Positions 1 to 64,000 of a DNA stretch of 64,000 nt are shown here, piece after piece. Below the pieces are notes generated by a model. The model made no database searches and was not told where the DNA came from. It was given only the letters and a program-made list of their open reading frames with translations. Both the position numbers and the translations under genes were made by a program. The DNA is from Bdellovibrio bacteriovorus (GTDB taxonomy: Bacteria; Bdellovibrionota; Bdellovibrionia; Bdellovibrionales; Bdellovibrionaceae), in the NCBI RefSeq assembly GCF_001592745.1, contig NZ_LUKD01000009.1:1-64000 (forward strand), written 5' to 3'. The first letter of the stretch is position 1, and the number at the start of each line of letters is the position of its first letter.

Positions 1-1436
1 TGATTTTTAATTCATTTGCTTATGCGATATTTTTGCCAACAGTATTCCTATTGTATTATGTACTGCCGCATAAGTTTCGAAATGTGATGTTATTAGGAGT
101 TAGTTATTATTTTTATATGAGTTGGAACTATAAACTAATAGTTCTAATATTATCTACGACTGTCGTTTCATATTTTGCTGCGAAATGCATTTCAAAAGGG
201 ATAAACCCTAGGCGGGTTTTGATTATAAGTACCTTTGTTTGTCTGGGAATGTTAGGTTTTTTTAAATATTTCAATTTTTTCAGCAATTCTATTACGAGTT
301 TTCTAAGAAATATCTCTTTGCCAGTTTCTGATTTCACACTAGATCTAATTCTTCCCGTTGGAATCTCGTTTTATACGTTTCAGACATTGAGTTATGTTGT
401 CGACGTTTTTAAGGGGCGCATTCCTGCTGAGTCCAACTTCATCGACTATGCTTTGTACGTTTCTTTTTTTCCCCAACTGGTAGCGGGGCCAATTGAAAGG
501 CCAGAGAGTTTAATACCTCAATTTAAAAAAGAGCACTCTTTCGACTACGATAAGGCAGTTTACGGTGCAAAACTCATTGCTTTAGGTGCATTTAAGAAAA
601 TTGTAATAGCCGATACTTTGGCGAGTCACGTCAATATGGTGTATAATAACCTTCCTGAGTACAAAGGCTTTTCGATCGTTCTGGCGACGTTTTTCTTTGC
701 GGTTCAAATATATTGCGACTTCTCTGGCTATACAGATATAGCATTAGGCTCAGCTAAGTTACTTGGCTTCGATCTCATGCAGAATTTTAATGCACCTTAT
801 CTTGCAAAGAGCGTAAAAGATTTTTGGTCTCGTTGGCATATTTCACTTTCAACGTGGTTCAAAGACTACGTTTATATTCCTCTGGGTGGTTCCAAAGTTT
901 CGTCAGTTCTTCGCTATAGAAATTTGTTTATAACATTTCTGTTGAGTGGGTTATGGCATGGAGCAAATTGGACATTCGTTTTATGGGGAGCTTATCATGG
1001 TATATTAAATATAATTGAAGCCCTCTTTCAAAGACGAAGTATTTCTATTAAACTTCCAGTAAGCATAAAAGTTTTTTCAACATTCATGCTAGTTTGTGTG
1101 GGGTGGGTCCTATTCAGAGCCAATAAGGTAGACGACGCAGTTTATGTTTTCCAGTATATGTTCGATGGAATCATGTCTCCTATTAATTACCTTGAGCAAG
1201 GTTTAATTGATTTACGTCTTACTGAAGTAGATTTTCTATTTCTCATGCTTCCTATTTGCATTCTTCTTGTTGTTGAGATAGCAGGATACTATTGTGATGT
1301 GCTTCGATATATTGAGCGACTTGCAATGCCGGTGCGTTTTGCAGTGTATTTTGCATTCGTCTATACTCCGATATTTTACTTTTACTATCAAAATAGCCTG
1401 AATGCTCCACAACCTTTTATATACTTTCAATTTTAG
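1..1436 (+). CDS. MBOAT family membrane-bound O-acyltransferase (AlgI/DltB-like), start just outside window
   Basis: This is a polytopic inner-membrane protein of the MBOAT family, which moves acyl (usually acetyl) groups onto exported polysaccharides or teichoic acids. The family core is visible: a WHISLSTWFKDYVYIPLGG stretch at about residues 280-300 and LSGLWHGANWTFVLWGAYHG with the family's conserved histidine about 35 residues later. The frame is open to the window edge. Bases 1-2 are TG, followed by codons for IFNSFAYAIFLP, a typical MBOAT N-terminus, so the real start is probably an ATG whose A lies one base before the window. The TTG at 33 would cut off the first hydrophobic segment. 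It faces the polysaccharide genes that follow, so O-acetylation of the surface glycan made here is likely. The substrate cannot be read from the sequence. Confidence 0.9.
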   Translation, partial: IFNSFAYAIFLPTVFLLYYVLPHKFRNVMLLGVSYYFYMSWNYKLIVLILSTTVVSYFAAKCISKGINPRRVLIISTFVCLGMLGFFKYFNFFSNSITSFLRNISLPVSDFTLDLILPVGISFYTFQTLSYVVDVFKGRIPAESNFIDYALYVSFFPQLVAGPIERPESLIPQFKKEHSFDYDKAVYGAKLIALGAFKKIVIADTLASHVNMVYNNLPEYKGFSIVLATFFFAVQIYCDFSGYTDIALGSAKLLGFDLMQNFNAPYLAKSVKDFWSRWHISLSTWFKDYVYIPLGGSKVSSVLRYRNLFITFLLSGLWHGANWTFVLWGAYHGILNIIEALFQRRSISIKLPVSIKVFSTFMLVCVGWVLFRANKVDDAVYVFQYMFDGIMSPINYLEQGLIDLRLTEVDFLFLMLPICILLVVEIAGYYCDVLRYIERLAMPVRFAVYFAFVYTPIFYFYYQNSLNAPQPFIYFQF

Positions 1437-1502
1437 GTTGATTTAAGTATGATTTGCGTCGTGATTTTTGCTAAAATGGTTTTAAAATGTAATTGATTTC
1501 TT

Positions 1503-2984
1503 TTATCCAAGATTCAATATTTTTCTTTTGTCTAAATAGAAAACAAGGCCATAGGTTGTCAGCAAGTACAGAGCTGCAGCCACTGCGTAAGATAGATGCT
1601 TATGGCTAATAAACTCACTTTGCAGAATGGAAATGCTGGTGCATTCTGCGAGAATAAGCGAAATGGCCAAGGGCCAAAGAAAAACCTTAAAGCCGCCAGT
1701 CATGCAGAAGGAACCCGCCTTCATTTTGAATACAATTAGCAAGTATATCAACGAAATAGCTTGGGCAATGCTCGTTGCTAATGCGATGCCATTCACTCCC
1801 ATTATTTGGGAGAGGTATAGGCTAAGCAGGGTGTTGGTTACTACAGCAACAGCGGCGGCGATCAGCGGTTGGATGGAGGAATTCATCGCGTAAAACGCCT
1901 TAGTGATAATTTCTTTTGCGCCAATAAAAATAATTCCAAAAGAATACAGAAGCAGGCAGCTGCTCGTTACATCAAGTGAAGCTTGGTCGAATGAGCCGCG
2001 ATAGAAGACAAGGTAAATAATTTCTTCGCTAAAGAATAAAATTCCCACCGCGATGGGGATAGAGGTTGCTATCGTAAGTTTTAAGGCTTTCTCCGTATTT
2101 GCCGTGAAGGAGAGTAGGTTTTTTTCCCTTATATTGAGGGACAGCTTTGGAAAAATTATCGAAGATAGGCTAAGAATAAAAACACCTATAAACAAAGTGA
2201 TTATTCTATCTGCATAAGCAAGTGACGAAATCGAGCCCGTTGGGAGTTTAGAGGCAATAACTCGATCAATAAGTCCGTTTGACTGTATAAGAATGAGCGT
2301 CGGAAGTATCACGCTCGTAGCTCTTAAGGCATCTTTAGCGACTTCGAGATTCCATAAACCTTTCTTGATGGAGGCAAAATGAAAATGGGGGGCTATTAGA
2401 TAAAGCAAATAGGCTGCTTGAGCAAGGTATGCAACAGGAGTTGCATAGGCTAGCATATCGCTGTCTGTGTTCTTTGCGGTCACAATGATAGCGATGGTGG
2501 CTAGGCTTAACGGAATGCCGATAGCATTCGCACTTAGGTGTTTGTCGTCCGCCTGCTGAAACGCGACGAGAATAGAAGTGAGTCCCACAAACGGAAAAGC
2601 TAGAAGTGAAATCCTGGTATAAAAATGGACGGAGGTGAAAAAATCACCACTTGCCCCAGGTGCAATGATCGTAGCGATCTCCCGCGAGTAAATCAGGCCA
2701 ACGAAAAGACCGAGTGTTGATACAAATAAATAAAAAACTCCGAGCTGAGCAAGAAGGCGAAGTTTGGCTTCCTTTGTCTCAGCATGAGTTGACAAAGGAA
2801 TGAAGGCCGCAGCCAAAGCGGAGCCCAGAGGGCCAAAGATAAGGAGGGGAATAACGCTAGTTAAGCTGAAGGCGTCTGTTGCTGGGGAAGTTCCGAAGTA
2901 GTAGGCCAGCAAAACTTCGCGGGAAAACCCTAGTGCCTTTGAGATGATTGCTAATATAACTACTGCGATTAATGTTTTTTTCAA
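1503..2984 (-). CDS. MurJ/MVF-family lipid-linked oligosaccharide flippase
   Basis: This 493-residue protein has many hydrophobic segments throughout and the MVF-family N-terminus (SKALGFSREVLLAYYFGTS, then TDAFSLTSVIP). It should flip an undecaprenyl-linked saccharide across the inner membrane. The family's best-known member is MurJ, the lipid II flippase. Here the gene lies between an MBOAT acyltransferase and FucNAc biosynthesis genes rather than in a division or cell-wall cluster, so it may serve as the Wzx-like flippase of this polysaccharide locus. That role is inferred from location. The start is TTG (codons for MKKTLI) with only a weak ribosome-binding site. It is divergent from capE, with about 220 bases between them that must hold both promoters. 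Confidence 0.8.
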   Translation of the reverse strand: MKKTLIAVVILAIISKALGFSREVLLAYYFGTSPATDAFSLTSVIPLLIFGPLGSALAAAFIPLSTHAETKEAKLRLLAQLGVFYLFVSTLGLFVGLIYSREIATIIAPGASGDFFTSVHFYTRISLLAFPFVGLTSILVAFQQADDKHLSANAIGIPLSLATIAIIVTAKNTDSDMLAYATPVAYLAQAAYLLYLIAPHFHFASIKKGLWNLEVAKDALRATSVILPTLILIQSNGLIDRVIASKLPTGSISSLAYADRIITLFIGVFILSLSSIIFPKLSLNIREKNLLSFTANTEKALKLTIATSIPIAVGILFFSEEIIYLVFYRGSFDQASLDVTSSCLLLYSFGIIFIGAKEIITKAFYAMNSSIQPLIAAAVAVVTNTLLSLYLSQIMGVNGIALATSIAQAISLIYLLIVFKMKAGSFCMTGGFKVFLWPLAISLILAECTSISILQSEFISHKHLSYAVAAALYLLTTYGLVFYLDKRKILNLG

Positions 2985-3207
2985 ATCCGTACGTCTCTTG
3001 TGATTTTAAAGAGTATAGGCGCAAGCCGTAGCATGTCTATTTTGAACTCGTGTCTAGGTGCGTTGTAGGTGATGGCCGCCGATGCAATTTCTCGAGGACA
3101 TCTACTTGCTCGGCGCTTGCACTCCTTGAACTATTTCGAGATAATCGGGGGCCTTAAGGAAAGTAACTGCAAGCGTGGACTCTGTTGGGCTGTGGTGAGA
3201 GGTTAGT

Positions 3208-4245
3208 TTGGAATTTGCGAATAAAGTATTGTTGATTACGGGCGGAACTGGTTCATTCGGGAATGCGGTTTTATCGCGCTTCTTAGAAACAGATATTGGC
3301 GAAATTCGAATTTTTAGTCGTGACGAAAAGAAACAGGACGATCTTCGAAAGAAATATAAATCTAATAAATTAAAATTCTATATTGGCGACGTCCGTGACT
3401 TCAATAGTATCGCAAGCGCTTGTCGAGGCGTTGACTTTATTTTCCACGCTGCAGCTTTGAAACAAGTTCCCTCTTGCGAGTTCCACCCCATGGAAGCTGT
3501 AAAAACGAATGTTAACGGAACTGAAAATGTTCTAGAAGCGGCGATTCAAGCGGGAGTCAAAAGAGTTGTCTGTCTAAGTACAGACAAAGCTGTCTATCCT
3601 ATCAATGCCATGGGAATTTCAAAAGCCATGATGGAAAAAGTTATGGTCGCGAAGTCGCGTGGTTTGAAGGACGAAAATATCGTTATTTCTGGAACCCGTT
3701 ATGGCAATGTGATGGCGTCGAGAGGTTCGGTGATTCCTCTTTTTGTCGAGCAAATCAAAGCAGGAAAGCCAATGACTATTACCGATCCCCATATGACTCG
3801 TTTTATGATGTCACTGGCGGACGCTGTGGATCTTGTATTGTACGCATTCGAACATGCAAAAAACGGTGACATCTTTGTGCAAAAAGCTCCGGCTGCGACA
3901 GTAGATGTTCTAGCCAAAGCTTTGCGTGAGCTTCTAGGAGTTCCGCAACATGCGATCAGTATTATGGGTACTCGTCATGGAGAAAAGCTTTACGAAACAC
4001 TTTTGAGCCGAGAAGAAATGGCCTCCGCTCAGGATCTGGGCGATTACTATCGCGTGCCACCAGATTTACGTGATCTCAATTACGGAAAGTTTGTTGATCA
4101 AGGTGAGGTGGCAATTTCCCAATCTGAGGATTATAACTCTCACAATACGGAAAGACTCGATGTTGCGGGCATGAAAGAGCTTTTGTTGAAGTTGGACTTT
4201 ATTCGTGCCATTCGTGAAGGTCGCGCCGCAAATCCTGAGGAATAA
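3208..4245 (+). CDS. capE: UDP-GlcNAc 4,6-dehydratase (5-epimerising), CapE/FnlA type
   Basis: This extended short-chain dehydrogenase of 345 residues has the NAD-binding GGTGSFG near residue 11. It has STDKAVYP followed by NAMGISK, so a methionine replaces the usual tyrosine of YxxxK, as is typical of the CapE/FlaA1/WbpM inverting dehydratases. It converts UDP-GlcNAc to a 4-keto-6-deoxy-L-sugar, the first step to UDP-N-acetyl-L-fucosamine. The next two genes encode the matching CapF and CapG enzymes in order, which makes the assignment firm. The start is TTG with AGAGG just upstream. capF begins 2 bases after the stop. Confidence 0.92.
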   Translation: MEFANKVLLITGGTGSFGNAVLSRFLETDIGEIRIFSRDEKKQDDLRKKYKSNKLKFYIGDVRDFNSIASACRGVDFIFHAAALKQVPSCEFHPMEAVKTNVNGTENVLEAAIQAGVKRVVCLSTDKAVYPINAMGISKAMMEKVMVAKSRGLKDENIVISGTRYGNVMASRGSVIPLFVEQIKAGKPMTITDPHMTRFMMSLADAVDLVLYAFEHAKNGDIFVQKAPAATVDVLAKALRELLGVPQHAISIMGTRHGEKLYETLLSREEMASAQDLGDYYRVPPDLRDLNYGKFVDQGEVAISQSEDYNSHNTERLDVAGMKELLLKLDFIRAIREGRAANPEE

Positions 4246-4247
4246 TT

Positions 4248-5360
4248 ATGAAAGTGTTAGTGACGGGCTCCCAGGGATTTCTTGGCAAAAACCTTATCGT
4301 GAGACTGCGAGAGTTAAAAAAGTTCGAAATCCTCGAGTTTCATCGTGGTGTGGCCGAAAACGAACTGGCAGCGCTTGTTCACAAGGCAGATTTCATTTTT
4401 CATTTAGCCGGTGTGAATCGACCTCTTGATGTTAAAGAGTTCTCTGAAGGCAATGCGACGCTAACACAAAAGATCTGTGACTTGGTTGCTCACTCAGGCA
4501 AGAAGACACCCATCGTCTACACATCCTCAATTCAGGCGGAAAAGAATAACGACTACGGCGTTAGTAAAAAACAAGCTGAGGATTTTTTATTTGCTTTGCA
4601 AAAGCAAGCTCCGGTTTATATCTACAGACTTCCGAATATTTTCGGCAAGTGGAGCAAGCCTAATTACAACTCGGCGGTCGCGACATTTTGCTACAATATT
4701 GCTAATGACCTACCGATCACAATTCACGATGAACAGGCCGTAGTGAAACTGGTTTATGTCGATGATGTCGTGTCAGAATTCATTTCGGTTCTTGAGGATT
4801 CTTTTTCTGAAAATCCTCCACCGCAAGGTTACCGCCAGGTGGCGCCCGTGTTTACGGTAAAGGTGGGAGAGTTGGCGGAAAGAATCAGAGCTTTCAAGAG
4901 CAGCCGCCAAACGCTCGTTACCGAGCATGTCGGAGTCGGACTTGATAGAGCTTTGCATGCAACCTACCTGAGCTTTCTAAAGCCTGAGCAGTTTTCCTAT
5001 AGTGTCCCGCGGTACGCCGATCAACGGGGTGTTTTTGTTGAGATGCTGAAGACCAAAGAGTCAGGTCAGTTCTCTTTCTTTACTGCAGGACCAGGCATCA
5101 CAAGGGGTGGGCATTATCACCACACCAAAACGGAAAAGTTTTTGATCTTAAAAGGCAAAGGTCGCTATCGCTTTCGGCATATTGTGACGAAAGAATTTTA
5201 TGAACTTGATGTCGATGCATCCGAGTCGAAAATTGTAGAAACGATTCCAGGGTGGTCGCACGACATTACAAATATCGGTTCTGACGAGCTTGTCGTGATG
5301 TTATGGGCGAACGAGATCTTTGATAGGCAAAAACCCGATACCATCGGGCATGAGGTTTAG
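4248..5360 (+). CDS. capF: CapF/FnlB-type bifunctional reductase-epimerase with C-terminal cupin
   Basis: This 370-residue protein has two domains. The N-terminal SDR domain has TGSQGFLGKN at residue 5 and YGVSKKQAE with the YxxxK pair. The C-terminal cupin domain, from about residue 245, carries GGHYHHTKTEKF metal-binding histidines and ends in a jelly-roll segment (GWSHDITNIG). In Staphylococcus aureus CapF the cupin epimerises and the SDR domain reduces the CapE product to UDP-6-deoxy-L-talosamine-type sugar. The same architecture and gene order are seen here. It is the second gene of the capEFG set and is almost contiguous with both neighbours. Confidence 0.92.
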   Translation: MKVLVTGSQGFLGKNLIVRLRELKKFEILEFHRGVAENELAALVHKADFIFHLAGVNRPLDVKEFSEGNATLTQKICDLVAHSGKKTPIVYTSSIQAEKNNDYGVSKKQAEDFLFALQKQAPVYIYRLPNIFGKWSKPNYNSAVATFCYNIANDLPITIHDEQAVVKLVYVDDVVSEFISVLEDSFSENPPPQGYRQVAPVFTVKVGELAERIRAFKSSRQTLVTEHVGVGLDRALHATYLSFLKPEQFSYSVPRYADQRGVFVEMLKTKESGQFSFFTAGPGITRGGHYHHTKTEKFLILKGKGRYRFRHIVTKEFYELDVDASESKIVETIPGWSHDITNIGSDELVVMLWANEIFDRQKPDTIGHEV

Positions 5361-5361
5361 A

Positions 5362-6492
5362 GTGAAGAAAATGAAAGTAATGACAGTATTAGGCACAAGA
5401 CCGGAGATCATTCGCTTGTCCCGCGTCTTGGCGAAGCTTGATGAATTTTGTGATCACACTCTTGTCCATACCGGCCAAAATTACGACTACGAGCTCAATG
5501 AAATCTTCTTCCAAGACTTGGGCGTTCGTAAGCCTGATCATTTTTTAAATGCTGTCGGCGAATCCGCGACCGACACGATTGGGAACATCATAAAGCTTGT
5601 AGATAAGGTGATGGACCAAGTTCAACCGGAAGCTTTACTGGTTCTTGGTGATACGAATAGCTGTCTAAGTGTTATCGCCGCAAAAAGAAGAAAGATTCCC
5701 ATCTTTCATATGGAGGCGGGTAACAGATGCTTTGATCAGCGCGTTCCGGAAGAAACTAACAGACGAATTGTCGACCATACGGCTGATATCAACCTTACTT
5801 ACAGCACCATTGCCAGGGAATACCTTCTAAGAGAGGGTTTGCCTCCAGACCGTGTGATTAAAACGGGCAGTCCGATGTTTGAGGTGTTGACTCACTATCA
5901 AAGCAAGATTGCATCGTCAGATGTTTTACAGCGTCTGGGCTTAACAAAAGGACAGTATTTTTTAGTTAGCGCGCATCGTGAAGAGAACATCGAATCTGAC
6001 GTGAATTTCGATAAGCTCGTCAAAACGCTAAACTCCGTGGCCGAGCATTTCAACCTCCCTGTGGTTGTATCTACTCACCCTCGAACACAAAATCGCATTA
6101 ATATAAGAGGAAGTGTTTTTCACGCGAATGTTCGCTTAATGAAGCCAATAGGGTTTTCTGATTACAACAATTTGCAACTGAACGCTCGAGCGGTTCTTTC
6201 TGATAGCGGAACAATCACCGAAGAGTCTTCAATTTTGAATTTCCCGGCTTTAAATATTCGTGAAGCCCATGAAAGACCCGAGGGATTTGAAGAAGCTGCG
6301 GTTATGATGGTGGGACTTGAGGCGGAACGAGTGCTTCAAGCATTGGAGGTGTTGAACAAACAGCCTTCCGGCGCAGAAAGATTGTTGCGCTTGGTAGGTG
6401 ACTACTCAATGCCGAATGTTTCCGACAAAGTGGTCAGAATTATTCTTAGTTATACAGACTATGTTAATCGCGTTGTTTGGCGCAAAAGCTAG
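5362..6492 (+). CDS. capG: UDP-N-acetylglucosamine 2-epimerase family, CapG/FnlC (makes UDP-L-FucNAc)
   Basis: This is a GT-B-fold, WecB-like 2-epimerase. VLGTRPEIIRLSRV opens the protein, HTGQNYDYELNEIFF and HMEAGNRCFDQRVPEETN follow, and SDSGTITEESSIL lies in the C-terminal half; all are family signatures. In the FucNAc pathway it performs the last C2 epimerisation that yields UDP-N-acetyl-L-fucosamine. I place the start at GTG 5362 because it follows GAGG at good spacing just after the capF stop and keeps the family N-terminus. The frame is open back to 5320, which would add a non-homologous tail overlapping capF. ATG 5371 is an alternative. Confidence 0.9.
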   Translation: MKKMKVMTVLGTRPEIIRLSRVLAKLDEFCDHTLVHTGQNYDYELNEIFFQDLGVRKPDHFLNAVGESATDTIGNIIKLVDKVMDQVQPEALLVLGDTNSCLSVIAAKRRKIPIFHMEAGNRCFDQRVPEETNRRIVDHTADINLTYSTIAREYLLREGLPPDRVIKTGSPMFEVLTHYQSKIASSDVLQRLGLTKGQYFLVSAHREENIESDVNFDKLVKTLNSVAEHFNLPVVVSTHPRTQNRINIRGSVFHANVRLMKPIGFSDYNNLQLNARAVLSDSGTITEESSILNFPALNIREAHERPEGFEEAAVMMVGLEAERVLQALEVLNKQPSGAERLLRLVGDYSMPNVSDKVVRIILSYTDYVNRVVWRKS

Positions 6493-6506
6493 TTCCGGGT
6501 TTTAAG

Positions 6507-7727
6507 ATGAAGGTTTTAGTTGTTAGTCAGTATTTTATGCCGGAAACCTTCATTATCAACGAGCTCGTTGAGGAGATGGAGAAGTTGGGTCATGAAGTTG
6601 CCGTTCTCACGGGAAAACCTAACTATCCGGATGGCGCCATCTTCAAAGGTTATCAAGTTTCCGGTGTTCAAACTGAAAAGTTCGGGAAAGATATAGATAT
6701 CTATCGTGTCCCTCTTCGTCCCCGTGGACGCGGAGGAGCGAAAAATCTTGCTCTTAATTATTTGTCCTTTGCTTTCTTTGCGTCGGTTCTTGGTCCCTGG
6801 ATCCTGAGAAAACGAAAATTCGATGTTATTTTTGTATTCGCGCCATCTCCGATTACGGCAACAATTCCTGCGATTGTGCTTAAGTTTTTTAAAAGGTCTA
6901 CTCTGGCTTTATGGGTGTTGGATCTGTGGCCTGAAAGCCTCGTCGTCACGAAATTTGTAAAAAACCGCATCATTCTAAAAGCAGTTGAAGTGATGGTTCG
7001 GATTATCTACCGATGTTGTGATCTGATCTTGGCGCAGTCAGAGCGTTTTATTGCGCCTATTAAAAGTCTCGCAGGCGGAACTGAAGTCCTTTATTATCCT
7101 AATTCATTTAAGAGAGTTGCAAATCGCGAAATGTTGGCGCTTCCGGATGAAGCGGAGAAAGTTCTTCGTGAGAACTTCTGTGTCGTGTTTGCCGGAAACA
7201 TCGGCAAGGCTCAGTCTGTGGAGACTATTGTCGATGCAGCAAAATATTTAAAAGATATCAAAGATCTCAAACTTGTCCTGGTGGGGAGCGGAAGTATGCT
7301 TTCCTGGGTGCAAGATATGAAGAAAGAGCACCGTCTCGATAATCTAGAATGTTTGGGACGTTTCGATATTAGTTACATTCCAACGATCTACGCTAAATCC
7401 AAAGTGCTCATGCTGACTCTAAACTCGGACGAAATATTGCAATACACCTTGCCATGGAAAACGCAGTCGTACATGGCCGCAGGAAAGCCCATCGTTGGCG
7501 CCATCGACGGTGAAGGTGCGCGGATTATTCTCGAATCTCAATGTGGTCTTGTAGGGCCTGCCGAGAACGGAAAGACGCTGGCAGAGAATATACGTCAAAT
7601 GCATGCGATGGCTCCGGAGAAGCTACAGGCGATGGGAACTTCTGGATTCAACTATTTTGAAAAAAATTTCGAAATGGTTGCGCAAGTCAAAAGACTCTTA
7701 GGGATTTTTTCAGAGAGAACTAAGTAA
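6507..7727 (+). CDS. Glycosyltransferase family 4, WbuB-like (probable L-FucNAc transferase)
   Basis: This GT-B glycosyltransferase of about 406 residues starts MKVLVVSQYFMPETFIIN. The mid-protein motif ALWVLDLWPESLV and the glycine-rich start of the nucleotide-sugar half, VVFAGNIGKAQSVETIV, are typical of the WbuB/WcaI group. WbuB-type enzymes commonly follow the FucNAc genes and transfer L-FucNAc to the lipid-linked repeat unit. That role is inferred here from position directly behind capEFG. I chose ATG 6507; an upstream TTG at 6477 would overlap capG by 16 bases. Its 3' end overlaps the convergent epimerase gene by 8 bases. Confidence 0.82.
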   Translation: MKVLVVSQYFMPETFIINELVEEMEKLGHEVAVLTGKPNYPDGAIFKGYQVSGVQTEKFGKDIDIYRVPLRPRGRGGAKNLALNYLSFAFFASVLGPWILRKRKFDVIFVFAPSPITATIPAIVLKFFKRSTLALWVLDLWPESLVVTKFVKNRIILKAVEVMVRIIYRCCDLILAQSERFIAPIKSLAGGTEVLYYPNSFKRVANREMLALPDEAEKVLRENFCVVFAGNIGKAQSVETIVDAAKYLKDIKDLKLVLVGSGSMLSWVQDMKKEHRLDNLECLGRFDISYIPTIYAKSKVLMLTLNSDEILQYTLPWKTQSYMAAGKPIVGAIDGEGARIILESQCGLVGPAENGKTLAENIRQMHAMAPEKLQAMGTSGFNYFEKNFEMVAQVKRLLGIFSERTK

Positions 7728-8589
7728 CAAGCTCTCTCAGTCCTTCTCTTGTTGAATACTTCGCTGTGTATCCTAACTTCTTATTGCTTATGCTACTGTC
7801 CATAGCAAGTGAACCGAAAAGCCGTAAAGAGAGTTTTTTTGAGGCCTTGAAAATCAGATTTAATAAAACCGTGGGGATGGAAAAAAGAATGATTTTTCTA
7901 TCCATGGCTCCCGCGATCTCTTTAACGAGCGTGCTGATCGAAACGGCCTCAGCATCCTGTGGTAGAAGGATTCCAGGTGCCTTCTTTTCGACAGTCAAAG
8001 CGATGAAGTGACAGAGATTCCCGACGAAAACGATACTTCTTCTATTCTTCGTATAGTCCAAAGGCAGAAGAGGGCAGAGTTTAATAAGTTTTGCTAAGCT
8101 TACGATATTGCCTTTGGCACCTTTGCCGTAGACCATCGGAGGACGAATAATCGACACCGTGAAGTCATTGGATTGCACCGTTAACAAGAATTCCTCCGCC
8201 GCTAATTTGCTTCGCCCATAAGGATCATGCGGGTGACAGACGGTCTCTTCAGTAAGCCTTGTTTGATGATCTGTGAGGCTTCCAGAGTCGCCATAAACGT
8301 GCGCTGTGCTAATAAAGATAAAATGTTTTACGCCTTCTTGTTTCGCTTTTTCTGCAAGAGCTTTTGTCAATTCATAGTTGACCTTAAAGTACTCTTGCTC
8401 GGGAGCGCCTTGCATTTGATGAACTAAGGCCGCACAGTGAACCAGACTGTCATGTCCTGCAAAGGACGTCGATTCTAAGGGAAGTTTGCGAAGATCCAAA
8501 CAAGTGATGTCGAAGTCATTCCCATGACGCTTTAAAAAATTACTTCCAACAAAACCAGTGGATCCCGTAAGCAGAACTTTTTTAATCAT
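7720..8589 (-). CDS. NAD-dependent epimerase/dehydratase (possible UDP-4-keto-6-deoxy-GlcNAc 4-reductase, WbpV-like)
   Basis: This 289-residue extended SDR has LLTGSTGFVGSNFL at the N-terminus and DPYGRSKLAAEEFL carrying YxxxK. It is co-directional with a PglC-type sugar transferase and a PglD-like acetyltransferase. The nearby WbpM-type dehydratase makes UDP-4-keto-6-deoxy-D-GlcNAc. A reductase of this size next to a sugar transferase is the WbpV/WreQ arrangement for UDP-D-QuiNAc. The chemistry is inferred from context; a generic 4-epimerase role cannot be excluded. It is the last gene of the minus-strand trio and is 6 bases from the next one. Confidence 0.75.
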   Translation of the reverse strand: MIKKVLLTGSTGFVGSNFLKRHGNDFDITCLDLRKLPLESTSFAGHDSLVHCAALVHQMQGAPEQEYFKVNYELTKALAEKAKQEGVKHFIFISTAHVYGDSGSLTDHQTRLTEETVCHPHDPYGRSKLAAEEFLLTVQSNDFTVSIIRPPMVYGKGAKGNIVSLAKLIKLCPLLPLDYTKNRRSIVFVGNLCHFIALTVEKKAPGILLPQDAEAVSISTLVKEIAGAMDRKIILFSIPTVLLNLIFKASKKLSLRLFGSLAMDSSISNKKLGYTAKYSTREGLRELVT

Positions 8590-8595
8590 GACATC

Positions 8596-9162
8596 CTAGT
8601 GGCTAACGCCATCACGTTTTAGAACTTTAAGTACTGTAAGAAAAAGAATTTTAATATCTAAAGAGACAGAGTAATTCTCGAGGTAATATTTATCAAATTC
8701 AACTTTCACCGGTATGGGCAGCTCATCTCTGCCGTTCACTTGAGCCCAACCTGTTATACCAGGCTTCAGCTTTTGAACTCCGTATTGTGTGCGGAGATCG
8801 CGTAGGTCATCTTGATTGAACAATGCTGGTCGAGGGCCAACGAAGCTCATGTCTCCTTTTAATACTGATAACAACTGTGGTAGTTCATCCAAACTTGTTT
8901 TGCGAATGAAGCCGCCAATAGGTGTCAGGTACTGTCCTGGATCAGTCAATAGATGCGTGGCCACTTGTGGGGTGTCTACTCGCATGGATCTAAATTTCGG
9001 CATCAGAAAAATTTCGTTATTCTGTCCAATTCTTTTTGACCAGTGAAGCGCGGGCCCCTTCGAGGTCAGCTTAACGGCTAGAAAGACTATTAATAAGGGA
9101 ACTCCTAAAAGTGCGAAGGCAAACGCACATAATACTAAATCCAAAAAACGTTTTTTTTCCAT
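8596..9162 (-). CDS. Initiating polyprenyl-phosphate sugar-phosphate transferase (PglC/short WcaJ type)
   Basis: This 188-residue protein consists only of the catalytic bacterial sugar transferase domain: one N-terminal hydrophobic segment, then KFRSMR, RKTSLDELPQLLSVLKGDMS and FVGPRP. Such monotopic enzymes put the first sugar-phosphate on undecaprenyl phosphate. Lacking the large WbaP/WcaJ N-terminal membrane part, it belongs to the PglC size class, whose substrates are usually UDP-diNAcBac or UDP-QuiNAc type sugars. Its neighbours (SDR reductase, PglD-like acetyltransferase, WbpM-like dehydratase) supply sugars of that kind. Confidence 0.88.
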   Translation of the reverse strand: MEKKRFLDLVLCAFAFALLGVPLLIVFLAVKLTSKGPALHWSKRIGQNNEIFLMPKFRSMRVDTPQVATHLLTDPGQYLTPIGGFIRKTSLDELPQLLSVLKGDMSFVGPRPALFNQDDLRDLRTQYGVQKLKPGITGWAQVNGRDELPIPVKVEFDKYYLENYSVSLDIKILFLTVLKVLKRDGVSH

Positions 9163-9207
9163 GATCTGTCGAATATGTCCTATATATTTTGGTTAAGCGA
9201 AATTTGA

Positions 9208-9759
9208 CTATGTCACGACTGAATGGGTTATTTTGCTCAGTTTTTCCACCACGCGACCGGGGCCGATAAGTACATTTGAGCCTACAACTACTCCGCCACA
9301 CGCTATAGCGCCTTGGCTCATATGCGAAAAATCACCTATTTCGCAGTCATGGTCGATTATCGCGCCGGTATTGACGATGACGCCACGTCCGACCTTTGAA
9401 CTTGCCCCTAGAAACGATTTCGCTCCAATCAGGGTGCCAGCTCCCACGGAAGCGGTTGGTGACAGGCATGCCGTTGGATGGGCGATCCAAGGTAGGGTGT
9501 GGTTGTTGTCCTCAAGGATTTTGTACCACAGTCGGCGTTTTTCATTATCGCCAATGGCTACGAAAGCTGACTTTACAGATGGAAACTTTGCGTAAAGATT
9601 CGTTAAAGAGTTAAACACCGGACACCCGAGAAACTCACTGCTTTTCGGAACTTCATCAATGTATCCTACGATGTCCCATCGTTGTGTTGCGACTAGTGCA
9701 TCTGTGACGACTTTCGAGTGTCCCCCGCAGCCGACAATAAAAATTTGCTTGTTCATCAT
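9208..9759 (-). CDS. PglD/NeuD-like sugar O- or N-acetyltransferase (left-handed beta-helix)
   Basis: This 183-residue protein has a short Rossmann-like N-terminal half (FIVGCGGHSKVVTDAL) that binds the UDP-sugar. A hexapeptide-repeat half follows (SVGAGTLIGAKSFLGASSKVG, GAIIDHDCEIGDFSHM). PglD makes UDP-diNAc-bacillosamine and NeuD acetylates sialic acid; the two cannot be told apart by eye. No aminotransferase of the PglE/LegC kind lies in the window, so the acceptor is unknown. It is the first gene of the minus-strand trio, divergent from the WbpM-like gene. Confidence 0.8.
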   Translation of the reverse strand: MMNKQIFIVGCGGHSKVVTDALVATQRWDIVGYIDEVPKSSEFLGCPVFNSLTNLYAKFPSVKSAFVAIGDNEKRRLWYKILEDNNHTLPWIAHPTACLSPTASVGAGTLIGAKSFLGASSKVGRGVIVNTGAIIDHDCEIGDFSHMSQGAIACGGVVVGSNVLIGPGRVVEKLSKITHSVVT

Positions 9760-9892
9760 GATCCCTCAGCGAGAAAAGACTACATGCTGCTTAGAGTATG
9801 CGTCAATATGGGAACGGTGATGTGCGGGCTTGTTGATGTGCATCTTTCCCTATGTCATGATGGCGTATTCACTGTACAAGGGTCAATTTACG

Positions 9893-11764
9893 ATGTTTCT
9901 TAAAATTGCAGCGCTTCCCAGGAAAACTAAAATTCTGATCATGCTTTTATGTGACGTTGTGCTGCTTCCGCTGGCTCTCTATTCGGCGATATCTTTAAGA
10001 TTTGGTACGTTTTACCCGGTGGTGTCATCCTACTATTGGCTGTTCTTCTTGCTTCCCTTTCTTACTGTTCCTATTTTTATTCGTGTCGGTCTTTATCGAG
10101 CAGTGATTCGATATATGGATGACAAAATCATTGCCACAGTTTTTTACGGTGTGACCCTGTCTGTATTTATGCTGACCGCTGCGGTAGTTATGGGCCGTGT
10201 AGAAGGTCTTCCGCGCTCGTCCATTGTAATTTATTGGATCATCGCAATAGCGTACATCGCTTCTAGCCGTTTTATGGCTCGCGGAGTTTTACGTTCACTC
10301 GAAAGACGAACGGACCGACGCCAGAAAGTGGCGATTTACGGGGCGGGAAGATCTGGTCTTCAGACAGCACTGGCTTTGATGTCGAGCCCGGAATTTTCTC
10401 CTGTCGCTTTTTTCGATGATAATGAAGATTTGCACGGAACTAATGTCGCCGGGATTCGTGTCTTCAACCCCGCCGATGCACTTAAAATTATGGCCGAGAG
10501 GGACTGCTTTCAGTTGCTTATTGCCATGCCTTCTGCGACTCGTTCACGACGTCGTGAGGTGATCCAGAAATTTGAAGGAAAAGATATTCAACTAAAGACG
10601 CTTCCAGGTATGGGTGAATTGGTAGATGGTCGCGTTCGCATCGAGGATATTAGGGAAGTGGGCGTTGAGGACTTACTGGGAAGAGATCCAGTGCCGCCGT
10701 ATTCGGATCTGCTGTCGGCTTGTATCAAAGAAAGAGTTGTCTTAGTCACCGGCGCTGGAGGATCCATTGGTTCTGAGCTTTGCAGACAGATTGCTATAAA
10801 CTCTCCGTTGTCGTTGGTGCTTTTCGAACAAAGTGAGTTTGCCCTTTATAAGATGGAGCAGGAGCTGCACAGGCATCATCCATTTTTAAAAGTTTACTCT
10901 GTTCTAGGTGACGTGCTGAATCGTGAGCACTTAGACAGAGTGATGAAAAAGTATAAGGTTAACACTGTTTATCATGCTGCTGCCTATAAGCATGTCCCTC
11001 TTGTTGAAAGTAATATCATCGCCGGTGTCCTGAATAATGCCTTTGGTACTTGGAACGCTGTCTCGGCCGCTATTAGTTCACATGTTGAAAATTTTGTTCT
11101 AATTTCAACAGACAAAGCGGTCCGCCCGACAAACGTGATGGGAGCGACAAAGAGGCTGGCCGAGTTGATTCTTCAAGCAATTTCAGAAAGCGGTTCTTCG
11201 AAAACTCGAGTAACGATGGTCCGCTTCGGTAACGTCTTGGGTTCTTCCGGTTCTGTTGTTCCTCTTTTCAAAGAACAAATTCGCGCCGGCGGTCCCGTAA
11301 CCGTAACTCATCCAGATGTGACGAGATATTTCATGACCATCCCTGAAGCCGCCCAGCTTGTTTTGCAAGCCGGAGCCATGGGGAAGGGGGGGGATGTCTT
11401 TGTCCTTGATATGGGCGAACCTGTAAAAATCGCTGATCTCGCACGAAAAATGATCGAACTCAGTGGTCTTGAGGTCCGAGATCCCGCAACAGGCCAGGGT
11501 GATATCTCCATCGAGTACGTGGGAATGAGACCTGGCGAAAAGCTCTACGAAGAGCTTTTAATTGGTGAGAACGTCGAGGGCACACATCACCCTCGCATCA
11601 TGCGCGCAGTGGAAGGCATGATAGAATCCGTGATCCTATTTCCTAAGCTTGAAAAAATGAAACAAGCTTGCACTGCCGGAGACGTAGAGACTGTCAAAGC
11701 TTTACTGATAGAACTAGTTCAAGAATATCAGCCGATGATCGAAACGGGTGAAAAGGTTCATTAG
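9893..11764 (+). CDS. Membrane-anchored nucleotide-sugar 4,6-dehydratase (WbpM/PglF/CapD family)
   Basis: This is a long protein of the family: about four hydrophobic segments, a CoA-binding-like Rossmann domain (KVAIYGAGRSGLQTALAL), then the catalytic SDR domain with VLVTGAGGSIGSELCRQ, STDKAVRPTNVMGATK and MRPGEKLYEELL. The MxxxK in place of YxxxK is the SMK triad described for WbpM. It makes UDP-4-keto-6-deoxy-D-GlcNAc, the precursor of QuiNAc, bacillosamine and related sugars. I chose ATG 9893, after AAGGG, because the upstream in-frame starts (back to TTG 9830) add residues that do not resemble the family N-terminus. The stop overlaps that of the convergent neighbour. Confidence 0.88.
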   Translation: MFLKIAALPRKTKILIMLLCDVVLLPLALYSAISLRFGTFYPVVSSYYWLFFLLPFLTVPIFIRVGLYRAVIRYMDDKIIATVFYGVTLSVFMLTAAVVMGRVEGLPRSSIVIYWIIAIAYIASSRFMARGVLRSLERRTDRRQKVAIYGAGRSGLQTALALMSSPEFSPVAFFDDNEDLHGTNVAGIRVFNPADALKIMAERDCFQLLIAMPSATRSRRREVIQKFEGKDIQLKTLPGMGELVDGRVRIEDIREVGVEDLLGRDPVPPYSDLLSACIKERVVLVTGAGGSIGSELCRQIAINSPLSLVLFEQSEFALYKMEQELHRHHPFLKVYSVLGDVLNREHLDRVMKKYKVNTVYHAAAYKHVPLVESNIIAGVLNNAFGTWNAVSAAISSHVENFVLISTDKAVRPTNVMGATKRLAELILQAISESGSSKTRVTMVRFGNVLGSSGSVVPLFKEQIRAGGPVTVTHPDVTRYFMTIPEAAQLVLQAGAMGKGGDVFVLDMGEPVKIADLARKMIELSGLEVRDPATGQGDISIEYVGMRPGEKLYEELLIGENVEGTHHPRIMRAVEGMIESVILFPKLEKMKQACTAGDVETVKALLIELVQEYQPMIETGEKVH

Positions 11765-12222
11765 AATCTTACCCGCACCCCAATGCCGACGTCCAAATCG
11801 ACATCCGTTTTGGGCGCTAGATCCAGGGCTGCAGAAACCTCACCAAATACTTCTAAATTTGGATTGTTGAAATTATACAGAAGACCCAAGGGGGCTCGTG
11901 GCCCGATCGCGATGTCGCCGTCATATTTGCCGTCTTGGATGGTGATAATTCGTACTCCCAATCCGTAATACATTTCCAAGGGGCCTTCGGAAGTGCTAAA
12001 AGTCCGAGCCCGATCCCACAAATAGGTTCCGTGAATGTGCAATCCTTCATAATGACTTGAAGAGAAAGCAAGCGCTCCTTCAAGAGAATGGCTGTTGTCT
12101 AATCCGACGCGCCCTGAAACTCCCGTCGGGTCGCCTATCACGATGCCAATCCCTGCATCGGCGTAAGCTTTATAGGTTAGAAACGTCGTTAGTAGCACAA
12201 GTAGAACAAAGAACTTCATCAT
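11761..12222 (-). CDS. Small secreted protein, probable beta-rich outer-membrane protein
   Basis: About 153 residues with a Sec signal peptide (hydrophobic core VLLVLLTTFLTYKAYA, then DAG). The mature part is made of alternating short strands with glycine turns (GIGIVIGDPTGVSGRVGL, YYGLGVRI, VGIGVRVRF) and ends in phenylalanine, as many outer-membrane beta-barrels do. I do not recognise a named family. The start is set at the ATG-ATG pair because GGAGG lies 8 bases upstream; a GTG at 12237 lies inside that ribosome site. No functional link to its neighbours is visible. Confidence 0.7.
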   Translation of the reverse strand: MMKFFVLLVLLTTFLTYKAYADAGIGIVIGDPTGVSGRVGLDNSHSLEGALAFSSSHYEGLHIHGTYLWDRARTFSTSEGPLEMYYGLGVRIITIQDGKYDGDIAIGPRAPLGLLYNFNNPNLEVFGEVSAALDLAPKTDVDLDVGIGVRVRF

Positions 12223-12359
12223 GATGTTCGCCTCCACATCTCCTATTATGCCAAAAACGTGGAAAGGAGATAGGAAATCTGGCTCTGTGTTTCATACAGA
12301 GTTTTTGACTAGAGATTTGACAAAAAATGAAGAATTTTAATGCTAATTGTTCTTAATGA

Positions 12360-13721
12360 TTACGAGACTTTCTTTCGACGAAAGTAAAATAACAGCACAA
12401 TTCCTAAGCACATCATAGCTGAACCCGAATATTTCCAGATGCGCCCAGGATCTTGATTCACAGACAAAACAGAAGCCTTCACAATCCCACTCGGCCCTTC
12501 CTCAAAACTTGCCTGATAAATATAAAACTTTTTATACTTCAAAGGCTCATTCATTGAAATAAGCGCCTTATTTCCACCATCATAATGAACAGCACTTTGA
12601 TAAGCCATCGCTCTCATCGTGCCCGGATAATCGGTTTTCTTAAATTCGTCGAGTGAGATTTCAAAACCTAAAGGCAATCGACGATTTTGATAGGAAACCA
12701 AATAAACGCGATTTTCAGTGAAGACTTTGACGTAATCATTTAAGAACAAATAACTTTCTTGTCCGTTGTAGCGGACGCGAAGTGAAGGGGAGCTTCCAGG
12801 GACAGGATGATCCAATCGAGTCACATCATATTTTTGCACAGCTTTAGGTAAATAGCGAAGGATGCGAAGTTGCAATCCCATCCATCCGGTTTCAACCAGA
12901 TCCCCTTCTTTAGCAGTACCTTGTTTAAAAGGTTTTGTTTCATCTTTTCCATAAAGCGCGTAGTTCAAAGAGCCTTTTTCAGTGATATTGAAGCGAATCT
13001 CGTTGATGGTGGGGTTGCGATCCCAGAGTCCTCCCAGCGTAATTAAGACGGGACCCACTTGAGCTTCTACTTTTTCGAAAACATTTCTTTGAACTAGCCA
13101 GTCCACTTGACTGACGTTGGGATTTGCCAACTGAAATCGAACCGCCGCACCACTTTGAGGTTGAGGCGAGGCTTCCACCTGAAGTTTGGGAACAGAATAG
13201 GGAATGGATTCTAGAATCTCAAAATTAAGATCGCGGCTCTTAATTAAAACCGGCTTATCCGTCGTGACCGGATTTTTTAAGAAGTTCACTTCCTCGGTAT
13301 AGATCTTTTCATAATCTGAACCGTCAGGGGAGCGATAGACCACGAGGTCTGTGTCCTGCACAGTCACTTCTTTTACGGGGCCGTCTGTCTTTGAAAGACG
13401 AACGGTGCCATCAACTCCAAAAAGCTGGGTCAGTAAAGAGCCATAAATCAAGATGATGATTCCGACGTGAGCAAAGATAAAAGAGGCGTGACGGGGCTTC
13501 CACGGCCAACGGTCGATAATCACGGCGATAAGGCTTATCACCAAAGCGCCCATAGCAATATACATCCAGACGGAAGCATAAACTAAGTTCTTCGCCGTCC
13601 ACGCATCGTACTTCGACTCAACGACAGTGCCGATCGCAATCAACACGGCGATGGAGGCAATGATTAAAACTGCAAGCTCCATCGACGCTAATTTTTTTAT
13701 AACTTTACGATACCAAGGCAT
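12360..13721 (-). CDS. resB: ResB/Ccs1-type cytochrome c biogenesis protein
   Basis: This 453-residue membrane protein has three hydrophobic segments near the N-terminus (residues about 15-35, 50-70 and 82-102), a long periplasmic domain, and one final membrane segment before FYFRRKK. This is the ResB layout. In System II cytochrome c maturation, ResB works with ResC/CcsA to deliver and attach haem outside the cytoplasmic membrane. Its start codon shares a base with the nrfA stop, so it is translationally coupled to the nitrite reductase it probably helps to haeminate. No ResC/CcsA gene is in the window, so the partner must lie elsewhere or be dispensable. Confidence 0.83.
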   Translation of the reverse strand: MPWYRKVIKKLASMELAVLIIASIAVLIAIGTVVESKYDAWTAKNLVYASVWMYIAMGALVISLIAVIIDRWPWKPRHASFIFAHVGIIILIYGSLLTQLFGVDGTVRLSKTDGPVKEVTVQDTDLVVYRSPDGSDYEKIYTEEVNFLKNPVTTDKPVLIKSRDLNFEILESIPYSVPKLQVEASPQPQSGAAVRFQLANPNVSQVDWLVQRNVFEKVEAQVGPVLITLGGLWDRNPTINEIRFNITEKGSLNYALYGKDETKPFKQGTAKEGDLVETGWMGLQLRILRYLPKAVQKYDVTRLDHPVPGSSPSLRVRYNGQESYLFLNDYVKVFTENRVYLVSYQNRRLPLGFEISLDEFKKTDYPGTMRAMAYQSAVHYDGGNKALISMNEPLKYKKFYIYQASFEEGPSGIVKASVLSVNQDPGRIWKYSGSAMMCLGIVLLFYFRRKKVS

Positions 13722-15109
13722 TACTTCGCGGTTTTCAATTCTCTTCTAAGTTCGGCGACAAGCTTCTGACCCTCGCGTACTTTTTCAATTGAAAGACCCA
13801 AGACGCGAGCGGATTCCTGCGGAGCATGGAAGCCCGAAGAGTTTTCGGCCTCCACGAAGTCAAACAAGAACTGAGCTTGCTTTTGTAAATCTCGAGCGTC
13901 AGCCAATTTCTTATTCGGAGTCTTAGTTAAATCAATATCTTTAAATTCTTTAAGATCCTTGATGTAGTCGACCAATGCATCAAACGCGATATTACGAAGC
14001 TCCATATGACGATCTTGAATAGTTTCAGCACGCGCCTTCAACTCGCCCTCAGGAACATTATGGCAAGTCTGGCAGGCTTTATTAATATTCAAAAGAGGAC
14101 TTTGCACATGATGGTTTGTGATCTTCATCGCACCCACGCGCTCATAAGGCATGTGGCAATCTACGCAGGCGACACCGGCACGAGCATGAGTGCCTTGATT
14201 GAACATTTCAAACTCAGGATGTTGGGCTTTTAAAACAGAAGCGCCAGTTTCCGCATGCACCCAATCTTTGTGGCCGTCTTTTTTATAGTACTCCAAAATC
14301 TGATCGGCTTTAAGGCCGTCCGCCCAAGGATAAGTCAGGCGTTTATCTGCCCCTTTAAAATAGTACTCAACGTGACACTGGCCGCACACGAAAGTGCGCA
14401 TTTCCTGACGAGTGGCCATTTTATTCACGTCGTATTCTTTGATACCTTGAGTGGCTTTAAACGCGCGAATACCTTCGATGAAGGCGGGACGAGTCACACG
14501 CAGTGACATTGTTGAAGGGTCATGACAGTCGATGCAAGAGACGGGGTGATTGACAGAATGAACGATCTCTTTATAAGGAATCTTATTCATCTCTTCAAAA
14601 CCCTTCGTGATATCGCCATCACCTAATTTTTTATAAAGCACATAAGTCGAAGCATGACAGTTCAAGCACGTGCCTGGTTGCTTCGTAACATTCTGTCTTT
14701 CCGTAAAAATTTGATCCGAAAGCATGTAAGCGTGTCCGCGTTCTTCGCGGAAGTCTTTTGAGAATGCATAGCCCGCCCACATGATTTTTAATCGCGGATC
14801 TTCATCCAGCTTTTGTTGGGATACGGTATCGCGCGGATCTAGTTCTGTAGGCACGTGAGGAAATGCCTCAGAACCACCGTACTTGGTTCTTCGCATATCG
14901 GCCGTGCGAAGGTAGGAATCATATTGATGAGGAAAGTTCTTTCCCCAGATCGCTGGATCATCCATGTCATCAGTGATTTCAACAACGCGATAGAAGACAT
15001 TTTTCGCTTCCGTTTTGCGCTCAAAGATATTCACTAAAAGAGCCGTCAGTAAGACAGTGGCAATCGCAGCTCCTCCGACAGCTAGAAAAATCCCTTTTGA
15101 TTTTGTCAT
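13721..15109 (-). CDS. nrfA: Ammonia-forming pentahaem cytochrome c nitrite reductase NrfA
   Basis: A 462-residue periplasmic enzyme anchored by an N-terminal hydrophobic segment that reduces nitrite to ammonium with six electrons. Five haem motifs are visible: CLNCH (148-152), CIDCH (192-196), CGQCH (242-246), CVDCH (315-319) and CQTCH (346-350). Family residues around the active site are present: REERGHAYML (about 121-130), the tyrosines after the third motif (VEYYF), and KAQHPEFE at 294-301. The first, catalytic haem has CxxCH rather than the usual CxxCK, so the proximal ligand would be histidine, as in Campylobacter-type NrfA. It is encoded with nrfH upstream and resB downstream, with a 9-base gap to nrfH. 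Confidence 0.95.
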   Translation of the reverse strand: MTKSKGIFLAVGGAAIATVLLTALLVNIFERKTEAKNVFYRVVEITDDMDDPAIWGKNFPHQYDSYLRTADMRRTKYGGSEAFPHVPTELDPRDTVSQQKLDEDPRLKIMWAGYAFSKDFREERGHAYMLSDQIFTERQNVTKQPGTCLNCHASTYVLYKKLGDGDITKGFEEMNKIPYKEIVHSVNHPVSCIDCHDPSTMSLRVTRPAFIEGIRAFKATQGIKEYDVNKMATRQEMRTFVCGQCHVEYYFKGADKRLTYPWADGLKADQILEYYKKDGHKDWVHAETGASVLKAQHPEFEMFNQGTHARAGVACVDCHMPYERVGAMKITNHHVQSPLLNINKACQTCHNVPEGELKARAETIQDRHMELRNIAFDALVDYIKDLKEFKDIDLTKTPNKKLADARDLQKQAQFLFDFVEAENSSGFHAPQESARVLGLSIEKVREGQKLVAELRRELKTAK

Positions 15110-15118
15110 AATGAACTC

Positions 15119-15565
15119 CTATTTCACGTGTCCAACGTTGCGGTGACAATGCAGGCAATTGGTCTCTTCATTGATATTTTTTCCTCCATGATTCATCGCT
15201 TGAACCATGGGCTGATGACAGCTTAAGCATGAGCTTTTAACGACTTTCAGGCTGTGCTCACGAATACGAATGGGATCGGGGAAGTTTTGCAAAGTAAATG
15301 CCGCCGAATGGTTGAAGCCGTTCAAAGCTTTCACCGCGTATTTGCCGACGATGTTGTGCGGAAGGTGGCAGTCATTGCATTTTGCGACGTGGTGATGTGT
15401 GCCTTTAATCCATGAGTCCATATTTTCGTTCATAATATGGCAATTCACGCAGGCCTTGGGATCATCCGACATATAAGAATAACCCTTGGCGTAAATGAAC
15501 GAGTAGCATCCCAGTCCTAGGACGACTCCAAAAAGAATCAAAAATACGACGTTCAGTTTACTCAT
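15119..15565 (-). CDS. nrfH: NrfH tetrahaem quinol dehydrogenase (NapC/NirT family)
   Basis: About 148 residues with one N-terminal membrane anchor and four haem motifs: CVNCH, CNDCH, CLSCH and CLHCH. The first is followed by IMNENMDSWIKGTHHHVAK, characteristic of NrfH, whose methionine next to the first motif serves as haem ligand in known structures. NrfH oxidises menaquinol and passes electrons to NrfA. I start it at ATG 15565, preceded by GGAG; an upstream GTG at 15595 lacks a ribosome site and would add ten residues. It is the first gene of nrfHA-resB. The upstream 200 bases must hold the promoter, but I see no clear FNR box there. Confidence 0.94.
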   Translation of the reverse strand: MSKLNVVFLILFGVVLGLGCYSFIYAKGYSYMSDDPKACVNCHIMNENMDSWIKGTHHHVAKCNDCHLPHNIVGKYAVKALNGFNHSAAFTLQNFPDPIRIREHSLKVVKSSCLSCHQPMVQAMNHGGKNINEETNCLHCHRNVGHVK

Positions 15566-15791
15566 GGGGTTCAATGCTCCTATAAACAAATTCACATCAT
15601 TCTTAATAGGTTTTCAATATGAAAATGTCCTAGGACGGTCTGCAATATGACAGATGTTTGTTAGGAGTTGATTCTCAAATCTAAACACTGAGTTTATTTT
15701 CCTCGACCGACAGAAGTAAATCTTTAACATCCTCTACCTTGGGAGTATTCTTAACTAAGGCCCTTTAGAACATCCTTAGGCAGAGGCTTTC

Positions 15792-16781
15792 ATGAAAATA
15801 TACTCAGACATCACAAAGACCATCGGACAAACTCCACTGATTGAAATGCAAAGAATCGGGAAGGGGCTTCCGGGGCGACTTCTTCTTAAACTTGAATTCT
15901 TCAATCCCCTGGGGTCTGTGAAAGACCGTATTGGTCTTGCGATGATCGAAGATGCTGAGCGCACGGGAAAGCTTAAGCCGGGGATGGAGATCTTAGAGCC
16001 CACTTCCGGGAACACCGGGATCGCCTTGGCCTTTGTTGCCGCAGCGAAAGGATATTCCATCACGCTGGTGATGCCTGAAACAATGTCTCAAGAAAGACGA
16101 ACACTCTTGTTGTTACTTGGTGCAAAAATCATATTGACTCCGGGCCCCCTCGGCATGAAAGGGGCCATCGCAAAATCGATGGAACTTGCAGAAAAAAATC
16201 CCAATGCCTGGACACCTCGACAGTTTGATAACCCGGCAAATCCAGAAATTCATAAGCAAACAACGGCGAATGAAATCTGGAATGACACAGACGGGGGAGT
16301 TGATATCGTCGTGAGCGGTGTCGGAACTTCCGGAACCATTACTGGCGTTGGGCAAGTATTAAAATCGAAAAAGCCTTCAGTAAAAATGATTGCCGTAGAG
16401 CCTGTTGAAAGCCCTGTGCTTTCCGGAGGTAAGCCAGGTCCTCATAAAATCCAAGGGCTCGGCGCCGGATTTGTTCCCAGCGTGATGGATCGATCGATCA
16501 TGGATGGCGTGGAACAAGTGTCGTCTGAAGAATCCATGAAAGTTGCAAGAGAAGTAATAAAAAAGGAAGGTATTCCGGTTGGAATTTCTTCAGGAGCAGC
16601 TATTGCTGCGGGACTTCGCTTGGCGCAAAAGGAAGAAAATCGCGGAAAGAACATCGTCGTGATTGTTCCTAGCTACACAGAAAGATATCTATCGACAATG
16701 CTTGCTGAACAAGAAAGACAAGAAGCGCAGTCGCTTCAAGTTACGACGGTGGATGAAAGCTATTTAAGTCGGGTGAAATAG
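15792..16781 (+). CDS. cysK: Cysteine synthase A
   Basis: This 329-residue PLP enzyme makes cysteine from O-acetylserine and sulfide. Signature segments are present: FFNPLGSVKDRIG with the PLP lysine, EPTSGNTGIALAFVAA (substrate loop), SGVGTSGTITGVGQVLK (phosphate loop) and GISSGAAIAAGLRLA near the C-terminus. Length is normal for the family. It is the first gene of a two-gene plus-strand group; an endonuclease-like gene follows after 3 bases. I found no S-box or T-box leader upstream. Confidence 0.93.
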   Translation: MKIYSDITKTIGQTPLIEMQRIGKGLPGRLLLKLEFFNPLGSVKDRIGLAMIEDAERTGKLKPGMEILEPTSGNTGIALAFVAAAKGYSITLVMPETMSQERRTLLLLLGAKIILTPGPLGMKGAIAKSMELAEKNPNAWTPRQFDNPANPEIHKQTTANEIWNDTDGGVDIVVSGVGTSGTITGVGQVLKSKKPSVKMIAVEPVESPVLSGGKPGPHKIQGLGAGFVPSVMDRSIMDGVEQVSSEESMKVAREVIKKEGIPVGISSGAAIAAGLRLAQKEENRGKNIVVIVPSYTERYLSTMLAEQERQEAQSLQVTTVDESYLSRVK

Positions 16782-16784
16782 AGA

Positions 16785-17576
16785 ATGGTTCCATACATCA
16801 TACCTACGAAAGAAAAAGTCCTTCTGAAAATCGGAGAAGCGCAAAACCTGCCAGCTCCGACTTCAGAGTTCGATATTTTCGTATGGAATGTGTATAAGGG
16901 ACAAAAAGCCCATATCTTTGAAAAAGACTTTCGTAAACTAGGGGAGGGAAAAGACTTTATCCTTCTTCAAGAAGCCTTGGTCGATGATAAAATGCCGAAG
17001 ATCTGGCAACAGGATTTTGCTACTTACGAGTGGCATCTTGCTCAAAGCTTTCACTACAAAAAAGATTTAAGAAGTACGGGTGTTGCTATCGGAGCAAAAC
17101 TTCCACCTGCATCCGTCGATTTTATCCGAGCAAAAACCAGAGAACTCTTCTGGCTAACTCCAAAGCTGACTCTTTTTAATGAATACGATTTCGGCGGAAC
17201 GAAAGCTCTTTTCGTCTGCACACACGTCCTTAACTTCGTTACTCTGAAAGCCTTCACAGCTTCCCTGTATGAAATCGCCGCGAAAATGAGTGAATTCAAA
17301 GGTCCAATTGTTCTCGCGGGTGATTTCAATACCTGGAACGTAAAACGCTATCTGATCATGAAAAGTATTTTCAGAGATTTAAACTTAGAACATTTGGATC
17401 TTGAAAACGACGGACGTCTTTTAAAACTCGATCACGTTTTCGTCAGAGGCTTTGACGTTATCAAAGCGCAAGTGCATCACACGATTATCAGCTCAGATCA
17501 TTTTCCATTAGAGATTCGTTTGAAGGTCGGCGATCCTAATAAACCCACCGATCCGAATCTTATCTTGCAGCCTTAA
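16785..17576 (+). CDS. Endonuclease/exonuclease/phosphatase family protein
   Basis: A 263-residue protein with the EEP-fold landmarks: FVWNVYKG and the metal-binding glutamate in LLQEALVD near residue 66, GPIVLAGDFNTWN with the catalytic Asp/Asn at about residues 178-184, and the final ISSDHFPLEI with the catalytic Asp-His. No signal peptide is visible, so it is probably cytoplasmic. Substrate (DNA, phosphoinositide or other phosphodiester) cannot be told from sequence. It follows cysK by 3 bases and is probably co-transcribed with it, but the pairing has no obvious pathway meaning. Confidence 0.85.
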   Translation: MVPYIIPTKEKVLLKIGEAQNLPAPTSEFDIFVWNVYKGQKAHIFEKDFRKLGEGKDFILLQEALVDDKMPKIWQQDFATYEWHLAQSFHYKKDLRSTGVAIGAKLPPASVDFIRAKTRELFWLTPKLTLFNEYDFGGTKALFVCTHVLNFVTLKAFTASLYEIAAKMSEFKGPIVLAGDFNTWNVKRYLIMKSIFRDLNLEHLDLENDGRLLKLDHVFVRGFDVIKAQVHHTIISSDHFPLEIRLKVGDPNKPTDPNLILQP

Positions 17577-17579
17577 AGA

Positions 17580-18071
17580 CTATTGCTGCTTTGCCCACGC
17601 ATAAACGGAATCAGGCGAAAGACCCAAAGTGCCTTCAAGGTGCCAGTAATTCTTCGGCCATACTTGCTTATTAAACTTCATAGGATGAGTGGGGATATTT
17701 AAAAGCTTCCCGATAAGCTCTGTGCAGTAAAGAGCATCGTCCGACCAAGAATACCAAAAATCAAAAGGAAGACCCATGTAGGGCTTTACTTGTGAAAGGC
17801 GTACGTGTTGTGGGATCTCGATGACTTCCGCGATCACTCCACGGTGTTCAAGGTCTTCCCAAGAAACGATCGCCACACCCTCACCAGGGTAAGCATTCAG
17901 CCACTTGTCGCCGATATCATCAAATTGGATAGCCGTGTGCGCGAATCTACCGCCGGGTTCGTACTGCACCAAACGACCGTGACGATCGTAAAGCTCTAAA
18001 AACGCGATACGAGTTTTTGCAAACGAAGAAGAAACGGCTAGGAAAAGAAGAATGAATAGAGCAAAACGCAT
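17580..18071 (-). CDS. Secreted YiiX/YebB-like (permuted NlpC/P60) amidase or hydrolase
   Basis: About 163 residues with a clear signal peptide (FALFILLFLAVSSSFA). GGRFAHTAIQFDD near the N-terminus of the mature protein and DALYCTELIGKLL near the C-terminus give the His-then-Cys order of the circularly permuted NlpC/P60 papain-like fold seen in YiiX. Members are cysteine amidases or lipid-acting hydrolases in the envelope. The function here is inferred from these two motifs only. The chosen ATG sits 3 bases from a perfect 8-bp hairpin, listed separately. No strong ribosome site is visible. Confidence 0.65.
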   Translation of the reverse strand: MRFALFILLFLAVSSSFAKTRIAFLELYDRHGRLVQYEPGGRFAHTAIQFDDIGDKWLNAYPGEGVAIVSWEDLEHRGVIAEVIEIPQHVRLSQVKPYMGLPFDFWYSWSDDALYCTELIGKLLNIPTHPMKFNKQVWPKNYWHLEGTLGLSPDSVYAWAKQQ

Positions 18072-18074
18072 GCA

Positions 18075-18096
18075 GGGGTTTTCACTCAAAAACCCC
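18075..18096 (-). promoter_or_regulatory. Perfect stem-loop immediately upstream of a start codon
   Basis: GGGGTTTT, a six-base loop and AAAACCCC form a perfect 8-bp stem. It ends 3 bases before the ATG at 18071 and starts about 6 bases past the stop codon of the upstream minus-strand gene. No T-tract follows on either strand, so a simple terminator is unlikely. It may limit translation of the downstream gene or act as a processing or decoupling element. Confidence 0.45.
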
Positions 18097-18102
18097 TTAA
18101 AA

Positions 18103-18636
18103 TCAAGCCTTATAAGACTTGCGCGCAAGCCATACTAGGGGAGATTTTACAAGGGTCACCATTTCTCCGCCTAAAGCCGCTCCAAAGAACCACAAAACAC
18201 CGGATTCCCAGTTGACTTCATGACTCACGATGGAAAGTCCCCCCAGTGTCACCAGTGAAAGGGCTGCGATATTCATAGCACGTGAACGCATCACACGAAT
18301 CCATTCATCGTGGTTTAAAATCAAACGCGCAAATAAAATGGAAATGGAAAGATACAAAGCTCCACAGAAGAAAAGACAGAAGGTCGGACTGATTTTCATA
18401 AAGTAATGCATCAGGCCGCCGCCATCAAAGAACAGCTGCACACCAAATTGAGAACAGCTCATCAAAGTCACAAATGTTCCTAGCGCATGAGCCAGGCCCA
18501 TTTTAGAAACGACTTTCCAAGTTGGAGAGCGCTCGGCTTCAAGTTGTGCATGGATCTTTTGCAAAACAAAAGAAGAGCCGCTGGTTTCAGCAGTATCATT
18601 AGTAAAAGACTCGAAATCTTTTTTAATGTCTTTCAT
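18103..18636 (-). CDS. Probable membrane anti-sigma factor partnered with the ECF sigma factor
   Basis: This 177-residue protein has a soluble N-terminal region of about 45 residues, then four to six hydrophobic segments and a short basic C-terminus. It lies 9 bases after the ECF sigma factor gene on the same strand. This layout is typical of polytopic anti-sigma factors such as the NrsF/DUF1109 group, but I see no diagnostic motif such as a HxxxCxxC zinc anti-sigma site. The role is inferred from operon position. Confidence 0.6.
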   Translation of the reverse strand: MKDIKKDFESFTNDTAETSGSSFVLQKIHAQLEAERSPTWKVVSKMGLAHALGTFVTLMSCSQFGVQLFFDGGGLMHYFMKISPTFCLFFCGALYLSISILFARLILNHDEWIRVMRSRAMNIAALSLVTLGGLSIVSHEVNWESGVLWFFGAALGGEMVTLVKSPLVWLARKSYKA

Positions 18637-18645
18637 TATGACCTC

Positions 18646-19179
18646 CTAACTCTTCTTTCCTAATCCACGTAACAATTTTAAACTGCGGCTGACAATCTGT
18701 CGGATATTGCTTTCAGACATTTTTAAGACTTCAGCAATTTCCTCGTACTCAAGTTCGTCGAGGTACCTCAGTTTCATAACCTCTTGTTCGCGAGGCTTCA
18801 GCTCAGCTAAAAGTGTCGCCGCTTCCTCTTTCTCTTCTAGCATAGGAACCGAGCCGTCCGTTTGTGACAAAGAATCGTTCCATTCAGAAAAATCCTTAAT
18901 TTCTCGATTTCTGTAATCTTTAAGCTCGCTACGGGTAATGACGTAGATCCAGGCTAGGGCCTTATAACGAGAGTCATAAAGATGCTTTTTACGATGGACC
19001 TGTAAGAAAACGATTTGCAGAAGGTCTTCCGCGCGCTCTTGAGGAAGGCCCCTTTTAAGAGCATAGGAAAGGACGCGGCCAGAATGTCTTAAATAGAGAA
19101 TATCTAAAGCTTTCGTTTCGCCTTCAGCGAGCTTTAGTAAGAGTTCTTCATCTGTACATTCTTGCAAATTTATTTTCAT
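18646..19179 (-). CDS. RNA polymerase ECF-type sigma factor
   Basis: About 177 residues with region 2 (AEDLLQIVFLQVHR followed by ALAWIYVITRSELKDYRNR) and region 4 (REQEVMKLRYLDELEYEEIA, then an HTH MSESNIRQIVSRSLKLL). Regions 1 and 3 are missing, as in all ECF factors. I start at ATG 19179 because the longer frame would run into the divergent gene and its leader is not sigma-like. The anti-sigma candidate follows. The 70-base divergent gap to a beta-barrel-like gene and a MerP/MerT pair makes those genes plausible targets. Confidence 0.88.
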   Translation of the reverse strand: MKINLQECTDEELLLKLAEGETKALDILYLRHSGRVLSYALKRGLPQERAEDLLQIVFLQVHRKKHLYDSRYKALAWIYVITRSELKDYRNREIKDFSEWNDSLSQTDGSVPMLEEKEEAATLLAELKPREQEVMKLRYLDELEYEEIAEVLKMSESNIRQIVSRSLKLLRGLGKKS

Positions 19180-19249
19180 AGGCCTGTCACAAGTGGTTCG
19201 TCTCCATCCTAATGAAGGTTGAAAGCGCATACAAGAAGGAAGTTTTAAG

Positions 19250-19879
19250 ATGAGTAAAATGTGGATATGGCTTCTAGGGCCTTTATTTCTGATCACTGCG
19301 ACGGCGAAAGCACATCCAGTTTCATTCGCGGGTGCCTTTTCTCTTATGTCCTACAATAAGGAAAATGAGAACGAGATGCTTCTGACGTACTCGATGACCA
19401 GTCGTTTGGCAGCGGGCCTTACCTATCTTAAGACGGAAGATGCTGAATACACGGTGCCGCGATTGAATTTTCTCGCAAAGCGCTGGAACAACGACGACTC
19501 GCAAGGAAATATCTATTTAAGTGCGGGTTACGGCACGGATCGATCTTATGATGAAGTTAAAGGTGTCACTTTAGCATCTGCCGATGTGGACTGGGAAGAT
19601 CGCAGATACTATACGTCTTTCCAATACACAAAGTACTTCCGCGAAGACTCTGATATTCAACGCACCGATTTTGAACAAATTAAGTTGCGCGGTGGTGTGG
19701 CTCCGTATTTGGCAGAGTTTAACGAGTTGAACACATGGCTGATTGTGCAATTTGAAAAGAAAAATGACAGCTCGATCGAGACCACTCAATTCGTGCGCTT
19801 GTTTTACAGAAATATTCTGATTGAAGTGGGTGCAACCATCGGTGGAGGCGGAGCTTTCAATTTTATGAGCCACTTCTAA
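19250..19879 (+). CDS. Secreted beta-rich protein, probable outer-membrane protein
   Basis: 209 residues with a signal peptide ending near AKAHP. The mature part consists of alternating polar/aromatic strands (LLTYSMTSRLAAGLTYL, NIYLSAGYGTDRSY, YYTSFQYTKYF) and ends in phenylalanine (FNFMSHF), suggesting a small barrel. I do not recognise the family. It has a good AAGGAAG ribosome site, is divergent from the ECF sigma gene, and heads a group with the MerP-like and MerT-like genes 48 bases downstream, so a role in metal response is possible. Confidence 0.65.
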   Translation: MSKMWIWLLGPLFLITATAKAHPVSFAGAFSLMSYNKENENEMLLTYSMTSRLAAGLTYLKTEDAEYTVPRLNFLAKRWNNDDSQGNIYLSAGYGTDRSYDEVKGVTLASADVDWEDRRYYTSFQYTKYFREDSDIQRTDFEQIKLRGGVAPYLAEFNELNTWLIVQFEKKNDSSIETTQFVRLFYRNILIEVGATIGGGGAFNFMSHF

Positions 19880-19927
19880 AGTTTAGAAGTTAGTAAATGA
19901 TATTTTATTAAAAGTGTTGGAGAATTT

Positions 19928-20197
19928 ATGAAAAAATTAATTTTAGCTTTTTTATTCACAAGCTCTTTTGCATTCGCCGGCGAAGTTGAAACTGTGGGCG
20001 TAAAGGGAATGGTTTGTTCTTTCTGTGCTCAAGGCATTACAAAAAAATTCAAAGAGCAACCCGAAGTCGCAGACGTGCAGGTGAGTCTAGAAAATAAATT
20101 CGTAAAGCTGACTTACAAAGACGGACAAAAACTATCTCATGATAAAATTTCGACTCTTTTAAAAGAGGCGGGTTATGAAGTCTCTTTCAGCAAATAA
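19928..20197 (+). CDS. Periplasmic heavy-metal-associated (HMA) protein, MerP-like
   Basis: 89 residues: a signal peptide (LILAFLFTSSFAFA) followed by one HMA domain. The metal motif is GMVCSFC, close to the GMTCxxC of MerP and copper chaperones, and the fold ends with the usual LLKEAGYEV. It should capture a soft metal ion (Hg2+, Cu+ or similar) in the periplasm. The following gene, overlapping by 23 bases, encodes a membrane protein with a vicinal Cys pair, giving a MerP-MerT-like pair. Confidence 0.85.
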   Translation: MKKLILAFLFTSSFAFAGEVETVGVKGMVCSFCAQGITKKFKEQPEVADVQVSLENKFVKLTYKDGQKLSHDKISTLLKEAGYEVSFSK

Positions 20198-20552
20198 GTT
20201 TTTTACTTTCCTGACACTTTTTGGATCAGCAGGAACGCTGATTTGTTGCGCGCTTCCGGCTCTTTTAGTGAGCTTGGGTTTGGGAGCCGTGCTTGCGGGC
20301 TTAGCCTCTGAAGTTCCCGGGCTTATTTGGGTTTCAGAAAATAAGCTCGAAGTCTTTATTTTTGCTGGAGCTATGCTCGCATTGAATGGTTTCTGGATTT
20401 GGAAGAACCGCAACGCTCCGTGTCCGCTCGATCCGAAGCTTCGAGATGCCTGTATTTCAGGCAGAAAGTTCTCGATCCGCGTCTATATTCTTTCTCTGGT
20501 AGTATTTCTTACCGGATTCTTCTTCGCTTTCATCGCTCCAAATGTCTTATAA
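20175..20552 (+). CDS. MerT-like metal transport membrane protein
   Basis: 125 residues with three or four membrane segments. The first carries LICCALPALLVSLGLG, matching the vicinal cysteine pair in helix 1 of MerT. A second cysteine-containing segment (NAPCPLDPKLRDACISG) lies between helices, at about the place of MerT's loop Cys pair. MerT takes metal from MerP and moves it inward to MerA in mercury resistance. No merA, merR or lyase gene is in the window, so the transported metal and direction are open. Confidence 0.75.
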   Translation: MKSLSANKFFTFLTLFGSAGTLICCALPALLVSLGLGAVLAGLASEVPGLIWVSENKLEVFIFAGAMLALNGFWIWKNRNAPCPLDPKLRDACISGRKFSIRVYILSLVVFLTGFFFAFIAPNVL

Positions 20553-20554
20553 TG

Positions 20555-20581
20555 CACCGCACTTCTTATAGAAGTACGGTG
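20555..20581 (+). terminator. Stem-loop after the MerT-like gene
   Basis: A 12-bp stem with one mismatch (CACCGcACTTCT / AGAAGTaCGGTG) and a 3-base loop starts 3 bases after the stop codon. No U-run follows, so it may be a weak or Rho-assisted terminator or an mRNA 3' stabiliser. Confidence 0.5.
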
Positions 20582-20590
20582 TACTCTCCA

Positions 20591-20620
20591 TTGACTAATT
20601 GCAATGAACTCAGGTACCTC
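20591..20620 (+). promoter_or_regulatory. Weak candidate sigma70 promoter for the pyrophosphatase gene
   Basis: TTGACT, 18 bases, TACCTC: a good -35 but a poor -10, about 45 bases before the start codon. It is the only such pair I see between the stem-loop at 20555-20581 and the gene. Confidence 0.3.
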
Positions 20621-20665
20621 TAAGTCTTCGTAATTTAAACGAGAAATCAAACACGGAGTGCAACA

Positions 20666-22732
20666 ATGTTTAGTGAATCTTTACTGATTTCTCCGGCTAT
20701 TGCTGGGGTTGTTGGTTTGTTCGTTGCTATGGCTCTTTACCTTCGCGTGAAGGCACAGCCTGCAGGCAATGAAACTATGAATCGCATCGCGACTTACGTT
20801 CGTGAAGGCTCAATGGCTTTCTTGGTTCGTGAGTACAAAGTTCTTTTCGTCTACGCGATCGTCGTGGGCGCAGCTCTTGCTTTTGCATTGGGCGGAATCG
20901 CAGCAGGATCTTTTGTTCTTGGTGCTTTCTTGTCTTTGCTTGCAGGCTTCTTCGGTATGAAAGCTGCGACTTATGCAAACGTTCGTACTTCTCAAGCAGC
21001 AGCAGGTGGCTCTAAAGCCGCAGCTCTTCTAGTGGCACTTGATGGTGGCGCGGTGATGGGTCTTTCTGTTGCGGGTCTTGGTCTTATCGGTCTTGGTGTT
21101 CTTTACTGGATTTTCCAAGGACAAGAGACATTGGGAACAATTCTTCACTCTTTCGCGGTGGGCGCTTCTTCAATCGCTCTTTTCGCTCGTATCGGTGGTG
21201 GTATCTATACTAAAGCCGCTGACGTGGGTGCGGATATCGCAGGTAAAGTGATCGAGAACATTCCTGAAGACGATCCTCGCAACCCAGGTGTTATCGCTGA
21301 TAACGTGGGTGACAACGTAGGTGACGTTGCTGGTATGGGCGCGGATATCTATGAGTCGATGGTTGCGGCTATCGTTTCTGCAATGGCGATTGCTTTGACA
21401 ATCCCTGCAGACGCTTTGACGACGTTGATGCCTTCTGCGGAAGCTGAAACTGTACGTATCACAGGCGTGGCTTTGCCTCTTCTTCTTTCAACTTTGGGTC
21501 TTGTGATTTCAATCATCGTGATCTTTGCAGCGCGCGCGTTCAAAAACGGCAAACCTGCAACTGTTCTTCGTAACGCCTTGATTGTTCCACCAATCCTTTT
21601 GACAATTGCTTCTTACATCTTGATGCCAATGTTCGGTATCAGCCAATCTGTGACTGTAGCTTTGGCTGCGGGTGCATTCGGTGGTGCTTTGATCGGTCTT
21701 ATCACTGAGTACTACACAGCGGCTCGTCCAATCCGTCTAGTTGCTGAAGCCGCTTTGACGGGTGCGGGTACTGGTGTGATCCGTGGTCTTGCAGTAGGTA
21801 TGGAATCTACAGCGATCCCAATGTTGATCGTTGTTATCGCCGCTTACGTTGCAGACCAAGCTTTGGGTCTTTACGGTATCGCTCTTTCTGCAGTAGGTAT
21901 GTTGGCAGGTACAGCAGTTGTTATGACTGTGGATGCTTACGGTCCTATCGCGGATAACGCCGGTGGTATCTCTGAAATGTCAGGTCTTGGTAAAAACGTT
22001 CGCGACATCACTGACGAACTAGATGCCGTTGGTAACACAACAGCAGCTATCGGTAAGGGTTTTGCGATCGGTTCTGCGATCTTGACAGTTCTTGCTCTCT
22101 TCTCTGCATTCAACATGGAAGTAAACCATGTGCGTGAAAAAGCAGGTCTTGCGAAGATGTCTTTGGATCTAACTTCTTCTGGAGTTTTGATCGGTATCTT
22201 GCTTGGTTCGATCCTTCCATTCCTAGTTGGTTCTACAACTATGACTGCGGTAGGTAAGGCTGCGCAAAAAATCGTAAAAGAAATTGCTCGTCAATTTAAA
22301 GAAATCCCAGGCCTTCGTGAAGGTAAAGCAGAACCACAACCAGCTAAGATCGTAGACATCGCGACTCAAGCCGCTTTGTTTGAAATGATCTTGCCAGGTA
22401 TGATCGCAGTTCTTGCACCAGTTCTTGTTGGTTTCATCTTGGGCCCTCAAGCTCTTGCAGGTCTTCTTGCAGGTGGTTTGGCTGTAGGTGCGACAATGTC
22501 TCTTTACATGGCAAACGCCGGTGGAGCATGGGACAACGCTAAGAAATTCATCGAAAAAGGTGGATTGCCAGGTCATCCAAAAGGTTCCGATGCTCACAAA
22601 GCAGCGGTTGTTGGTGACACTGTTGGTGACCCGTTCAAAGACACTTCTGGTCCTGGTATCGCTATCTTGATCAAAGTTATGTCTGTCGTTTCATTGTTGA
22701 TCGCTCAATTGATCGCAACAATCGGCGGCTAG
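20666..22732 (+). CDS. hppA: Membrane-bound ion-pumping pyrophosphatase, K+-stimulated type
   Basis: 688 residues with about 16 membrane segments. The catalytic sites are present: [20 protein letters not shown] with the family DVGADLxGK-type motif, [36 protein letters not shown] and, at the end, [13 protein letters not shown]. It couples hydrolysis of pyrophosphate to H+ (or Na+) export. In the subtype-determining motif the sequence is [10 protein letters not shown], with Ala and Gly at the positions that are Lys and Thr in K+-independent enzymes, so this is the K+-stimulated type. Which ion is pumped cannot be settled by eye. Codon use is strongly biased, suggesting high expression. Confidence 0.95.
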
Positions 22733-22793
22733 GCCGGTAGGCCGCAGAGCTGAAGCGATTTCAGGCGCGTAAGCTGAAGCAGCTTCCAAAACT

Positions 22794-22831
22794 AAAAACC
22801 CCAAGTCACCTAGACCTGGGGTTTTTTATTT
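22794..22831 (+). terminator. Rho-independent terminator of the pyrophosphatase gene
   Basis: ACCCCAAGTC and GACCTGGGGT pair with one mismatch around a 5-base loop. An A-run precedes the stem and TTTTTTATTTT follows it. It sits 62 bases past the stop codon. Confidence 0.9.
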
Positions 22832-22872
22832 TCAATACTCCTCGACGAACCTCTAATTTCGCTCGCCAAAGA

Positions 22873-22901
22873 ATGACAAGAAATCCTCATAAAATTATAA
22901 A
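22873..22901 (+). promoter_or_regulatory. Sigma70-like promoter abutting a start codon
   Basis: ATGACA, exactly 17 bases, TATAAA: five of six matches in each box. The -10 ends only 5 bases before the lipoprotein ATG, so transcription would begin at about the start codon and give a leaderless message. Confidence 0.45.
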
Positions 22902-22906
22902 AAGGT

Positions 22907-23428
22907 ATGAGCTTTCTTCGTCCGGCACTTCTCTTAATTCCGCTTGCTCTATTTTTATCTTCTTGTGGAGAATTGACGTCGTCTATTTCTTCTATCGATT
23001 CTTGGATCCCAGAAAGTTTTTACTATAAAACTCTTGGCAACTGCGAGCAGGGTGTGAGCTTTCCCGTTTTGATTGGGGCGGGAACGCAGCTATGGACAGA
23101 TCCTTCGCAAGTTCGCGTAGCGCAGACGGAACTATATCTGCAAAAGAATAAAACCTATACGGCAAGGTATCGCGAATTTGATTTTCATACGCAGCTTTTC
23201 GAAAAGAAAATCGAATCCACTTACGCCTTAGATCACAGGAACAAAGAAATTCATTTCCATGGACTTGGAGTCGCGAAAATCTCATACACCGAACGCGGCA
23301 GACCGTTCATGCACTTGGTGTATTCGCAGAATTACAATTCGACTTTTTTAATGGGAAATAACGGGGACTTTTATCTCTATCGAGGATTCCAGGGTCTCAA
23401 CGAATCCTCAGCAGACTATTGCCAATAG
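22907..23428 (+). CDS. Predicted lipoprotein of unknown function
   Basis: 173 residues with a lipoprotein signal: hydrophobic LLLIPLALFLSSC, with C20 as the lipidated residue. The rest is soluble with strand-like stretches (KTYTARYREFDFHTQLF) and has no membrane segment or known motif. I do not recognise the family. It is a single gene, convergent with the GDT1-like gene 5 bases away. Confidence 0.7.
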   Translation: MSFLRPALLLIPLALFLSSCGELTSSISSIDSWIPESFYYKTLGNCEQGVSFPVLIGAGTQLWTDPSQVRVAQTELYLQKNKTYTARYREFDFHTQLFEKKIESTYALDHRNKEIHFHGLGVAKISYTERGRPFMHLVYSQNYNSTFLMGNNGDFYLYRGFQGLNESSADYCQ

Positions 23429-23433
23429 AAAAG

Positions 23434-23706
23434 CTATCCTTTAGCTGTCAGAACCCAAATACCGACAAGAATAAACAATGTTCCTGAAACGTATTTCATG
23501 ATTTGGGGGCTTAACAATGTCCCCAAGAATTTTCCAAAGATCACACCTAAGATACCAGCCAGGCCTAAAGCAAGTACAACGGCAATCATAACCGTCATTG
23601 TGGATTTAGTCTGTGAAGAAGCAGCCAAAGCCGCGAATTGCGTTTTGTCACCCATTTCGGCCAAAAAAATAGTGATAAAAGTGCTCGCAAAAATCTTCCA
23701 ATCCAT
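23434..23706 (-). CDS. Half-size GDT1/TMEM165 (UPF0016) divalent-cation transporter
   Basis: 90 residues with three membrane segments and one EMGDKTQFAALAAS motif, the ExGDKT signature of this family, which exports Mn2+ or exchanges Ca2+/H+. Most family members have two such motifs; single-motif forms must pair as homo- or heterodimers. I start at ATG 23706, after AAGGA and directly before the motif-bearing helix; the frame runs further upstream without a ribosome site. No second half-size partner is adjacent, which suggests a homodimer. Confidence 0.82.
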   Translation of the reverse strand: MDWKIFASTFITIFLAEMGDKTQFAALAASSQTKSTMTVMIAVVLALGLAGILGVIFGKFLGTLLSPQIMKYVSGTLFILVGIWVLTAKG

Positions 23707-23792
23707 ACCAAGTCCTTTAAGATAAACGAAGCCGCAAAGTGCGGCTAAAACTGAAAGCATATTGATAAAATCGGACGGGTGGGAAAGCAAGT

Positions 23793-24386
23793 TTGAAAAG
23801 CCGTTTTATTACTGCCATGGATCTTTTGCAGGCAGAAGCAGCTAAGGGTGACTTAACGTTGCGTCGAATCTTCCAGCTATTGGGGGAAGAAGGCCATGCG
23901 ATGCTCATGCTTTTTTTGAGCCTTCCCTTTCTTCAGCCCATTCCCATCCCGGGTCTATCCACGCCGCTGGGCTTTCTGATCGCAGTGGTCGCCATTTTTC
24001 TTTATCGCAATAAGCCGCCTTGGTTGCCAGAGCGTTTTGAAAATCTGAAGGTCTCGGCCGATGTTCTTTTAAAAGTTTCTGAAGTCGCGGAAAAAATCTG
24101 GGGTTATGCGGTTAAGATCGTAAAGCAGCGTCTGGTCTTCTTGCACGACCATTGGTTTTTCAGATTACTCAATCTTCTGGTATTTGTGACGAACTCTTTG
24201 CTTCTGTCACTCCCGCTGCCAATTCCATTTTCAAACACCGTCCCGGTCGTCGGTATCATCCTGTGCGCTATTGGCCACATGGAAAAAGACGGAGTTTTTA
24301 TCCTTTTAAGCTACTTGTGGTGTCTTATAGTTGCGTCCTTCTTCGCAACTTTAACCATGGGAGCCGTTCACTTCACCATCAACTAA
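23793..24386 (+). CDS. ExoD family membrane protein
   Basis: 197 residues with a short cytoplasmic N-terminal helix region (LTLRRIFQLLGEEGHAMLML), then PFLQPIPIPGLSTPLG and two to three further membrane segments ending in a long hydrophobic C-terminus. The GxxGxAxLxLxLxxPFxQPIPxPGxS layout is the ExoD signature. ExoD was named for a Rhizobium gene affecting exopolysaccharide and alkali tolerance; its biochemical role is unknown. The start is TTG 23793; ATG 23817 is an in-frame alternative. It is divergent from the GDT1-like gene. Confidence 0.82.
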   Translation: MKSRFITAMDLLQAEAAKGDLTLRRIFQLLGEEGHAMLMLFLSLPFLQPIPIPGLSTPLGFLIAVVAIFLYRNKPPWLPERFENLKVSADVLLKVSEVAEKIWGYAVKIVKQRLVFLHDHWFFRLLNLLVFVTNSLLLSLPLPIPFSNTVPVVGIILCAIGHMEKDGVFILLSYLWCLIVASFFATLTMGAVHFTIN

Positions 24387-24442
24387 CAAAGGTCTAGGTA
24401 AAATCTGTCGTCATAACAAAGGACCATAGGACCTCAATCCCT

Positions 24443-24472
24443 TTGTGCGCGCGGAAAAGCTGCTGCTACAAT
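24443..24472 (+). promoter_or_regulatory. Sigma70-like promoter for the Cys-rich repeat gene
   Basis: TTGTGC, 18 bases, TACAAT. Transcription would start near 24480, just before the AGGAG ribosome site at 24483-24487, which supports the ATG at 24493. Confidence 0.55.
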
Positions 24473-24492
24473 CTGTTTCTAAAGGAGTCACC

Positions 24493-24870
24493 ATGATCAA
24501 GTATGTTGTAGCAGGAATGATGGTTCTAGGATTGGCGTCTTTGGCTCAAGCGAACGAAGGTGGCGCGTGTGCAAAAGATCGAGAAACACTTTGTGCCGGT
24601 GTTGAGCACGGTGGTGGAAAGATCGCCAAGTGCATGAAAGAAAATCAGGATAAGCTTTCTAGTGAATGCAAAGCCCATATGGAAAAAGCCAAAGAGGCGA
24701 TGAAAGATATGAAAGAAGCTTGTCACGATGATGTTGAAAAATTTTGCGGTGATGTGAAGCCTGGTAAAGGTCGCATCATGAAGTGCATGAAAGAGCATAA
24801 AGAAGAACTTTCTGCTGCCTGCAAAGAAGAAATCGCATCAGCAAAAGAAATGCGTAAAAAACGTAAATAA
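24493..24870 (+). CDS. Secreted cysteine-rich repeat protein (GLG1-type repeats)
   Basis: 125 residues: a signal peptide ending at LAQA, then two copies of a helical Cys motif (CAKDRETLCAGV ... KIAKCMKEN ... SSECKAHM, then CHDDVEKFCGDV ... RIMKCMKEH ... SAACKEEI). This four-cysteine spacing is the cysteine-rich repeat of Golgi apparatus protein 1, also found in many bacterial periplasmic proteins. Charge is very high (Lys/Glu) in the linker. Function is unknown; the cysteines should form disulfides outside the cytoplasm. Start set by the promoter and AGGAG spacing. Confidence 0.8.
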   Translation: MIKYVVAGMMVLGLASLAQANEGGACAKDRETLCAGVEHGGGKIAKCMKENQDKLSSECKAHMEKAKEAMKDMKEACHDDVEKFCGDVKPGKGRIMKCMKEHKEELSAACKEEIASAKEMRKKRK

Positions 24871-24888
24871 GGAATTTAGTAAGTCTTC

Positions 24889-26145
24889 ATGAGAGAAAAA
24901 AGTCTTCGTCTAAGTTTGATTGATGCTTTCCTATGTTCTCTCATGGTTGGAGCCGGCGAAACCTATCTGCCGGCTTATTCATTATCTATCGGCATGGGCG
25001 AAGTCTTCGCCGGTATTCTTGCCAGTCTTCCTATTGTCAGCGGTGCGATCTTGCAACTTATTACTCCGCGTGGTTTGCAAAGAGTGCAGTCGCATAAGCA
25101 CTGGGTGGTGGCATCTAGCGTGATGCAAGCTTTGACGTTTATCCCGTTGATTTATTTTTCGGCGACGCGGGCTCCAAACTTCTGGACACTTTTTATCATC
25201 CTGACACTTTACTGGGGTTCAGGTTTTTCTTCCGGTCTTGCTTGGAACTACTGGATGGGACGCTTAGTGCAAGTCGATGAAGGAAATGCCTTCTTCGCAA
25301 AACGCGCTCGCATCTCTCAGCTCGGAATCTTGTTAGGTCTAATTGGGGGAGGTTTGGCTCTGAACTACAATGTTGAGCTTGGGCCGTTCTCTTCTGTATT
25401 TACATTGTTGTTTTTATTCGCGGCGACTTGTCGCTTGATGTCTTCCGCGATTCTTTCTTCACAGTGGTTTGATCCCGAGTGGAGAAGTGAACCACGTTTA
25501 GGCTTTCGTGCCTCTTGGAATGTCTTTTGGGCTAATACACAAAAAAGGCAGTTTTTCTTTTACTTAGTTCCGTTTCAAGCGGCCGTCTTTGTTTCTTCTC
25601 CGTTTGTTACGCCTTATATGCTGGCGCAAGTAAAGATGGATTATGGTCAATACATGGTGGCCATTGCGCTATTGTTCGTTGGTAAAATCATCGCTTTAAG
25701 TGCTATCGAAAAATTCAGAGGCAAAACTTCCGGATTTAATTTGTTGTTATTCGGAGCCGGCGCTATCGTACCGTTACCAGCAATGTGGGCTCTGAGTAAT
25801 GGAGCAGGGTTTATTTACTTCTTACAACTTATCAGCGGTTTTGCCTGGGCGTTTGTTGAAGTCGGTCTTTCGTTGATCTTCTTTAAAGACCTCAAGCAGG
25901 AAGAAAAAGTTCCAGTTCTGACGGTTTATAATCTTTTAAACTCTGTCGCGATCATTTTAGGAACTTACATGGGCGGCAAAGTCCTTTGGTTTTTGGGTGA
26001 AAAAGTAACAAGTTATTACGCCGTCTTTATCTTAGGCTCTGTTAGCAGAGGCTTGGGTTTCTTGCCGCTCTATTTGCTGCTGAAAAACCAAGTTTTCGGT
26101 CAAACTTCTGCTGCTACTGACGAGCAGACGGAAAAAGCTTCTTAA
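24889..26145 (+). CDS. Major facilitator superfamily transporter
   Basis: 418 residues with about 12 hydrophobic segments in two halves and a short polar C-terminus (SAATDEQTEKAS). Loops such as ITPRGLQRVQSHKHW after helix 2 fit the MFS loop 2-3 pattern. Substrate cannot be predicted. Its 3' end overlaps the convergent trmO-like gene by 32 bases. It starts 18 bases after the Cys-rich gene and could be co-transcribed with it. Confidence 0.8.
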   Translation: MREKSLRLSLIDAFLCSLMVGAGETYLPAYSLSIGMGEVFAGILASLPIVSGAILQLITPRGLQRVQSHKHWVVASSVMQALTFIPLIYFSATRAPNFWTLFIILTLYWGSGFSSGLAWNYWMGRLVQVDEGNAFFAKRARISQLGILLGLIGGGLALNYNVELGPFSSVFTLLFLFAATCRLMSSAILSSQWFDPEWRSEPRLGFRASWNVFWANTQKRQFFFYLVPFQAAVFVSSPFVTPYMLAQVKMDYGQYMVAIALLFVGKIIALSAIEKFRGKTSGFNLLLFGAGAIVPLPAMWALSNGAGFIYFLQLISGFAWAFVEVGLSLIFFKDLKQEEKVPVLTVYNLLNSVAIILGTYMGGKVLWFLGEKVTSYYAVFILGSVSRGLGFLPLYLLLKNQVFGQTSAATDEQTEKAS

Positions 26146-26905
26146 ATTCTTTATGAATCGATTTATCGTGATAAGTGTCTTCGCTCGCCGCAAGGTCACT
26201 TTCGCTATATCCCGAAAAAATTTTAAAGACTTCAACCGTATGATCTTGAAGGGTGAAAGCTGCGCGCCAAGTGCGATATGCAATCACGAAATGACCTTCA
26301 GATGCTTTCACGCGTTTTTTCTTAGAGTTTGTCGGTTCAAATTCCAGTTGGTGCAGAATAAAGCCACGCAGCTGTTCGACACCGGCATTATCAAGCCACT
26401 CGAGTTGTTCTAAAGCCTCTCCCGTAAATGAAACAGTGTATTGGCTAGCATCCGCTAGCCAGGCGGGCTCAACGCCGGGAAAGGAATCTGCGTAAGCCAC
26501 GTAAGGCTTGATGTCTAAGACCGGGGTGCCATCTAAGATGTCAGCAGCTTCGACGTGGATTTTTAGCTTTTCAATGCGTTTAATCTTCACGCAACTCATC
26601 CCAATGCCGTTCGGGCGGTAAGGGGAGCGAGTGGCAAAAACACCGATCTTAGTCGTTCTTCCACGCGGAGGAAGCACCATGGGATTCCAATGATTATTAT
26701 GATGAAAGTGAAAAAGCACCCAGATATGAGAACAACCTTCCAGACCGATCAAAGCTTGTTCAAAGTTTTCGCCGGAAGAGAGTTCAATCACGCCTTCAGA
26801 GTGAAACTCATCAGTCTGTCTGCCAGCCTCGTAAGGCTCTTTTTGTGAGCTGTGAAAGACGCCAATAGGGGTGATCGTTATTTGTTCCGCCATTGCCTCA
26901 TCCAT
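26114..26905 (-). CDS. trmO: TrmO (TsaA/YaeB)-type tRNA t6A37 N6-methyltransferase
   Basis: 263 residues. The beta-barrel SAM-binding domain shows ITPIGVFHSSQKEPYE at the start, GCSHIWVLFHFH, FATRSPYRPNGIGMSCVKI and DILDGTPVLDIKPYVAYAD, all hallmarks of the TsaA/TrmO family. In E. coli the enzyme methylates t6A at position 37 of tRNA-Thr. A C-terminal segment of about 110 residues with RTWRAAFTLQDHTVEVFKI matches the TrmO C-terminal domain. Overlaps of 28 bases with the upstream methyltransferase gene and close spacing to metG suggest a translation-related operon. Confidence 0.9.
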   Translation of the reverse strand: MDEAMAEQITITPIGVFHSSQKEPYEAGRQTDEFHSEGVIELSSGENFEQALIGLEGCSHIWVLFHFHHNNHWNPMVLPPRGRTTKIGVFATRSPYRPNGIGMSCVKIKRIEKLKIHVEAADILDGTPVLDIKPYVAYADSFPGVEPAWLADASQYTVSFTGEALEQLEWLDNAGVEQLRGFILHQLEFEPTNSKKKRVKASEGHFVIAYRTWRAAFTLQDHTVEVFKIFSGYSESDLAASEDTYHDKSIHKEFKKLFPSARQ

Positions 26906-27657
26906 TCAAAACCAGCAATAGCCGCAGTGACGCCGACATTCAGAGAGTTCTTTCTTCCGCGCAAAGGAATGATGCGAACTTCATCAATAATTTTTAAAAT
27001 TTCTGGATCTAAACCAAAACGTTCGTTTCCTAAAACAAAGGCTGTCGGCTCGGCTTCGAAACTTTCAAAAAGATCAACGGCACTTGCCGCAGTCTCTAGG
27101 GCGACGATGCGATAACCCTCGTCTTTAAGCTCTTCAAGGCATTCCAAAAGTTTTGGCGATTCTTCCCAAGCTAAATACTCTTGAGTTCCCATGGCGGTTT
27201 TTTCAACCTTCCACTGCGTTGGATTCGGCGTATAGCCACAAAGATAAATCTTCTGGGCCCCTAGGCACTCGGCCGTTCTAAAAATAGAACCCACGTTAAA
27301 AGCAGAACGGATATTATCTAAAACAAAAACCAGGGGAAGAGGCTCTGATGTGCTTTCCGACTTGTCGTTTTCAAGGACTAAGAAATCATCATCTTGTAAG
27401 TTCTTATGCAGCAGGCGTTCAAAAGGAATAATGTAAGAAACGAAATGCTTTAAAGTCATTTCATCCACCAGATGCTTTTGTAAATCCCCTAAGCGAGAAA
27501 CATCTGGATTTTCCGAAAACTTAAGTTCCGAAATTTTATTTTTAAGTTCCGCTAAAGTCGTGGGATCAAAAGAAAAATCCCCCGAGGATTTTTCCAACGC
27601 TAGAAACAGTCGATGGATTTCTTCGAGGGATTTTTTATCTTGAGCGGAAAGTGCCAT
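26878..27657 (-). CDS. SpoU/TrmH family RNA 2'-O-ribose methyltransferase
   Basis: 259 residues. The C-terminal SPOUT knot domain has all three motifs: LDNIRSAFNVGSIFRTAE, AFVLGNERFGLDP, and RIIPLRGRKNSLNVGVTAA. The first 100 residues form a helical extension (DKKSLEEIHRLFLALEK) that may bind RNA. Family members methylate tRNA G18 or rRNA riboses; the target is not evident. It starts where metG stops (one shared base) and overlaps trmO, so three RNA/translation genes are coupled. Confidence 0.88.
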   Translation of the reverse strand: MALSAQDKKSLEEIHRLFLALEKSSGDFSFDPTTLAELKNKISELKFSENPDVSRLGDLQKHLVDEMTLKHFVSYIIPFERLLHKNLQDDDFLVLENDKSESTSEPLPLVFVLDNIRSAFNVGSIFRTAECLGAQKIYLCGYTPNPTQWKVEKTAMGTQEYLAWEESPKLLECLEELKDEGYRIVALETAASAVDLFESFEAEPTAFVLGNERFGLDPEILKIIDEVRIIPLRGRKNSLNVGVTAAIAGFEWMRQWRNK

Positions 27658-29717
27658 TATTTAACTCGTTGGCCGACTTGCGCGCCGTCATCAGCAGCCA
27701 GGACGAATAAATCGCTCCCACCGCTTCCTGCAGCAAGCACCATGCCTTCAGACATACCGAACTTCATCTTGCGCGGTTTTAAGTTCACGCAAACCAGAAT
27801 CTTGCGCCCAAGAAGTTGTTCAGGTTTGTAAGCGGACTTAATACCCGCGATGATCTGACGAACTTGACCGTCGCCGATGTCCACCTTCAAACGAAGAAGC
27901 TTGTCGGCTTCTTTGATTTCTTCGGCTTCGATCACTTGGCCGATACGAAGATCTACTTTTTCAAAATCAGCAAATTCGATTTCCGCAGGGCGATCACCAT
28001 TGCGATCTTCCGTCTTCGCTGCCGGAGCTGCCTTCGGAGCCGTCGAAGTGGCCTTCTTCGCCGCTTGAATCTCTTCGTTGATCTTACGACTTTCTTCCAC
28101 CATGGCTTTGACTTTATCTGCTTCTACGCGAGTCGCTAAGTGCTCATAGTCCGCGATAGGGCGGTTCGTAAGAATAGTGTTGATGTCAGACCACTTGTAG
28201 TTCGTTTCACCCAAAAGCTTTTCCACTTTTTGTGTATAGTACGGAAGAACCGGTTTTAGGTAAATCGCAAGAAGGCGGAACACGTTCAAAGTCGTTGTGA
28301 TGACTTGTTTTGTTTCAACAGGATTTGCATCCAAAGTTTTCCATGGAGCTTTTTCGTCGAAATACTTATTCGCATCATCCGCCAAAGAACGGATTTCATT
28401 TAAAGCTTTCGCAAAATCACGCGCTTCGTAATGAGCCGCAATCGCGTCCGCCTTTTTTTGAGCATGCGCGATCAAGTTTGCACCTTCCGCATCCGGAGTG
28501 CTCATCACGCCGTCCATCTTCTTTTTCAGCATTTGACCACCACGAGAACCCAAGTTTGTGATTTTACCCACAAGCTCTGAATTTACGCGATTGACGAACT
28601 CTTCTAGGTTCAAGTCGATGTCATCAACTGAACTGTTCAGTTTCGTTGAATAGTAATAACGAAGATATTCAGGGTTTAAATGATTCAAGTAAGTGCGAGC
28701 AGCAATGAAGGTGCCTTTAGATTTAGACATCTTTTCGCCATTCACCATCAAGTGACCATGAACAAAAACCTGATCCGGAGATCTAAAGCCAGCCGACTTT
28801 AAGAAAGCGGGCCAGAAGATCGTGTGGAAGCGAGCAATGTCTTTACCGATGAAGTGATACACCTCACGGCTTGGATCATCCCAGACGTCTTTTAATGACA
28901 TATTGTTTTTCTTCGCCCATTGCTCGGTCGTGGACATATAGCCCATGGGAGCATCGACCCACACATAGAAGAATTTTTTATTATCAGTGCCAGGGATCGC
29001 AAAGCCGAAGTAAGGCTCATCACGAGAAATATCTAGATCTAAAAGATCTTCATTAAACCACTCCAGCATCTTTTTAGAAATTTCTGGAGAGCAGTGTTTA
29101 GGGATCCACTCTTCAAGGTATTTTTTAAAGTCATTCAGTTTAAAGAAAATACTTTCACTGTCTTTAAGAACCGGAGTTGTTCCGCAAAGAGAGCAGTGAA
29201 CCTCTTTCATGTCACTTGGAGAGTAAGTCGAACCGCACACATCACAAGAATCACCATACTGTTCTTTAGCGCCACATTTAGGACATGTGCCCTTCACGAA
29301 GCGATCGGGAAGGAACATTTTATCGTGATTGCAGTAAAGCTGCTGGATCAATTGCTTGCGAGTGTGACCGCCTTCCACCATTTTGTGATAGAAGTATTCG
29401 CACAGATTTTTATTCTCGACAGAGTTCGTTGAACCGTACAAAGAAAACTTCACTTGGAAATCAGCGAAGTCTTTTGTGTGTTCGTCATAACTTTTTGCAA
29501 TCAAAGCTTCAGGAGTGATGCCCATCTCGCGGGCCTTCACCATGATCGGAGTTCCGTGAGTATCGTCAGCGCAGATGTACACGCACTGATTGCCGCGCAT
29601 TTCTTGAAAGCGTGCCCAGAAGTCAGCTTGAAGATACTCCACCAAGTGACCAAGGTGAATGTATCCATTTGCGTAGGGAAGAGCACAAGTAATGAGGATT
29701 TTACGGTTTTGGTTCAT
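27657..29717 (-). CDS. metG: Methionyl-tRNA synthetase
   Basis: 686 residues. Class I signatures: PYANGYIHLGHLVEYLQ with the HIGH-type motif near residue 15 and GEKMSKSKGTFI for KMSKS. A double zinc knuckle (CPKCG ... CDVCG ... CSLCG) follows the CP1 region. A C-terminal EMAP/Trbp111-like tRNA-binding domain (VDLRIGQVIEAEEI ... GRKILVCVNLKPRKMKFG) follows an Ala/Lys-rich linker, giving the dimeric long form as in E. coli. It leads the metG-SpoU-trmO set. Confidence 0.96.
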   Translation of the reverse strand: MNQNRKILITCALPYANGYIHLGHLVEYLQADFWARFQEMRGNQCVYICADDTHGTPIMVKAREMGITPEALIAKSYDEHTKDFADFQVKFSLYGSTNSVENKNLCEYFYHKMVEGGHTRKQLIQQLYCNHDKMFLPDRFVKGTCPKCGAKEQYGDSCDVCGSTYSPSDMKEVHCSLCGTTPVLKDSESIFFKLNDFKKYLEEWIPKHCSPEISKKMLEWFNEDLLDLDISRDEPYFGFAIPGTDNKKFFYVWVDAPMGYMSTTEQWAKKNNMSLKDVWDDPSREVYHFIGKDIARFHTIFWPAFLKSAGFRSPDQVFVHGHLMVNGEKMSKSKGTFIAARTYLNHLNPEYLRYYYSTKLNSSVDDIDLNLEEFVNRVNSELVGKITNLGSRGGQMLKKKMDGVMSTPDAEGANLIAHAQKKADAIAAHYEARDFAKALNEIRSLADDANKYFDEKAPWKTLDANPVETKQVITTTLNVFRLLAIYLKPVLPYYTQKVEKLLGETNYKWSDINTILTNRPIADYEHLATRVEADKVKAMVEESRKINEEIQAAKKATSTAPKAAPAAKTEDRNGDRPAEIEFADFEKVDLRIGQVIEAEEIKEADKLLRLKVDIGDGQVRQIIAGIKSAYKPEQLLGRKILVCVNLKPRKMKFGMSEGMVLAAGSGGSDLFVLAADDGAQVGQRVK

Positions 29718-29734
29718 CGAATGCCTTTCAGGAA

Positions 29735-30499
29735 TTAGCGCCAGTCCACGATTCCAGAATCAAGGTGGTAAATGGCCTGAACAACTTTTACCTCACCCGA
29801 CGCAATGCCGTCACGCAGAAGTGCAGAGCGTTCAGCAAGTTCTTGAGTCACAGTTTGTAGGCCGCTGGAAGTTCTGCCGGTACCACAGGACTCATGTCCC
29901 ATCACAACAACAAGATTCGATCCTAATTCGCCCACGGCGTATTCGGTGCTCGCTACTACATCGGCGGCAGCAGAAAGGTCGACCGTGCGAATAACGAAGA
30001 TCTCGCCTAATTTTTGGTCAAAAATGACTTCGGGCGGAACGCGAGAATCACTGCAAGTTAGAACCACAGCGTGCGGTTTCTGTCCCGCGACCAAACGCAT
30101 GCGGTCTTTTGCTGAAGCTCCGTCAGCGCGGAATTTGCCTTTAATGAAGCGAGTGTTTCCGTTTTTAAGCCAACCCAAAGATTTTTCTGCCGCCACGGGG
30201 CCCGCAGCCCGTGCGGATGGTTCTTTACCGTGATTTGTAGAAATATGTTGAGCAGCAGCAGCTACAGCGTCTTTCATCTCTTCCGCTTGAGCTTGTGCGG
30301 CTTCCATTTCCTGATCGTTCGGGCTTACTTTAGTGATCTCTTTAGGATCGCTTGAAGTGGCTTCTGCCGGAGCTTCTTTTTGTCCACCTTTCTGATCTTT
30401 AAGAACGACTTTTGGTTCTTGCTGTGGAGCTCTGCGCATCATTGAAGAGCAACCGGTCATAGTAAGTAAAATGACACCTGTAGTGAAAGCTTTTAGCAT
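29735..30499 (-). CDS. Beta-class carbonic anhydrase with lipoprotein signal
   Basis: About 254 residues. The N-terminus (MLKAFTTGVILLTMTGCSSM) ends in a lipobox TGC, so the protein should be lipidated and outside the cytoplasm. A Gln/Glu/Ala-rich linker of about 80 residues leads to a beta-carbonic anhydrase domain: LTCSDSRVPPEVIFDQ (Cys and the Asp-Arg dyad) and VVMGHESCGTG (zinc His and Cys). It interconverts CO2 and bicarbonate. Start ATG 30499 has GGAGG at 5 bases; upstream in-frame ATGs would bury the lipobox. Periplasmic beta-class enzymes are known, but a lipoprotein form is uncommon. Confidence 0.88.
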   Translation of the reverse strand: MLKAFTTGVILLTMTGCSSMMRRAPQQEPKVVLKDQKGGQKEAPAEATSSDPKEITKVSPNDQEMEAAQAQAEEMKDAVAAAAQHISTNHGKEPSARAAGPVAAEKSLGWLKNGNTRFIKGKFRADGASAKDRMRLVAGQKPHAVVLTCSDSRVPPEVIFDQKLGEIFVIRTVDLSAAADVVASTEYAVGELGSNLVVVMGHESCGTGRTSSGLQTVTQELAERSALLRDGIASGEVKVVQAIYHLDSGIVDWR

Positions 30500-30597
30500 T
30501 TTGTCCTCCGTCATGCTTTCCTTATTCTCAGGACCTCCATCGAGAGACGTCAATTTAAAAACAAAAAAACTTTTACCCTTAAAAAGGAGCTGTCAGA

Positions 30598-31593
30598 ATG
30601 TTTGCTGAGGAGACTATCATGTCCGTTGCAGTTCTTTCCCCCTCTGAAATTCAATCCAAACTTCAAGAGCGTGCTTACGCCGCACAAAAAACTTACTTAG
30701 CCATGTACAGCACTTGGTTGGGCGGCATTACGAAAGAGCCGGGGTTGATGACGGTCCCTATCGACGATCATTTGGTGCATCGTGGGGATGGGGTGTTTGA
30801 AGCGATCAAGGTCGTTGATGGCAAAGCCTTTCTTCTGCAAGAGCACTTAGAGCGTTTAGAGCTTTCTGCGGGTAAAATCGGTTTAAAACTTCCGATGCCC
30901 CTTGATGAAATGCGTGAAGTGATCTTTAGAACCGTTCAAGTAGCGAGTACAAAAAACGCTGTCTTGCGTCTTTATATCTCGCGCGGTCCGGGCGGATTTA
31001 CGACGAACCCCTATGAGTGTTTGGCGTCGCAGATGTATTTGGTTGTAACAGCTTACACTCCGTATTCTGAAGAAAGATATATCAACGGAGTGAAAGTGGG
31101 GCGCAGTCAAATCCCTCCGAAAGACCCTTGGTTTGCGACGATTAAAACTTGCAATTACTTGCAAAACGTTTTGATGAAAAAAGAAAGCGTCGATCGTAAA
31201 CTTGATTTCACAATCGGTGTAGATCCTCAAGGGTACTTAACGGAAAGCTCGACGGAAAATATCGTGATGATTGATAAAAATCGCACTTTGGTTCGTCCTA
31301 AACTTCGTCAGATCTTAAAAGGCACAACGATGATGCGCAGTTTTGAACTCGCTGAATCCCTTTTAGCGGCGGGTGCCTTAACAGGCATTCAGGAAAAAGA
31401 TTTAACCGAGATGGATCTTTACGAAGCGCAAGAAGTGATGATGATTGGAACGACGTTAGATGTTTTGCCAGTCACAGAATATGAAGGAAAGAAAATCGGG
31501 ACGGGAAAGCAAGGACCGGTTTCAGCACAGCTCTTACAGCTTCTGCGTGAGGATATGAAAAAGGGGCCGAAAGCGACCCCTGTTCCAGTTTAA
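30598..31593 (+). CDS. Class IV PLP aminotransferase (branched-chain/D-amino acid/ADC-lyase family)
   Basis: 331 residues. HRGDGVFEAIKVVDG is the typical start of the fold, TIKTCNYLQNVLMKKE carries the PLP lysine, and GYLTESSTENIVMID the cofactor-binding Glu. The fold-IV family includes branched-chain aminotransferase, D-amino acid aminotransferase and aminodeoxychorismate lyase; motifs do not decide among them. Two starts have good ribosome sites: ATG 30598 (AAGGAG) and ATG 30619 (GGAG). The longer is given. It is convergent with the mreB-like gene, overlapping by 4 bases. Confidence 0.85.
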   Translation: MFAEETIMSVAVLSPSEIQSKLQERAYAAQKTYLAMYSTWLGGITKEPGLMTVPIDDHLVHRGDGVFEAIKVVDGKAFLLQEHLERLELSAGKIGLKLPMPLDEMREVIFRTVQVASTKNAVLRLYISRGPGGFTTNPYECLASQMYLVVTAYTPYSEERYINGVKVGRSQIPPKDPWFATIKTCNYLQNVLMKKESVDRKLDFTIGVDPQGYLTESSTENIVMIDKNRTLVRPKLRQILKGTTMMRSFELAESLLAAGALTGIQEKDLTEMDLYEAQEVMMIGTTLDVLPVTEYEGKKIGTGKQGPVSAQLLQLLREDMKKGPKATPVPV

Positions 31594-32633
31594 ACTTCCA
31601 ATTGAATTTTATCTAAGAGCTCAGGGTCACTCAAGACAGCTTCGCCTCCGCGGGCGATGGCTGTCAGAGGGCTCTCAGCAATTCTGACCGGCAAACGCAC
31701 TTCATTTTGAATGCGCAAATCGAAATCGCGAATCAAAGCTCCGCCACCAGCAAGCACAACACCTCTTTCGATAATGTCTGACACAAGTTCTGGGGGAGTG
31801 TGTTCTAAAGCGCGGTGAATGGCATTGATAACTTCTTGAACTGAGTTATTCATCGCAAGTCCTACGTCTTCAGAGCTGACTTCCATGGTTTTATTCATTC
31901 CCGTATCAGCATCACGACCTGTGATTGTCGCTGTTTTGATATCTTTTTTCGGAACAGCTGTACCGATAGAGACTTTCAAATATTCCGCCGTCGTTTCAGA
32001 AATAATAAGCTTTTTGTATTTACGGAAGTAATCAATGATCGAGTCATCGATTTTATGTCCACCCACGCGAGCGGCTTCACAGTAAACGATATCAGCTAGG
32101 GCGATAACCGCAACTTCCGTTGTGCCACCACCGATATCGATAATCATATTGCCTTCAGCAGACTTGATATTAAGGCCTGAGCCAATCGCTGCGGCCATCG
32201 GCTCATCAATCAAGAAAACTTCTTTTGCGCCAGCCGCTTTACAAGATTGAATAACGGCTTTTTTCTCTACTTCCGTCACTCCGTAAGGCAAGGACACGAC
32301 AACTCTTGGACGAGAAAATGCAGATTTCACTCCCGGAGCTGAAAGAAAGTGTCTTAACATCACTTCCGTTGTTTCAAAGTCCGCAATCACGCCATCACGA
32401 ATCGGCTTTTGCGGAAAGATGCTGCCAGGGTTGTTCGCCAATTTTTCTTTGGCATCTGTTCCAACCGCGATCACTCTTTTTTTGCCAGGACTTGTTTGTT
32501 GGTACGCGATCAAAGAAGGCTCATTTAAAATGATGCCTTTGCCACGGCCTGCGATTAAAGTGTTCGCAGTGCCGAGGTCGACGTACAAATCAGCGGCGGT
32601 TCCAGCTTCATCCCTAAATAACCAAGACAACAT
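31590..32633 (-). CDS. mreB: Rod shape-determining protein MreB
   Basis: 347 residues of actin-like fold. YVDLGTANTLIAGRGKGI (phosphate 1), MIIDIGGGTTEVAVIAL (phosphate 2) and VLAGGGALIRDFDLRI (adenosine motif) are all intact. It polymerises under the membrane and directs lateral wall synthesis. The usual mreC/mreD partners are not next to it; a secreted protein gene lies 2 bases upstream instead, so this may be a second or dispersed mreB copy. Confidence 0.93.
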   Translation of the reverse strand: MLSWLFRDEAGTAADLYVDLGTANTLIAGRGKGIILNEPSLIAYQQTSPGKKRVIAVGTDAKEKLANNPGSIFPQKPIRDGVIADFETTEVMLRHFLSAPGVKSAFSRPRVVVSLPYGVTEVEKKAVIQSCKAAGAKEVFLIDEPMAAAIGSGLNIKSAEGNMIIDIGGGTTEVAVIALADIVYCEAARVGGHKIDDSIIDYFRKYKKLIISETTAEYLKVSIGTAVPKKDIKTATITGRDADTGMNKTMEVSSEDVGLAMNNSVQEVINAIHRALEHTPPELVSDIIERGVVLAGGGALIRDFDLRIQNEVRLPVRIAESPLTAIARGGEAVLSDPELLDKIQLEV

Positions 32634-32635
32634 AT

Positions 32636-33250
32636 TTATTTACCGAATCCTTTGTGGCTCTCAAATGGGAATGTAGCAAAAATCGAGATGTAAGAATAAG
32701 ACTTATTCAACTCTAGGCCCAACTCCGCCCCTAAAGTCACTTGATTCCAATCGACGTAATGAAATTCTGTGCCGATTGCCAAGTTGGACGCTACGTAGTT
32801 TTCTTCTTTTGTGTTAAGGAACGTGAAGGGGATAGAGAAGTAGGGAACAGACATTCCGTACTCAGTATCAAACTTTTTGCTCAGCATGGGTGCTAGTTGC
32901 AGTTGAATTAAGTTTTCGTCCTCATCTCTTGCGATACCGGCACCCAAACGAAGCCCCATCGCCGGTTGATTGTCGACGTCAGGAATCGGGATCCACTTTG
33001 CACTTGCAAAAGCGTTGAAGTCTACAGCACCTGCGCCCATCGAAATACGACCGCTCATGGATTCATTGATAGCGGTGTCGAAGAAGACGTTGAAGTTTGC
33101 TCCGTTACCTTTGTTCGTTAGAAGTTGAGGTTCAACTCCCACTTGATATTTTCCTGGAGCCAGCAATTCTCCGGATTCAGCGATGCTCAAGTAGGCATGC
33201 GCCGAGGAACTTAAAAACAGACCTAAAACGAAGTATTTAGCAAATTTCAT
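32636..33250 (-). CDS. Secreted protein, probable outer-membrane beta-barrel
   Basis: About 204 residues with a signal peptide (FVLGLFLSSSAHA). The mature part has alternating strands with Gly/Asn turns (GKYQVGVEPQLLTNKG, MGLRLGAGIARDE, QVTLGAELGLEL, YSYISIFATF), suggesting an 8- to 10-stranded barrel. I do not recognise a family. It lies upstream of mreB on the same strand with a 2-base gap, so the two are probably co-transcribed. The start is ATG 33250, after GAAAGG; the frame extends upstream without a ribosome site. Confidence 0.65.
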   Translation of the reverse strand: MKFAKYFVLGLFLSSSAHAYLSIAESGELLAPGKYQVGVEPQLLTNKGNGANFNVFFDTAINESMSGRISMGAGAVDFNAFASAKWIPIPDVDNQPAMGLRLGAGIARDEDENLIQLQLAPMLSKKFDTEYGMSVPYFSIPFTFLNTKEENYVASNLAIGTEFHYVDWNQVTLGAELGLELNKSYSYISIFATFPFESHKGFGK

Positions 33251-33341
33251 GAAATTAAAGCCTTTCAAAACATCCGATCTAAAAATGGTAGCCATTCGCG
33301 AATCGTTTGACAAGACCTTGATCCAAAGAGACCTTTAAGAA

Positions 33342-34109
33342 GTGACGAAACTTCCCATATCTCTAGTGATCATTACCTTAAATGAAGAGGCGCATATCGA
33401 GCGCTGCATTCGCTCCGTTCCCTTTGCCGACGATGTTGTCGTGGTTGATAGCTTTTCGACGGATCGCACGGTAGAAATCGCCGAACGCTGTGGAGCCCGC
33501 GTGTTCCAGGAAAAGTGGAAGGGTTTTGGCCCGCAAAAAGCCTTCGCGACGGCTCAAGCTAAAAACCCTTGGGTGTTGGCGTTAGACGCAGATGAAGCTT
33601 TAAGTCCCGAGCTTGCCGCAGAGATTTATGGTCGTTTTTCAGAATTAAATTCCGAAGCGGGTTATCTTTTCCCGCGCAAGTCTTACCACTTGGGGCGCTG
33701 GATTTCTCACGGCGGATGGTATCCTGACTATCAACTGCGGTTGTTTAATAAATCCATTTCTCAGTGGGATTCCGCAGACGTACACGAAAAAGTGGAAGTA
33801 AAGTTAAAGTTAAAAATGAAGAAAGACCTGCTTCATTGGGTCTTTGATGGCATCAGCGATCAGGTGCTTACGAACGATCGTTATTCTACGTTAGGCGCAA
33901 AAGAACTTGCAGCGGCAGGGAAGAAGTTTTCTTACTTAAAGATGATCTTTAAGCCTTGGGGAAAGTTCGTCGAGACTTACTTTGTGAAAGCCGGCTTTCT
34001 AGATGGGCTCCCAGGTTTTATCATCGCTGTCGGCGCCTCTTACTCGTTGTTTTTAAAATTCGCCAAACTCTGGGAGATGGAACGTGCTCAGAAAAAGTCT
34101 TCTCAATAA
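33342..34109 (+). CDS. Glycosyltransferase family 2, LPS core (WaaE/KdtX-like)
   Basis: 255 residues starting with GTG. GT-A motifs: SLVIITLNEEAHIERCIRSV, VVVDSFSTDRT, ALDADEALSPELA (DxD) and SHGGWYPDYQLRLF. This combination is typical of the short WaaE/KdtX beta-1,4-glucosyltransferases of LPS inner core. A C-terminal hydrophobic stretch may attach it to the membrane. It overlaps the following FecR-like gene by 26 bases. Confidence 0.85.
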   Translation: MTKLPISLVIITLNEEAHIERCIRSVPFADDVVVVDSFSTDRTVEIAERCGARVFQEKWKGFGPQKAFATAQAKNPWVLALDADEALSPELAAEIYGRFSELNSEAGYLFPRKSYHLGRWISHGGWYPDYQLRLFNKSISQWDSADVHEKVEVKLKLKMKKDLLHWVFDGISDQVLTNDRYSTLGAKELAAAGKKFSYLKMIFKPWGKFVETYFVKAGFLDGLPGFIIAVGASYSLFLKFAKLWEMERAQKKSSQ

Positions 34110-35055
34110 ATCTCTTCTTAGTATCGTCTTTTTAGTTTTTGCAGAGGCCGCTTTGGCGGTCGCTCCGAAGTATCCCGCAATCCGTGAGGTTTACGGGCAG
34201 GTTTGGCTGACGGGGAAAGATGGCAAAAGAGCTCTCGTAAAAGGCCGTCAGGTTCTTCGTGAAAAAGCTCTACTAGAGACGTCTTTAACTGGCCGAGTTA
34301 AAGTAGAACTTGATGAAAAGCGCAATTTCATCTTGCTAGGTTCAGGTGAAGTTTTAATGCCGGTGATCAGTTGGGAGTCGGGTGAAGCTCCCGTTGTGAT
34401 TCTAAAAAGCGGTGATCTTCACTGGAATCAGAAAGAAAAAGGCGCTTACAATATTGCTTTGCGTTCGGACCTTTTTGAGTTCCTGGCGATCCCGGGCGAT
34501 TATGTTCTTTCCATCTATCCGCAAAAAGCCTTCACGGGCGTGAAGGTGTTTGAAGGCACCATGGAGTTTTCAGCCCTCAATGGTGAAGAGTCCGTGACGG
34601 TAAAAAAAGGACAGCAAGCGGGTTTTCAAGGTGTGATTGAAAACGGTGAGATCTCTTACGATGTTCTTCTTAAAGGTAAGAAAATTCCCAAAGGTCGTTT
34701 GACGGCGGTGACTCCGATTGATGCGGGGGAATTGAATAAAGCTGCCGCCGATGAGAAAAAACGTCTTGATGGAATCGCGAAATTAAAAGCGCAAGAACAA
34801 GCTCGGTTAGCGAAATTAAAGCGAGAAGGTGTGATCTGCAGTCAGCCTGCAGGCAAATTCAATGAGTGCGTTTGGACGTGCGTGAATAATCCTAAGAAGG
34901 AAAAGAAGAACTGCCTCGTCCAAAACGAGGGGACTGCCTGTGTCCGCCGCCGCTGCAACGCCAATGGGGATTGGTCCGAAGAAACCACTTTGGATGCTGA
35001 AAAAGCCAGCATAGTTTGTAAGGCGCAACCGGTCGTAGCTATTTGTGATTATTAA
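34084..35055 (+). CDS. Secreted FecR-domain protein with Cys-rich C-terminus
   Basis: 323 residues with a signal peptide (SLLSIVFLVFAEAALA). A FecR-like beta domain (residues about 35-195) is suggested by ALLETSLTGRVKVELDEKRNF and GVKVFEGTMEFSALNGEESVTVKKGQQAGF. A Lys/Ala helical linker (LNKAAADEKKRLDGIAKLKAQEQARLA region) and an eight-cysteine tail follow. It lacks the FecR membrane anchor and a neighbouring ECF sigma gene, so it is probably a structural or peptidoglycan-proximal periplasmic protein rather than a signalling FecR. Confidence 0.72.
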   Translation: MLRKSLLNKSLLSIVFLVFAEAALAVAPKYPAIREVYGQVWLTGKDGKRALVKGRQVLREKALLETSLTGRVKVELDEKRNFILLGSGEVLMPVISWESGEAPVVILKSGDLHWNQKEKGAYNIALRSDLFEFLAIPGDYVLSIYPQKAFTGVKVFEGTMEFSALNGEESVTVKKGQQAGFQGVIENGEISYDVLLKGKKIPKGRLTAVTPIDAGELNKAAADEKKRLDGIAKLKAQEQARLAKLKREGVICSQPAGKFNECVWTCVNNPKKEKKNCLVQNEGTACVRRRCNANGDWSEETTLDAEKASIVCKAQPVVAICDY

Positions 35056-35093
35056 GTTTTTCTGATTTTTTCAGTGGCGGGTAAATTTCCTGC

Positions 35094-35122
35094 TTGCCAT
35101 TTCCACGACAAAATCCTATAAA
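35094..35122 (+). promoter_or_regulatory. Sigma70 promoter of tRNA-His
   Basis: TTGCCA, exactly 17 bases, TATAAA, with the tRNA starting 16 bases after the -10. Both boxes match five of six consensus positions. Confidence 0.75.
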
Positions 35123-35137
35123 GGTTCTTCCTTTTGT

Positions 35138-35214
35138 GGTGGGTATAGCTCAGTTGGTAGAGCATCGGATTGTGATTCCGAGTGTCGCGGGTTCAAGCCC
35201 CGTTACTCACCCCA
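35138..35214 (+). tRNA. tRNA-His (GTG anticodon)
   Basis: The full cloverleaf can be folded. The 7-bp acceptor GTGGGTA/TACTCAC has one G-U pair. The anticodon arm TCGGA-TTGTGAT-TCCGA has GTG at positions 34-36, and the T arm is GCGGG-TTCAAGC-CCCGT. Discriminator C73 is opposed by the extra G-1 at 35138, which is the identity element of bacterial tRNA-His. CCA is encoded (35212-35214). Strongly AT-rich accessory DNA begins just after it. Confidence 0.97.
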
Positions 35215-35246
35215 ATTTTTCTCCCGTATAAATCGCAGATAGATCT

Positions 35247-35285
35247 AAACTCTGAAAGCCTCTTCTATTAAGGGTTTCAGAGTTT
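35247..35285 (+). terminator. Long inverted repeat downstream of tRNA-His
   Basis: AAACTCTGAAA and TTTCAGAGTTT form a perfect 11-bp stem, extended by inner CC/GG pairs, with a loop of about 11 bases. No T-run follows. It probably ends or processes the tRNA transcript, and also marks the boundary between the core gene and the accessory stretch. Confidence 0.55.
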
Positions 35286-35339
35286 GTGCGGGAAGCTGCA
35301 TTTTTCTGATTCCCTGGTTCTTGCTATCGAGACATCCAT

Positions 35340-35824
35340 CAAAGAATCCATTCAAAGGGTATCTCACAAGGTGGGCTTTGGATGCGTTTAACAGCCGTCG
35401 CTGCCACCTTTTTTAGTAGCTTTTAGTTTGAACATCAGCTTTTGGAAGCATATCTCCTCGATACTGTTTACAGATTCTTCGTAGCTTTCCATACTACCGG
35501 AATAAAATCGCCTTCAAGCGATTTTATTGAGGACTCTTCAAAGTAGAGCTCAATACTTTCTGCTAACCCATTAACATTCATAAGTGCCAACCTTGAGGGC
35601 CAATGTTGGAAGCTTTTTAAAATATCTAGCTCGGGAAGTTTGGTCGTTTTGATGTTTGGTAAGATCGTAGCTTATCTAGTTGTTTCAGTGTCACTGCATC
35701 GGTAGTATCAGTATCAAAAAACCTCTATCATGCGATTTTTTATGCCAGCGGCAGAGAAGGCTTTCATCGTGTGAACCAGTGAGCTTGTGCTTCCTGCCAA
35801 ACTAAGTTCAGGAAATATTTTCGC
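35340..35824 (-). pseudogene. Decayed HEPN/Toprim-associated gene (C-terminal half, several frameshifts)
   Basis: No intact frame exists, but minus-strand translation with frame changes gives a continuous family-like sequence. It runs ELSLAGSTSSLVHTMKAF then SAAGIKNRMIEVFDTDT (Toprim-like DxD), a frame change at a six-T run near 35728, LKQLDKLRS, another frame change near 35665, LPNIKTTKLPELDILKSF, NVNGLAESIELYF, PVVWKATKNL, a stop at 35468-35470, and, one frame over, QYRGDMLPKADVQTKSY. The order GST..LV..KAF..AGI.NR, DxD, LPxNI, DVNGxAxSIELYL, PVxW, YQGE is what I recall for HEPN/Toprim-associated proteins, which are linked with defence genes. The N-terminal part is absent. Family match is from memory, not a search. 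Confidence 0.62.
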
Positions 35825-35835
35825 TTAAAATCGGC

Positions 35836-36159
35836 TTATTTTCTAAATCCGCCGGATTTGTTAAAATAGGTGTGAATGGAAATTGCCATTCCTTTTTCTC
35901 TTTCGGAAACAGATGGCATTCCCATGTGCTCAAGACATTTTTTTAGAAATCGTTCAACGTCGTCAACGCTCCCGCCATTTGCGAGAATTGTATACAGAGG
36001 TCCGGCGTAAGAGTCGTATTCGTCAGGTGGCAGCCCGTCTTTAATGAGATCCCCAATGACCTCAATTGGATCCCAGAATTGTAAATAGCGTCTTAATACT
36101 TCCATGACTTCCTTCATATCTGCATTTAATAAACATTCTTTTGTGCAGTCAAACTTCAT
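35836..36159 (-). CDS. Small protein resembling DUF1871 (possible immunity-type protein)
   Basis: 107 residues, soluble, acidic, no signal peptide. VLRRYLQFWDPIEVIGDLI followed by LPPDEYDSYAGPLYTILANG recalls the xxxWDPIG...PxDEYDxE pattern of DUF1871. Such small, single-domain acidic proteins are often immunity proteins of toxin systems, but no toxin gene is adjacent in the same direction. It lies between a decayed HEPN/Toprim gene and decayed plus-strand genes. Two in-frame ATGs exist (residues 1 and 15); neither has a strong ribosome site. Whether it is still expressed is unclear. Confidence 0.5.
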   Translation of the reverse strand: MKFDCTKECLLNADMKEVMEVLRRYLQFWDPIEVIGDLIKDGLPPDEYDSYAGPLYTILANGGSVDDVERFLKKCLEHMGMPSVSEREKGMAISIHTYFNKSGGFRK

Positions 36160-36237
36160 TTATACTTTGGATTACGGCTACAAAATCAACACTGTTGTCA
36201 AAGTTCCGCTGCTTTCATACTGATAGCTTGTACAACT

Positions 36238-36609
36238 TTGGTTGTCCTGTGGTGGAAAGCTTTCGGTGGAGACATGCTTGAAAGGGCGCGATTTTCCGAA
36301 GTTAAAATGAATCTAAAGAGTCTAGTTTCTGCAGAAGGGAGTTATCACTCAGTATACGGTTAGTACACGGCCGACTTTAATAAATTAGGCTTTTCTATTG
36401 AAGGCGATGTGAGAGCCAAATTTTATTTAGATAAAGATTATATTATTAGCAATGTGCGGGCGAAAATTAAAGAAGATCTTCCATTTGTAGCTTCAGATGA
36501 TCACCAGGTTCTGTTTGTCTTTAAAGAGGGTTTCGCGCAGAAGTCTATATGCAAATTGCGGAGAAATGGAATTCTAAGTGAATTAGGTGATAGTCAGAAT
36601 GAAAGATAA
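36238..36609 (+). pseudogene. Type IV pilin-like gene interrupted by one in-frame TAG
   Basis: Read through a single TAG at 36361-36363, the frame gives a hydrophobic N-terminal stretch (AFILIACTTLVVLWW, codons from about 36211), then ARFSEVKMNLKSLVSAEGSY HSVYG, stop, YTADFNKLGFSIEGDVRAKF (quotes split for length). The pattern SEVKxNLKxLxxAExSYxxxYGxYTxDFNxLGFxxEG is typical of the alpha-1C/alpha-beta loop region of type IV pilins. The classical G-FTLIE cleavage site is not evident, so the 5' end may also be damaged. Codons after the stop remain sensible for 81 more residues, which suggests recent inactivation, or a recoded stop. No pilus assembly genes are nearby. Confidence 0.5.
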
Positions 36610-36982
36610 AAAAATGATTCTGATATTTACTCTCGTTGTTTTAGGTATTCCGGCTGCATTTGATCACTTTGTGTCAGCTGTGTTACTAGCAGCCTTCTCA
36701 TACGGTGAGTGTAAAGTGTTCACAATCTTAAAGTCGACCAAAGTTCGCTGCTGAAATTGCCAGCATGTTGGATATTCAAAAGTTAATAGTTTACCGGGTT
36801 GCTTTTGTTCTGGCGGTGATGATCGTGTTCCTACGATGATTGGATTGTTTTTTTTTGCGACTCTTTCAGGGGCAGGGGCTTGGCGTATCAGCGCTGCCAA
36901 TGTTGTTTGCTGCATATGTATTTTTCTCTCCAGGTGCTCATTCGTGCGAAAAATGCAGACGGTATATTTAAGTCAAATTTAA
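36599..36982 (+). pseudogene. Small membrane protein with zinc-ribbon-like cysteines, interrupted by one in-frame TGA
   Basis: ATG 36599 overlaps the end of the pilin-like frame. It encodes MKDKKMILIFTLVVLGIPAA and a second hydrophobic stretch, then ILKSTKVRC followed by TGA (36752-36754). Past the TGA the same frame continues for 75 codons: NCQHVGYSKVNSLPGCFC, a third hydrophobic segment beginning at a nine-T run (MIGLFFFATLSGAGAW), and NVVCCIC. RC-stop-NCQHVG reads like a zinc-ribbon C-x-C/CxxC knuckle with one residue replaced by TGA (for example from TGG). It is either a nonsense mutant or a 51-residue truncated protein. Selenocysteine is unlikely without a SECIS hairpin. I do not recognise the intact family. 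Confidence 0.4.
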
Positions 36983-37026
36983 ATTTTAAAAATTAATATT
37001 TATTGGAAATAAATATTAAAATAATT

Positions 37027-37102
37027 ATTTGCCTGAATATTTAAATATTTAAATATTTAATTGGCAGAAAATTAATTTCCTGACAGGAAATATTCGGCAA
37101 AT
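37027..37102. repeat. AT-rich palindromic zone: nested inverted repeats and a triple 8-bp tandem repeat
   Basis: ATTTGCCTGAATATTT (37027-37042) is matched by its reverse complement with one base missing at 37088-37102. Between them lie three direct copies of ATATTTAA (37037-37060). A perfect 17-bp dyad ATTTCCTGACAGGAAAT (37075-37091) overlaps the right arm. The surrounding 150 bases are almost gene-free and extremely AT-rich. It could be a regulator binding site, a replication or transfer origin remnant, or a recombination site; no known motif is recognisable. Confidence 0.6.
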
Positions 37103-37167
37103 AAATAAAATAATTATGAAAATTAAAATCGCTTGCTTTTGTGTTGCTTCCTTTGAATCCTATTAAT

Positions 37168-37253
37168 ACCTCCTTTCAGCATCTCCACCACACAAACGGC
37201 ATACGGTAATCTGCTCAGCAGTAGTGTTCCGCATAAATTTAAGCATAGGAGGT
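37168..37253 (+). promoter_or_regulatory. Leader with anti-Shine-Dalgarno segment opposite a strong Shine-Dalgarno
   Basis: ACCTCCT at 37168-37174 is exactly complementary to the AGGAGGT ribosome site at 37247-37253 of the small membrane protein gene. If transcription starts upstream of 37168, a 7-bp GC-rich helix would mask the ribosome site, as in mRNAs of type I toxins. The loop between contains a further small dyad, CTGCTCAGCAG. The transcript start is unknown. Confidence 0.4.
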
Positions 37254-37257
37254 GCTT

Positions 37258-37431
37258 GTGAAAGTATTGAAGAAATTATTTGAGATGGTGAAACCGATCC
37301 TTGAAGATGCTATCAAAGAGACGGCAAAAGACTGGCTTAAGAGCGCAATCGCTTTCCTGATTAAGTGGTTTTTTTTAGTGTGCTGTTTTAACTTGTACTT
37401 CGTGTCTTACATAACGACAAAATATTTATGA
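37258..37431 (+). CDS. 57-residue membrane protein with amphipathic N-terminus
   Basis: GTG start 5 bases after a perfect AGGAGG. The product begins with a charged helix (MKVLKKLFEMVKPILEDAIK, then ETAKDWLKS). One transmembrane segment (AIAFLIKWFFLVCCFNLYFV) and a short basic tail (SYITTKYL) follow. No family is recognised. Size, single membrane helix and potential ribosome-site masking resemble type I toxin-antitoxin toxins or small holin-like proteins; neither is proven. It ends 9 bases before the stop of the convergent small lipoprotein. The near-perfect ribosome site in otherwise decayed DNA argues that it is a real gene. Confidence 0.55.
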   Translation: MKVLKKLFEMVKPILEDAIKETAKDWLKSAIAFLIKWFFLVCCFNLYFVSYITTKYL

Positions 37432-37440
37432 TCCAAAATT

Positions 37441-37554
37441 TTAAGAGAAGTCGTCGGTAGGGCTTCGGCTTAGATGAAGAGAAAGTTCTTGAACGGGCTG
37501 CTTTTTCTGGCAGGAGATAAGTGCAGTTAAAATAGCTAATAGAATGCATTTCAT
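37441..37554 (-). CDS. 37-residue predicted lipoprotein
   Basis: The frame encodes MKCILLAILTALISCQKKQP and a further 17 polar residues. LISC is an acceptable lipobox with the lipidated Cys at residue 15, leaving a mature lipopeptide of only 23 residues. AGGA lies 8 bases before the ATG. It is 89 bases downstream of the PhoD-like gene on the same strand and may share its transcript. Colicin lysis proteins and entry-exclusion lipoproteins are similarly small, but no such system is visible. An overlapping 84-residue frame on the same strand looks like a shadow. Confidence 0.5.
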   Translation of the reverse strand: MKCILLAILTALISCQKKQPVQELSLHLSRSPTDDFS

Positions 37555-37643
37555 TGTTGCTTTCCTGAATTGGTTCGCGATGAGAGAGTTCTGCTTTGAG
37601 GGCCCGCAAGTTCATACAGGTCCTCGGCTGTTTGAACGGCATG

Positions 37644-39266
37644 CTAAGGCGTTAAATCCTCGGCTGCTTTTTCTGTAGCGTGGGCCGCGCTGTTTTCTAA
37701 TTTGCTGTCGGCAGTTTCTCCTTCAAGTGGATTCCAGCTGCCAATTGGTAATGAGCGAGATCCTTGAATTCCTTCTATAAAGATTCTTGCTGCCTGATCC
37801 TTTGCATCCGTTTTTAAAAGAGACGGTCTTAAGAAAACAAAGTTTCGAGCAGTTACAAACTGATTGTTGATGCCTATCAGTTTGAAATCGTTGTTCTGCT
37901 TTTTGATAAGCATTCCCTCTTGCAGTAGCCCTTCCACTACGTCTGGCATTGGGTCGTATCCGATTGGAGAGGAAACGAGCACTCCCAATGGGAATGTTCC
38001 TTTATCCACGGTAATGAACAACTCAATGGAGCCTCCGGTGTGAATATCACCCGTTAGAAGTGTATACGTGGTGTCGTTGAGAGCTTTGGTGGAAAGACAT
38101 TTCATAAGCTCACCAAAGAAACCAATAGCTCGTTTTGATGTTAACGCGTCATCCATGTCATCTTCCATCCCAACGATGTAGTCCCACGCGAACATCAGAT
38201 GCCATTTTTCAAATTTGGCTTTCACCTTTGGCTTTTTCAGCCATTCGATGATTCCGGCCATCCAACCTTCTTTCTGATTGGAATTTCTTGCCGGAACAAC
38301 TGGGGACAAGATCAAAATGTTTTTATGTGGCAAAGCTTGGATAACAGCGAAAACCGCATTCTTGTGATCTTCGTCCATGATTTTATTAATCCCTGCATTT
38401 TTCTCTGTGCGCATATCGAGAGCAATTAGGGCCGACTCACCCAAGTCCAAAGTAAAAGAGTAAGCGGATTTTGTTTTGGAGATAATTGGAGTTGGGTTTC
38501 TTGAGGTTTGGAACGCCTCGAAAACTTCTACCAAAATACTCATGTAATTTAGCCAGCTAGATTCAAAAACGCCTTGCTCGTTGAAAAATCGGCCACCGGC
38601 ACCGTCGGTAAAATCATGGTCATCACACATTGCCACGGACGGAATACTTGCCATGAGCCTGCGGTAGCTTGGGTCTGAGGTCTGTTCCCACGCTCGACGA
38701 ATAGCTGCCATTTTAACTTGGTTTCTAAGCTCAGGAGTGACATCGCCCTTAAGTTTTTCATAAAACTCTTTTTCGGTGTCATCTTGATAATATTGATCTC
38801 CGCCAAGAATTAAAAGCTTTGGTGGATTTTTGGAATTTGCGATTGTGGTTTCAAGGCGACGCCACATGTCCCACTTTTTATTTTGATCTTTGAAGATGTA
38901 GACGCCGTTACAGCTTATAAGAACTGTTTCAGCATATGCATCTAGAGTGCTCCAATAGGTGAAACGAAGGTTCGACTCTAGAAGGCCAGCTCCCAAGTCT
39001 AGTCTTTCCCCTTTTTTGGTGAAGCGATAAGAGTAATTTCCACCGGAAATTAATCCATGAAATTCAAAAACGAAGTTTCTGACTTCTGGATCTTGCGCCT
39101 TGGCTTTCATTGGTGGAAGTGCGACTCCGCTGAGGCTAAGTGTGCATTCCACTTCGTCGAAGTCTGTTTGAAAAGGTGCGCAAAGAACAATCTTTTGCGC
39201 CCCATTATGTCCGCGTCCCAAGAAAACGTGGATAAATTCATGACTACTAGAACGTACCGATTCCAT
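37644..39266 (-). CDS. PhoD-like metallophosphatase (alkaline phosphatase D family)
   Basis: About 540 residues. A beta-rich N-terminal domain (residues 1-120) is followed by a calcineurin-like phosphoesterase domain with LLILGGDQYYQDD, SVAMCDDHDFTDG and LLTGDIHTGG as metal-binding blocks. PhoD enzymes are secreted phosphodiesterases, but I see neither a twin-arginine nor a Sec signal at the N-terminus (MESVRSSSHEFIHVFLG), so this one may act in the cytoplasm. Start ATG 39266 follows AGGGGG by 5 bases. The frame upstream adds 20 residues without a ribosome site. Its place in the accessory stretch suggests it was acquired. Confidence 0.82.
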   Translation of the reverse strand: MESVRSSSHEFIHVFLGRGHNGAQKIVLCAPFQTDFDEVECTLSLSGVALPPMKAKAQDPEVRNFVFEFHGLISGGNYSYRFTKKGERLDLGAGLLESNLRFTYWSTLDAYAETVLISCNGVYIFKDQNKKWDMWRRLETTIANSKNPPKLLILGGDQYYQDDTEKEFYEKLKGDVTPELRNQVKMAAIRRAWEQTSDPSYRRLMASIPSVAMCDDHDFTDGAGGRFFNEQGVFESSWLNYMSILVEVFEAFQTSRNPTPIISKTKSAYSFTLDLGESALIALDMRTEKNAGINKIMDEDHKNAVFAVIQALPHKNILILSPVVPARNSNQKEGWMAGIIEWLKKPKVKAKFEKWHLMFAWDYIVGMEDDMDDALTSKRAIGFFGELMKCLSTKALNDTTYTLLTGDIHTGGSIELFITVDKGTFPLGVLVSSPIGYDPMPDVVEGLLQEGMLIKKQNNDFKLIGINNQFVTARNFVFLRPSLLKTDAKDQAARIFIEGIQGSRSLPIGSWNPLEGETADSKLENSAAHATEKAAEDLTP

Positions 39267-39981
39267 TTTTCCCCCTCGAAAAAATGTTTGCAATGAGAGG
39301 GATTTCACGTCAGGCTTATAACACAAACGTAAAAAGCAACAATGAGAATCACCATCTCGGTTTATTTTTATCGCTTCTGTGTCTGTTGGCGCGGATACAG
39401 AAGCATCTTTTTGTATCTTACCAAGTGACTGCGTACTTCAAAATACAAATTGTTAAGGTTATTTCATAATATTTGTGGCAATGAGCAATGATGCTGTGCT
39501 TATATTAAAGTTATTTGGAATATTAAGCTCGTATGTTTTTGATTTTTCAGTACATTGCATTGTTAGTTAGTATTTGTGTTTAGCATTGTCTTATTGCTTA
39601 TTTTCCTATCACTAAATACCTGACGAGGGACGCCATCTGTTCTGTCTTTGGCAAAGATCTAACAAACCTTTTTATTTCTCTTTTCTCGGTAGATGCGTTT
39701 CATTGGAGACGTCCGGAGCGCCTTTTTTACTAATCCAGGTTTGAAATCCCATTGCCCTTCAATTGCGATATCCGGATTGTTTCTTTCTCAGAACATGGAT
39801 GAGTTGAGGAATTGATTTTCTCTAATGGTGATTGTTCCGCTTTAAGCTGTGCTGCACATTGCGTGCGTTCTTTCTGTGATGGGAGCAGACCAAGGACACT
39901 GTGATCTTGTGAAAAAAGTATGCCTAAAGTTCCTAAGTAAACTCTGAATTGTTCTTCGATGTTTTCCAGAAGAGAATGTAT
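39267..39981. other. Gene-poor AT-rich stretch; partly an in-frame extension downstream of the AbiV-like gene
   Basis: Bases 39267-39729 hold no supported gene. From 39981 down to a TAG at 39730-39732 the minus strand stays open in the same frame as the AbiV-like gene, directly after its TGA (IHSLLENIEEQFRVYLGTLG ... QLKAEQSPLEKINSS). Just beyond, a different minus frame gives GQWDFKPGLVKKALRTSP. These look like remains of coding sequence rather than random DNA, but I cannot name a family. Confidence 0.4.
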
Positions 39982-40548
39982 TCAATTTTCCTCTAAAATA
40001 AATTTTTCGCGTTCCTCGCGAAATATTTCGCGAACTGTATTTTCATATTCTTCAATTCCATTCAAGGCTATCTTTGTCATGTCTTTTAGAAGTTCCTCAG
40101 AGTTCAATAGTGGGCCGGCAAAGAAGTCTTGTCCAAAATCAATATATAAAAGTGCCTGTCTTAATTTGGGGAAATCAGCCATATTGTGAAAATAATTTTC
40201 AATACCTGATCTCAATTCATCACGAGAGAGCGTTGGATTATTTTGTAGGAAAGTTTCTACCAATTGGTTGGTTTTTGGTAACATACGATCTAGATAAAAT
40301 TTAGTTGCAGGTTGGAATTTTGATGAATGGAATTTTAGATTTTTTTGATCGAATCCGTTCTCTAATCCTTTGATTATCTTTAAAACTTCTTCAAATGCTG
40401 TTATAGTTAGAAACAATGCTCGTCTAATATGATTTGCTTCAAATAAAAGACGAGATTCGATAATCATATCTCGAGCATTGTCCAGGACACGCTCGCAGAA
40501 ACGAAATGTTGCAAAGTCCTCTTTTGAAATTAATAGTTTGCCTTCCAT
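39982..40548 (-). CDS. AbiV-like abortive-infection HEPN protein
   Basis: 188 residues, all-helical and charged. The HEPN/AbiV pattern is visible: ARDMIIESRLLFEANHIRRA, LFLTITAFEEVLKIIKGLE (the A.LFL..AxEExxK core), then FHSSKFQPATKFYLD where AbiV proteins have an H-K(H)K cluster. In Lactococcus, AbiV blocks phage late translation. Single HEPN proteins of this kind occur widely in defence islands. It is flanked by decayed DNA; the frame continues openly beyond its TGA. The only nearby candidate partner is the HEPN/Toprim remnant 4 kb away. Confidence 0.6.
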   Translation of the reverse strand: MEGKLLISKEDFATFRFCERVLDNARDMIIESRLLFEANHIRRALFLTITAFEEVLKIIKGLENGFDQKNLKFHSSKFQPATKFYLDRMLPKTNQLVETFLQNNPTLSRDELRSGIENYFHNMADFPKLRQALLYIDFGQDFFAGPLLNSEELLKDMTKIALNGIEEYENTVREIFREEREKFILEEN

Positions 40549-40789
40549 CGCTTATTCCTCATGAAAGACATATCAACATATTTGAGCGTGAGCAAGGTAG
40601 TGCGAAAAATCTGCGATCAAGGCCGTCCCGCACCTGTCCTTTTGACTATTCTGAATATTCGTTCTAAGCCCGAGAATTGTTGGGGGATACCATGAAGGTG
40701 GTATGAATCTTGTGGGCGGGTCAAATCTCTTTATAAAGTTTATTTCTGGTGTCTTATTTTTAGATTATACAGAAATTTGATCTGGCTCT

Positions 40790-41215
40790 TTAAGGGTGTT
40801 GCTTTAAAATAATAACATCATGATCGGAAGTTAGGGCATGAGCTTTCAGCAATTCCCACTTGCCATCCTTCATAGAGTAAAAGAAATTGGCTTCTCCCCC
40901 TTTGCAATCTCCATAAAAATCAATTGTAATTTTGGCATCACCTTGAGATCCCTCAAGTGTATGCTTAACCCTGATCGATGAACTTAATGGCTTCAAAGAG
41001 CGGTAGGTGATTTTGCCGACGTACTGGCTAAGGACTTTGTCATCTCGTAGGAATTGAACTGACATACCATAGGGATCGGTCGTCATAATGAGAAAGTGCC
41101 CGGCAACATATGAAAGAGCGAATAGGGCAAAGAAGGTCCCAAGCACGAACTTTTGGCGTGAGCCAAAACTAATAAAGTCATGGAGCGTGTCTTTGAACCA
41201 TTGCTTAATCTTCAT
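40790..41215 (-). CDS. Membrane-anchored protein, Coa1/Tim21-like
   Basis: About 141 residues: a basic N-terminus, one membrane helix (FVLGTFFALFALSYVAGHFL), then a soluble domain with YGMSVQFLRDDKVLSQYVG, HTLEGSQGDAKITIDFYG and GKWELLKAHALT. This single-helix plus small alpha/beta domain with GxA.v...v.G..W.l is the pattern of the Coa1 family, which assembles cytochrome oxidase. The match is approximate. The start is set at ATG 41215; ten further residues upstream are possible. It precedes no oxidase gene here. Confidence 0.5.
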   Translation of the reverse strand: MKIKQWFKDTLHDFISFGSRQKFVLGTFFALFALSYVAGHFLIMTTDPYGMSVQFLRDDKVLSQYVGKITYRSLKPLSSSIRVKHTLEGSQGDAKITIDFYGDCKGGEANFFYSMKDGKWELLKAHALTSDHDVIILKQHP

Positions 41216-41317
41216 AGCTATTAGATCGGCTCTTTTGATATACAATCTTTTGTTTGAAACATAATTGGGTGCCTCATTTTCCCTTCAATCATATTATTGT
41301 TAGAATCCAATTCGAAT

Positions 41318-41995
41318 TTATTTGGGATTTTCAAAGAAAGTTTCTAAGAACCAATCAACAATTTTCCAGTTTTTACCTCGGTAATATGTTTCTTTATAAG
41401 TGTGTTCTGCACCTTTTTTTCCTATCCAATAATCGGTGTTTCGAACATCAAAGTCTTCTAACTTCCAGCTACCTTTTATGTGCAAGATTTTATGACGACA
41501 GACGACCGTTGTATCGACTGAAATTTCATTCTCAAGAATTTGTATAGACCCGCTTTTAAGAAGTGATGCGCATTGAGTTCCGGGCCAGGCTGATCCACCT
41601 CTTGTGAAAAATGCGATTAAGCTGTCATTTTCTGATAAATCATAAACTCTGTCCTCAAATTCCGGGCGCCACACCGTAAGCTTCCAGAATGTCTCGTCAT
41701 CAAAAGCGGTACTTGGATCATGATAAGAGCGAACGGCGAGTATGGTGCCGTCTCCGGGTTTTATACTATGATAACTTACTGGAAATTGTGGATGTGTTGC
41801 TGTCCCGGACCTAATTTCTTCGCGTGTTGCAAACTTATCGAAGGTTGTGCTTTCAAAAGTTGCGTTCTTAATTTTGTAAGCTTGAGTAGTGGGACCGAAG
41901 TCTATGAATAAGCCTACTAAGGGTAACAGCAGCAACGCAATTACTACTAAAAATAGAATTCCTAAAACTTTTATTATCCGCAAAAGAATCTTCAT
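41318..41995 (-). CDS. Membrane-anchored protein of unknown function
   Basis: About 225 residues. A basic start (MKILLRIIK) and a long hydrophobic helix (VLGILFLVVIALLLLPLVGLF) anchor a soluble domain of about 190 residues containing three cysteines. I do not recognise the family. It follows the upstream membrane-protein gene with a 7-base gap (or overlaps it if the earlier ATG at 42025 is used), so the two are co-transcribed. Confidence 0.6.
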   Translation of the reverse strand: MKILLRIIKVLGILFLVVIALLLLPLVGLFIDFGPTTQAYKIKNATFESTTFDKFATREEIRSGTATHPQFPVSYHSIKPGDGTILAVRSYHDPSTAFDDETFWKLTVWRPEFEDRVYDLSENDSLIAFFTRGGSAWPGTQCASLLKSGSIQILENEISVDTTVVCRHKILHIKGSWKLEDFDVRNTDYWIGKKGAEHTYKETYYRGKNWKIVDWFLETFFENPK

Positions 41996-42002
41996 CCGGA
42001 AG

Positions 42003-42626
42003 CTAGCCTGCTTTGCGTATGTCATCAGATGGATGAACCTTGGGCTTTTCCGGATTTTTCAGCGATAGCCAAAACAAACGAATCAATAACGCGCGCATAA
42101 TAATGCCACCTGGATTTAATATTCCTTGAAGCAAGTTCATGACAGTTTCAAATAGAAAAAAGCCGAAAGCTCCTTTTAGATAAGATCGACTTTTAGTGTC
42201 CCAACCTGCAAGAGCTAAAACTAAATATACAGAGCCAGAAAAGAAATTATAGAAACCGAATCCAACTTTAGCCATAGCCTCTACGTGACCGAACACAACA
42301 ATAGATCCAATTAGAAAATTCAATCCACCAAGACATGCCATTAAGACATATCCATCTTTACTTGAGGGTTGAGATGTCGATTCAGAATCTGTAGTAGTGT
42401 GCTTGTAATAGGGCGAGAAATCCCACGGTGACCATTTTACAAATATTTTGCTGCCGTCGGAAAGGGGAAAGGTCGCACCCTTATAAAAGATTTCGTTCCA
42501 TCCGCGTAAAGTTCCCAGAAGCTTTTCATCCAGAAAGACTTCGATTTTTGTTCCAAGCAAATTCCATTTTAGAGTCAGACTGCGTGTCTTGCCTTCAGCG
42601 CGAATGAAGTCTTCTCTTTGTGCCAT
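42003..42626 (-). CDS. Membrane protein of unknown function with soluble N-terminal domain
   Basis: 207 residues. Residues 1-75 form a soluble beta-rich domain (KWNLLGTKIEVFLDEKLLGT); a polar Ser/Thr linker and four hydrophobic segments follow (VLMACLGGLNFLIGSIVVFG, NFFSGSVYLVLALAG and two more). The N-terminal strand pattern resembles small domains that pack on kinases or transporters, but I cannot assign it. First gene of a two-gene unit at the right edge of the accessory stretch. Confidence 0.55.
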   Translation of the reverse strand: MAQREDFIRAEGKTRSLTLKWNLLGTKIEVFLDEKLLGTLRGWNEIFYKGATFPLSDGSKIFVKWSPWDFSPYYKHTTTDSESTSQPSSKDGYVLMACLGGLNFLIGSIVVFGHVEAMAKVGFGFYNFFSGSVYLVLALAGWDTKSRSYLKGAFGFFLFETVMNLLQGILNPGGIIMRALLIRLFWLSLKNPEKPKVHPSDDIRKAG

Positions 42627-42760
42627 CTGAGACCGCCTTCCTGTGAGCTCTTCTTATCGGGACGTAAGATAGTAAACTAAAGAATGTTTTATTCCTGTCA
42701 AAATTCTCATTCTGAAACACAAAAATAAAGATTTCCGAGAGAAAATCCGATATTATTCTC

Positions 42761-45742
42761 ATGAATTCGGAACGTTCTGGGACTTTAGGTTATAGTTCGT
42801 TCTATAAAGCTATCATTTGTTCGATGGCTTTGGGTTCCTGTACCATCGACACTAAGATTCGTAATCCCTTCGCCGTTCAAATTAATAAGTCTTCGATCTA
42901 CACCAATTCCTCAACGCATCCGTTTTCATTTTCACCGACGTGGGAAGAATCCGTCTTTAACGGCGGGACCGTACTTCTTTACGATAACGCCTTTTGCGAC
43001 GGGACTCCCACGGAAGTTGAATTATCCGGGACAGACATACATATCGATGGTCTGCAAGATGGTAAAAGCTATTACGCGAAAGTGCGTGTGACGAATAATA
43101 GTCGCAACTACGAATCATCTTGCGCATTCTGGGTGACGGTAGACATGCAGGCCCCGATGCCGGCGACGATCACCGCGCCCTTATCAGATTCTTACGTCTC
43201 TGCGACTCACTTTGTCGGTGCATGGAATAGCGTAGTCGATATCGGACCGGCAGGCTTAAGTGAAATTCCGTACAAAGTCAGACTTTACGATCAACCCTCG
43301 TGCACGGGTTCCATCATCTCTACGAAAAACTTAGCATCGCTCACTCACGTCTTTGACAATCTTTCCGCAAATACATTTTACTCTTTTGACATTCAATCCA
43401 CAGATAAAGCCGGCAACTGGAGCACTCCCGTTTGTTCTGCTTTCATGGAAGTGGATTTATTCGCACCAGGCTTTGTCTTAACTCACACAGGATCTGATCA
43501 AGGATACGCCGCCACGCAAACAGTTTCTATCACGGTAACAAACGACGCCTGGGCCTCTTATTGGTGCCTAACGGAAGACTTAAGTTTTATTCCTTTAAGT
43601 CCCGCAGATCCTTGCCCCGGAGGACAAGGGCCCGCAAATGGTTGGCACACCTCTCGTCCAACAAACTACGATCTTTCCGCAGGCGACGGAGTAAAAACAG
43701 TGAAGCTATGGCTCTTCGATAGCGCGGGCAATGCTCTGACGAATAAAACTCCTACTTATAGTATCGTCTTAGACACTATCCCTCCGGGAGCTTTCCCAGT
43801 CTTAGGAATCACCGGCGGAAGTGATCTGACCATCGATGATCGTTTATCACAACTGGTAGATCCCATCGTCAACTGGAGTCCCGCTTCAGGATCCTCCGCA
43901 TACAACGTATCGATTCTTAACTTAGATCTTACTGTGCGCTGTGAAGAAAACGTTGGGGCCTCTATCATGCAGCAAGCTCTCACTGGTTGCGATCTCGTTC
44001 CCGAAACAGATTACATCGCCCGCGTGATCGCCCGCGATGAAGCCGGGAATCTTACACAAGGAACCGACGTCATCTTCCGCGTGGATGTCACTCCACCGGG
44101 AAATTTCAATATTTTAGGAGTTAGGGGAGGCGTCGATACGACTTCAGATACATGGGCCGCACAGTGGCCAGAAGTCGTTTGGAGTTCTTCATCTGATGCC
44201 GTCATTTATCAAACGTCCATCCAGTCAATGAGCGGAACCACAGTCTGTTCTGAACAGTCGACCTCCACAACGTCCTATGATTTTTCAACAGCGGGTTGTC
44301 TTTCATTGGTTCACGGAATGCAGTATCAAGTTCTAGTGCGCTCGTTAGATCAAGCAGACCTGATAACATCCGCCAGTAACAGTCCCTATATTTTCCGAGC
44401 GGACACTCAAGCCCCAGTACTCAATGTTACAACAGCTCCAAACGCTATTATCAGAGACACGGCAACAGATTTTGAATTCACCGTTTCAGACGATACAAGC
44501 GGACTAGCAAGTGTGGAATGTAATTTTAATTCTGGCGGTTACGCAAATTGCGATAGCCCCTATGAATTATCCGGACTTTCTCAAGGAAGTTACTCATTAA
44601 GTATTCGCGCAAAAGACATCGCCGGAAATGAAGTCATTTCAAATCATAACTTCGACGTCGATCTCTATCCTCCCGTAATCACGGTCACGGATTCTCCGGG
44701 CGCCTTTGTTAGTGAAACTTCAGAGCAATTTGTATTTAATGTCGTTGATTCAGGTTCATCCGGAGTCAGCTTAATAGAATGTAAATTGGCCGGCGGATCA
44801 TGGGCCGCGTGCGCTTCTCCTTATTTAATTCCAGTCGTGACGGACGGGGCTCATGAATTCCGAATTCGCGCCACTGACTACCTAGGCCACGTCAGCGCCG
44901 AAACCACCATCAACTGGTTCGTAGACTCAACGCCGCCTTCGATAGTCTTTACATCAGCACCTTCGGACACAGTTGACACGGACGCGACTATAGAGTTTGA
45001 AGTCAACGAATCCGAAACAACCGTAAATATTGAATGCGACTTAGACGGAGGAGGATGGTCTTCATGTACATCTCCTCACAACCTGACAAACCTTCCTTCG
45101 GGCACACACAGCTTTTCAGTCAGAGCAACAAATGCAGCCGGTCTTGTGTCGACCCAAACTGTCACTTGGAATGTCATTGCACTTACATCATGTAAAGTTA
45201 TCTTAGATACCGGTGGCTCTGTCGGAGACGGAATGTATATGATCGACCCTGATGGAGCGGGCGGAAGCGCACCGATCTCTGCCTATTGTGAAATGACGAC
45301 CAATGGAGGCGGTTGGACATGGATCATCGGGAACGCCAATTACGCGAGCGGAAACTTTCCTGCCGCAGTTTCTGTCAGCGGAGTTTCTATCTCTTATAGC
45401 GGAGGACAAGTATCTTCTTATCAAGGCACAGGCGCGAGTGGTTATTGCAATGTTCCCGCACCGTTTATCGGTGTGACAATCACCGTGCCCCACAAAGAAG
45501 TTTACCTTTACGGATATTCGCAAGGTTACAACGCCACACCTTCAGCGTGGATTGATATCGGAAATGACGGTTATGATTATCATTGGGCAAGCACTTGTCA
45601 CAATTGCACTGCCGCGAACACTCATAACGTCACTCGTTCGGTGGCGTCAGAAGTGACGTCTTCTTATGTGAACGTCAACGGCAACTCTTGCCAATATACT
45701 GGCGGTAACCAAGCCCATATCTATGTTTTAAAAGTACGGTAG
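42761..45742 (+). CDS. Large surface lipoprotein with Ig-like repeats and C-terminal fibrinogen-like domain
   Basis: 993 residues. A signal region ends in MALGSC, a plausible lipobox (Cys at about residue 28). Fibronectin/Ig-like units follow; two with TPPGAFPVLGI / TPPGNFNILGV starts cover about residues 340-545. Three repeats of about 85 residues (from about 550, 637 and 725) share PP.I..T..P, a VECxxxGGxWxxCxSPxxL core with paired cysteines and a closing RATDxxG. The last 185 residues (CKVILDTGGSVGDGMYMIDP, YCEMTTNGGGWTW, HIYVLKVR) form a fibrinogen-like domain. Such proteins bind glycans or proteins at the cell surface; a role in prey or surface recognition is inferred. Confidence 0.8.
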   Translation: MNSERSGTLGYSSFYKAIICSMALGSCTIDTKIRNPFAVQINKSSIYTNSSTHPFSFSPTWEESVFNGGTVLLYDNAFCDGTPTEVELSGTDIHIDGLQDGKSYYAKVRVTNNSRNYESSCAFWVTVDMQAPMPATITAPLSDSYVSATHFVGAWNSVVDIGPAGLSEIPYKVRLYDQPSCTGSIISTKNLASLTHVFDNLSANTFYSFDIQSTDKAGNWSTPVCSAFMEVDLFAPGFVLTHTGSDQGYAATQTVSITVTNDAWASYWCLTEDLSFIPLSPADPCPGGQGPANGWHTSRPTNYDLSAGDGVKTVKLWLFDSAGNALTNKTPTYSIVLDTIPPGAFPVLGITGGSDLTIDDRLSQLVDPIVNWSPASGSSAYNVSILNLDLTVRCEENVGASIMQQALTGCDLVPETDYIARVIARDEAGNLTQGTDVIFRVDVTPPGNFNILGVRGGVDTTSDTWAAQWPEVVWSSSSDAVIYQTSIQSMSGTTVCSEQSTSTTSYDFSTAGCLSLVHGMQYQVLVRSLDQADLITSASNSPYIFRADTQAPVLNVTTAPNAIIRDTATDFEFTVSDDTSGLASVECNFNSGGYANCDSPYELSGLSQGSYSLSIRAKDIAGNEVISNHNFDVDLYPPVITVTDSPGAFVSETSEQFVFNVVDSGSSGVSLIECKLAGGSWAACASPYLIPVVTDGAHEFRIRATDYLGHVSAETTINWFVDSTPPSIVFTSAPSDTVDTDATIEFEVNESETTVNIECDLDGGGWSSCTSPHNLTNLPSGTHSFSVRATNAAGLVSTQTVTWNVIALTSCKVILDTGGSVGDGMYMIDPDGAGGSAPISAYCEMTTNGGGWTWIIGNANYASGNFPAAVSVSGVSISYSGGQVSSYQGTGASGYCNVPAPFIGVTITVPHKEVYLYGYSQGYNATPSAWIDIGNDGYDYHWASTCHNCTAANTHNVTRSVASEVTSSYVNVNGNSCQYTGGNQAHIYVLKVR

Positions 45743-45776
45743 GATTTCTTGTCTAAATAAGTTCACAGCCCGGTTC

Positions 45777-46223
45777 TTAAACCGAGTGTGAAACCAAGGC
45801 CACAGCATTTTCGTCAGCCGATGCGGGCACCAACTTCAAATGCACTGTTGTGTTTTCTGAATGAATAGTAGCTGCAGCTTCGTCCCGTGCAACCACATGG
45901 CAAGCAAGCCCCGTACTTGGGAAGGTCAGATCAACCACTTTACCAGTTTGCGCTAAGACCAACTCTTCGGCCGTCCATTGAGCGGTGTGCTCGTTAACGA
46001 CTGTCTTTTTCCCCGTTTGGAATTTTGAAAAGCGAACCGCGACAAGCATTGAAGCAAAGATGATAAAGGCAAGAACCGGAGCGATAGAGATCAGCTTCAA
46101 ATGCTCCCACATCATTTCGCCGGAAACGCTCTTAGAGAAAAATTCTGCGACAGCTTTGCAGCTTCCGGCAATAAAGACGGTCCACAAAAGAAGTGTGCTC
46201 AGTGTCTCAATTATTTTTCGCAT
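45777..46223 (-). CDS. pgaD: PgaD-like small membrane subunit of poly-GlcNAc synthase
   Basis: 148 residues with two membrane helices (TLLLWTVFIAGSCKAVAEFF and ISIAPVLAFIIFASMLVAV) and a soluble C-terminal domain. Sequence conservation in PgaD is low, so the call rests on topology and on a 17-base overlap with pgaC, where PgaD sits in E. coli. PgaD and PgaC together bind cyclic di-GMP and form the synthase. The C-terminal domain here is larger than usual, which is unusual for PgaD. Confidence 0.6.
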   Translation of the reverse strand: MRKIIETLSTLLLWTVFIAGSCKAVAEFFSKSVSGEMMWEHLKLISIAPVLAFIIFASMLVAVRFSKFQTGKKTVVNEHTAQWTAEELVLAQTGKVVDLTFPSTGLACHVVARDEAAATIHSENTTVHLKLVPASADENAVALVSHSV

Positions 46224-47436
46224 ACGTCACTCCGCCACGATCGGGGCTGATCCAAGAACTGAATTGGCGTTTTGGGCCAAACAGAACTTTTGGGATTGCT
46301 ACGAATAGCACAAAACTATTAATCATCCAATAAGCAAAAGGGTACCAGATCGCAACAAAGCCCAGTTTCGCCGAACGCTCATATCGGCCGTGCAAAAACA
46401 TCCCGACAGCAAACTGCAGAAAGCTCATCACACCAGTAAGAAGAATCGCATAACTGAGGTTGATATCGTGGGGGTTATGCCCAAACAGAGCGATCGCAAT
46501 CGTCACAGGTAATAGGAAAGCCCAAGTCACAGAAAATACGTACTCCAAAAGAATCAGTCTTAAACCTGTGTCGCGGCTTTTCAAAACAGATCGCCCGTGT
46601 CTAAGAATCACTTCAAACCCACCTTGCGCCCAGCGAAGACGTTGTTTCCAAAGGCCTTTCAAAGTGTCAGGCATTAATACGTCACAAGTCGCTTTGGGCT
46701 CATACTTCAGGGTCCAACCCGAAGTTTGCAGTTTCCAGCTGATTCCGACATCCTCAGTCACAGTGTAAGTGTCCCAGTAGCCGACGCTTTCCACGGCAGA
46801 CTTACGGAACATCACTAGGACGCCAGACAAAGCAAATAAGCGCCCCAAAGTTTGGTGATAACGCTTAATCATTCCGACGAGGGCCGAGAATTCTCCCACT
46901 TGCAGTCGACCTACCAAGGTTCCGCGATTTTTGACGCGCGGATTTCCGGTCACACCCGCCACATGCGGATCGCGAAAGTGCTCCATCATAAGGCGGGGAG
47001 CATGAGGGTCTAATTCAGAGTCGGCATCGATGCATAAGATAAACTCATGACGACTAGCCATAGCACCTAAAGTCAAAGCCGCCGCTTTTCCACGGTTCTG
47101 AACCAAGTTAATAACGCGCATATTCGGACGAGACATTGCCAGTTTTTCTAAAACAGACTGAGTCTTATCCCGGCTGCCATCATTGATCGCGATGATCTCG
47201 CATTGGTCTGAAGGCAATTGGTCTAGCGAGCGAATTGTCGCTTCCGCAGTTTTTTCCTCGTTGAAGCAAGGAATTAAAATCGTATAGGGTTGGTTAGAAA
47301 ACTCAGAAAGGGTCGAACGATGGCGCTCCCTTTTAAAGTAGAAGACAAAAGCCCCCATGATCCAAATCAAAGGCAGTACAAAGGGAGTAATTAAGAAAAG
47401 GGATGTGAATAGCACCGGCAGATAAGAGAAAATCAT
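46207..47436 (-). CDS. pgaC: Poly-beta-1,6-N-acetylglucosamine synthase catalytic subunit PgaC
   Basis: 409 residues of processive GT2 enzyme: an N-terminal membrane helix, IAINDGSRDKT, ILCIDADSELD (DxD), VTEDVGISWKL (TED), WKQRLRWAQGGFEV (QxxRW), then C-terminal membrane helices. This is the full cellulose/chitin/PgaC-type motif set, and the neighbouring PgaB deacetylase specifies poly-GlcNAc. It polymerises UDP-GlcNAc and pushes the chain across the inner membrane. ATG overlaps the pgaB stop by 4 bases. Confidence 0.9.
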   Translation of the reverse strand: MIFSYLPVLFTSLFLITPFVLPLIWIMGAFVFYFKRERHRSTLSEFSNQPYTILIPCFNEEKTAEATIRSLDQLPSDQCEIIAINDGSRDKTQSVLEKLAMSRPNMRVINLVQNRGKAAALTLGAMASRHEFILCIDADSELDPHAPRLMMEHFRDPHVAGVTGNPRVKNRGTLVGRLQVGEFSALVGMIKRYHQTLGRLFALSGVLVMFRKSAVESVGYWDTYTVTEDVGISWKLQTSGWTLKYEPKATCDVLMPDTLKGLWKQRLRWAQGGFEVILRHGRSVLKSRDTGLRLILLEYVFSVTWAFLLPVTIAIALFGHNPHDINLSYAILLTGVMSFLQFAVGMFLHGRYERSAKLGFVAIWYPFAYWMINSFVLFVAIPKVLFGPKRQFSSWISPDRGGVTYAKNN

Positions 47437-49079
47437 TTCGCTTCCCCTTTGATGTGTTTTGCATTGCTTTGGCGAACTGAAAACAAAGTTTTGAAATCAG
47501 GATCGGGAGCGACATCTTTGAAGTTCACATCATAAAATAAATTTAAATAGCCCTCGGCCATCACGTGGCTAGCAACTAGATTATAATCTTTCGGCAAGGC
47601 GACAATGTCTTGCTTCTGCTTTATCGAATTCGGCACAGCCTCGAGCTTCTCTTTTTCAAGCTGTTGTGGAGTCAGAACCAAGTAATCAAAAATCTCGGCA
47701 TTTTCAGGTCTGGGACCAATAACTCCATACTGCCAGTGGGGGCGCACAGAGCGACCCGCCGCCATCACAGATTCAAAAGACAACTCTTTAGCTTTTTCTT
47801 TTGAAGAGACCTCAAAAAAGACGCCGTCGATGTCCGTGTATTTCGCTAAATCACGAATGACTGCTTTGGCTGTTTCCGTATTCTTCAAAAATGTTTGTGG
47901 TACTCGCGCATAGACATTAGGAACACGAGAGCGATGTCTCATTGTGTGCGCCGCGCGATTCAGATAATCCGCGCGCACCGACATCTGTGAAGTAGGGAAG
48001 TAAGCATCTCCAGAATCCGAGACGGCCTGGAATAAGGCGCCGTTAGCTCCCAAAGCCAAAGTTTTTTCCAATAAGTCACCCAAGACTTGCTCAGCCTCGG
48101 CTTCGTTTTTCTTCCAAATACTATCAAGGTCCACGCGAATCATGCGTAATGGAGACGAGTCCACAAACGCATGCTCTAGTACATTTGCAAACTGTGGAAG
48201 ATCCATATCCGCAAAGATAAGCCCGCGACCCATCTGAGAAATATCACTGGCATTATTCAGGCCCGCTCGAAGAGTCATCTGAATTTTCAGTCCCACATCC
48301 TCAGCGGCTTTTCGCGATAAACCGTTTGAAGCGCCGTAGGGCCATACGATAACAGAGTTGTCTTTCCCTAGATGTTTCTTGATAAGTTCATTGTTCTTTT
48401 TAAGATCCATCTGGACACGATTCACAAAGTCTTCTTCGGATTGATAAGATTTCGTGATCGAGTCATACCTAAAGAAGGCAGCCATTGGTGCCTGACTTCC
48501 TTGCGGATTAAACACCTGGCCTTGATGCATATCATAGGTGTGAGAAACAACATCCACCAAACCTGATTCAGACATTTCCTTTAACTGCTTCCAGGAAGCC
48601 ATTTTAGGATTGGTGTCTTTAAAACCATAATCCGGTGCCACACCATCTTCAGTCCACTTACCCACGATGGCAAAGACCGCTTTAAACTTATAAGTCTTTA
48701 AAAGCGGATAAACGTTTTCATAGAAAGACGCTAAGCCATCATCCACGGTGATAAGCACAGCTTTAGGAGGAAGCACCTTTTTGCCTTGAGAAGCTTCAAT
48801 GATATCTTGCAGACCCACGACATTGTAATGAGCCTTCAGATAATCGAACTGTTCGATTAGATCTTTTTTGCGAATACTAAAGGCATTACCTACGAAGCCG
48901 TTACTCACATCGTGGTAGCAAAGGGCGACGAAGGTGTTTGTCAGGGGATCTTTTTTTTCGGGAGCAGGCGAGGTCTCGGCACGAGTGAAGAAGCCAAAGA
49001 AGATAATGACAAGTGAAATGAAAAGCCGCACGGATTGAGACGTCAATTTTGAAAAGACTATGACTCTGTCGGATTTCAT
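47433..49079 (-). CDS. pgaB: PgaB-type poly-GlcNAc N-deacetylase with C-terminal glycoside hydrolase domain
   Basis: 548 residues. A signal peptide is followed by a CE4 deacetylase domain (VALCYHDVSNG, VLITVDDGLASFYENVYPLL, DVVSHTYDMHQG, IVWPYGAS) whose two Asp and two His residues bind the catalytic metal. From about residue 310 a second domain starts RVDLDSIWKKNEAEAE and resembles the hydrolase half of PgaB. PgaB partly deacetylates poly-GlcNAc in the periplasm so that it can pass the PgaA porin. It is the first gene of pgaBCD; no PgaA gene precedes it, only about 300 non-coding bases. Confidence 0.9.
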   Translation of the reverse strand: MKSDRVIVFSKLTSQSVRLFISLVIIFFGFFTRAETSPAPEKKDPLTNTFVALCYHDVSNGFVGNAFSIRKKDLIEQFDYLKAHYNVVGLQDIIEASQGKKVLPPKAVLITVDDGLASFYENVYPLLKTYKFKAVFAIVGKWTEDGVAPDYGFKDTNPKMASWKQLKEMSESGLVDVVSHTYDMHQGQVFNPQGSQAPMAAFFRYDSITKSYQSEEDFVNRVQMDLKKNNELIKKHLGKDNSVIVWPYGASNGLSRKAAEDVGLKIQMTLRAGLNNASDISQMGRGLIFADMDLPQFANVLEHAFVDSSPLRMIRVDLDSIWKKNEAEAEQVLGDLLEKTLALGANGALFQAVSDSGDAYFPTSQMSVRADYLNRAAHTMRHRSRVPNVYARVPQTFLKNTETAKAVIRDLAKYTDIDGVFFEVSSKEKAKELSFESVMAAGRSVRPHWQYGVIGPRPENAEIFDYLVLTPQQLEKEKLEAVPNSIKQKQDIVALPKDYNLVASHVMAEGYLNLFYDVNFKDVAPDPDFKTLFSVRQSNAKHIKGEAK

Positions 49080-49376
49080 TTTAAACCATCAATGGGACAA
49101 GCTCAGCAAATTTCTTGCAAATGAGTAATCTAGTTCCGGCAAACCGTCAATACCTCTGAATGGGGAGTAGAAGATGTGGAGACGGCCTCGCAACTAGAAA
49201 GGGTCAGTCATAAATAAACCGCGTTTAAGTCTTGGCGGAACGAGTGTCTGAGGTTTGTACATAGAAATTCTATAAGGTTCATCAGGCCGATCCCATGACC
49301 CGTCGTGGATGAGATACAGACGGGCTGGCGAAGGTTGCATTGCAGGCCAAGTCTTCAAACCCTTAAAAGTGCTATG

Positions 49377-51776
49377 TTATTTGCAAAACTCTGCCGAAGG
49401 ATCCTTCTGGCAAGCCCACTTTTGCAAAGACTGAACTTCGCTTTTAAGTTGAGCGTTCTCTGCCTTCAAGGCTGCATTTTCTGTGCGCCACTCTGAATAG
49501 AACTCTTTAAAAGCCTCAACTAGGGGCGCCACAAGGTTCGCGTATTGAACCGCTAAAAACCCATCATTGTCTTTCGTAACTACGTCCGGGAAAACTTCTT
49601 GAACCTCTTGGGCAATCAATCCAATTTGCTGACCGTGATCAAAGTGACGGGCAGGGAATTCTTCCACTCTCCAGTCATAAGTCACACCACGAAGTTGTAA
49701 GACTTTTTCTAAGCTAGAATCAATGGTCGCTATATTGCGTTTAAATCTTCGGTCTGAGGTGTTTGCCCACGAGGTTCCACCGGCGGTCCCGCCGACATGA
49801 AGCATGTAAGAGGGATTGGTGATACCAATGCCGACATTGCCTGATCCGGGCTCGGTGATCATCGCATATTGCGTAGTGATCGCTCCCGCACCAACGGGGG
49901 CACGTAGCATGATTCCCGTATAAGACCCGATGGTATCATAGGCCCTAGTGGCAAGACGCAACTCAAGTCCATTGGCTTCATTGATTGTTGTGCCGCCTAT
50001 TGCCGTTCCTTCTAAGTTGATATCTGATGTGATGGCATTAATTTTTTGCGACACAGGTAAAGAGGCGGCTCCCGGAATAAATACATTTGCCCAAAGAGCT
50101 GTTTGAAGCCCGCTGACATTTGCGGCTCCCGTGTTCACCTTGACTTGGCCTTGTACGCCATAGGAGGTTCCGGTAAAGCCCGCTTTGTTGTCAACGATGC
50201 TTAATCCTAACACCGCTCCCATGGTCCCTGATTGAGCGTACTCTCCACGGATAGAGTTATCGACGCCCATTGCCGGCATGGTGATGCCTCCGGCGGCAGT
50301 TTGAGTTTGACCGACGCTGACTATGAAACGACCTTTTCCGGTTGAGCTCGTTGGACCATAAAAGTAAGAATCGAATGAAAACGAACCGGGATTTGCGTTG
50401 CCCGAGCCAAGACTGCCCAAATAAAATGAAGACCCTTGAATTCGAAAGCGTTGTGTTCCTCCGGTAGAAAATGCGATTTGATCTGGATTGGGGTTGTACA
50501 TCCCAGAGTCGGAATCAGCACTAAATGAATAAGTAGGTGCCGCCGAAGTGCCAGCACTGCCCAGAACGGGGAAGGTCGCAGCAGAAACTAAATCTGTATA
50601 AGCCGAACCACTTTGCGAGACTTTAAATTTCTTTGCCGTCGAATCAAAATAAATACGTCCTTCATCAGTGCCCGCAACAGCCGGTGCAGCGATCTGCGGG
50701 AGGGCGATCGTCGAAGGAAGTCTTTCAGCAGGTATCGTTCCTGTCGTGATCACCGCGGCATCCAGTCCTGCGATATTGGAACAAGTAAAGGCATCAGTCA
50801 CCGCAGACCAAGTCAAGGTTTGTGAGGCCGTACAGCTTGTTGCAAACTGCGAAGCTCCCGTAGAAGTGCGAAGATCGTCAATACCAAACCAGACGGGCTC
50901 TAAAGAAGAAGCTCCATATCGATAAACTTGTCCTGTCTGCGGAGCTGTGGTTGCGACACTGACACCTTGAACTTTTTCAACAGTGGGGTTGGGAAGTGTG
51001 CCACTTAAATCTCCACCTAGTGCCGTCGCAGATTGAAAGGCCCCGGTGATGCGAGAATCATTTCCCTGCGCCGCTGTCCCCGCCGTGGTCCCGAAGTTCA
51101 CAGCGACGGTTTTTGAAGTCGTTCCGGTTACGTTAATTCCGGTGCCCGCAATTACATCGGAAACGACTCCCGAGCCCCCTGCATCCGTCACGCAAGTAAA
51201 CGAAGTTCCATCAAAGAAGACGACTTGCCCTGCGCTACAAGCTCCCGAAGGAAGGGCCGTCGTGCGAACAAAATCTGTCGCCGTAAAGTTTCCAAGCTTC
51301 AATGCAGAAGAAGCAAAGTGCGCGTAGGGGACAGAACGAATTTCATTATCCGGTGTGATTTGATTCCACCCAACCCCATCATGAAAACTGACGCTGAGGC
51401 GACGAGATTGATCTGCAATAGGTCCTTTACTGCTAGCTACATTGTTATTCGCATCGGCACAGTCTAGAGTGGCGGTATTATCAAAGACCTCTTTTAAGCC
51501 CACACTTCCTGATGTTGGAAATAATTTTGTTCCTGTTCCTAGCGGGACATCAAAGACACCTTTAGAGCCCGACATATTCACGCCATTTTTTTGTTCACGA
51601 TAGTAAACGCAAAGACCGTCTTGAGATTTTATTTCGAACAAAAAGCTCACGTTGTTATGTTCAAGTGGAGTTCCCGTCGCTGTAAGAATGCGACCTTGAT
51701 ATGTCAAAGTGTTCGGAGCTGCGAAAGCTATCGATGTAAGTATCAAAACGCTCGAAAAAATAATGAGTCTTATCAT
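49377..51776 (-). CDS. Secreted tail-fibre-like surface protein with C-terminal S74 chaperone domain
   Basis: 799 residues. A signal peptide (LIIFSSVLILTSIAFA) and a short lectin-like start (PNTLTYQGRILTATGTPLEH) precede a long Gly/Ser/Thr-rich region with tail-fibre wording (LGGDLSGTLPNPTVEKVQG, GNVGIGITNPSYMLHVGG). The C-terminus is an intramolecular chaperone of the S74 type: TSDRRFKRNIATIDSSLEKV, IGLIAQEVQEVFPDVV, then a coiled coil (ENAALKAENAQLKSEVQSL). Such chaperones trimerise the fibre and then cut themselves off. The export signal makes it a cellular trimeric surface fibre, not a phage gene. Start ATG 51776 follows GAAGAG; the frame runs 28 codons further upstream. Confidence 0.85.
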   Translation of the reverse strand: MIRLIIFSSVLILTSIAFAAPNTLTYQGRILTATGTPLEHNNVSFLFEIKSQDGLCVYYREQKNGVNMSGSKGVFDVPLGTGTKLFPTSGSVGLKEVFDNTATLDCADANNNVASSKGPIADQSRRLSVSFHDGVGWNQITPDNEIRSVPYAHFASSALKLGNFTATDFVRTTALPSGACSAGQVVFFDGTSFTCVTDAGGSGVVSDVIAGTGINVTGTTSKTVAVNFGTTAGTAAQGNDSRITGAFQSATALGGDLSGTLPNPTVEKVQGVSVATTAPQTGQVYRYGASSLEPVWFGIDDLRTSTGASQFATSCTASQTLTWSAVTDAFTCSNIAGLDAAVITTGTIPAERLPSTIALPQIAAPAVAGTDEGRIYFDSTAKKFKVSQSGSAYTDLVSAATFPVLGSAGTSAAPTYSFSADSDSGMYNPNPDQIAFSTGGTQRFRIQGSSFYLGSLGSGNANPGSFSFDSYFYGPTSSTGKGRFIVSVGQTQTAAGGITMPAMGVDNSIRGEYAQSGTMGAVLGLSIVDNKAGFTGTSYGVQGQVKVNTGAANVSGLQTALWANVFIPGAASLPVSQKINAITSDINLEGTAIGGTTINEANGLELRLATRAYDTIGSYTGIMLRAPVGAGAITTQYAMITEPGSGNVGIGITNPSYMLHVGGTAGGTSWANTSDRRFKRNIATIDSSLEKVLQLRGVTYDWRVEEFPARHFDHGQQIGLIAQEVQEVFPDVVTKDNDGFLAVQYANLVAPLVEAFKEFYSEWRTENAALKAENAQLKSEVQSLQKWACQKDPSAEFCK

Positions 51777-51883
51777 GGGGTTCTCTTCGGAGTTAACAGC
51801 GCATCGATTAAGAGAATAACGGTCAATAAGAGGCGTGATCATATTAAAAAACACTCTCACAATAATTCGAAACTATTCGGTGA

Positions 51884-51962
51884 TGTTCGGATTACCAGAT
51901 GAGCTTGGGCATTCTGTAGAGCGTCGGTAAGTCGGCGGTGGAATGTTTGATAATGTTCGGAG
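51884..51962. repeat. Two direct copies of ATGTTCGGA upstream of the TIGR02147 gene
   Basis: ATGTTCGGA occurs at 51884-51892 and 51954-51962, exactly 70 bp apart, both preceded by T-G/A. They lie between the divergent S74 fibre gene and the regulator gene, so they could be operator half-sites. This is only two copies and may be chance. Confidence 0.3.
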
Positions 51963-51983
51963 TATGGAATAAATCTTCGTGCG

Positions 51984-52802
51984 ATGACCGAACAAGTTCT
52001 TTTCTACGACGATTACCGACTTTATCTCTCTGAAGCATTTGAAACACGACGTTTGCGCAATCCCAATTATTCCATGCGAGCCTTTGCTCGGGATTTAGGT
52101 TTGGCGGTTTCGACACTGATTGAAGTGCAAAAGGGAAAGTATGGCCTTTCAGCAGCGCGCGCTCGTGAAGTGGCAACCAAGCTCAACCTAAGTCAAAGAC
52201 AGTGCGAGCATTTTTCTGATTTACTGACGGCCCAGTTTGCTCGTTCTAACGAACAAAGAGTCATGGCCCGAAAAGCCATCGAACATCGAATCAATAACTT
52301 CGTTCAAGAAGTGTCTCTGGATTCTTTTAAAATTATTTCTGAGTGGCATCATCTGGCGTTTTTAGAATTAATGGACTTAGAGAAAAACCATCTCGATAAA
52401 GCTCGTTACGCTAAAAAACTCGGTGTGAGTGAAAAGGTGATTGAAGATTCATTGGATCGCATGAGTCGCTTGGGGCTAATTGAGATCACCGCAAATTCGG
52501 TGAAGCCCACATCTCAATTCACTTCAGTGAATAACAACTATAATTCCGAAGCGGTTCGTGGTTTTCATAAACAGATTATCGAAAAAGCACTTTACGCCGT
52601 TGAACGCCAAGACAACGAAAAGCGGGAAGTGTCGTCCACTTTATTCTCGATTAAAAAACAAGATTTCCCGGCAGCCCGCAAAGCCCTTATGGATTTCCGT
52701 CGCGAATTTGCCTCACGCTTTGGAACTACTGAAAACGCGGACGATGTCTGCTGCCTGAGTATTCAATTTTTCAGCCTTTTGGCACAGGAAGATGCACGAT
52801 GA
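51984..52802 (+). CDS. TIGR02147 family protein (HTH-containing putative regulator)
   Basis: 272 residues. YDDYRLYLSEAFETRR, MRAFARDLGLAVSTLIEVQKG (HTH-like), LSAARAREVATKLNLS, and a C-terminal winged-helix-like part (ISEWHHLAFLELMDL, YAKKLGVSEKVIEDSLDRMS) match the TIGR02147 layout, which is common in Bdellovibrio and Fibrobacter relatives. Function is unproven; a transcription regulator is inferred. Its stop overlaps the ATG of the secreted partner by 4 bases, a coupling often seen for this family with exported proteins. Confidence 0.82.
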   Translation: MTEQVLFYDDYRLYLSEAFETRRLRNPNYSMRAFARDLGLAVSTLIEVQKGKYGLSAARAREVATKLNLSQRQCEHFSDLLTAQFARSNEQRVMARKAIEHRINNFVQEVSLDSFKIISEWHHLAFLELMDLEKNHLDKARYAKKLGVSEKVIEDSLDRMSRLGLIEITANSVKPTSQFTSVNNNYNSEAVRGFHKQIIEKALYAVERQDNEKREVSSTLFSIKKQDFPAARKALMDFRREFASRFGTTENADDVCCLSIQFFSLLAQEDAR

Positions 52803-53851
52803 AACTTCTTTTAATCTCTTTTACGCTCCTTTATTCCTTCACTCTTTTTGCCGGCATTCGAGACGTTGGTAGTGGTGGAGCGGGGATCTTAAAAGACAAT
52901 CGGATTTATTTATTGGACCTTTATGAGGTAGGATTGCCAGAACCTTTAATAGATTCTAGCGTAATTCCTGATGAAGACATTCTGAATCGTGCTAAGGCTA
53001 TGCCACATTTTACGGACGACGAAAGCATGATCTTCGCTCAAAAAATGACAGAAATTCGACGGAAAGCTCCCCGTTTTGCGAATGTTCTTCTTTTGGCTCT
53101 TTCTAAATACCAATGGTATCTGGTGGATACACCATTAGCGGTGATTAAAGAAGACACCCCGCTTGATTTAGAAAACATGCAGCTTGTACAAATAGCCAAT
53201 CGCCTCGAAACGCGGGTTCGCATTTATCGTCCTTATTGGGAAAGTATGTCACCAAAAAGCAAGGTGGCATTAGTAATTCATGAGCTGGTTTACTCCATTC
53301 ACCGGCCCACGATGGTCTCTAGAGAGAAATATGCCTTCGTCGTGGACGCGGTTCGTGTGAGGTCCATTGTGGCTTGGATGTTATCTGAGGAGTTCTATTC
53401 CAGCACGCCTGAAACCTTAGCGCAAATGACCAATAGCATGTCTAATCCCGCGCAACTTCGAGATCAATATTTACTGAATCTCGATGCGGATGTCGTTATC
53501 CTTAATGGCTATGTCGAACTAAGCGTTTCAACAGATTTTGATAGAGCTTTCGTTTGTTCCGATATCGAGCGTCAGGTTGGGGGCTCGGCAAAGGTCGTCG
53601 TCCAACGAGAGTTAAAGGTTTCTTGGAGTGAGCTTTTTTTCTCAAGTTATTTGACACCAGAAGGTCTTACGCAGTTTACGTTGAGGCTCTCAACGCGGTC
53701 TTTAGGGGACAACATTCGATCTCCCGGATTCTGGGATGAGGCCATCTTAAATCTGCCAAGCATTTCATTTGACTCTTCCAACGTAAAAAACTGCCGTGCC
53801 TTGCTTCAACAAAGTCACGAGCAGTCCTTAAAACATTTCCAGGAATTGTAA
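52799..53851 (+). CDS. Secreted protein of unknown function coupled to a TIGR02147 gene
   Basis: 350 residues with a signal peptide (LLLISFTLLYSFTLFAG) followed by GIRDVGSGGAGIL. VALVIHELVYSIHRP contains a HELxxSxH pattern that recalls, but does not equal, the HExxH of zinc metalloproteases. A pair of cysteines near residues 257 and 343 may form a disulfide. I do not recognise a family. It overlaps the regulator by 4 bases. Confidence 0.65.
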   Translation: MKLLLISFTLLYSFTLFAGIRDVGSGGAGILKDNRIYLLDLYEVGLPEPLIDSSVIPDEDILNRAKAMPHFTDDESMIFAQKMTEIRRKAPRFANVLLLALSKYQWYLVDTPLAVIKEDTPLDLENMQLVQIANRLETRVRIYRPYWESMSPKSKVALVIHELVYSIHRPTMVSREKYAFVVDAVRVRSIVAWMLSEEFYSSTPETLAQMTNSMSNPAQLRDQYLLNLDADVVILNGYVELSVSTDFDRAFVCSDIERQVGGSAKVVVQRELKVSWSELFFSSYLTPEGLTQFTLRLSTRSLGDNIRSPGFWDEAILNLPSISFDSSNVKNCRALLQQSHEQSLKHFQEL

Positions 53852-53860
53852 GATCAGGTT

Positions 53861-55339
53861 TTAGGAGACCTTTAAGAACGGTCTTTGATGGTTTTTTTCA
53901 ACGTCTCCATTCACTAATACCTGGAGTGTTTCTACATTGGCCAAAAGTGAATAGGCTTGTGCTGAAAGCTCCTCAGCCGCTGCGGCTGATTCTTCTGAAG
54001 AAGCCGCGTTCATTTGAGTCACTTGATCCAACTGATTCATCGCTTTACCGATTTGTGAAATACCGTTGAATTGTTCTTCACTAGCTTTTGCTAATTCATC
54101 ACTGAGGGCAGCGACCTTACCGGTTTCGCTTACAATCTCCTTTAAGACTAAGCCGCTGTTTTTCGCTTGCTCGCTTCCCGCATTTATCTTTTCTACGCTG
54201 ACACTAATGAGTGAGGCGATATTTTTTGCGGACTCAGCACTTCTTTGCGCCAAATTGCGAACCGCTTCAGCGACAACGGCGAAACCTTTTCCTTGTTCAC
54301 CCGCACGGGCAGCCTCGACCGCCGCGTTCAAAGCCAAAAGATTTGTTTGAAAGGCGATATCATCAATGACGTTGGTAATTTCGGCGATTTTCTTTGAATC
54401 GTCGGCAATGCTCTCGATGGAATCAATGAGCTTATTAACCTGAGACTCACCCTTAACCGCGATAGCGGAGGTTCCATTTGCCAGAACGGAAGATTGCTTG
54501 GCGTTTTCAGAGTTGATCTTAATCATCGAAGTGATTTCTTCAATAGTGGCAACCGTTTCTTCTAAAGAAGAGGCTTGCTCAGTAGCGGATTGAGAAAGAG
54601 TCTGCGAGGTATCAGAGATTTGAGCAGCGGCATCGCGGACTTGGTGCGAGCTGGATTCAAGTTCTTTAGAGGTGAAATTAATCGTTTTAGAAAGGCTCAT
54701 TGCAACGAAGAGTCCGATACTTTGACCTAATATTACACCAATCCCGATAACAGTCAGCATTGTCGAGTTCGAAGAATCTACCTGATCTTCGGCCTTTTGG
54801 ATGAAAATAGAGGCCTGCTTTTCTTGATAAGCAACCAAGTCATTCATTGAATTACGGTAGACGGTTGATTTTTCTAAGTCTTGATTGACAAAGATTTGCA
54901 CCATCTTATCGATATCCTCGGGTCTTCCGGTACGGTAAAGACGAAGGACCTCAGCATTAAGAACTTTAAGGTCCTGCCAAGCGTTGTCGACTTTTTTATA
55001 TAACTCTTCTTCTCCGGGCATATAGGAAAGCAGTTTGTATTTCGCATTTTTCTCTTCATATTGCGTAAGATGATGTTCCGCACCTTTGATGAAGGCGTCC
55101 GCTTTTTCTTTAGGAAGGTGTGGTAACCCCAAACTTCTAAGATTAATCCTTAGCATTCTAAAATCTAAATACATCTGATCCGCCAATTGGATGTTCGGCA
55201 GAACTTTGTAGGTAACTCCGTTGTAGTTTTCATCAATGTCTCGAATAGCGAAGTACGCAAAAGCACCCACGACAACTGGAACCAGAGACATAGCTGAGCA
55301 AAGAACAATTAATTTTGCTTTCAATCCCATTTTAGACAT
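53861..55339 (-). CDS. Methyl-accepting chemotaxis protein
   Basis: 492 residues. Membrane helix 1 ([20 protein letters not shown]), a four-helix-bundle type sensor domain (about residues 40-190), and helix 2 ([20 protein letters not shown]) are followed by a signalling coiled coil with the hairpin tip ([40 protein letters not shown]). The hairpin tip matches the CheA/CheW-binding consensus. A separate HAMP is short or unclear. Start ATG 55339 has AAAGGGGA at 5 bases. No terminal CheR-binding pentapeptide is visible. It is divergent from the NO-reductase operon. Confidence 0.92.
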
Positions 55340-55567
55340 AACGTCCCCTTTAACTTCACATAACGATTCGGTATTTAATTTCATTGCTGAAGCGCAAGAA
55401 ATGTTAAGTTCAGCTGACAAAGTAAGGTTCACTGTTACGTTTCAAGAATTGAATGGCTGCTCATATGATTATTTGCATTTAATGCCAAATGATCCCGCGT
55501 TTAGATGTTTTCTCACTTAAGATGAATAAAAATTTTTTTTAGGTAGCAGGTAAGGTCTCGCTTCTTT

Positions 55568-55581
55568 ATGACGGCGGTCAT
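55568..55581. promoter_or_regulatory. FNR/CRP-family palindrome upstream of the nitrite/NO reduction operon
   Basis: ATGAC-GGCG-GTCAT is a perfect 5-4-5 palindrome, 68 bases before the NO reductase start. The spacing is that of FNR/DNR/NnrR sites (TTGAT-N4-ATCAA), with ATGAC in place of TTGAT. It is a likely operator for a nitrogen-oxide or oxygen-responsive regulator of this superfamily. Confidence 0.55.
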
Positions 55582-55648
55582 GATCACGTTCTAGTTTACC
55601 TTTGCCTGAAGAAGGACGCATTGTTTTTTAGAACAGAAAGAGGATTTC

Positions 55649-57922
55649 ATGGGACATAGAAGGTTATGGTTGATTTTCACTTTCGTAGTAGTCGCATCTT
55701 TTGCTGTGCTTGGATACTATGGAAAAGAAATTTATCGCGAAGCACCTCCTCAACCAAACAGAGTCGTGACGACGGATGGAAAAGAAGTTTTTTCAGGCTT
55801 AGATATCAAAGACGGAATGAATGTGTGGCAGTCTATTGGTGGGCAAGAGGTCGGTTCCGTTTGGGGACACGGTGCTTACGTCGCTCCTGATTGGAGTGCC
55901 GATTGGCTTCATCGCGAAGCGGTGTTCATGGCAGACCGCATGGCTGAAGAAAAATTCGGAAAGAAGTATGAAGAACTTCCTGACGATCAAAAGGCTTCTG
56001 TAAGAATCAGTTTGCAAGATGAGCTGCGAAAGAACACATACGATGCAGCAACGGGGACAATTACCATAAGCCCCTTGCGCGCGGAAGCTATTGCTCACAA
56101 CAGTAAACATTATAGCGACCTTTTCATGAAGGGCGAAAACCTAGACGAACTTCGCGATGCCTATGCCATTCCTGCAAATACGATCAAAGACGAAAAAAGA
56201 ATGCATATGATGAATGCCTTCTTTTTTTGGTCGTCCTGGGCGTGTGTGACTCAAAGACCAGGACAAGAGATCACTTACACAAACAATTGGCCGCCTGACA
56301 AACTAGTGGGTAATGAAGCCACAGGATCTTTGATTTTGTGGACTGGTTTCAGCGTCATCCTGCTCTTAGCCGGGATCGGATTGTTAGCGTTCTATTACGC
56401 TGTAAATCACGGCGATGAAGTTGAGCACGACAAACTTCCGAAACTGGATCCTCTCTTAGGCTTGTCACCAACGCCCTCTATGTCGGCCACTTTAAAATAT
56501 TTCTGGGTCGTTTGTGCACTGATGGTGGTGCAAGTGATCTTAGGAGCGGTCACCGCGCACTATGGAGTTGAAGGCACCGCTTTTTACGGATTCCCGTTAG
56601 CGGAATATCTTCCTTATTCCGTCACTCGCACATGGCATGTTCAGTTAGGAATTTTTTGGATCGCGACATCATGGTTAGCAACCGGACTTTTTATTTCTCC
56701 CGCTGTTTCTGGACATGAACCAAAGTTTCAAGCTGCGGGCGTAAACTTTCTTTTCGTCGCACTTTTAATTATCGTCGTCGGCTCTCTTGCGGGGCAATGG
56801 ATGGGAGTGATGCAGAAGCTAGGCTTAGAGGCCAACTTCTGGTTCGGCCATCAAGGTTATGAATATGTAGATCTCGGTCGGTTTTGGCAATCATTCCTTC
56901 TAATAGGATTATTCCTGTGGTTGTTCTTGATGGTCCGGGCCATCTGGCCTGCGTTTCGGCAGCAACAAGAAAATCGTCACTTGTTAATGATGTTTTTAAT
57001 CGCATCTGCGGCGATCGCATTGTTTTATGCTGCGGGCTTTATGTGGGGACGACACACGAACTTAGCGATCGCCGAGTATTGGAGATGGTGGGTTGTTCAT
57101 TTGTGGGTGGAAGGTTTCTTTGAGGTCTTTGCGACTGTTGTTATCGCATTTTTATTTACCCGCATGGGGCTTATTCACAGCAAGGTTGCGACTTTAAGTG
57201 TTTTATTTTCCACGATCGTATTTCTAGCCGGTGGTATTTTAGGGACTTTTCATCACTTGTATTTCACTGGAACTCCAACGGCCGTTCTGGCAATCGGTGC
57301 AAGCTTTAGTGCTCTGGAAGTTGTACCTTTAATATTGTTAGGCTTTGAAGGTTACAGTCATTTTCGAGTCAGCAAGGCGGCGAAATGGTTGCAGGCTTAC
57401 AAGTGGCCGATTTATTTCTTCGTGGCCGTGGCTTTCTGGAATCTGGTCGGTGCCGGCATATTCGGCTTTTTGATCAATCCGCCGATTGCTCTTTATTATA
57501 TGCAAGGTCTTAATACGACTCCCGTACACGGTCATACGGCCCTTTTCGGAGTTTATGGAATGTTAGGTATTGGCCTGATGCTTTTTGTCTTAAAAGGTAT
57601 GGCGTCTCGACATGTTTGGAAAGACGGAGTGATTTCGTTTGCTTTCTGGTCGATTAATATCGGCCTAGCTTTGATGGTCTTAATCAGTGTCTTACCAATA
57701 GGTTTCTTGCAAACTCTGGCAAGTGTCGAGCATGGCTTTTGGTATGCGCGTTCCGCCGAATTTATGCAGCAACCAGGAATGGATACCTTACGTTGGTTAC
57801 GCGTCATCGGGGACACTATCTTTACAGTCGGAATTTTAGCGTTAGGGTGGTTTGTTGTGGGCTTGAAAGTCGGCTTTTCGGTGAAAGAAAAAATCGATTT
57901 GAATTCAGACGGTTTGTTGTAA
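55649..57922 (+). CDS. norB: Quinol-dependent nitric oxide reductase (qNor)
   Basis: 757 residues. The N-terminal periplasmic extension typical of single-subunit qNor (NVWQSIGGQEVGSVWGHGAY, then RMHMMNAFFFWSSWACVTQR) is followed by about 13 membrane helices of the haem-copper oxidase fold. The extension contains no CxxCH, so electrons come from quinol, not from cytochrome c. Candidate metal histidines lie in WWVVHLWVEGFFEVFATVV and GGILGTFHHLYFTG. It reduces 2 NO to N2O. It is first in the operon, 12 bases before nirK, and has AGAGG before its ATG. Confidence 0.95.
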   Translation: MGHRRLWLIFTFVVVASFAVLGYYGKEIYREAPPQPNRVVTTDGKEVFSGLDIKDGMNVWQSIGGQEVGSVWGHGAYVAPDWSADWLHREAVFMADRMAEEKFGKKYEELPDDQKASVRISLQDELRKNTYDAATGTITISPLRAEAIAHNSKHYSDLFMKGENLDELRDAYAIPANTIKDEKRMHMMNAFFFWSSWACVTQRPGQEITYTNNWPPDKLVGNEATGSLILWTGFSVILLLAGIGLLAFYYAVNHGDEVEHDKLPKLDPLLGLSPTPSMSATLKYFWVVCALMVVQVILGAVTAHYGVEGTAFYGFPLAEYLPYSVTRTWHVQLGIFWIATSWLATGLFISPAVSGHEPKFQAAGVNFLFVALLIIVVGSLAGQWMGVMQKLGLEANFWFGHQGYEYVDLGRFWQSFLLIGLFLWLFLMVRAIWPAFRQQQENRHLLMMFLIASAAIALFYAAGFMWGRHTNLAIAEYWRWWVVHLWVEGFFEVFATVVIAFLFTRMGLIHSKVATLSVLFSTIVFLAGGILGTFHHLYFTGTPTAVLAIGASFSALEVVPLILLGFEGYSHFRVSKAAKWLQAYKWPIYFFVAVAFWNLVGAGIFGFLINPPIALYYMQGLNTTPVHGHTALFGVYGMLGIGLMLFVLKGMASRHVWKDGVISFAFWSINIGLALMVLISVLPIGFLQTLASVEHGFWYARSAEFMQQPGMDTLRWLRVIGDTIFTVGILALGWFVVGLKVGFSVKEKIDLNSDGLL

Positions 57923-57934
57923 CAGGGAGGTATT

Positions 57935-59419
57935 ATGAATTCTAGTGGAAGACTTCTAAGTTTTTTAGTTCTGGGAATGATGGCGTTAAGCTGTACCAAA
58001 AAATCGGAGGTCAGCGAACCTACTAGCAAGGACAAGTGGAAAGCTTCTTCCGCCGAAATCGCCGAAGACAATGAAAACTTAGATAAATTGCCTGAAGAAG
58101 AACATAAACTTCTTCCACCGCCACAAGTTCCCTCACCTATAACTAGAAAGAACCCTGCGCGTGTGAAAATTAAGATGGAAATTCGTGAACAGGTGGGCGT
58201 GTTGGCTGATGGTGTGAAGTATACTTTCTGGACTTTCGGAGGAACGGTGCCCGGGCCGATGCTTCGTATCCGCGCAGGCGATTACGTTGACTTCACTTTA
58301 TCAAATCATCCGGACAACAAACTTCCGCACAATATCGATTTGCATGCTGTCACAGGCGCGGGTGGAGGAGCTGAAGGTTCATTCACCGCTCCCGGACACT
58401 CATCAACTTTCTCATTTCGCGCACTGAATCCAGGTCTTTACATTTACCACTGTGCGACAGCACCCGTAGGTATGCACATCGCCAACGGTATGTACGGACT
58501 GATTTTGGTGGAGCCAAAAGACGGTTTACCAAAAGTCGATAAAGAATATTATGTCGTTCAAGGTGACTTTTATACTAAAGGAAACTTCGGTGAGCGTGGT
58601 CTCCAGGCTTTTGATATGGAAAAAGCCTTAAAAGAACAACCTGACTATGTCGTATTCAATGGTGCCGTCGGAGCCCTTTCAGGGAGTTCATCTTTAGTGG
58701 CTAATCTAGGCCAAACAGTGAGGATCTTCTTTGGTAACGGTGGACCTAATCTAAGCTCTTCTTTTCACCTTATCGGAGAGATCTTTGATCACGTTTATCA
58801 AGAGGGTGGAAGTCGCATTACTCAGAAAAACGTGCAAACGACTATGGTTCCTGCTGGTGGATCGGCGATCGTTGATTTTCGAATCGATACACCGGGAAAT
58901 TTTATATTAGTAGACCATGCGATTTTCAGAGCATTCAACAAGGGCGCTTTAGGTATGTTGAAAGTGGAAGGGGACCACAATACGAAAATCTATACAGGTA
59001 AAACTAAAGATGCCGTTTATTTGCCCGAAGGTCAGAACATGATACCGATTTCTCAAGAGCAAAAGAAGGATCCGCCAACAGGGGACACACTTGACGCACG
59101 TATGAGAACCGGGGAAATCGTTTACAAACAAAACTGTTTGGCCTGCCATCAAGCTAATGGTGAGGGTGTGCCGAATGCCTTTCCACCTCTAGCTAAATCC
59201 GATTTTTTGATGGCAGATAAGGCTCGGGCTATTCGCGTTGTGAAAAATGGACTTGAAGGAGCCATTACCGTAAATGGTAAAACCTATAATAGCGTCATGC
59301 CTGCACTACTAGGATTGTCTGACGATGATATTGCGAGCGTGGTAACCTATGTCCGCAATAGCTTTGGTAATAAGAGTGATGTGGTTACTTTGGACGAGGT
59401 TAAGAGAGCGAAAAAATGA
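57935..59419 (+). CDS. nirK: Copper nitrite reductase NirK fused to a C-terminal cytochrome c domain, lipoprotein
   Basis: 494 residues. The N-terminus ends in MMALSC, a lipobox, so the enzyme is membrane-tethered. Two cupredoxin domains carry the ligands: PHNIDLHAVTG, LYIYHCATAPVGMHIANGMYG (type 1 Cys, His, Met and type 2 His) and SFHLIGEIFDHVY. After about residue 385 a class I cytochrome c domain follows, with NCLACHQANGEG and a distal methionine candidate (YNSVMPAL). It reduces nitrite to NO using electrons from its own haem. The fused form is known in several lineages. The following nirV overlaps its stop by 4 bases. Confidence 0.95.
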   Translation: MNSSGRLLSFLVLGMMALSCTKKSEVSEPTSKDKWKASSAEIAEDNENLDKLPEEEHKLLPPPQVPSPITRKNPARVKIKMEIREQVGVLADGVKYTFWTFGGTVPGPMLRIRAGDYVDFTLSNHPDNKLPHNIDLHAVTGAGGGAEGSFTAPGHSSTFSFRALNPGLYIYHCATAPVGMHIANGMYGLILVEPKDGLPKVDKEYYVVQGDFYTKGNFGERGLQAFDMEKALKEQPDYVVFNGAVGALSGSSSLVANLGQTVRIFFGNGGPNLSSSFHLIGEIFDHVYQEGGSRITQKNVQTTMVPAGGSAIVDFRIDTPGNFILVDHAIFRAFNKGALGMLKVEGDHNTKIYTGKTKDAVYLPEGQNMIPISQEQKKDPPTGDTLDARMRTGEIVYKQNCLACHQANGEGVPNAFPPLAKSDFLMADKARAIRVVKNGLEGAITVNGKTYNSVMPALLGLSDDDIASVVTYVRNSFGNKSDVVTLDEVKRAKK

Positions 59420-60141
59420 TTTCGTCTTTTTTTGCAATGGCTTTGCTATTTTCCTGGGCCGAAGAAATCAAAGTCTCTGGTGGAAAATTTCAGCCCTTAT
59501 TTCAAGATAAGGGGGAAGAATCCATTGTTATCCCGTCCTTATGGGTGGATGCGACTCCCGTGACGAACGAAGAATTTCGCGCATTTATTAAAATGAATCC
59601 TAAATGGCGAAAGTCAAAAATTACTCCGCTTCTTGCGGACTCCTCCTATTTAAAAACTTGGAGGGACGACCTAACATTTCCTGATGGTACGGGGCGTTTC
59701 CCTGTTGTTCACGTGTCTTGGTTTGCAGCGCGCGCGTTTTGTAAATCACAGGGCAAGCGACTCCCCACGATTTTGGAATGGGAGTACTTTGCAGATGCAA
59801 ACAGTCCCGAGAATGAAGCAAAAATATTGAAGTGGTACGCCAAAGGACAAGATGAAATAAAGAACGTGAAATCTTTGAAACCAAATAAGTTTGGTCTCTA
59901 TGATACGGCCGGACTCATCTGGGAGTGGGTGGATGACTTCGGCAGTGTTGTGATGTCAGGAGACTCACGTGAAGGTGTGAACCGCGATCTTTTTTGCGCC
60001 GGGGCTGCGATAAACACCAAAAAACCTAAACAATATGGTGCATTTATGCGCTATGCGCTTCGTTCCAGCTTGCAAGCCCAATACACAACTTCATCATTGG
60101 GATTCCGTTGCGTAAAAAATTTTATTGAGGAGAAAAAATGA
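59416..60141 (+). CDS. nirV: NirV-like SUMF1/formylglycine-generating-enzyme family protein
   Basis: 241 residues with a short signal-like N-terminus (MISSFFAMALLFSWAEE). SUMF1 fold markers: WVDATPVTNEEFRAFI, FPVVHVSWFAARAFCKSQGK, RLPTILEWEYFA, FGLYDTAGLIWEWVDD and SSLGFRCVK. It lacks the paired catalytic cysteines of true formylglycine-generating enzymes, having isolated cysteines only. NirV proteins of this family sit directly behind nirK in other denitrifiers; their function is not established. Translational overlaps of 4 bases on both sides fix it in the operon. Confidence 0.85.
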   Translation: MISSFFAMALLFSWAEEIKVSGGKFQPLFQDKGEESIVIPSLWVDATPVTNEEFRAFIKMNPKWRKSKITPLLADSSYLKTWRDDLTFPDGTGRFPVVHVSWFAARAFCKSQGKRLPTILEWEYFADANSPENEAKILKWYAKGQDEIKNVKSLKPNKFGLYDTAGLIWEWVDDFGSVVMSGDSREGVNRDLFCAGAAINTKKPKQYGAFMRYALRSSLQAQYTTSSLGFRCVKNFIEEKK

Positions 60142-60725
60142 AATCCATAATCGTATTCTTGATTTTTTGTTCTCTAAATGTTTTCGCTCACGAAGATGGG
60201 CATGGACATCATGGGACTGAGACCTTGGAATCAGCAAATCCCATTCCTGGCAGTTCTCTTTATCAACTCGATAGCAGTTGGGTCGATAGCGATGGAAAAA
60301 AAGTTTTATTGAAAGACCTAAAAGGAAAGCCGCGCCTAGTGGCTATGCTTTACACTCGCTGTACAACGGCTTGCCCTTTACTAGTAGAAGACCTTAAAAA
60401 GCTTATTTCAAAGCTGCCGGCTAGGAAACAAAGCGTTTCTGTAACGCTGTTTTCATTTGATTCCGAAAACGAAACGGCCTCCACTATGAAAGAGTTTCTT
60501 CAAAAAAAGAAAGTGAAGTGGCAGATGCTAAGGGGCGACTCCTCAGATGTTGCTGAAGTTGCCGCCGCACTCGGGGTCCGTTACAAAAAACTTTCCTCTG
60601 GAGAGTATGTTCATTCTAACGTTATCTATTTGCTGGATGCAGAAGGTGTCATGATAGCTAAGAAGGAAGGTCTGAAATCCGATGATTCTGCTTTTGTGAA
60701 GAAAATCGAAAGTGCTTTAAAATAA
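60138..60725 (+). CDS. SCO1/SenC/PrrC family copper chaperone
   Basis: 195 residues with a signal peptide (IIVFLIFCSLNVFA) and a His-rich start to the mature protein (HEDGHGHHGTE). The thioredoxin-like fold carries the copper site CTTAC near residue 80 with downstream His in GEYVHSNVIYLLD. Sco proteins deliver copper to cupro-enzymes. Here the last gene of norB-nirK-nirV-sco, it most likely loads NirK, replacing the NosL/PCuAC-type helpers seen elsewhere. Confidence 0.92.
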   Translation: MKSIIVFLIFCSLNVFAHEDGHGHHGTETLESANPIPGSSLYQLDSSWVDSDGKKVLLKDLKGKPRLVAMLYTRCTTACPLLVEDLKKLISKLPARKQSVSVTLFSFDSENETASTMKEFLQKKKVKWQMLRGDSSDVAEVAAALGVRYKKLSSGEYVHSNVIYLLDAEGVMIAKKEGLKSDDSAFVKKIESALK

Positions 60726-60899
60726 ATTGCACCGCAGGTGAGGGATTTGTCTGTTACATAATCCCTGTTGCGCTTCGACCTCTGTCTTAAAATGATCCGT
60801 TTTATTGAGGGAAAAAATAATCTTCGCGAGTTTTTTCGAGAGCTCAGATAGACTTTAAGAACAAATCCATAACGGGGACTCATTTAACAAAGAGGAATC

Positions 60900-61769
60900 A
60901 TGGCAAGACTTATTCTGGTATTGTCGGCTTTGCTTCTAGGTTACTCACAAACCCAAGCAGCCGCACTGTTCGGTCGTCCTTCCAAGATCATTGATAGCAA
61001 CGACAGCAACTCTAGCAGCGCAGGAAGTAGTTACTACACACCTTATACATCAGGTTCGTCGTCCTACTCCGCCACTGGGGGAGGTTGCGGATCTGTACCT
61101 TCTCATGTGAAAACCGCTTTCGGTGAGGCAAAGCGATTCACGCAAACTTGTTCTTATGCGCAGTTGTCTCCCGGCAAGATGATTGCCGTGAACGACTATT
61201 CAGGCGATGGTCGCCCGACAATGTACATCTTCGACCAAGATGGAAACTGCGTAAAAGGTTTTCCAATCAGTTGGGGTGTGGGTTCTGACCGCAGTGGACG
61301 CTTAGAGGCGTGCAGCACCGAAAATTCAAGAAAGACTCCTCCTGGATTTCACTTGACCGCTGTTCACAATGGGGCACGCTATAATAGTTCGAACTCGCTA
61401 GGTATGGCCGGTCTTTCTGGTCAGGACAGCCTTGGGCAACGTGGGGTTATCATCCACGGAACAAGTCCTGCGGGAACCTCTAATACTTGGGGATGTACAG
61501 GCGTGAACTACGAAGACTTATCAACGGTCATGAAAACCTTGGGTGTAGGATCGTTGGTATATAACTACTTCGGAGGAGCAAGAGCTTCTAATTGTAGTGA
61601 TAATTCTGGAATGGAACGCCCGGCACAATGTCAGCCTGAAGCAGCGGCGGTAGCAGCAGCGAGATCCAACGGGGTTTCGTCGTCGAAGTACTCTGGAAAA
61701 AGCAAGTACTCCACTAACTCAGGCCGTTCGAAGGATACGAACTCGACAAAAAGAAAAGGAGCAAAATAA
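60900..61769 (+). CDS. Secreted murein L,D-transpeptidase-like protein (YkuD_2-type)
   Basis: 289 residues with a signal peptide (LILVLSALLLGYSQTQAA). The catalytic part shows MIAVNDYSGDGRPTMYIFDQ, RKTPPGFHLTAV, GQRGVIIHGTS and NTWGCTGV; the HG...GC spacing with the catalytic Cys is that of L,D-transpeptidases. Cys-poor Ser/Asn-rich tails flank the domain. It may cross-link or trim peptidoglycan; in predatory relatives such enzymes modify prey or self wall, which is an inference here. It overlaps the next gene by one base. Confidence 0.83.
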   Translation: MARLILVLSALLLGYSQTQAAALFGRPSKIIDSNDSNSSSAGSSYYTPYTSGSSSYSATGGGCGSVPSHVKTAFGEAKRFTQTCSYAQLSPGKMIAVNDYSGDGRPTMYIFDQDGNCVKGFPISWGVGSDRSGRLEACSTENSRKTPPGFHLTAVHNGARYNSSNSLGMAGLSGQDSLGQRGVIIHGTSPAGTSNTWGCTGVNYEDLSTVMKTLGVGSLVYNYFGGARASNCSDNSGMERPAQCQPEAAAVAAARSNGVSSSKYSGKSKYSTNSGRSKDTNSTKRKGAK

Positions 61770-62203
61770 TGAAGTCCATCATAGCAATTGCAATCACAAT
61801 GATGATCTCACCCTGGGCGCTTGCGGTAGAGACAGCTCCTGCTAAAGAGACACCAGCAGCTCCGGCGAAAGCGGAAGCAACGCCAGAGAAAAAGAAAGAG
61901 TCCAAAGAGCCTCGCAAGCCTTCCCAGGCAGAGCTTGAGGCTTTAAAAATTATGAAAGGTGCCGAGATTGAGATATCTCACTACGACGATGATACGAACA
62001 CTTTTGAAGTGACGATCATTAAAGAGCCAGGAGTAGGGCCGAACGTGACCACTCCGGAAGAACTTTATCGTTCTACAGAGATGAATGTCGACTTTGCGAC
62101 GTTCAACTCTAAAAAAAGAGATTACATCGGTTCTGAGTTTCAATTGAAAGAAGATCTGATTCTGATTGGACCAGAGCAGATCATGAAACGCTCTAGAAAG
62201 TAA
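61769..62203 (+). CDS. Small periplasmic protein of unknown function
   Basis: 144 residues: signal peptide (IIAIAITMMISPWALA), an Ala/Pro/Glu/Lys-rich linker of about 40 residues (residues 20-55), then a compact alpha/beta domain (KGAEIEISHYDDDTNTFEVT ... EFQLKEDLILIG). The linker looks like an envelope spacer. No family is recognised. Its start shares one base with the L,D-transpeptidase stop, so it may work with that enzyme. Confidence 0.65.
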   Translation: MKSIIAIAITMMISPWALAVETAPAKETPAAPAKAEATPEKKKESKEPRKPSQAELEALKIMKGAEIEISHYDDDTNTFEVTIIKEPGVGPNVTTPEELYRSTEMNVDFATFNSKKRDYIGSEFQLKEDLILIGPEQIMKRSRK

Positions 62204-62210
62204 TCCAAAA

Positions 62211-62237
62211 GGGAAGTTCTAAGTTATAGAACTTCCC
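62211..62237. terminator. Perfect 11-bp hairpin between convergent genes
   Basis: GGGAAGTTCTA, a 5-base loop, TAGAACTTCCC. It begins 8 bases past the plus-strand stop and includes the stop codon of the minus-strand gene. On the minus strand CTTTTGG follows the stem. A bidirectional terminator is likely. Confidence 0.7.
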
Positions 62238-62628
62238 AGCCTTCTACCGGTTCCCACGTTGAATCACACGTGGGATTTAGAACCACCTCAGGGCATGCGA
62301 TCAAAGCGCGAAAGACGATGCCTTCTTCATCTTCAAATAAGAGAGTTCCTTTGGTGTATCCGGCAGGCCCCTTATAAAGCCCCTTTAACGCGGCCGTGCG
62401 TCCTTTACGATCTTTTGCAACGACGGCACCTGGACAGGCATCCGAACTGTCTTGGATAATCTTAAAGTCCCAGTGCTCGACTTGTGAATTCTGATTTAAA
62501 GACGTTGTGCGGATGCTTCCTTCGCTGATTTGCAAAGGTTGCAGGATTTTATACAGAAGAAAGTTCTCTCGTGTTTCAGCGGGACCATAAACAAGACAAG
62601 TCATTGCTAAAGCGGATATTAACGACAT
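62224..62628 (-). CDS. Small secreted protein of unknown function
   Basis: 134 residues with a short hydrophobic N-terminus (MSLISALAMTCLVYG). The rest is beta-rich with four cysteines (DACPGAVV, IACPEVVLNPTCDS) that could form two disulfides. I do not recognise the family. Its start overlaps the stop of the upstream 398-residue gene by 10 bases, so the two are one unit together with the partial gene at the window edge. Confidence 0.6.
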   Translation of the reverse strand: MSLISALAMTCLVYGPAETRENFLLYKILQPLQISEGSIRTTSLNQNSQVEHWDFKIIQDSSDACPGAVVAKDRKGRTAALKGLYKGPAGYTKGTLLFEDEEGIVFRALIACPEVVLNPTCDSTWEPVEGWEVL

Positions 62629-63815
62629 CGAACACCTCTTTGACTAGAGACTTCACCCCAACGTACTGCCGGACTCCAAACTGCATCGGAGTTCAAGTGG
62701 CCATCAATCATTTTTAAAAAAAGCTCCCACGCATTTGTTGCAGAGACTCCCGTCATCACGCGACAGCGAAGTAAAATTTCTTTGGCATCACGAATAGAGC
62801 CGTCGGTGCCTTCTTCGTTGGGATAATTATTCTTCTTCCAATAAGTTAAATCATTCAGTTGCCCATAAGCTTCACGAATGCGTGCGTCGCGTTTATGGGT
62901 GGAATATTCGTTCATCAAACCTGCAGAGAGGCAACGACCGCCATTGCTTTGAATGTTGTTCCAGGCCGTGTTCACAGATAAAATGCGGCCTTGCCATAGA
63001 TTGCAGATGCTTTCGACCACGACCTCAATGCGTTCATCAACAGTGGGAACACGAAAACGCAGGATTTTGCGAATGTTTTCGTGCCATTGATAGATTTGTT
63101 TTCGAGACGGCGAAATATTTTCTCGCCACCCTGCCATAGAGAACTGCTCCTCACTGCTGTACGGCGTAGGAGCGTCTGTTTTCCACATACGGAATCCCCC
63201 CAGGCGACTCAGAGGCCAAGAATAGGGATTGCGAGTGGTGATAAGTTCACGCACCTTCATGGGTGTCGTTGAATACAGTGTCCGGATGTATCCGTTGTCT
63301 TCAAGATGAGTCACGAGTTCAGCGTGCCCTCCACGAGTCCCCACGATACTTTCTTCTTCAGGCGTCAAAACGGGATTTAGAAAAACCACACCAGGTTGAA
63401 AAATCAGGCGATCAATTTTGATCGGGTAGGTATCGTACCCTAGGGTCTTCGTACTCGTAAGATGGGAGACATGATTGATAAACTCGCGAAGGCGTTGCCT
63501 TTCCGGCAAATGATCCCAGTTCGACAGAGTGTTTGTTAAGCTCGTCTTCATGTTTTCTATATTAGTGAATCTAACAGGAAGAGCATTTTCATACGCAAAG
63601 ATAATACGAACAGCATAAACAGCATCCGCACAATCTGTGGCAATACCATACCAATTGCTTGCGGGATTTGAAAAGATGTCGAATTTATAGTTTTCTTGCA
63701 CCCAAGAAGAATAGCGCTTTTCCCATTCTTCATTCCAAGAGTTCATTGCGGTCCACACTTTGGCGTGGGACATGGAAGAACTCATTAGGATAAAAAGTGC
63801 TACAAGAGTTTTCAA
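62619..63815 (-). CDS. Secreted protein with possible papain-like Cys/His pair
   Basis: 398 residues with a signal peptide (LVALFILMSSSMSHA). NWYGIATDCADAVYAVRIIF followed about 100 residues later by GTRGGHAELVTHLED puts a conserved-looking Cys and His in the order and spacing of NlpC/P60 or transglutaminase-like cysteine hydrolases. The C-terminal half has further Cys and Trp residues (SICNLWQGRILSVNTAWNNI). The hydrolase idea is an inference; no family name is recognised. Confidence 0.6.
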   Translation of the reverse strand: MKTLVALFILMSSSMSHAKVWTAMNSWNEEWEKRYSSWVQENYKFDIFSNPASNWYGIATDCADAVYAVRIIFAYENALPVRFTNIENMKTSLTNTLSNWDHLPERQRLREFINHVSHLTSTKTLGYDTYPIKIDRLIFQPGVVFLNPVLTPEEESIVGTRGGHAELVTHLEDNGYIRTLYSTTPMKVRELITTRNPYSWPLSRLGGFRMWKTDAPTPYSSEEQFSMAGWRENISPSRKQIYQWHENIRKILRFRVPTVDERIEVVVESICNLWQGRILSVNTAWNNIQSNGGRCLSAGLMNEYSTHKRDARIREAYGQLNDLTYWKKNNYPNEEGTDGSIRDAKEILLRCRVMTGVSATNAWELFLKMIDGHLNSDAVWSPAVRWGEVSSQRGVRCR

Positions 63816-63824
63816 ACAAACGCC

Positions 63825-64000
63825 TTAATAAATATCTACGCCCAGATTCACTTCAGTGTATTTTAAATCATTCGGGCGCAGGTCGGTGCTGCCCTCTTTA
63901 AACTGAAAAATGATCTCACAAAAGCGAGGGACATTCTTAGGACGGTTGGCATTAACAATGACCGTGGTCTCTTTATAAGAGCCATCGAAAGCTGCCCAGT
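63825..64000 (-). CDS. C-terminal end of a secreted or unknown protein, cut by the window edge
   Basis: An open minus-strand frame from the window edge to TAA (63825-63827). It encodes at least 57 residues, including WAAFDGSYKETTVIVNANRP and FCEIIFQFKEGS, ending TEVNLGVDIY. It lies 9 bases upstream of the 398-residue gene and is evidently the preceding gene of the same operon. The family cannot be judged from this fragment. Confidence 0.6.
   Translation of the reverse strand, partial: WAAFDGSYKETTVIVNANRPKNVPRFCEIIFQFKEGSTDLRPNDLKYTEVNLGVDIY

Follow-up and report, generated by a model that had tools for sequence, protein, structure and literature searches.

We analyzed a 64,000-nucleotide stretch of Bdellovibrio bacteriovorus DNA (hereafter, the window), in which a small reading frame lies inside a variable accessory segment of 7.5 kb on the 3′ side of tRNA-His (Table 1). 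The window is part of a 3.76-Mb genome, and the gene two positions before tRNA-His shares about 80% amino-acid identity with Bdellovibrio records. The flanks of this segment match the sister species G001 at 93–95% DNA identity. Homology to G001 ends at position 35223, nine bases past tRNA-His and near a contig end, and restarts at 42702 on another of its contigs; no part of the 7.5 kb was found in G001. Past the right boundary, G001 instead carries DNA unrelated to the window with other accessory-looking frames, and the site is therefore variable; by eye, these frames are helicase-like and methyltransferase-like. Among the other members of the genus that were searched, homology likewise ends just past tRNA-His. 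As for end repeats, 35180–35260 and 42500–42900 have no word of at least 10 bases in common. The segment has a lower G+C content (0.37–0.44 vs. about 0.45), and it carries a PhoD-like gene (under the Pfam cut-off), an AbiV-family gene, and three unassigned genes. The LITAF-like gene that precedes the small frame as a broken copy is intact in the congener G005 (L035, 6802–7086), and a 107-residue gene near the broken copy is common to G005 at 62% identity. The segment is therefore partly decayed on its left side. The stretch upstream of the leader (36977–37065) is very AT-rich and contains several imperfect repeats, both inverted and direct, that overlap one another.

Table 1. Features of the window discussed in the text, with positions counted from its first base
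Feature	Position	Strand	Remark
Variable accessory segment	35224–42701		3′ of tRNA-His; contains the small gene; the sister species lacks it between the same flanks
Broken LITAF-like gene copy	36716–36956	+	Zinc-ribbon membrane gene; internal stop codons; just 5′ of the small gene
5′ arm of predicted interrupted stem	37163–37186	+	Partner 37248–37270; strength within chance in wide contexts
ACCTCCT	37168–37174	+	Complementary to the ribosome site; pairing with it not predicted in folds
Ribosome-binding site AGGAGG	37247–37252	+	5 bases 5′ of GTG 37258
3′ arm of predicted stem	37248–37270	+	Over the ribosome site and start codon
Small membrane protein ORF	37258–37431	+	GTG start; 57 codons; TGA at 37429–37431
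AbiV-family abortive infection gene	39982–40548	−	In the accessory segment
177-codon gene	18103–18636	−	Other window ORF with AGGAGG

The perfect AGGAGG and the GTG-started frame of 57 residues reported in an earlier note on this DNA are both present. In-frame stops lie 5′ of the frame, which rules out that it is merely the 3′ end of a longer gene. To assess chance occurrence, we generated 300 shuffled versions of the tract 35224–37640 (2.4 kb) with dinucleotides preserved. Without a ribosome-site condition, the shuffled tract yields on average about four ORFs that are 57 codons or longer, and such an ORF combined with a perfect AGGAGG at the proper spacing arose in about 0.3% of shuffles. The real window contains only two ORFs of at least this length with such an AGGAGG, namely the small gene and a 177-codon gene on the opposite strand. 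The codon log-odds of the small ORF, trained on 31 window genes, was 0.124 per codon, which is inside the range of real 57-codon gene fragments (−0.01 to 0.40, 5–95%) and was reached by 1.3% of 303 spurious ORFs; the test is weaker against a mononucleotide background, with 7% of spurious ORFs scoring equally high. Inside the gene, an eight-T run on the plus strand (TGG TTT TTT TTA, 37369–37377) agrees with the slippery pattern U UUU UUA, and its length could also vary.

The amphipathic helix and the membrane helix described earlier were both recovered from the peptide. Residues 1–27 have a moment of 0.46, which exceeds 99.3% of shuffles of the same composition (0.7% reach it; p = 0.007), and the second half of the protein holds one hydrophobic stretch (residues 31–49; best 19-residue Kyte–Doolittle mean, 2.11). 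AlphaFold2, run on the single sequence, predicted one helix over residues 3–56 with a mean pLDDT of 86.5. The basic tail of the earlier description did not hold up: K55 is the sole basic residue after residue 49. Cationic residues in type I toxins are generally C-terminal, a feature that is common, though not universal; the last eight residues here, with K55 only, form no cationic C-terminus.

We found no relatives of the peptide. Protein searches covered its own genome, 99 relatives, the family, and the phylum, with 24 genomes from the genus, 66 from the family, and 369 from the phylum; beyond the peptide itself, they gave only chance-level matches and none at a meaningful E-value. Species-representative genomes, viral contigs, phages, and plasmids contained none. 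The best weak protein matches (L040, L041, L042, L004, and L006) were rejected, as they mostly had in-frame stops or lay in other contexts, and none was a small ORF that had both a ribosome site and this build. No profile in Pfam, NCBIfam, PHROGs, or PADLOC matched the peptide, including the named type I toxin families in Pfam, NCBIfam, and PADLOC, in agreement with the earlier note, which placed it in no named family. Since no collection searched contained a relative, there is no evidence of selection on the 57-codon frame. A screen of ten stretches for small genes (25–75 codons with a ribosome site and a membrane helix) likewise gave none related: its only finds were frames of 33 codons in L043 and of 48 codons in L085. 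The former, MNKDVIIVFGFFSIGTVFLVFFCKRELNWFRKK, from a congener (L043, 2858, plus strand), has a membrane helix, a basic tail, and a ribosome site, and is nearer to the build of type I toxins than the 57-residue protein is.

The ribosome site had also been described as self-masking through the upstream ACCTCCT. This 7-mer is indeed the exact complement of AGGAGGT (37247–37253), but its pairing with the ribosome site had a probability of about 0 in partition-function folds of three contexts, and forcing it cost 4.7–5.3 kcal/mol relative to the best fold. When 99-base leaders were shuffled, 1.4% contained the exact 7-mer and 9.5% contained some 7-mer exactly complementary to the ribosome-site region. 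The predicted better partner of the ribosome site is 37179–37186, which lies within a predicted 20-pair interrupted stem between the two arms listed in Table 1 (P = 0.71–1.0). In the short context, opening the ribosome site would cost 16.3 kcal/mol, which tops all starts of the larger ORFs of the window and was reached by 3.3% of shuffled leaders, a figure that applies to a single setting and mononucleotide shuffles. In wider contexts, the opening cost was 9.7–10.3 kcal/mol, reached by 40–52% of shuffled leaders; among dinucleotide-shuffled leaders, 40%, 52%, and 4.8% matched the cost for three transcript choices. The strength of masking hangs on the transcript start. A perfect AGGAGG is masked about this well by chance, and self-masking clearly beyond chance is not supported, with the named pair at a probability of about 0 and with chance-level opening costs in two of the three contexts. 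The folding check suggested for 37100–37435 likewise gave a whole fold no stabler than shuffles (z = +1.0). A 16-codon frame, MKIKIACFCVASFESY (37116–37166, plus strand), terminates at the predicted stem's 5′ arm and has no visible ribosome site.

Promoter-like and terminator-like sites on both strands of 36900–37700 did not exceed shuffle expectation. Rfam, including a loose threshold, gave no antitoxin or other family, all matches being far below gathering scores, and a DNA search found the leader nowhere else in the same genome. These results agree with the remark in the earlier note that no antisense RNA gene is visible; an antisense RNA that is short and transcribed from an unusual promoter would be compatible with these searches.

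We consider it probable, at roughly 0.6, that the frame is an orphan but genuine small membrane-protein gene of the variable accessory segment, because of the rarity of its combination with AGGAGG, its codon log-odds, the amphipathicity of its product, the single helix, and its location. The N-terminal half would lie on the membrane as an amphipathic helix and the C-terminal half would form one membrane helix. Translation from the perfect ribosome site would be strong wherever mRNA is made, and the leader would fold about like a random leader of equal composition. We infer that the protein is expressed and inserted into the membrane, where its likeliest function may be that of a membrane-acting small accessory protein, which binds or modulates membrane proteins or disturbs the membrane when overproduced. 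Against this reading, the segment is partly decayed on its left side, and the frame could have arisen by chance or be a relic: the broken LITAF-like gene lies directly 5′, no promoter or terminator rises above chance, no collection searched contains a relative, the codon test weakens on a mononucleotide background, and several frames of such length are expected in the shuffled tract. That decayed accessory DNA merely kept a frame behind AGGAGG by chance, with nothing made or needed, is nevertheless rather unlikely, given how seldom shuffles produce the combination and given the codon score and amphipathicity of the peptide.

We regard as improbable a type I toxin-like gene whose peptide would harm its own membrane and whose mRNA would be silenced by the folded leader and an as yet unseen antisense RNA. 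Membrane-associated type I toxins include Fst, Ibs, Ldr, TisB, and AapA (review PMC8309996), and the 57-residue peptide resembles them in being shorter than about 60 residues, in having one putative membrane helix, and in being encoded by a single small gene (PMC8309996). It differs from them in that no antisense RNA gene was detected, in the missing cationic tail, the lack of a sequence or profile match, and a long amphipathic first half. The likeness is one of size and helix only. The accessory location alongside a defence gene and the predicted stem over the ribosome site would suit a toxin, but the toxin reading is not supported: the named masking pair is absent from the folds, masking is not clearly stronger than in chance leaders, and neither an antisense promoter or terminator above chance nor an Rfam match was found. 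In aapA/IsoA of Helicobacter pylori, the ribosome site is similarly hidden by mRNA structure, as predicted here, and for AapA3, of 30 residues and with an 80-nt antisense RNA, masking was experimentally tested (PMC6733600). Unlike in aapA/IsoA, the predicted masking of the small gene is within chance and no antisense RNA was seen. Very improbable is a type I-like toxin gated by the masking stem with MKIKIACFCVASFESY as its leader frame, in which the stem could be opened by ribosomes as they finish MKIKIACFCVASFESY, much as with coupled leader peptides.

Unclassified small membrane proteins occur in bacterial accessory regions. The 57-residue protein is like them in its strong ribosome site, its amphipathic and membrane helices, and its lineage restriction, and nothing we examined separates it from them. 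Only three open-access papers name both Bdellovibrio and type I toxin–antitoxin, and none is about a Bdellovibrio system by title; a proven type I toxin in Bdellovibrio would therefore be of interest. As the evidence stands, this is an ordinary orphan small gene and, if real, it is a further lineage-restricted small membrane protein of a predatory bacterium, encoded together with a defence gene in a variable tRNA-linked segment.
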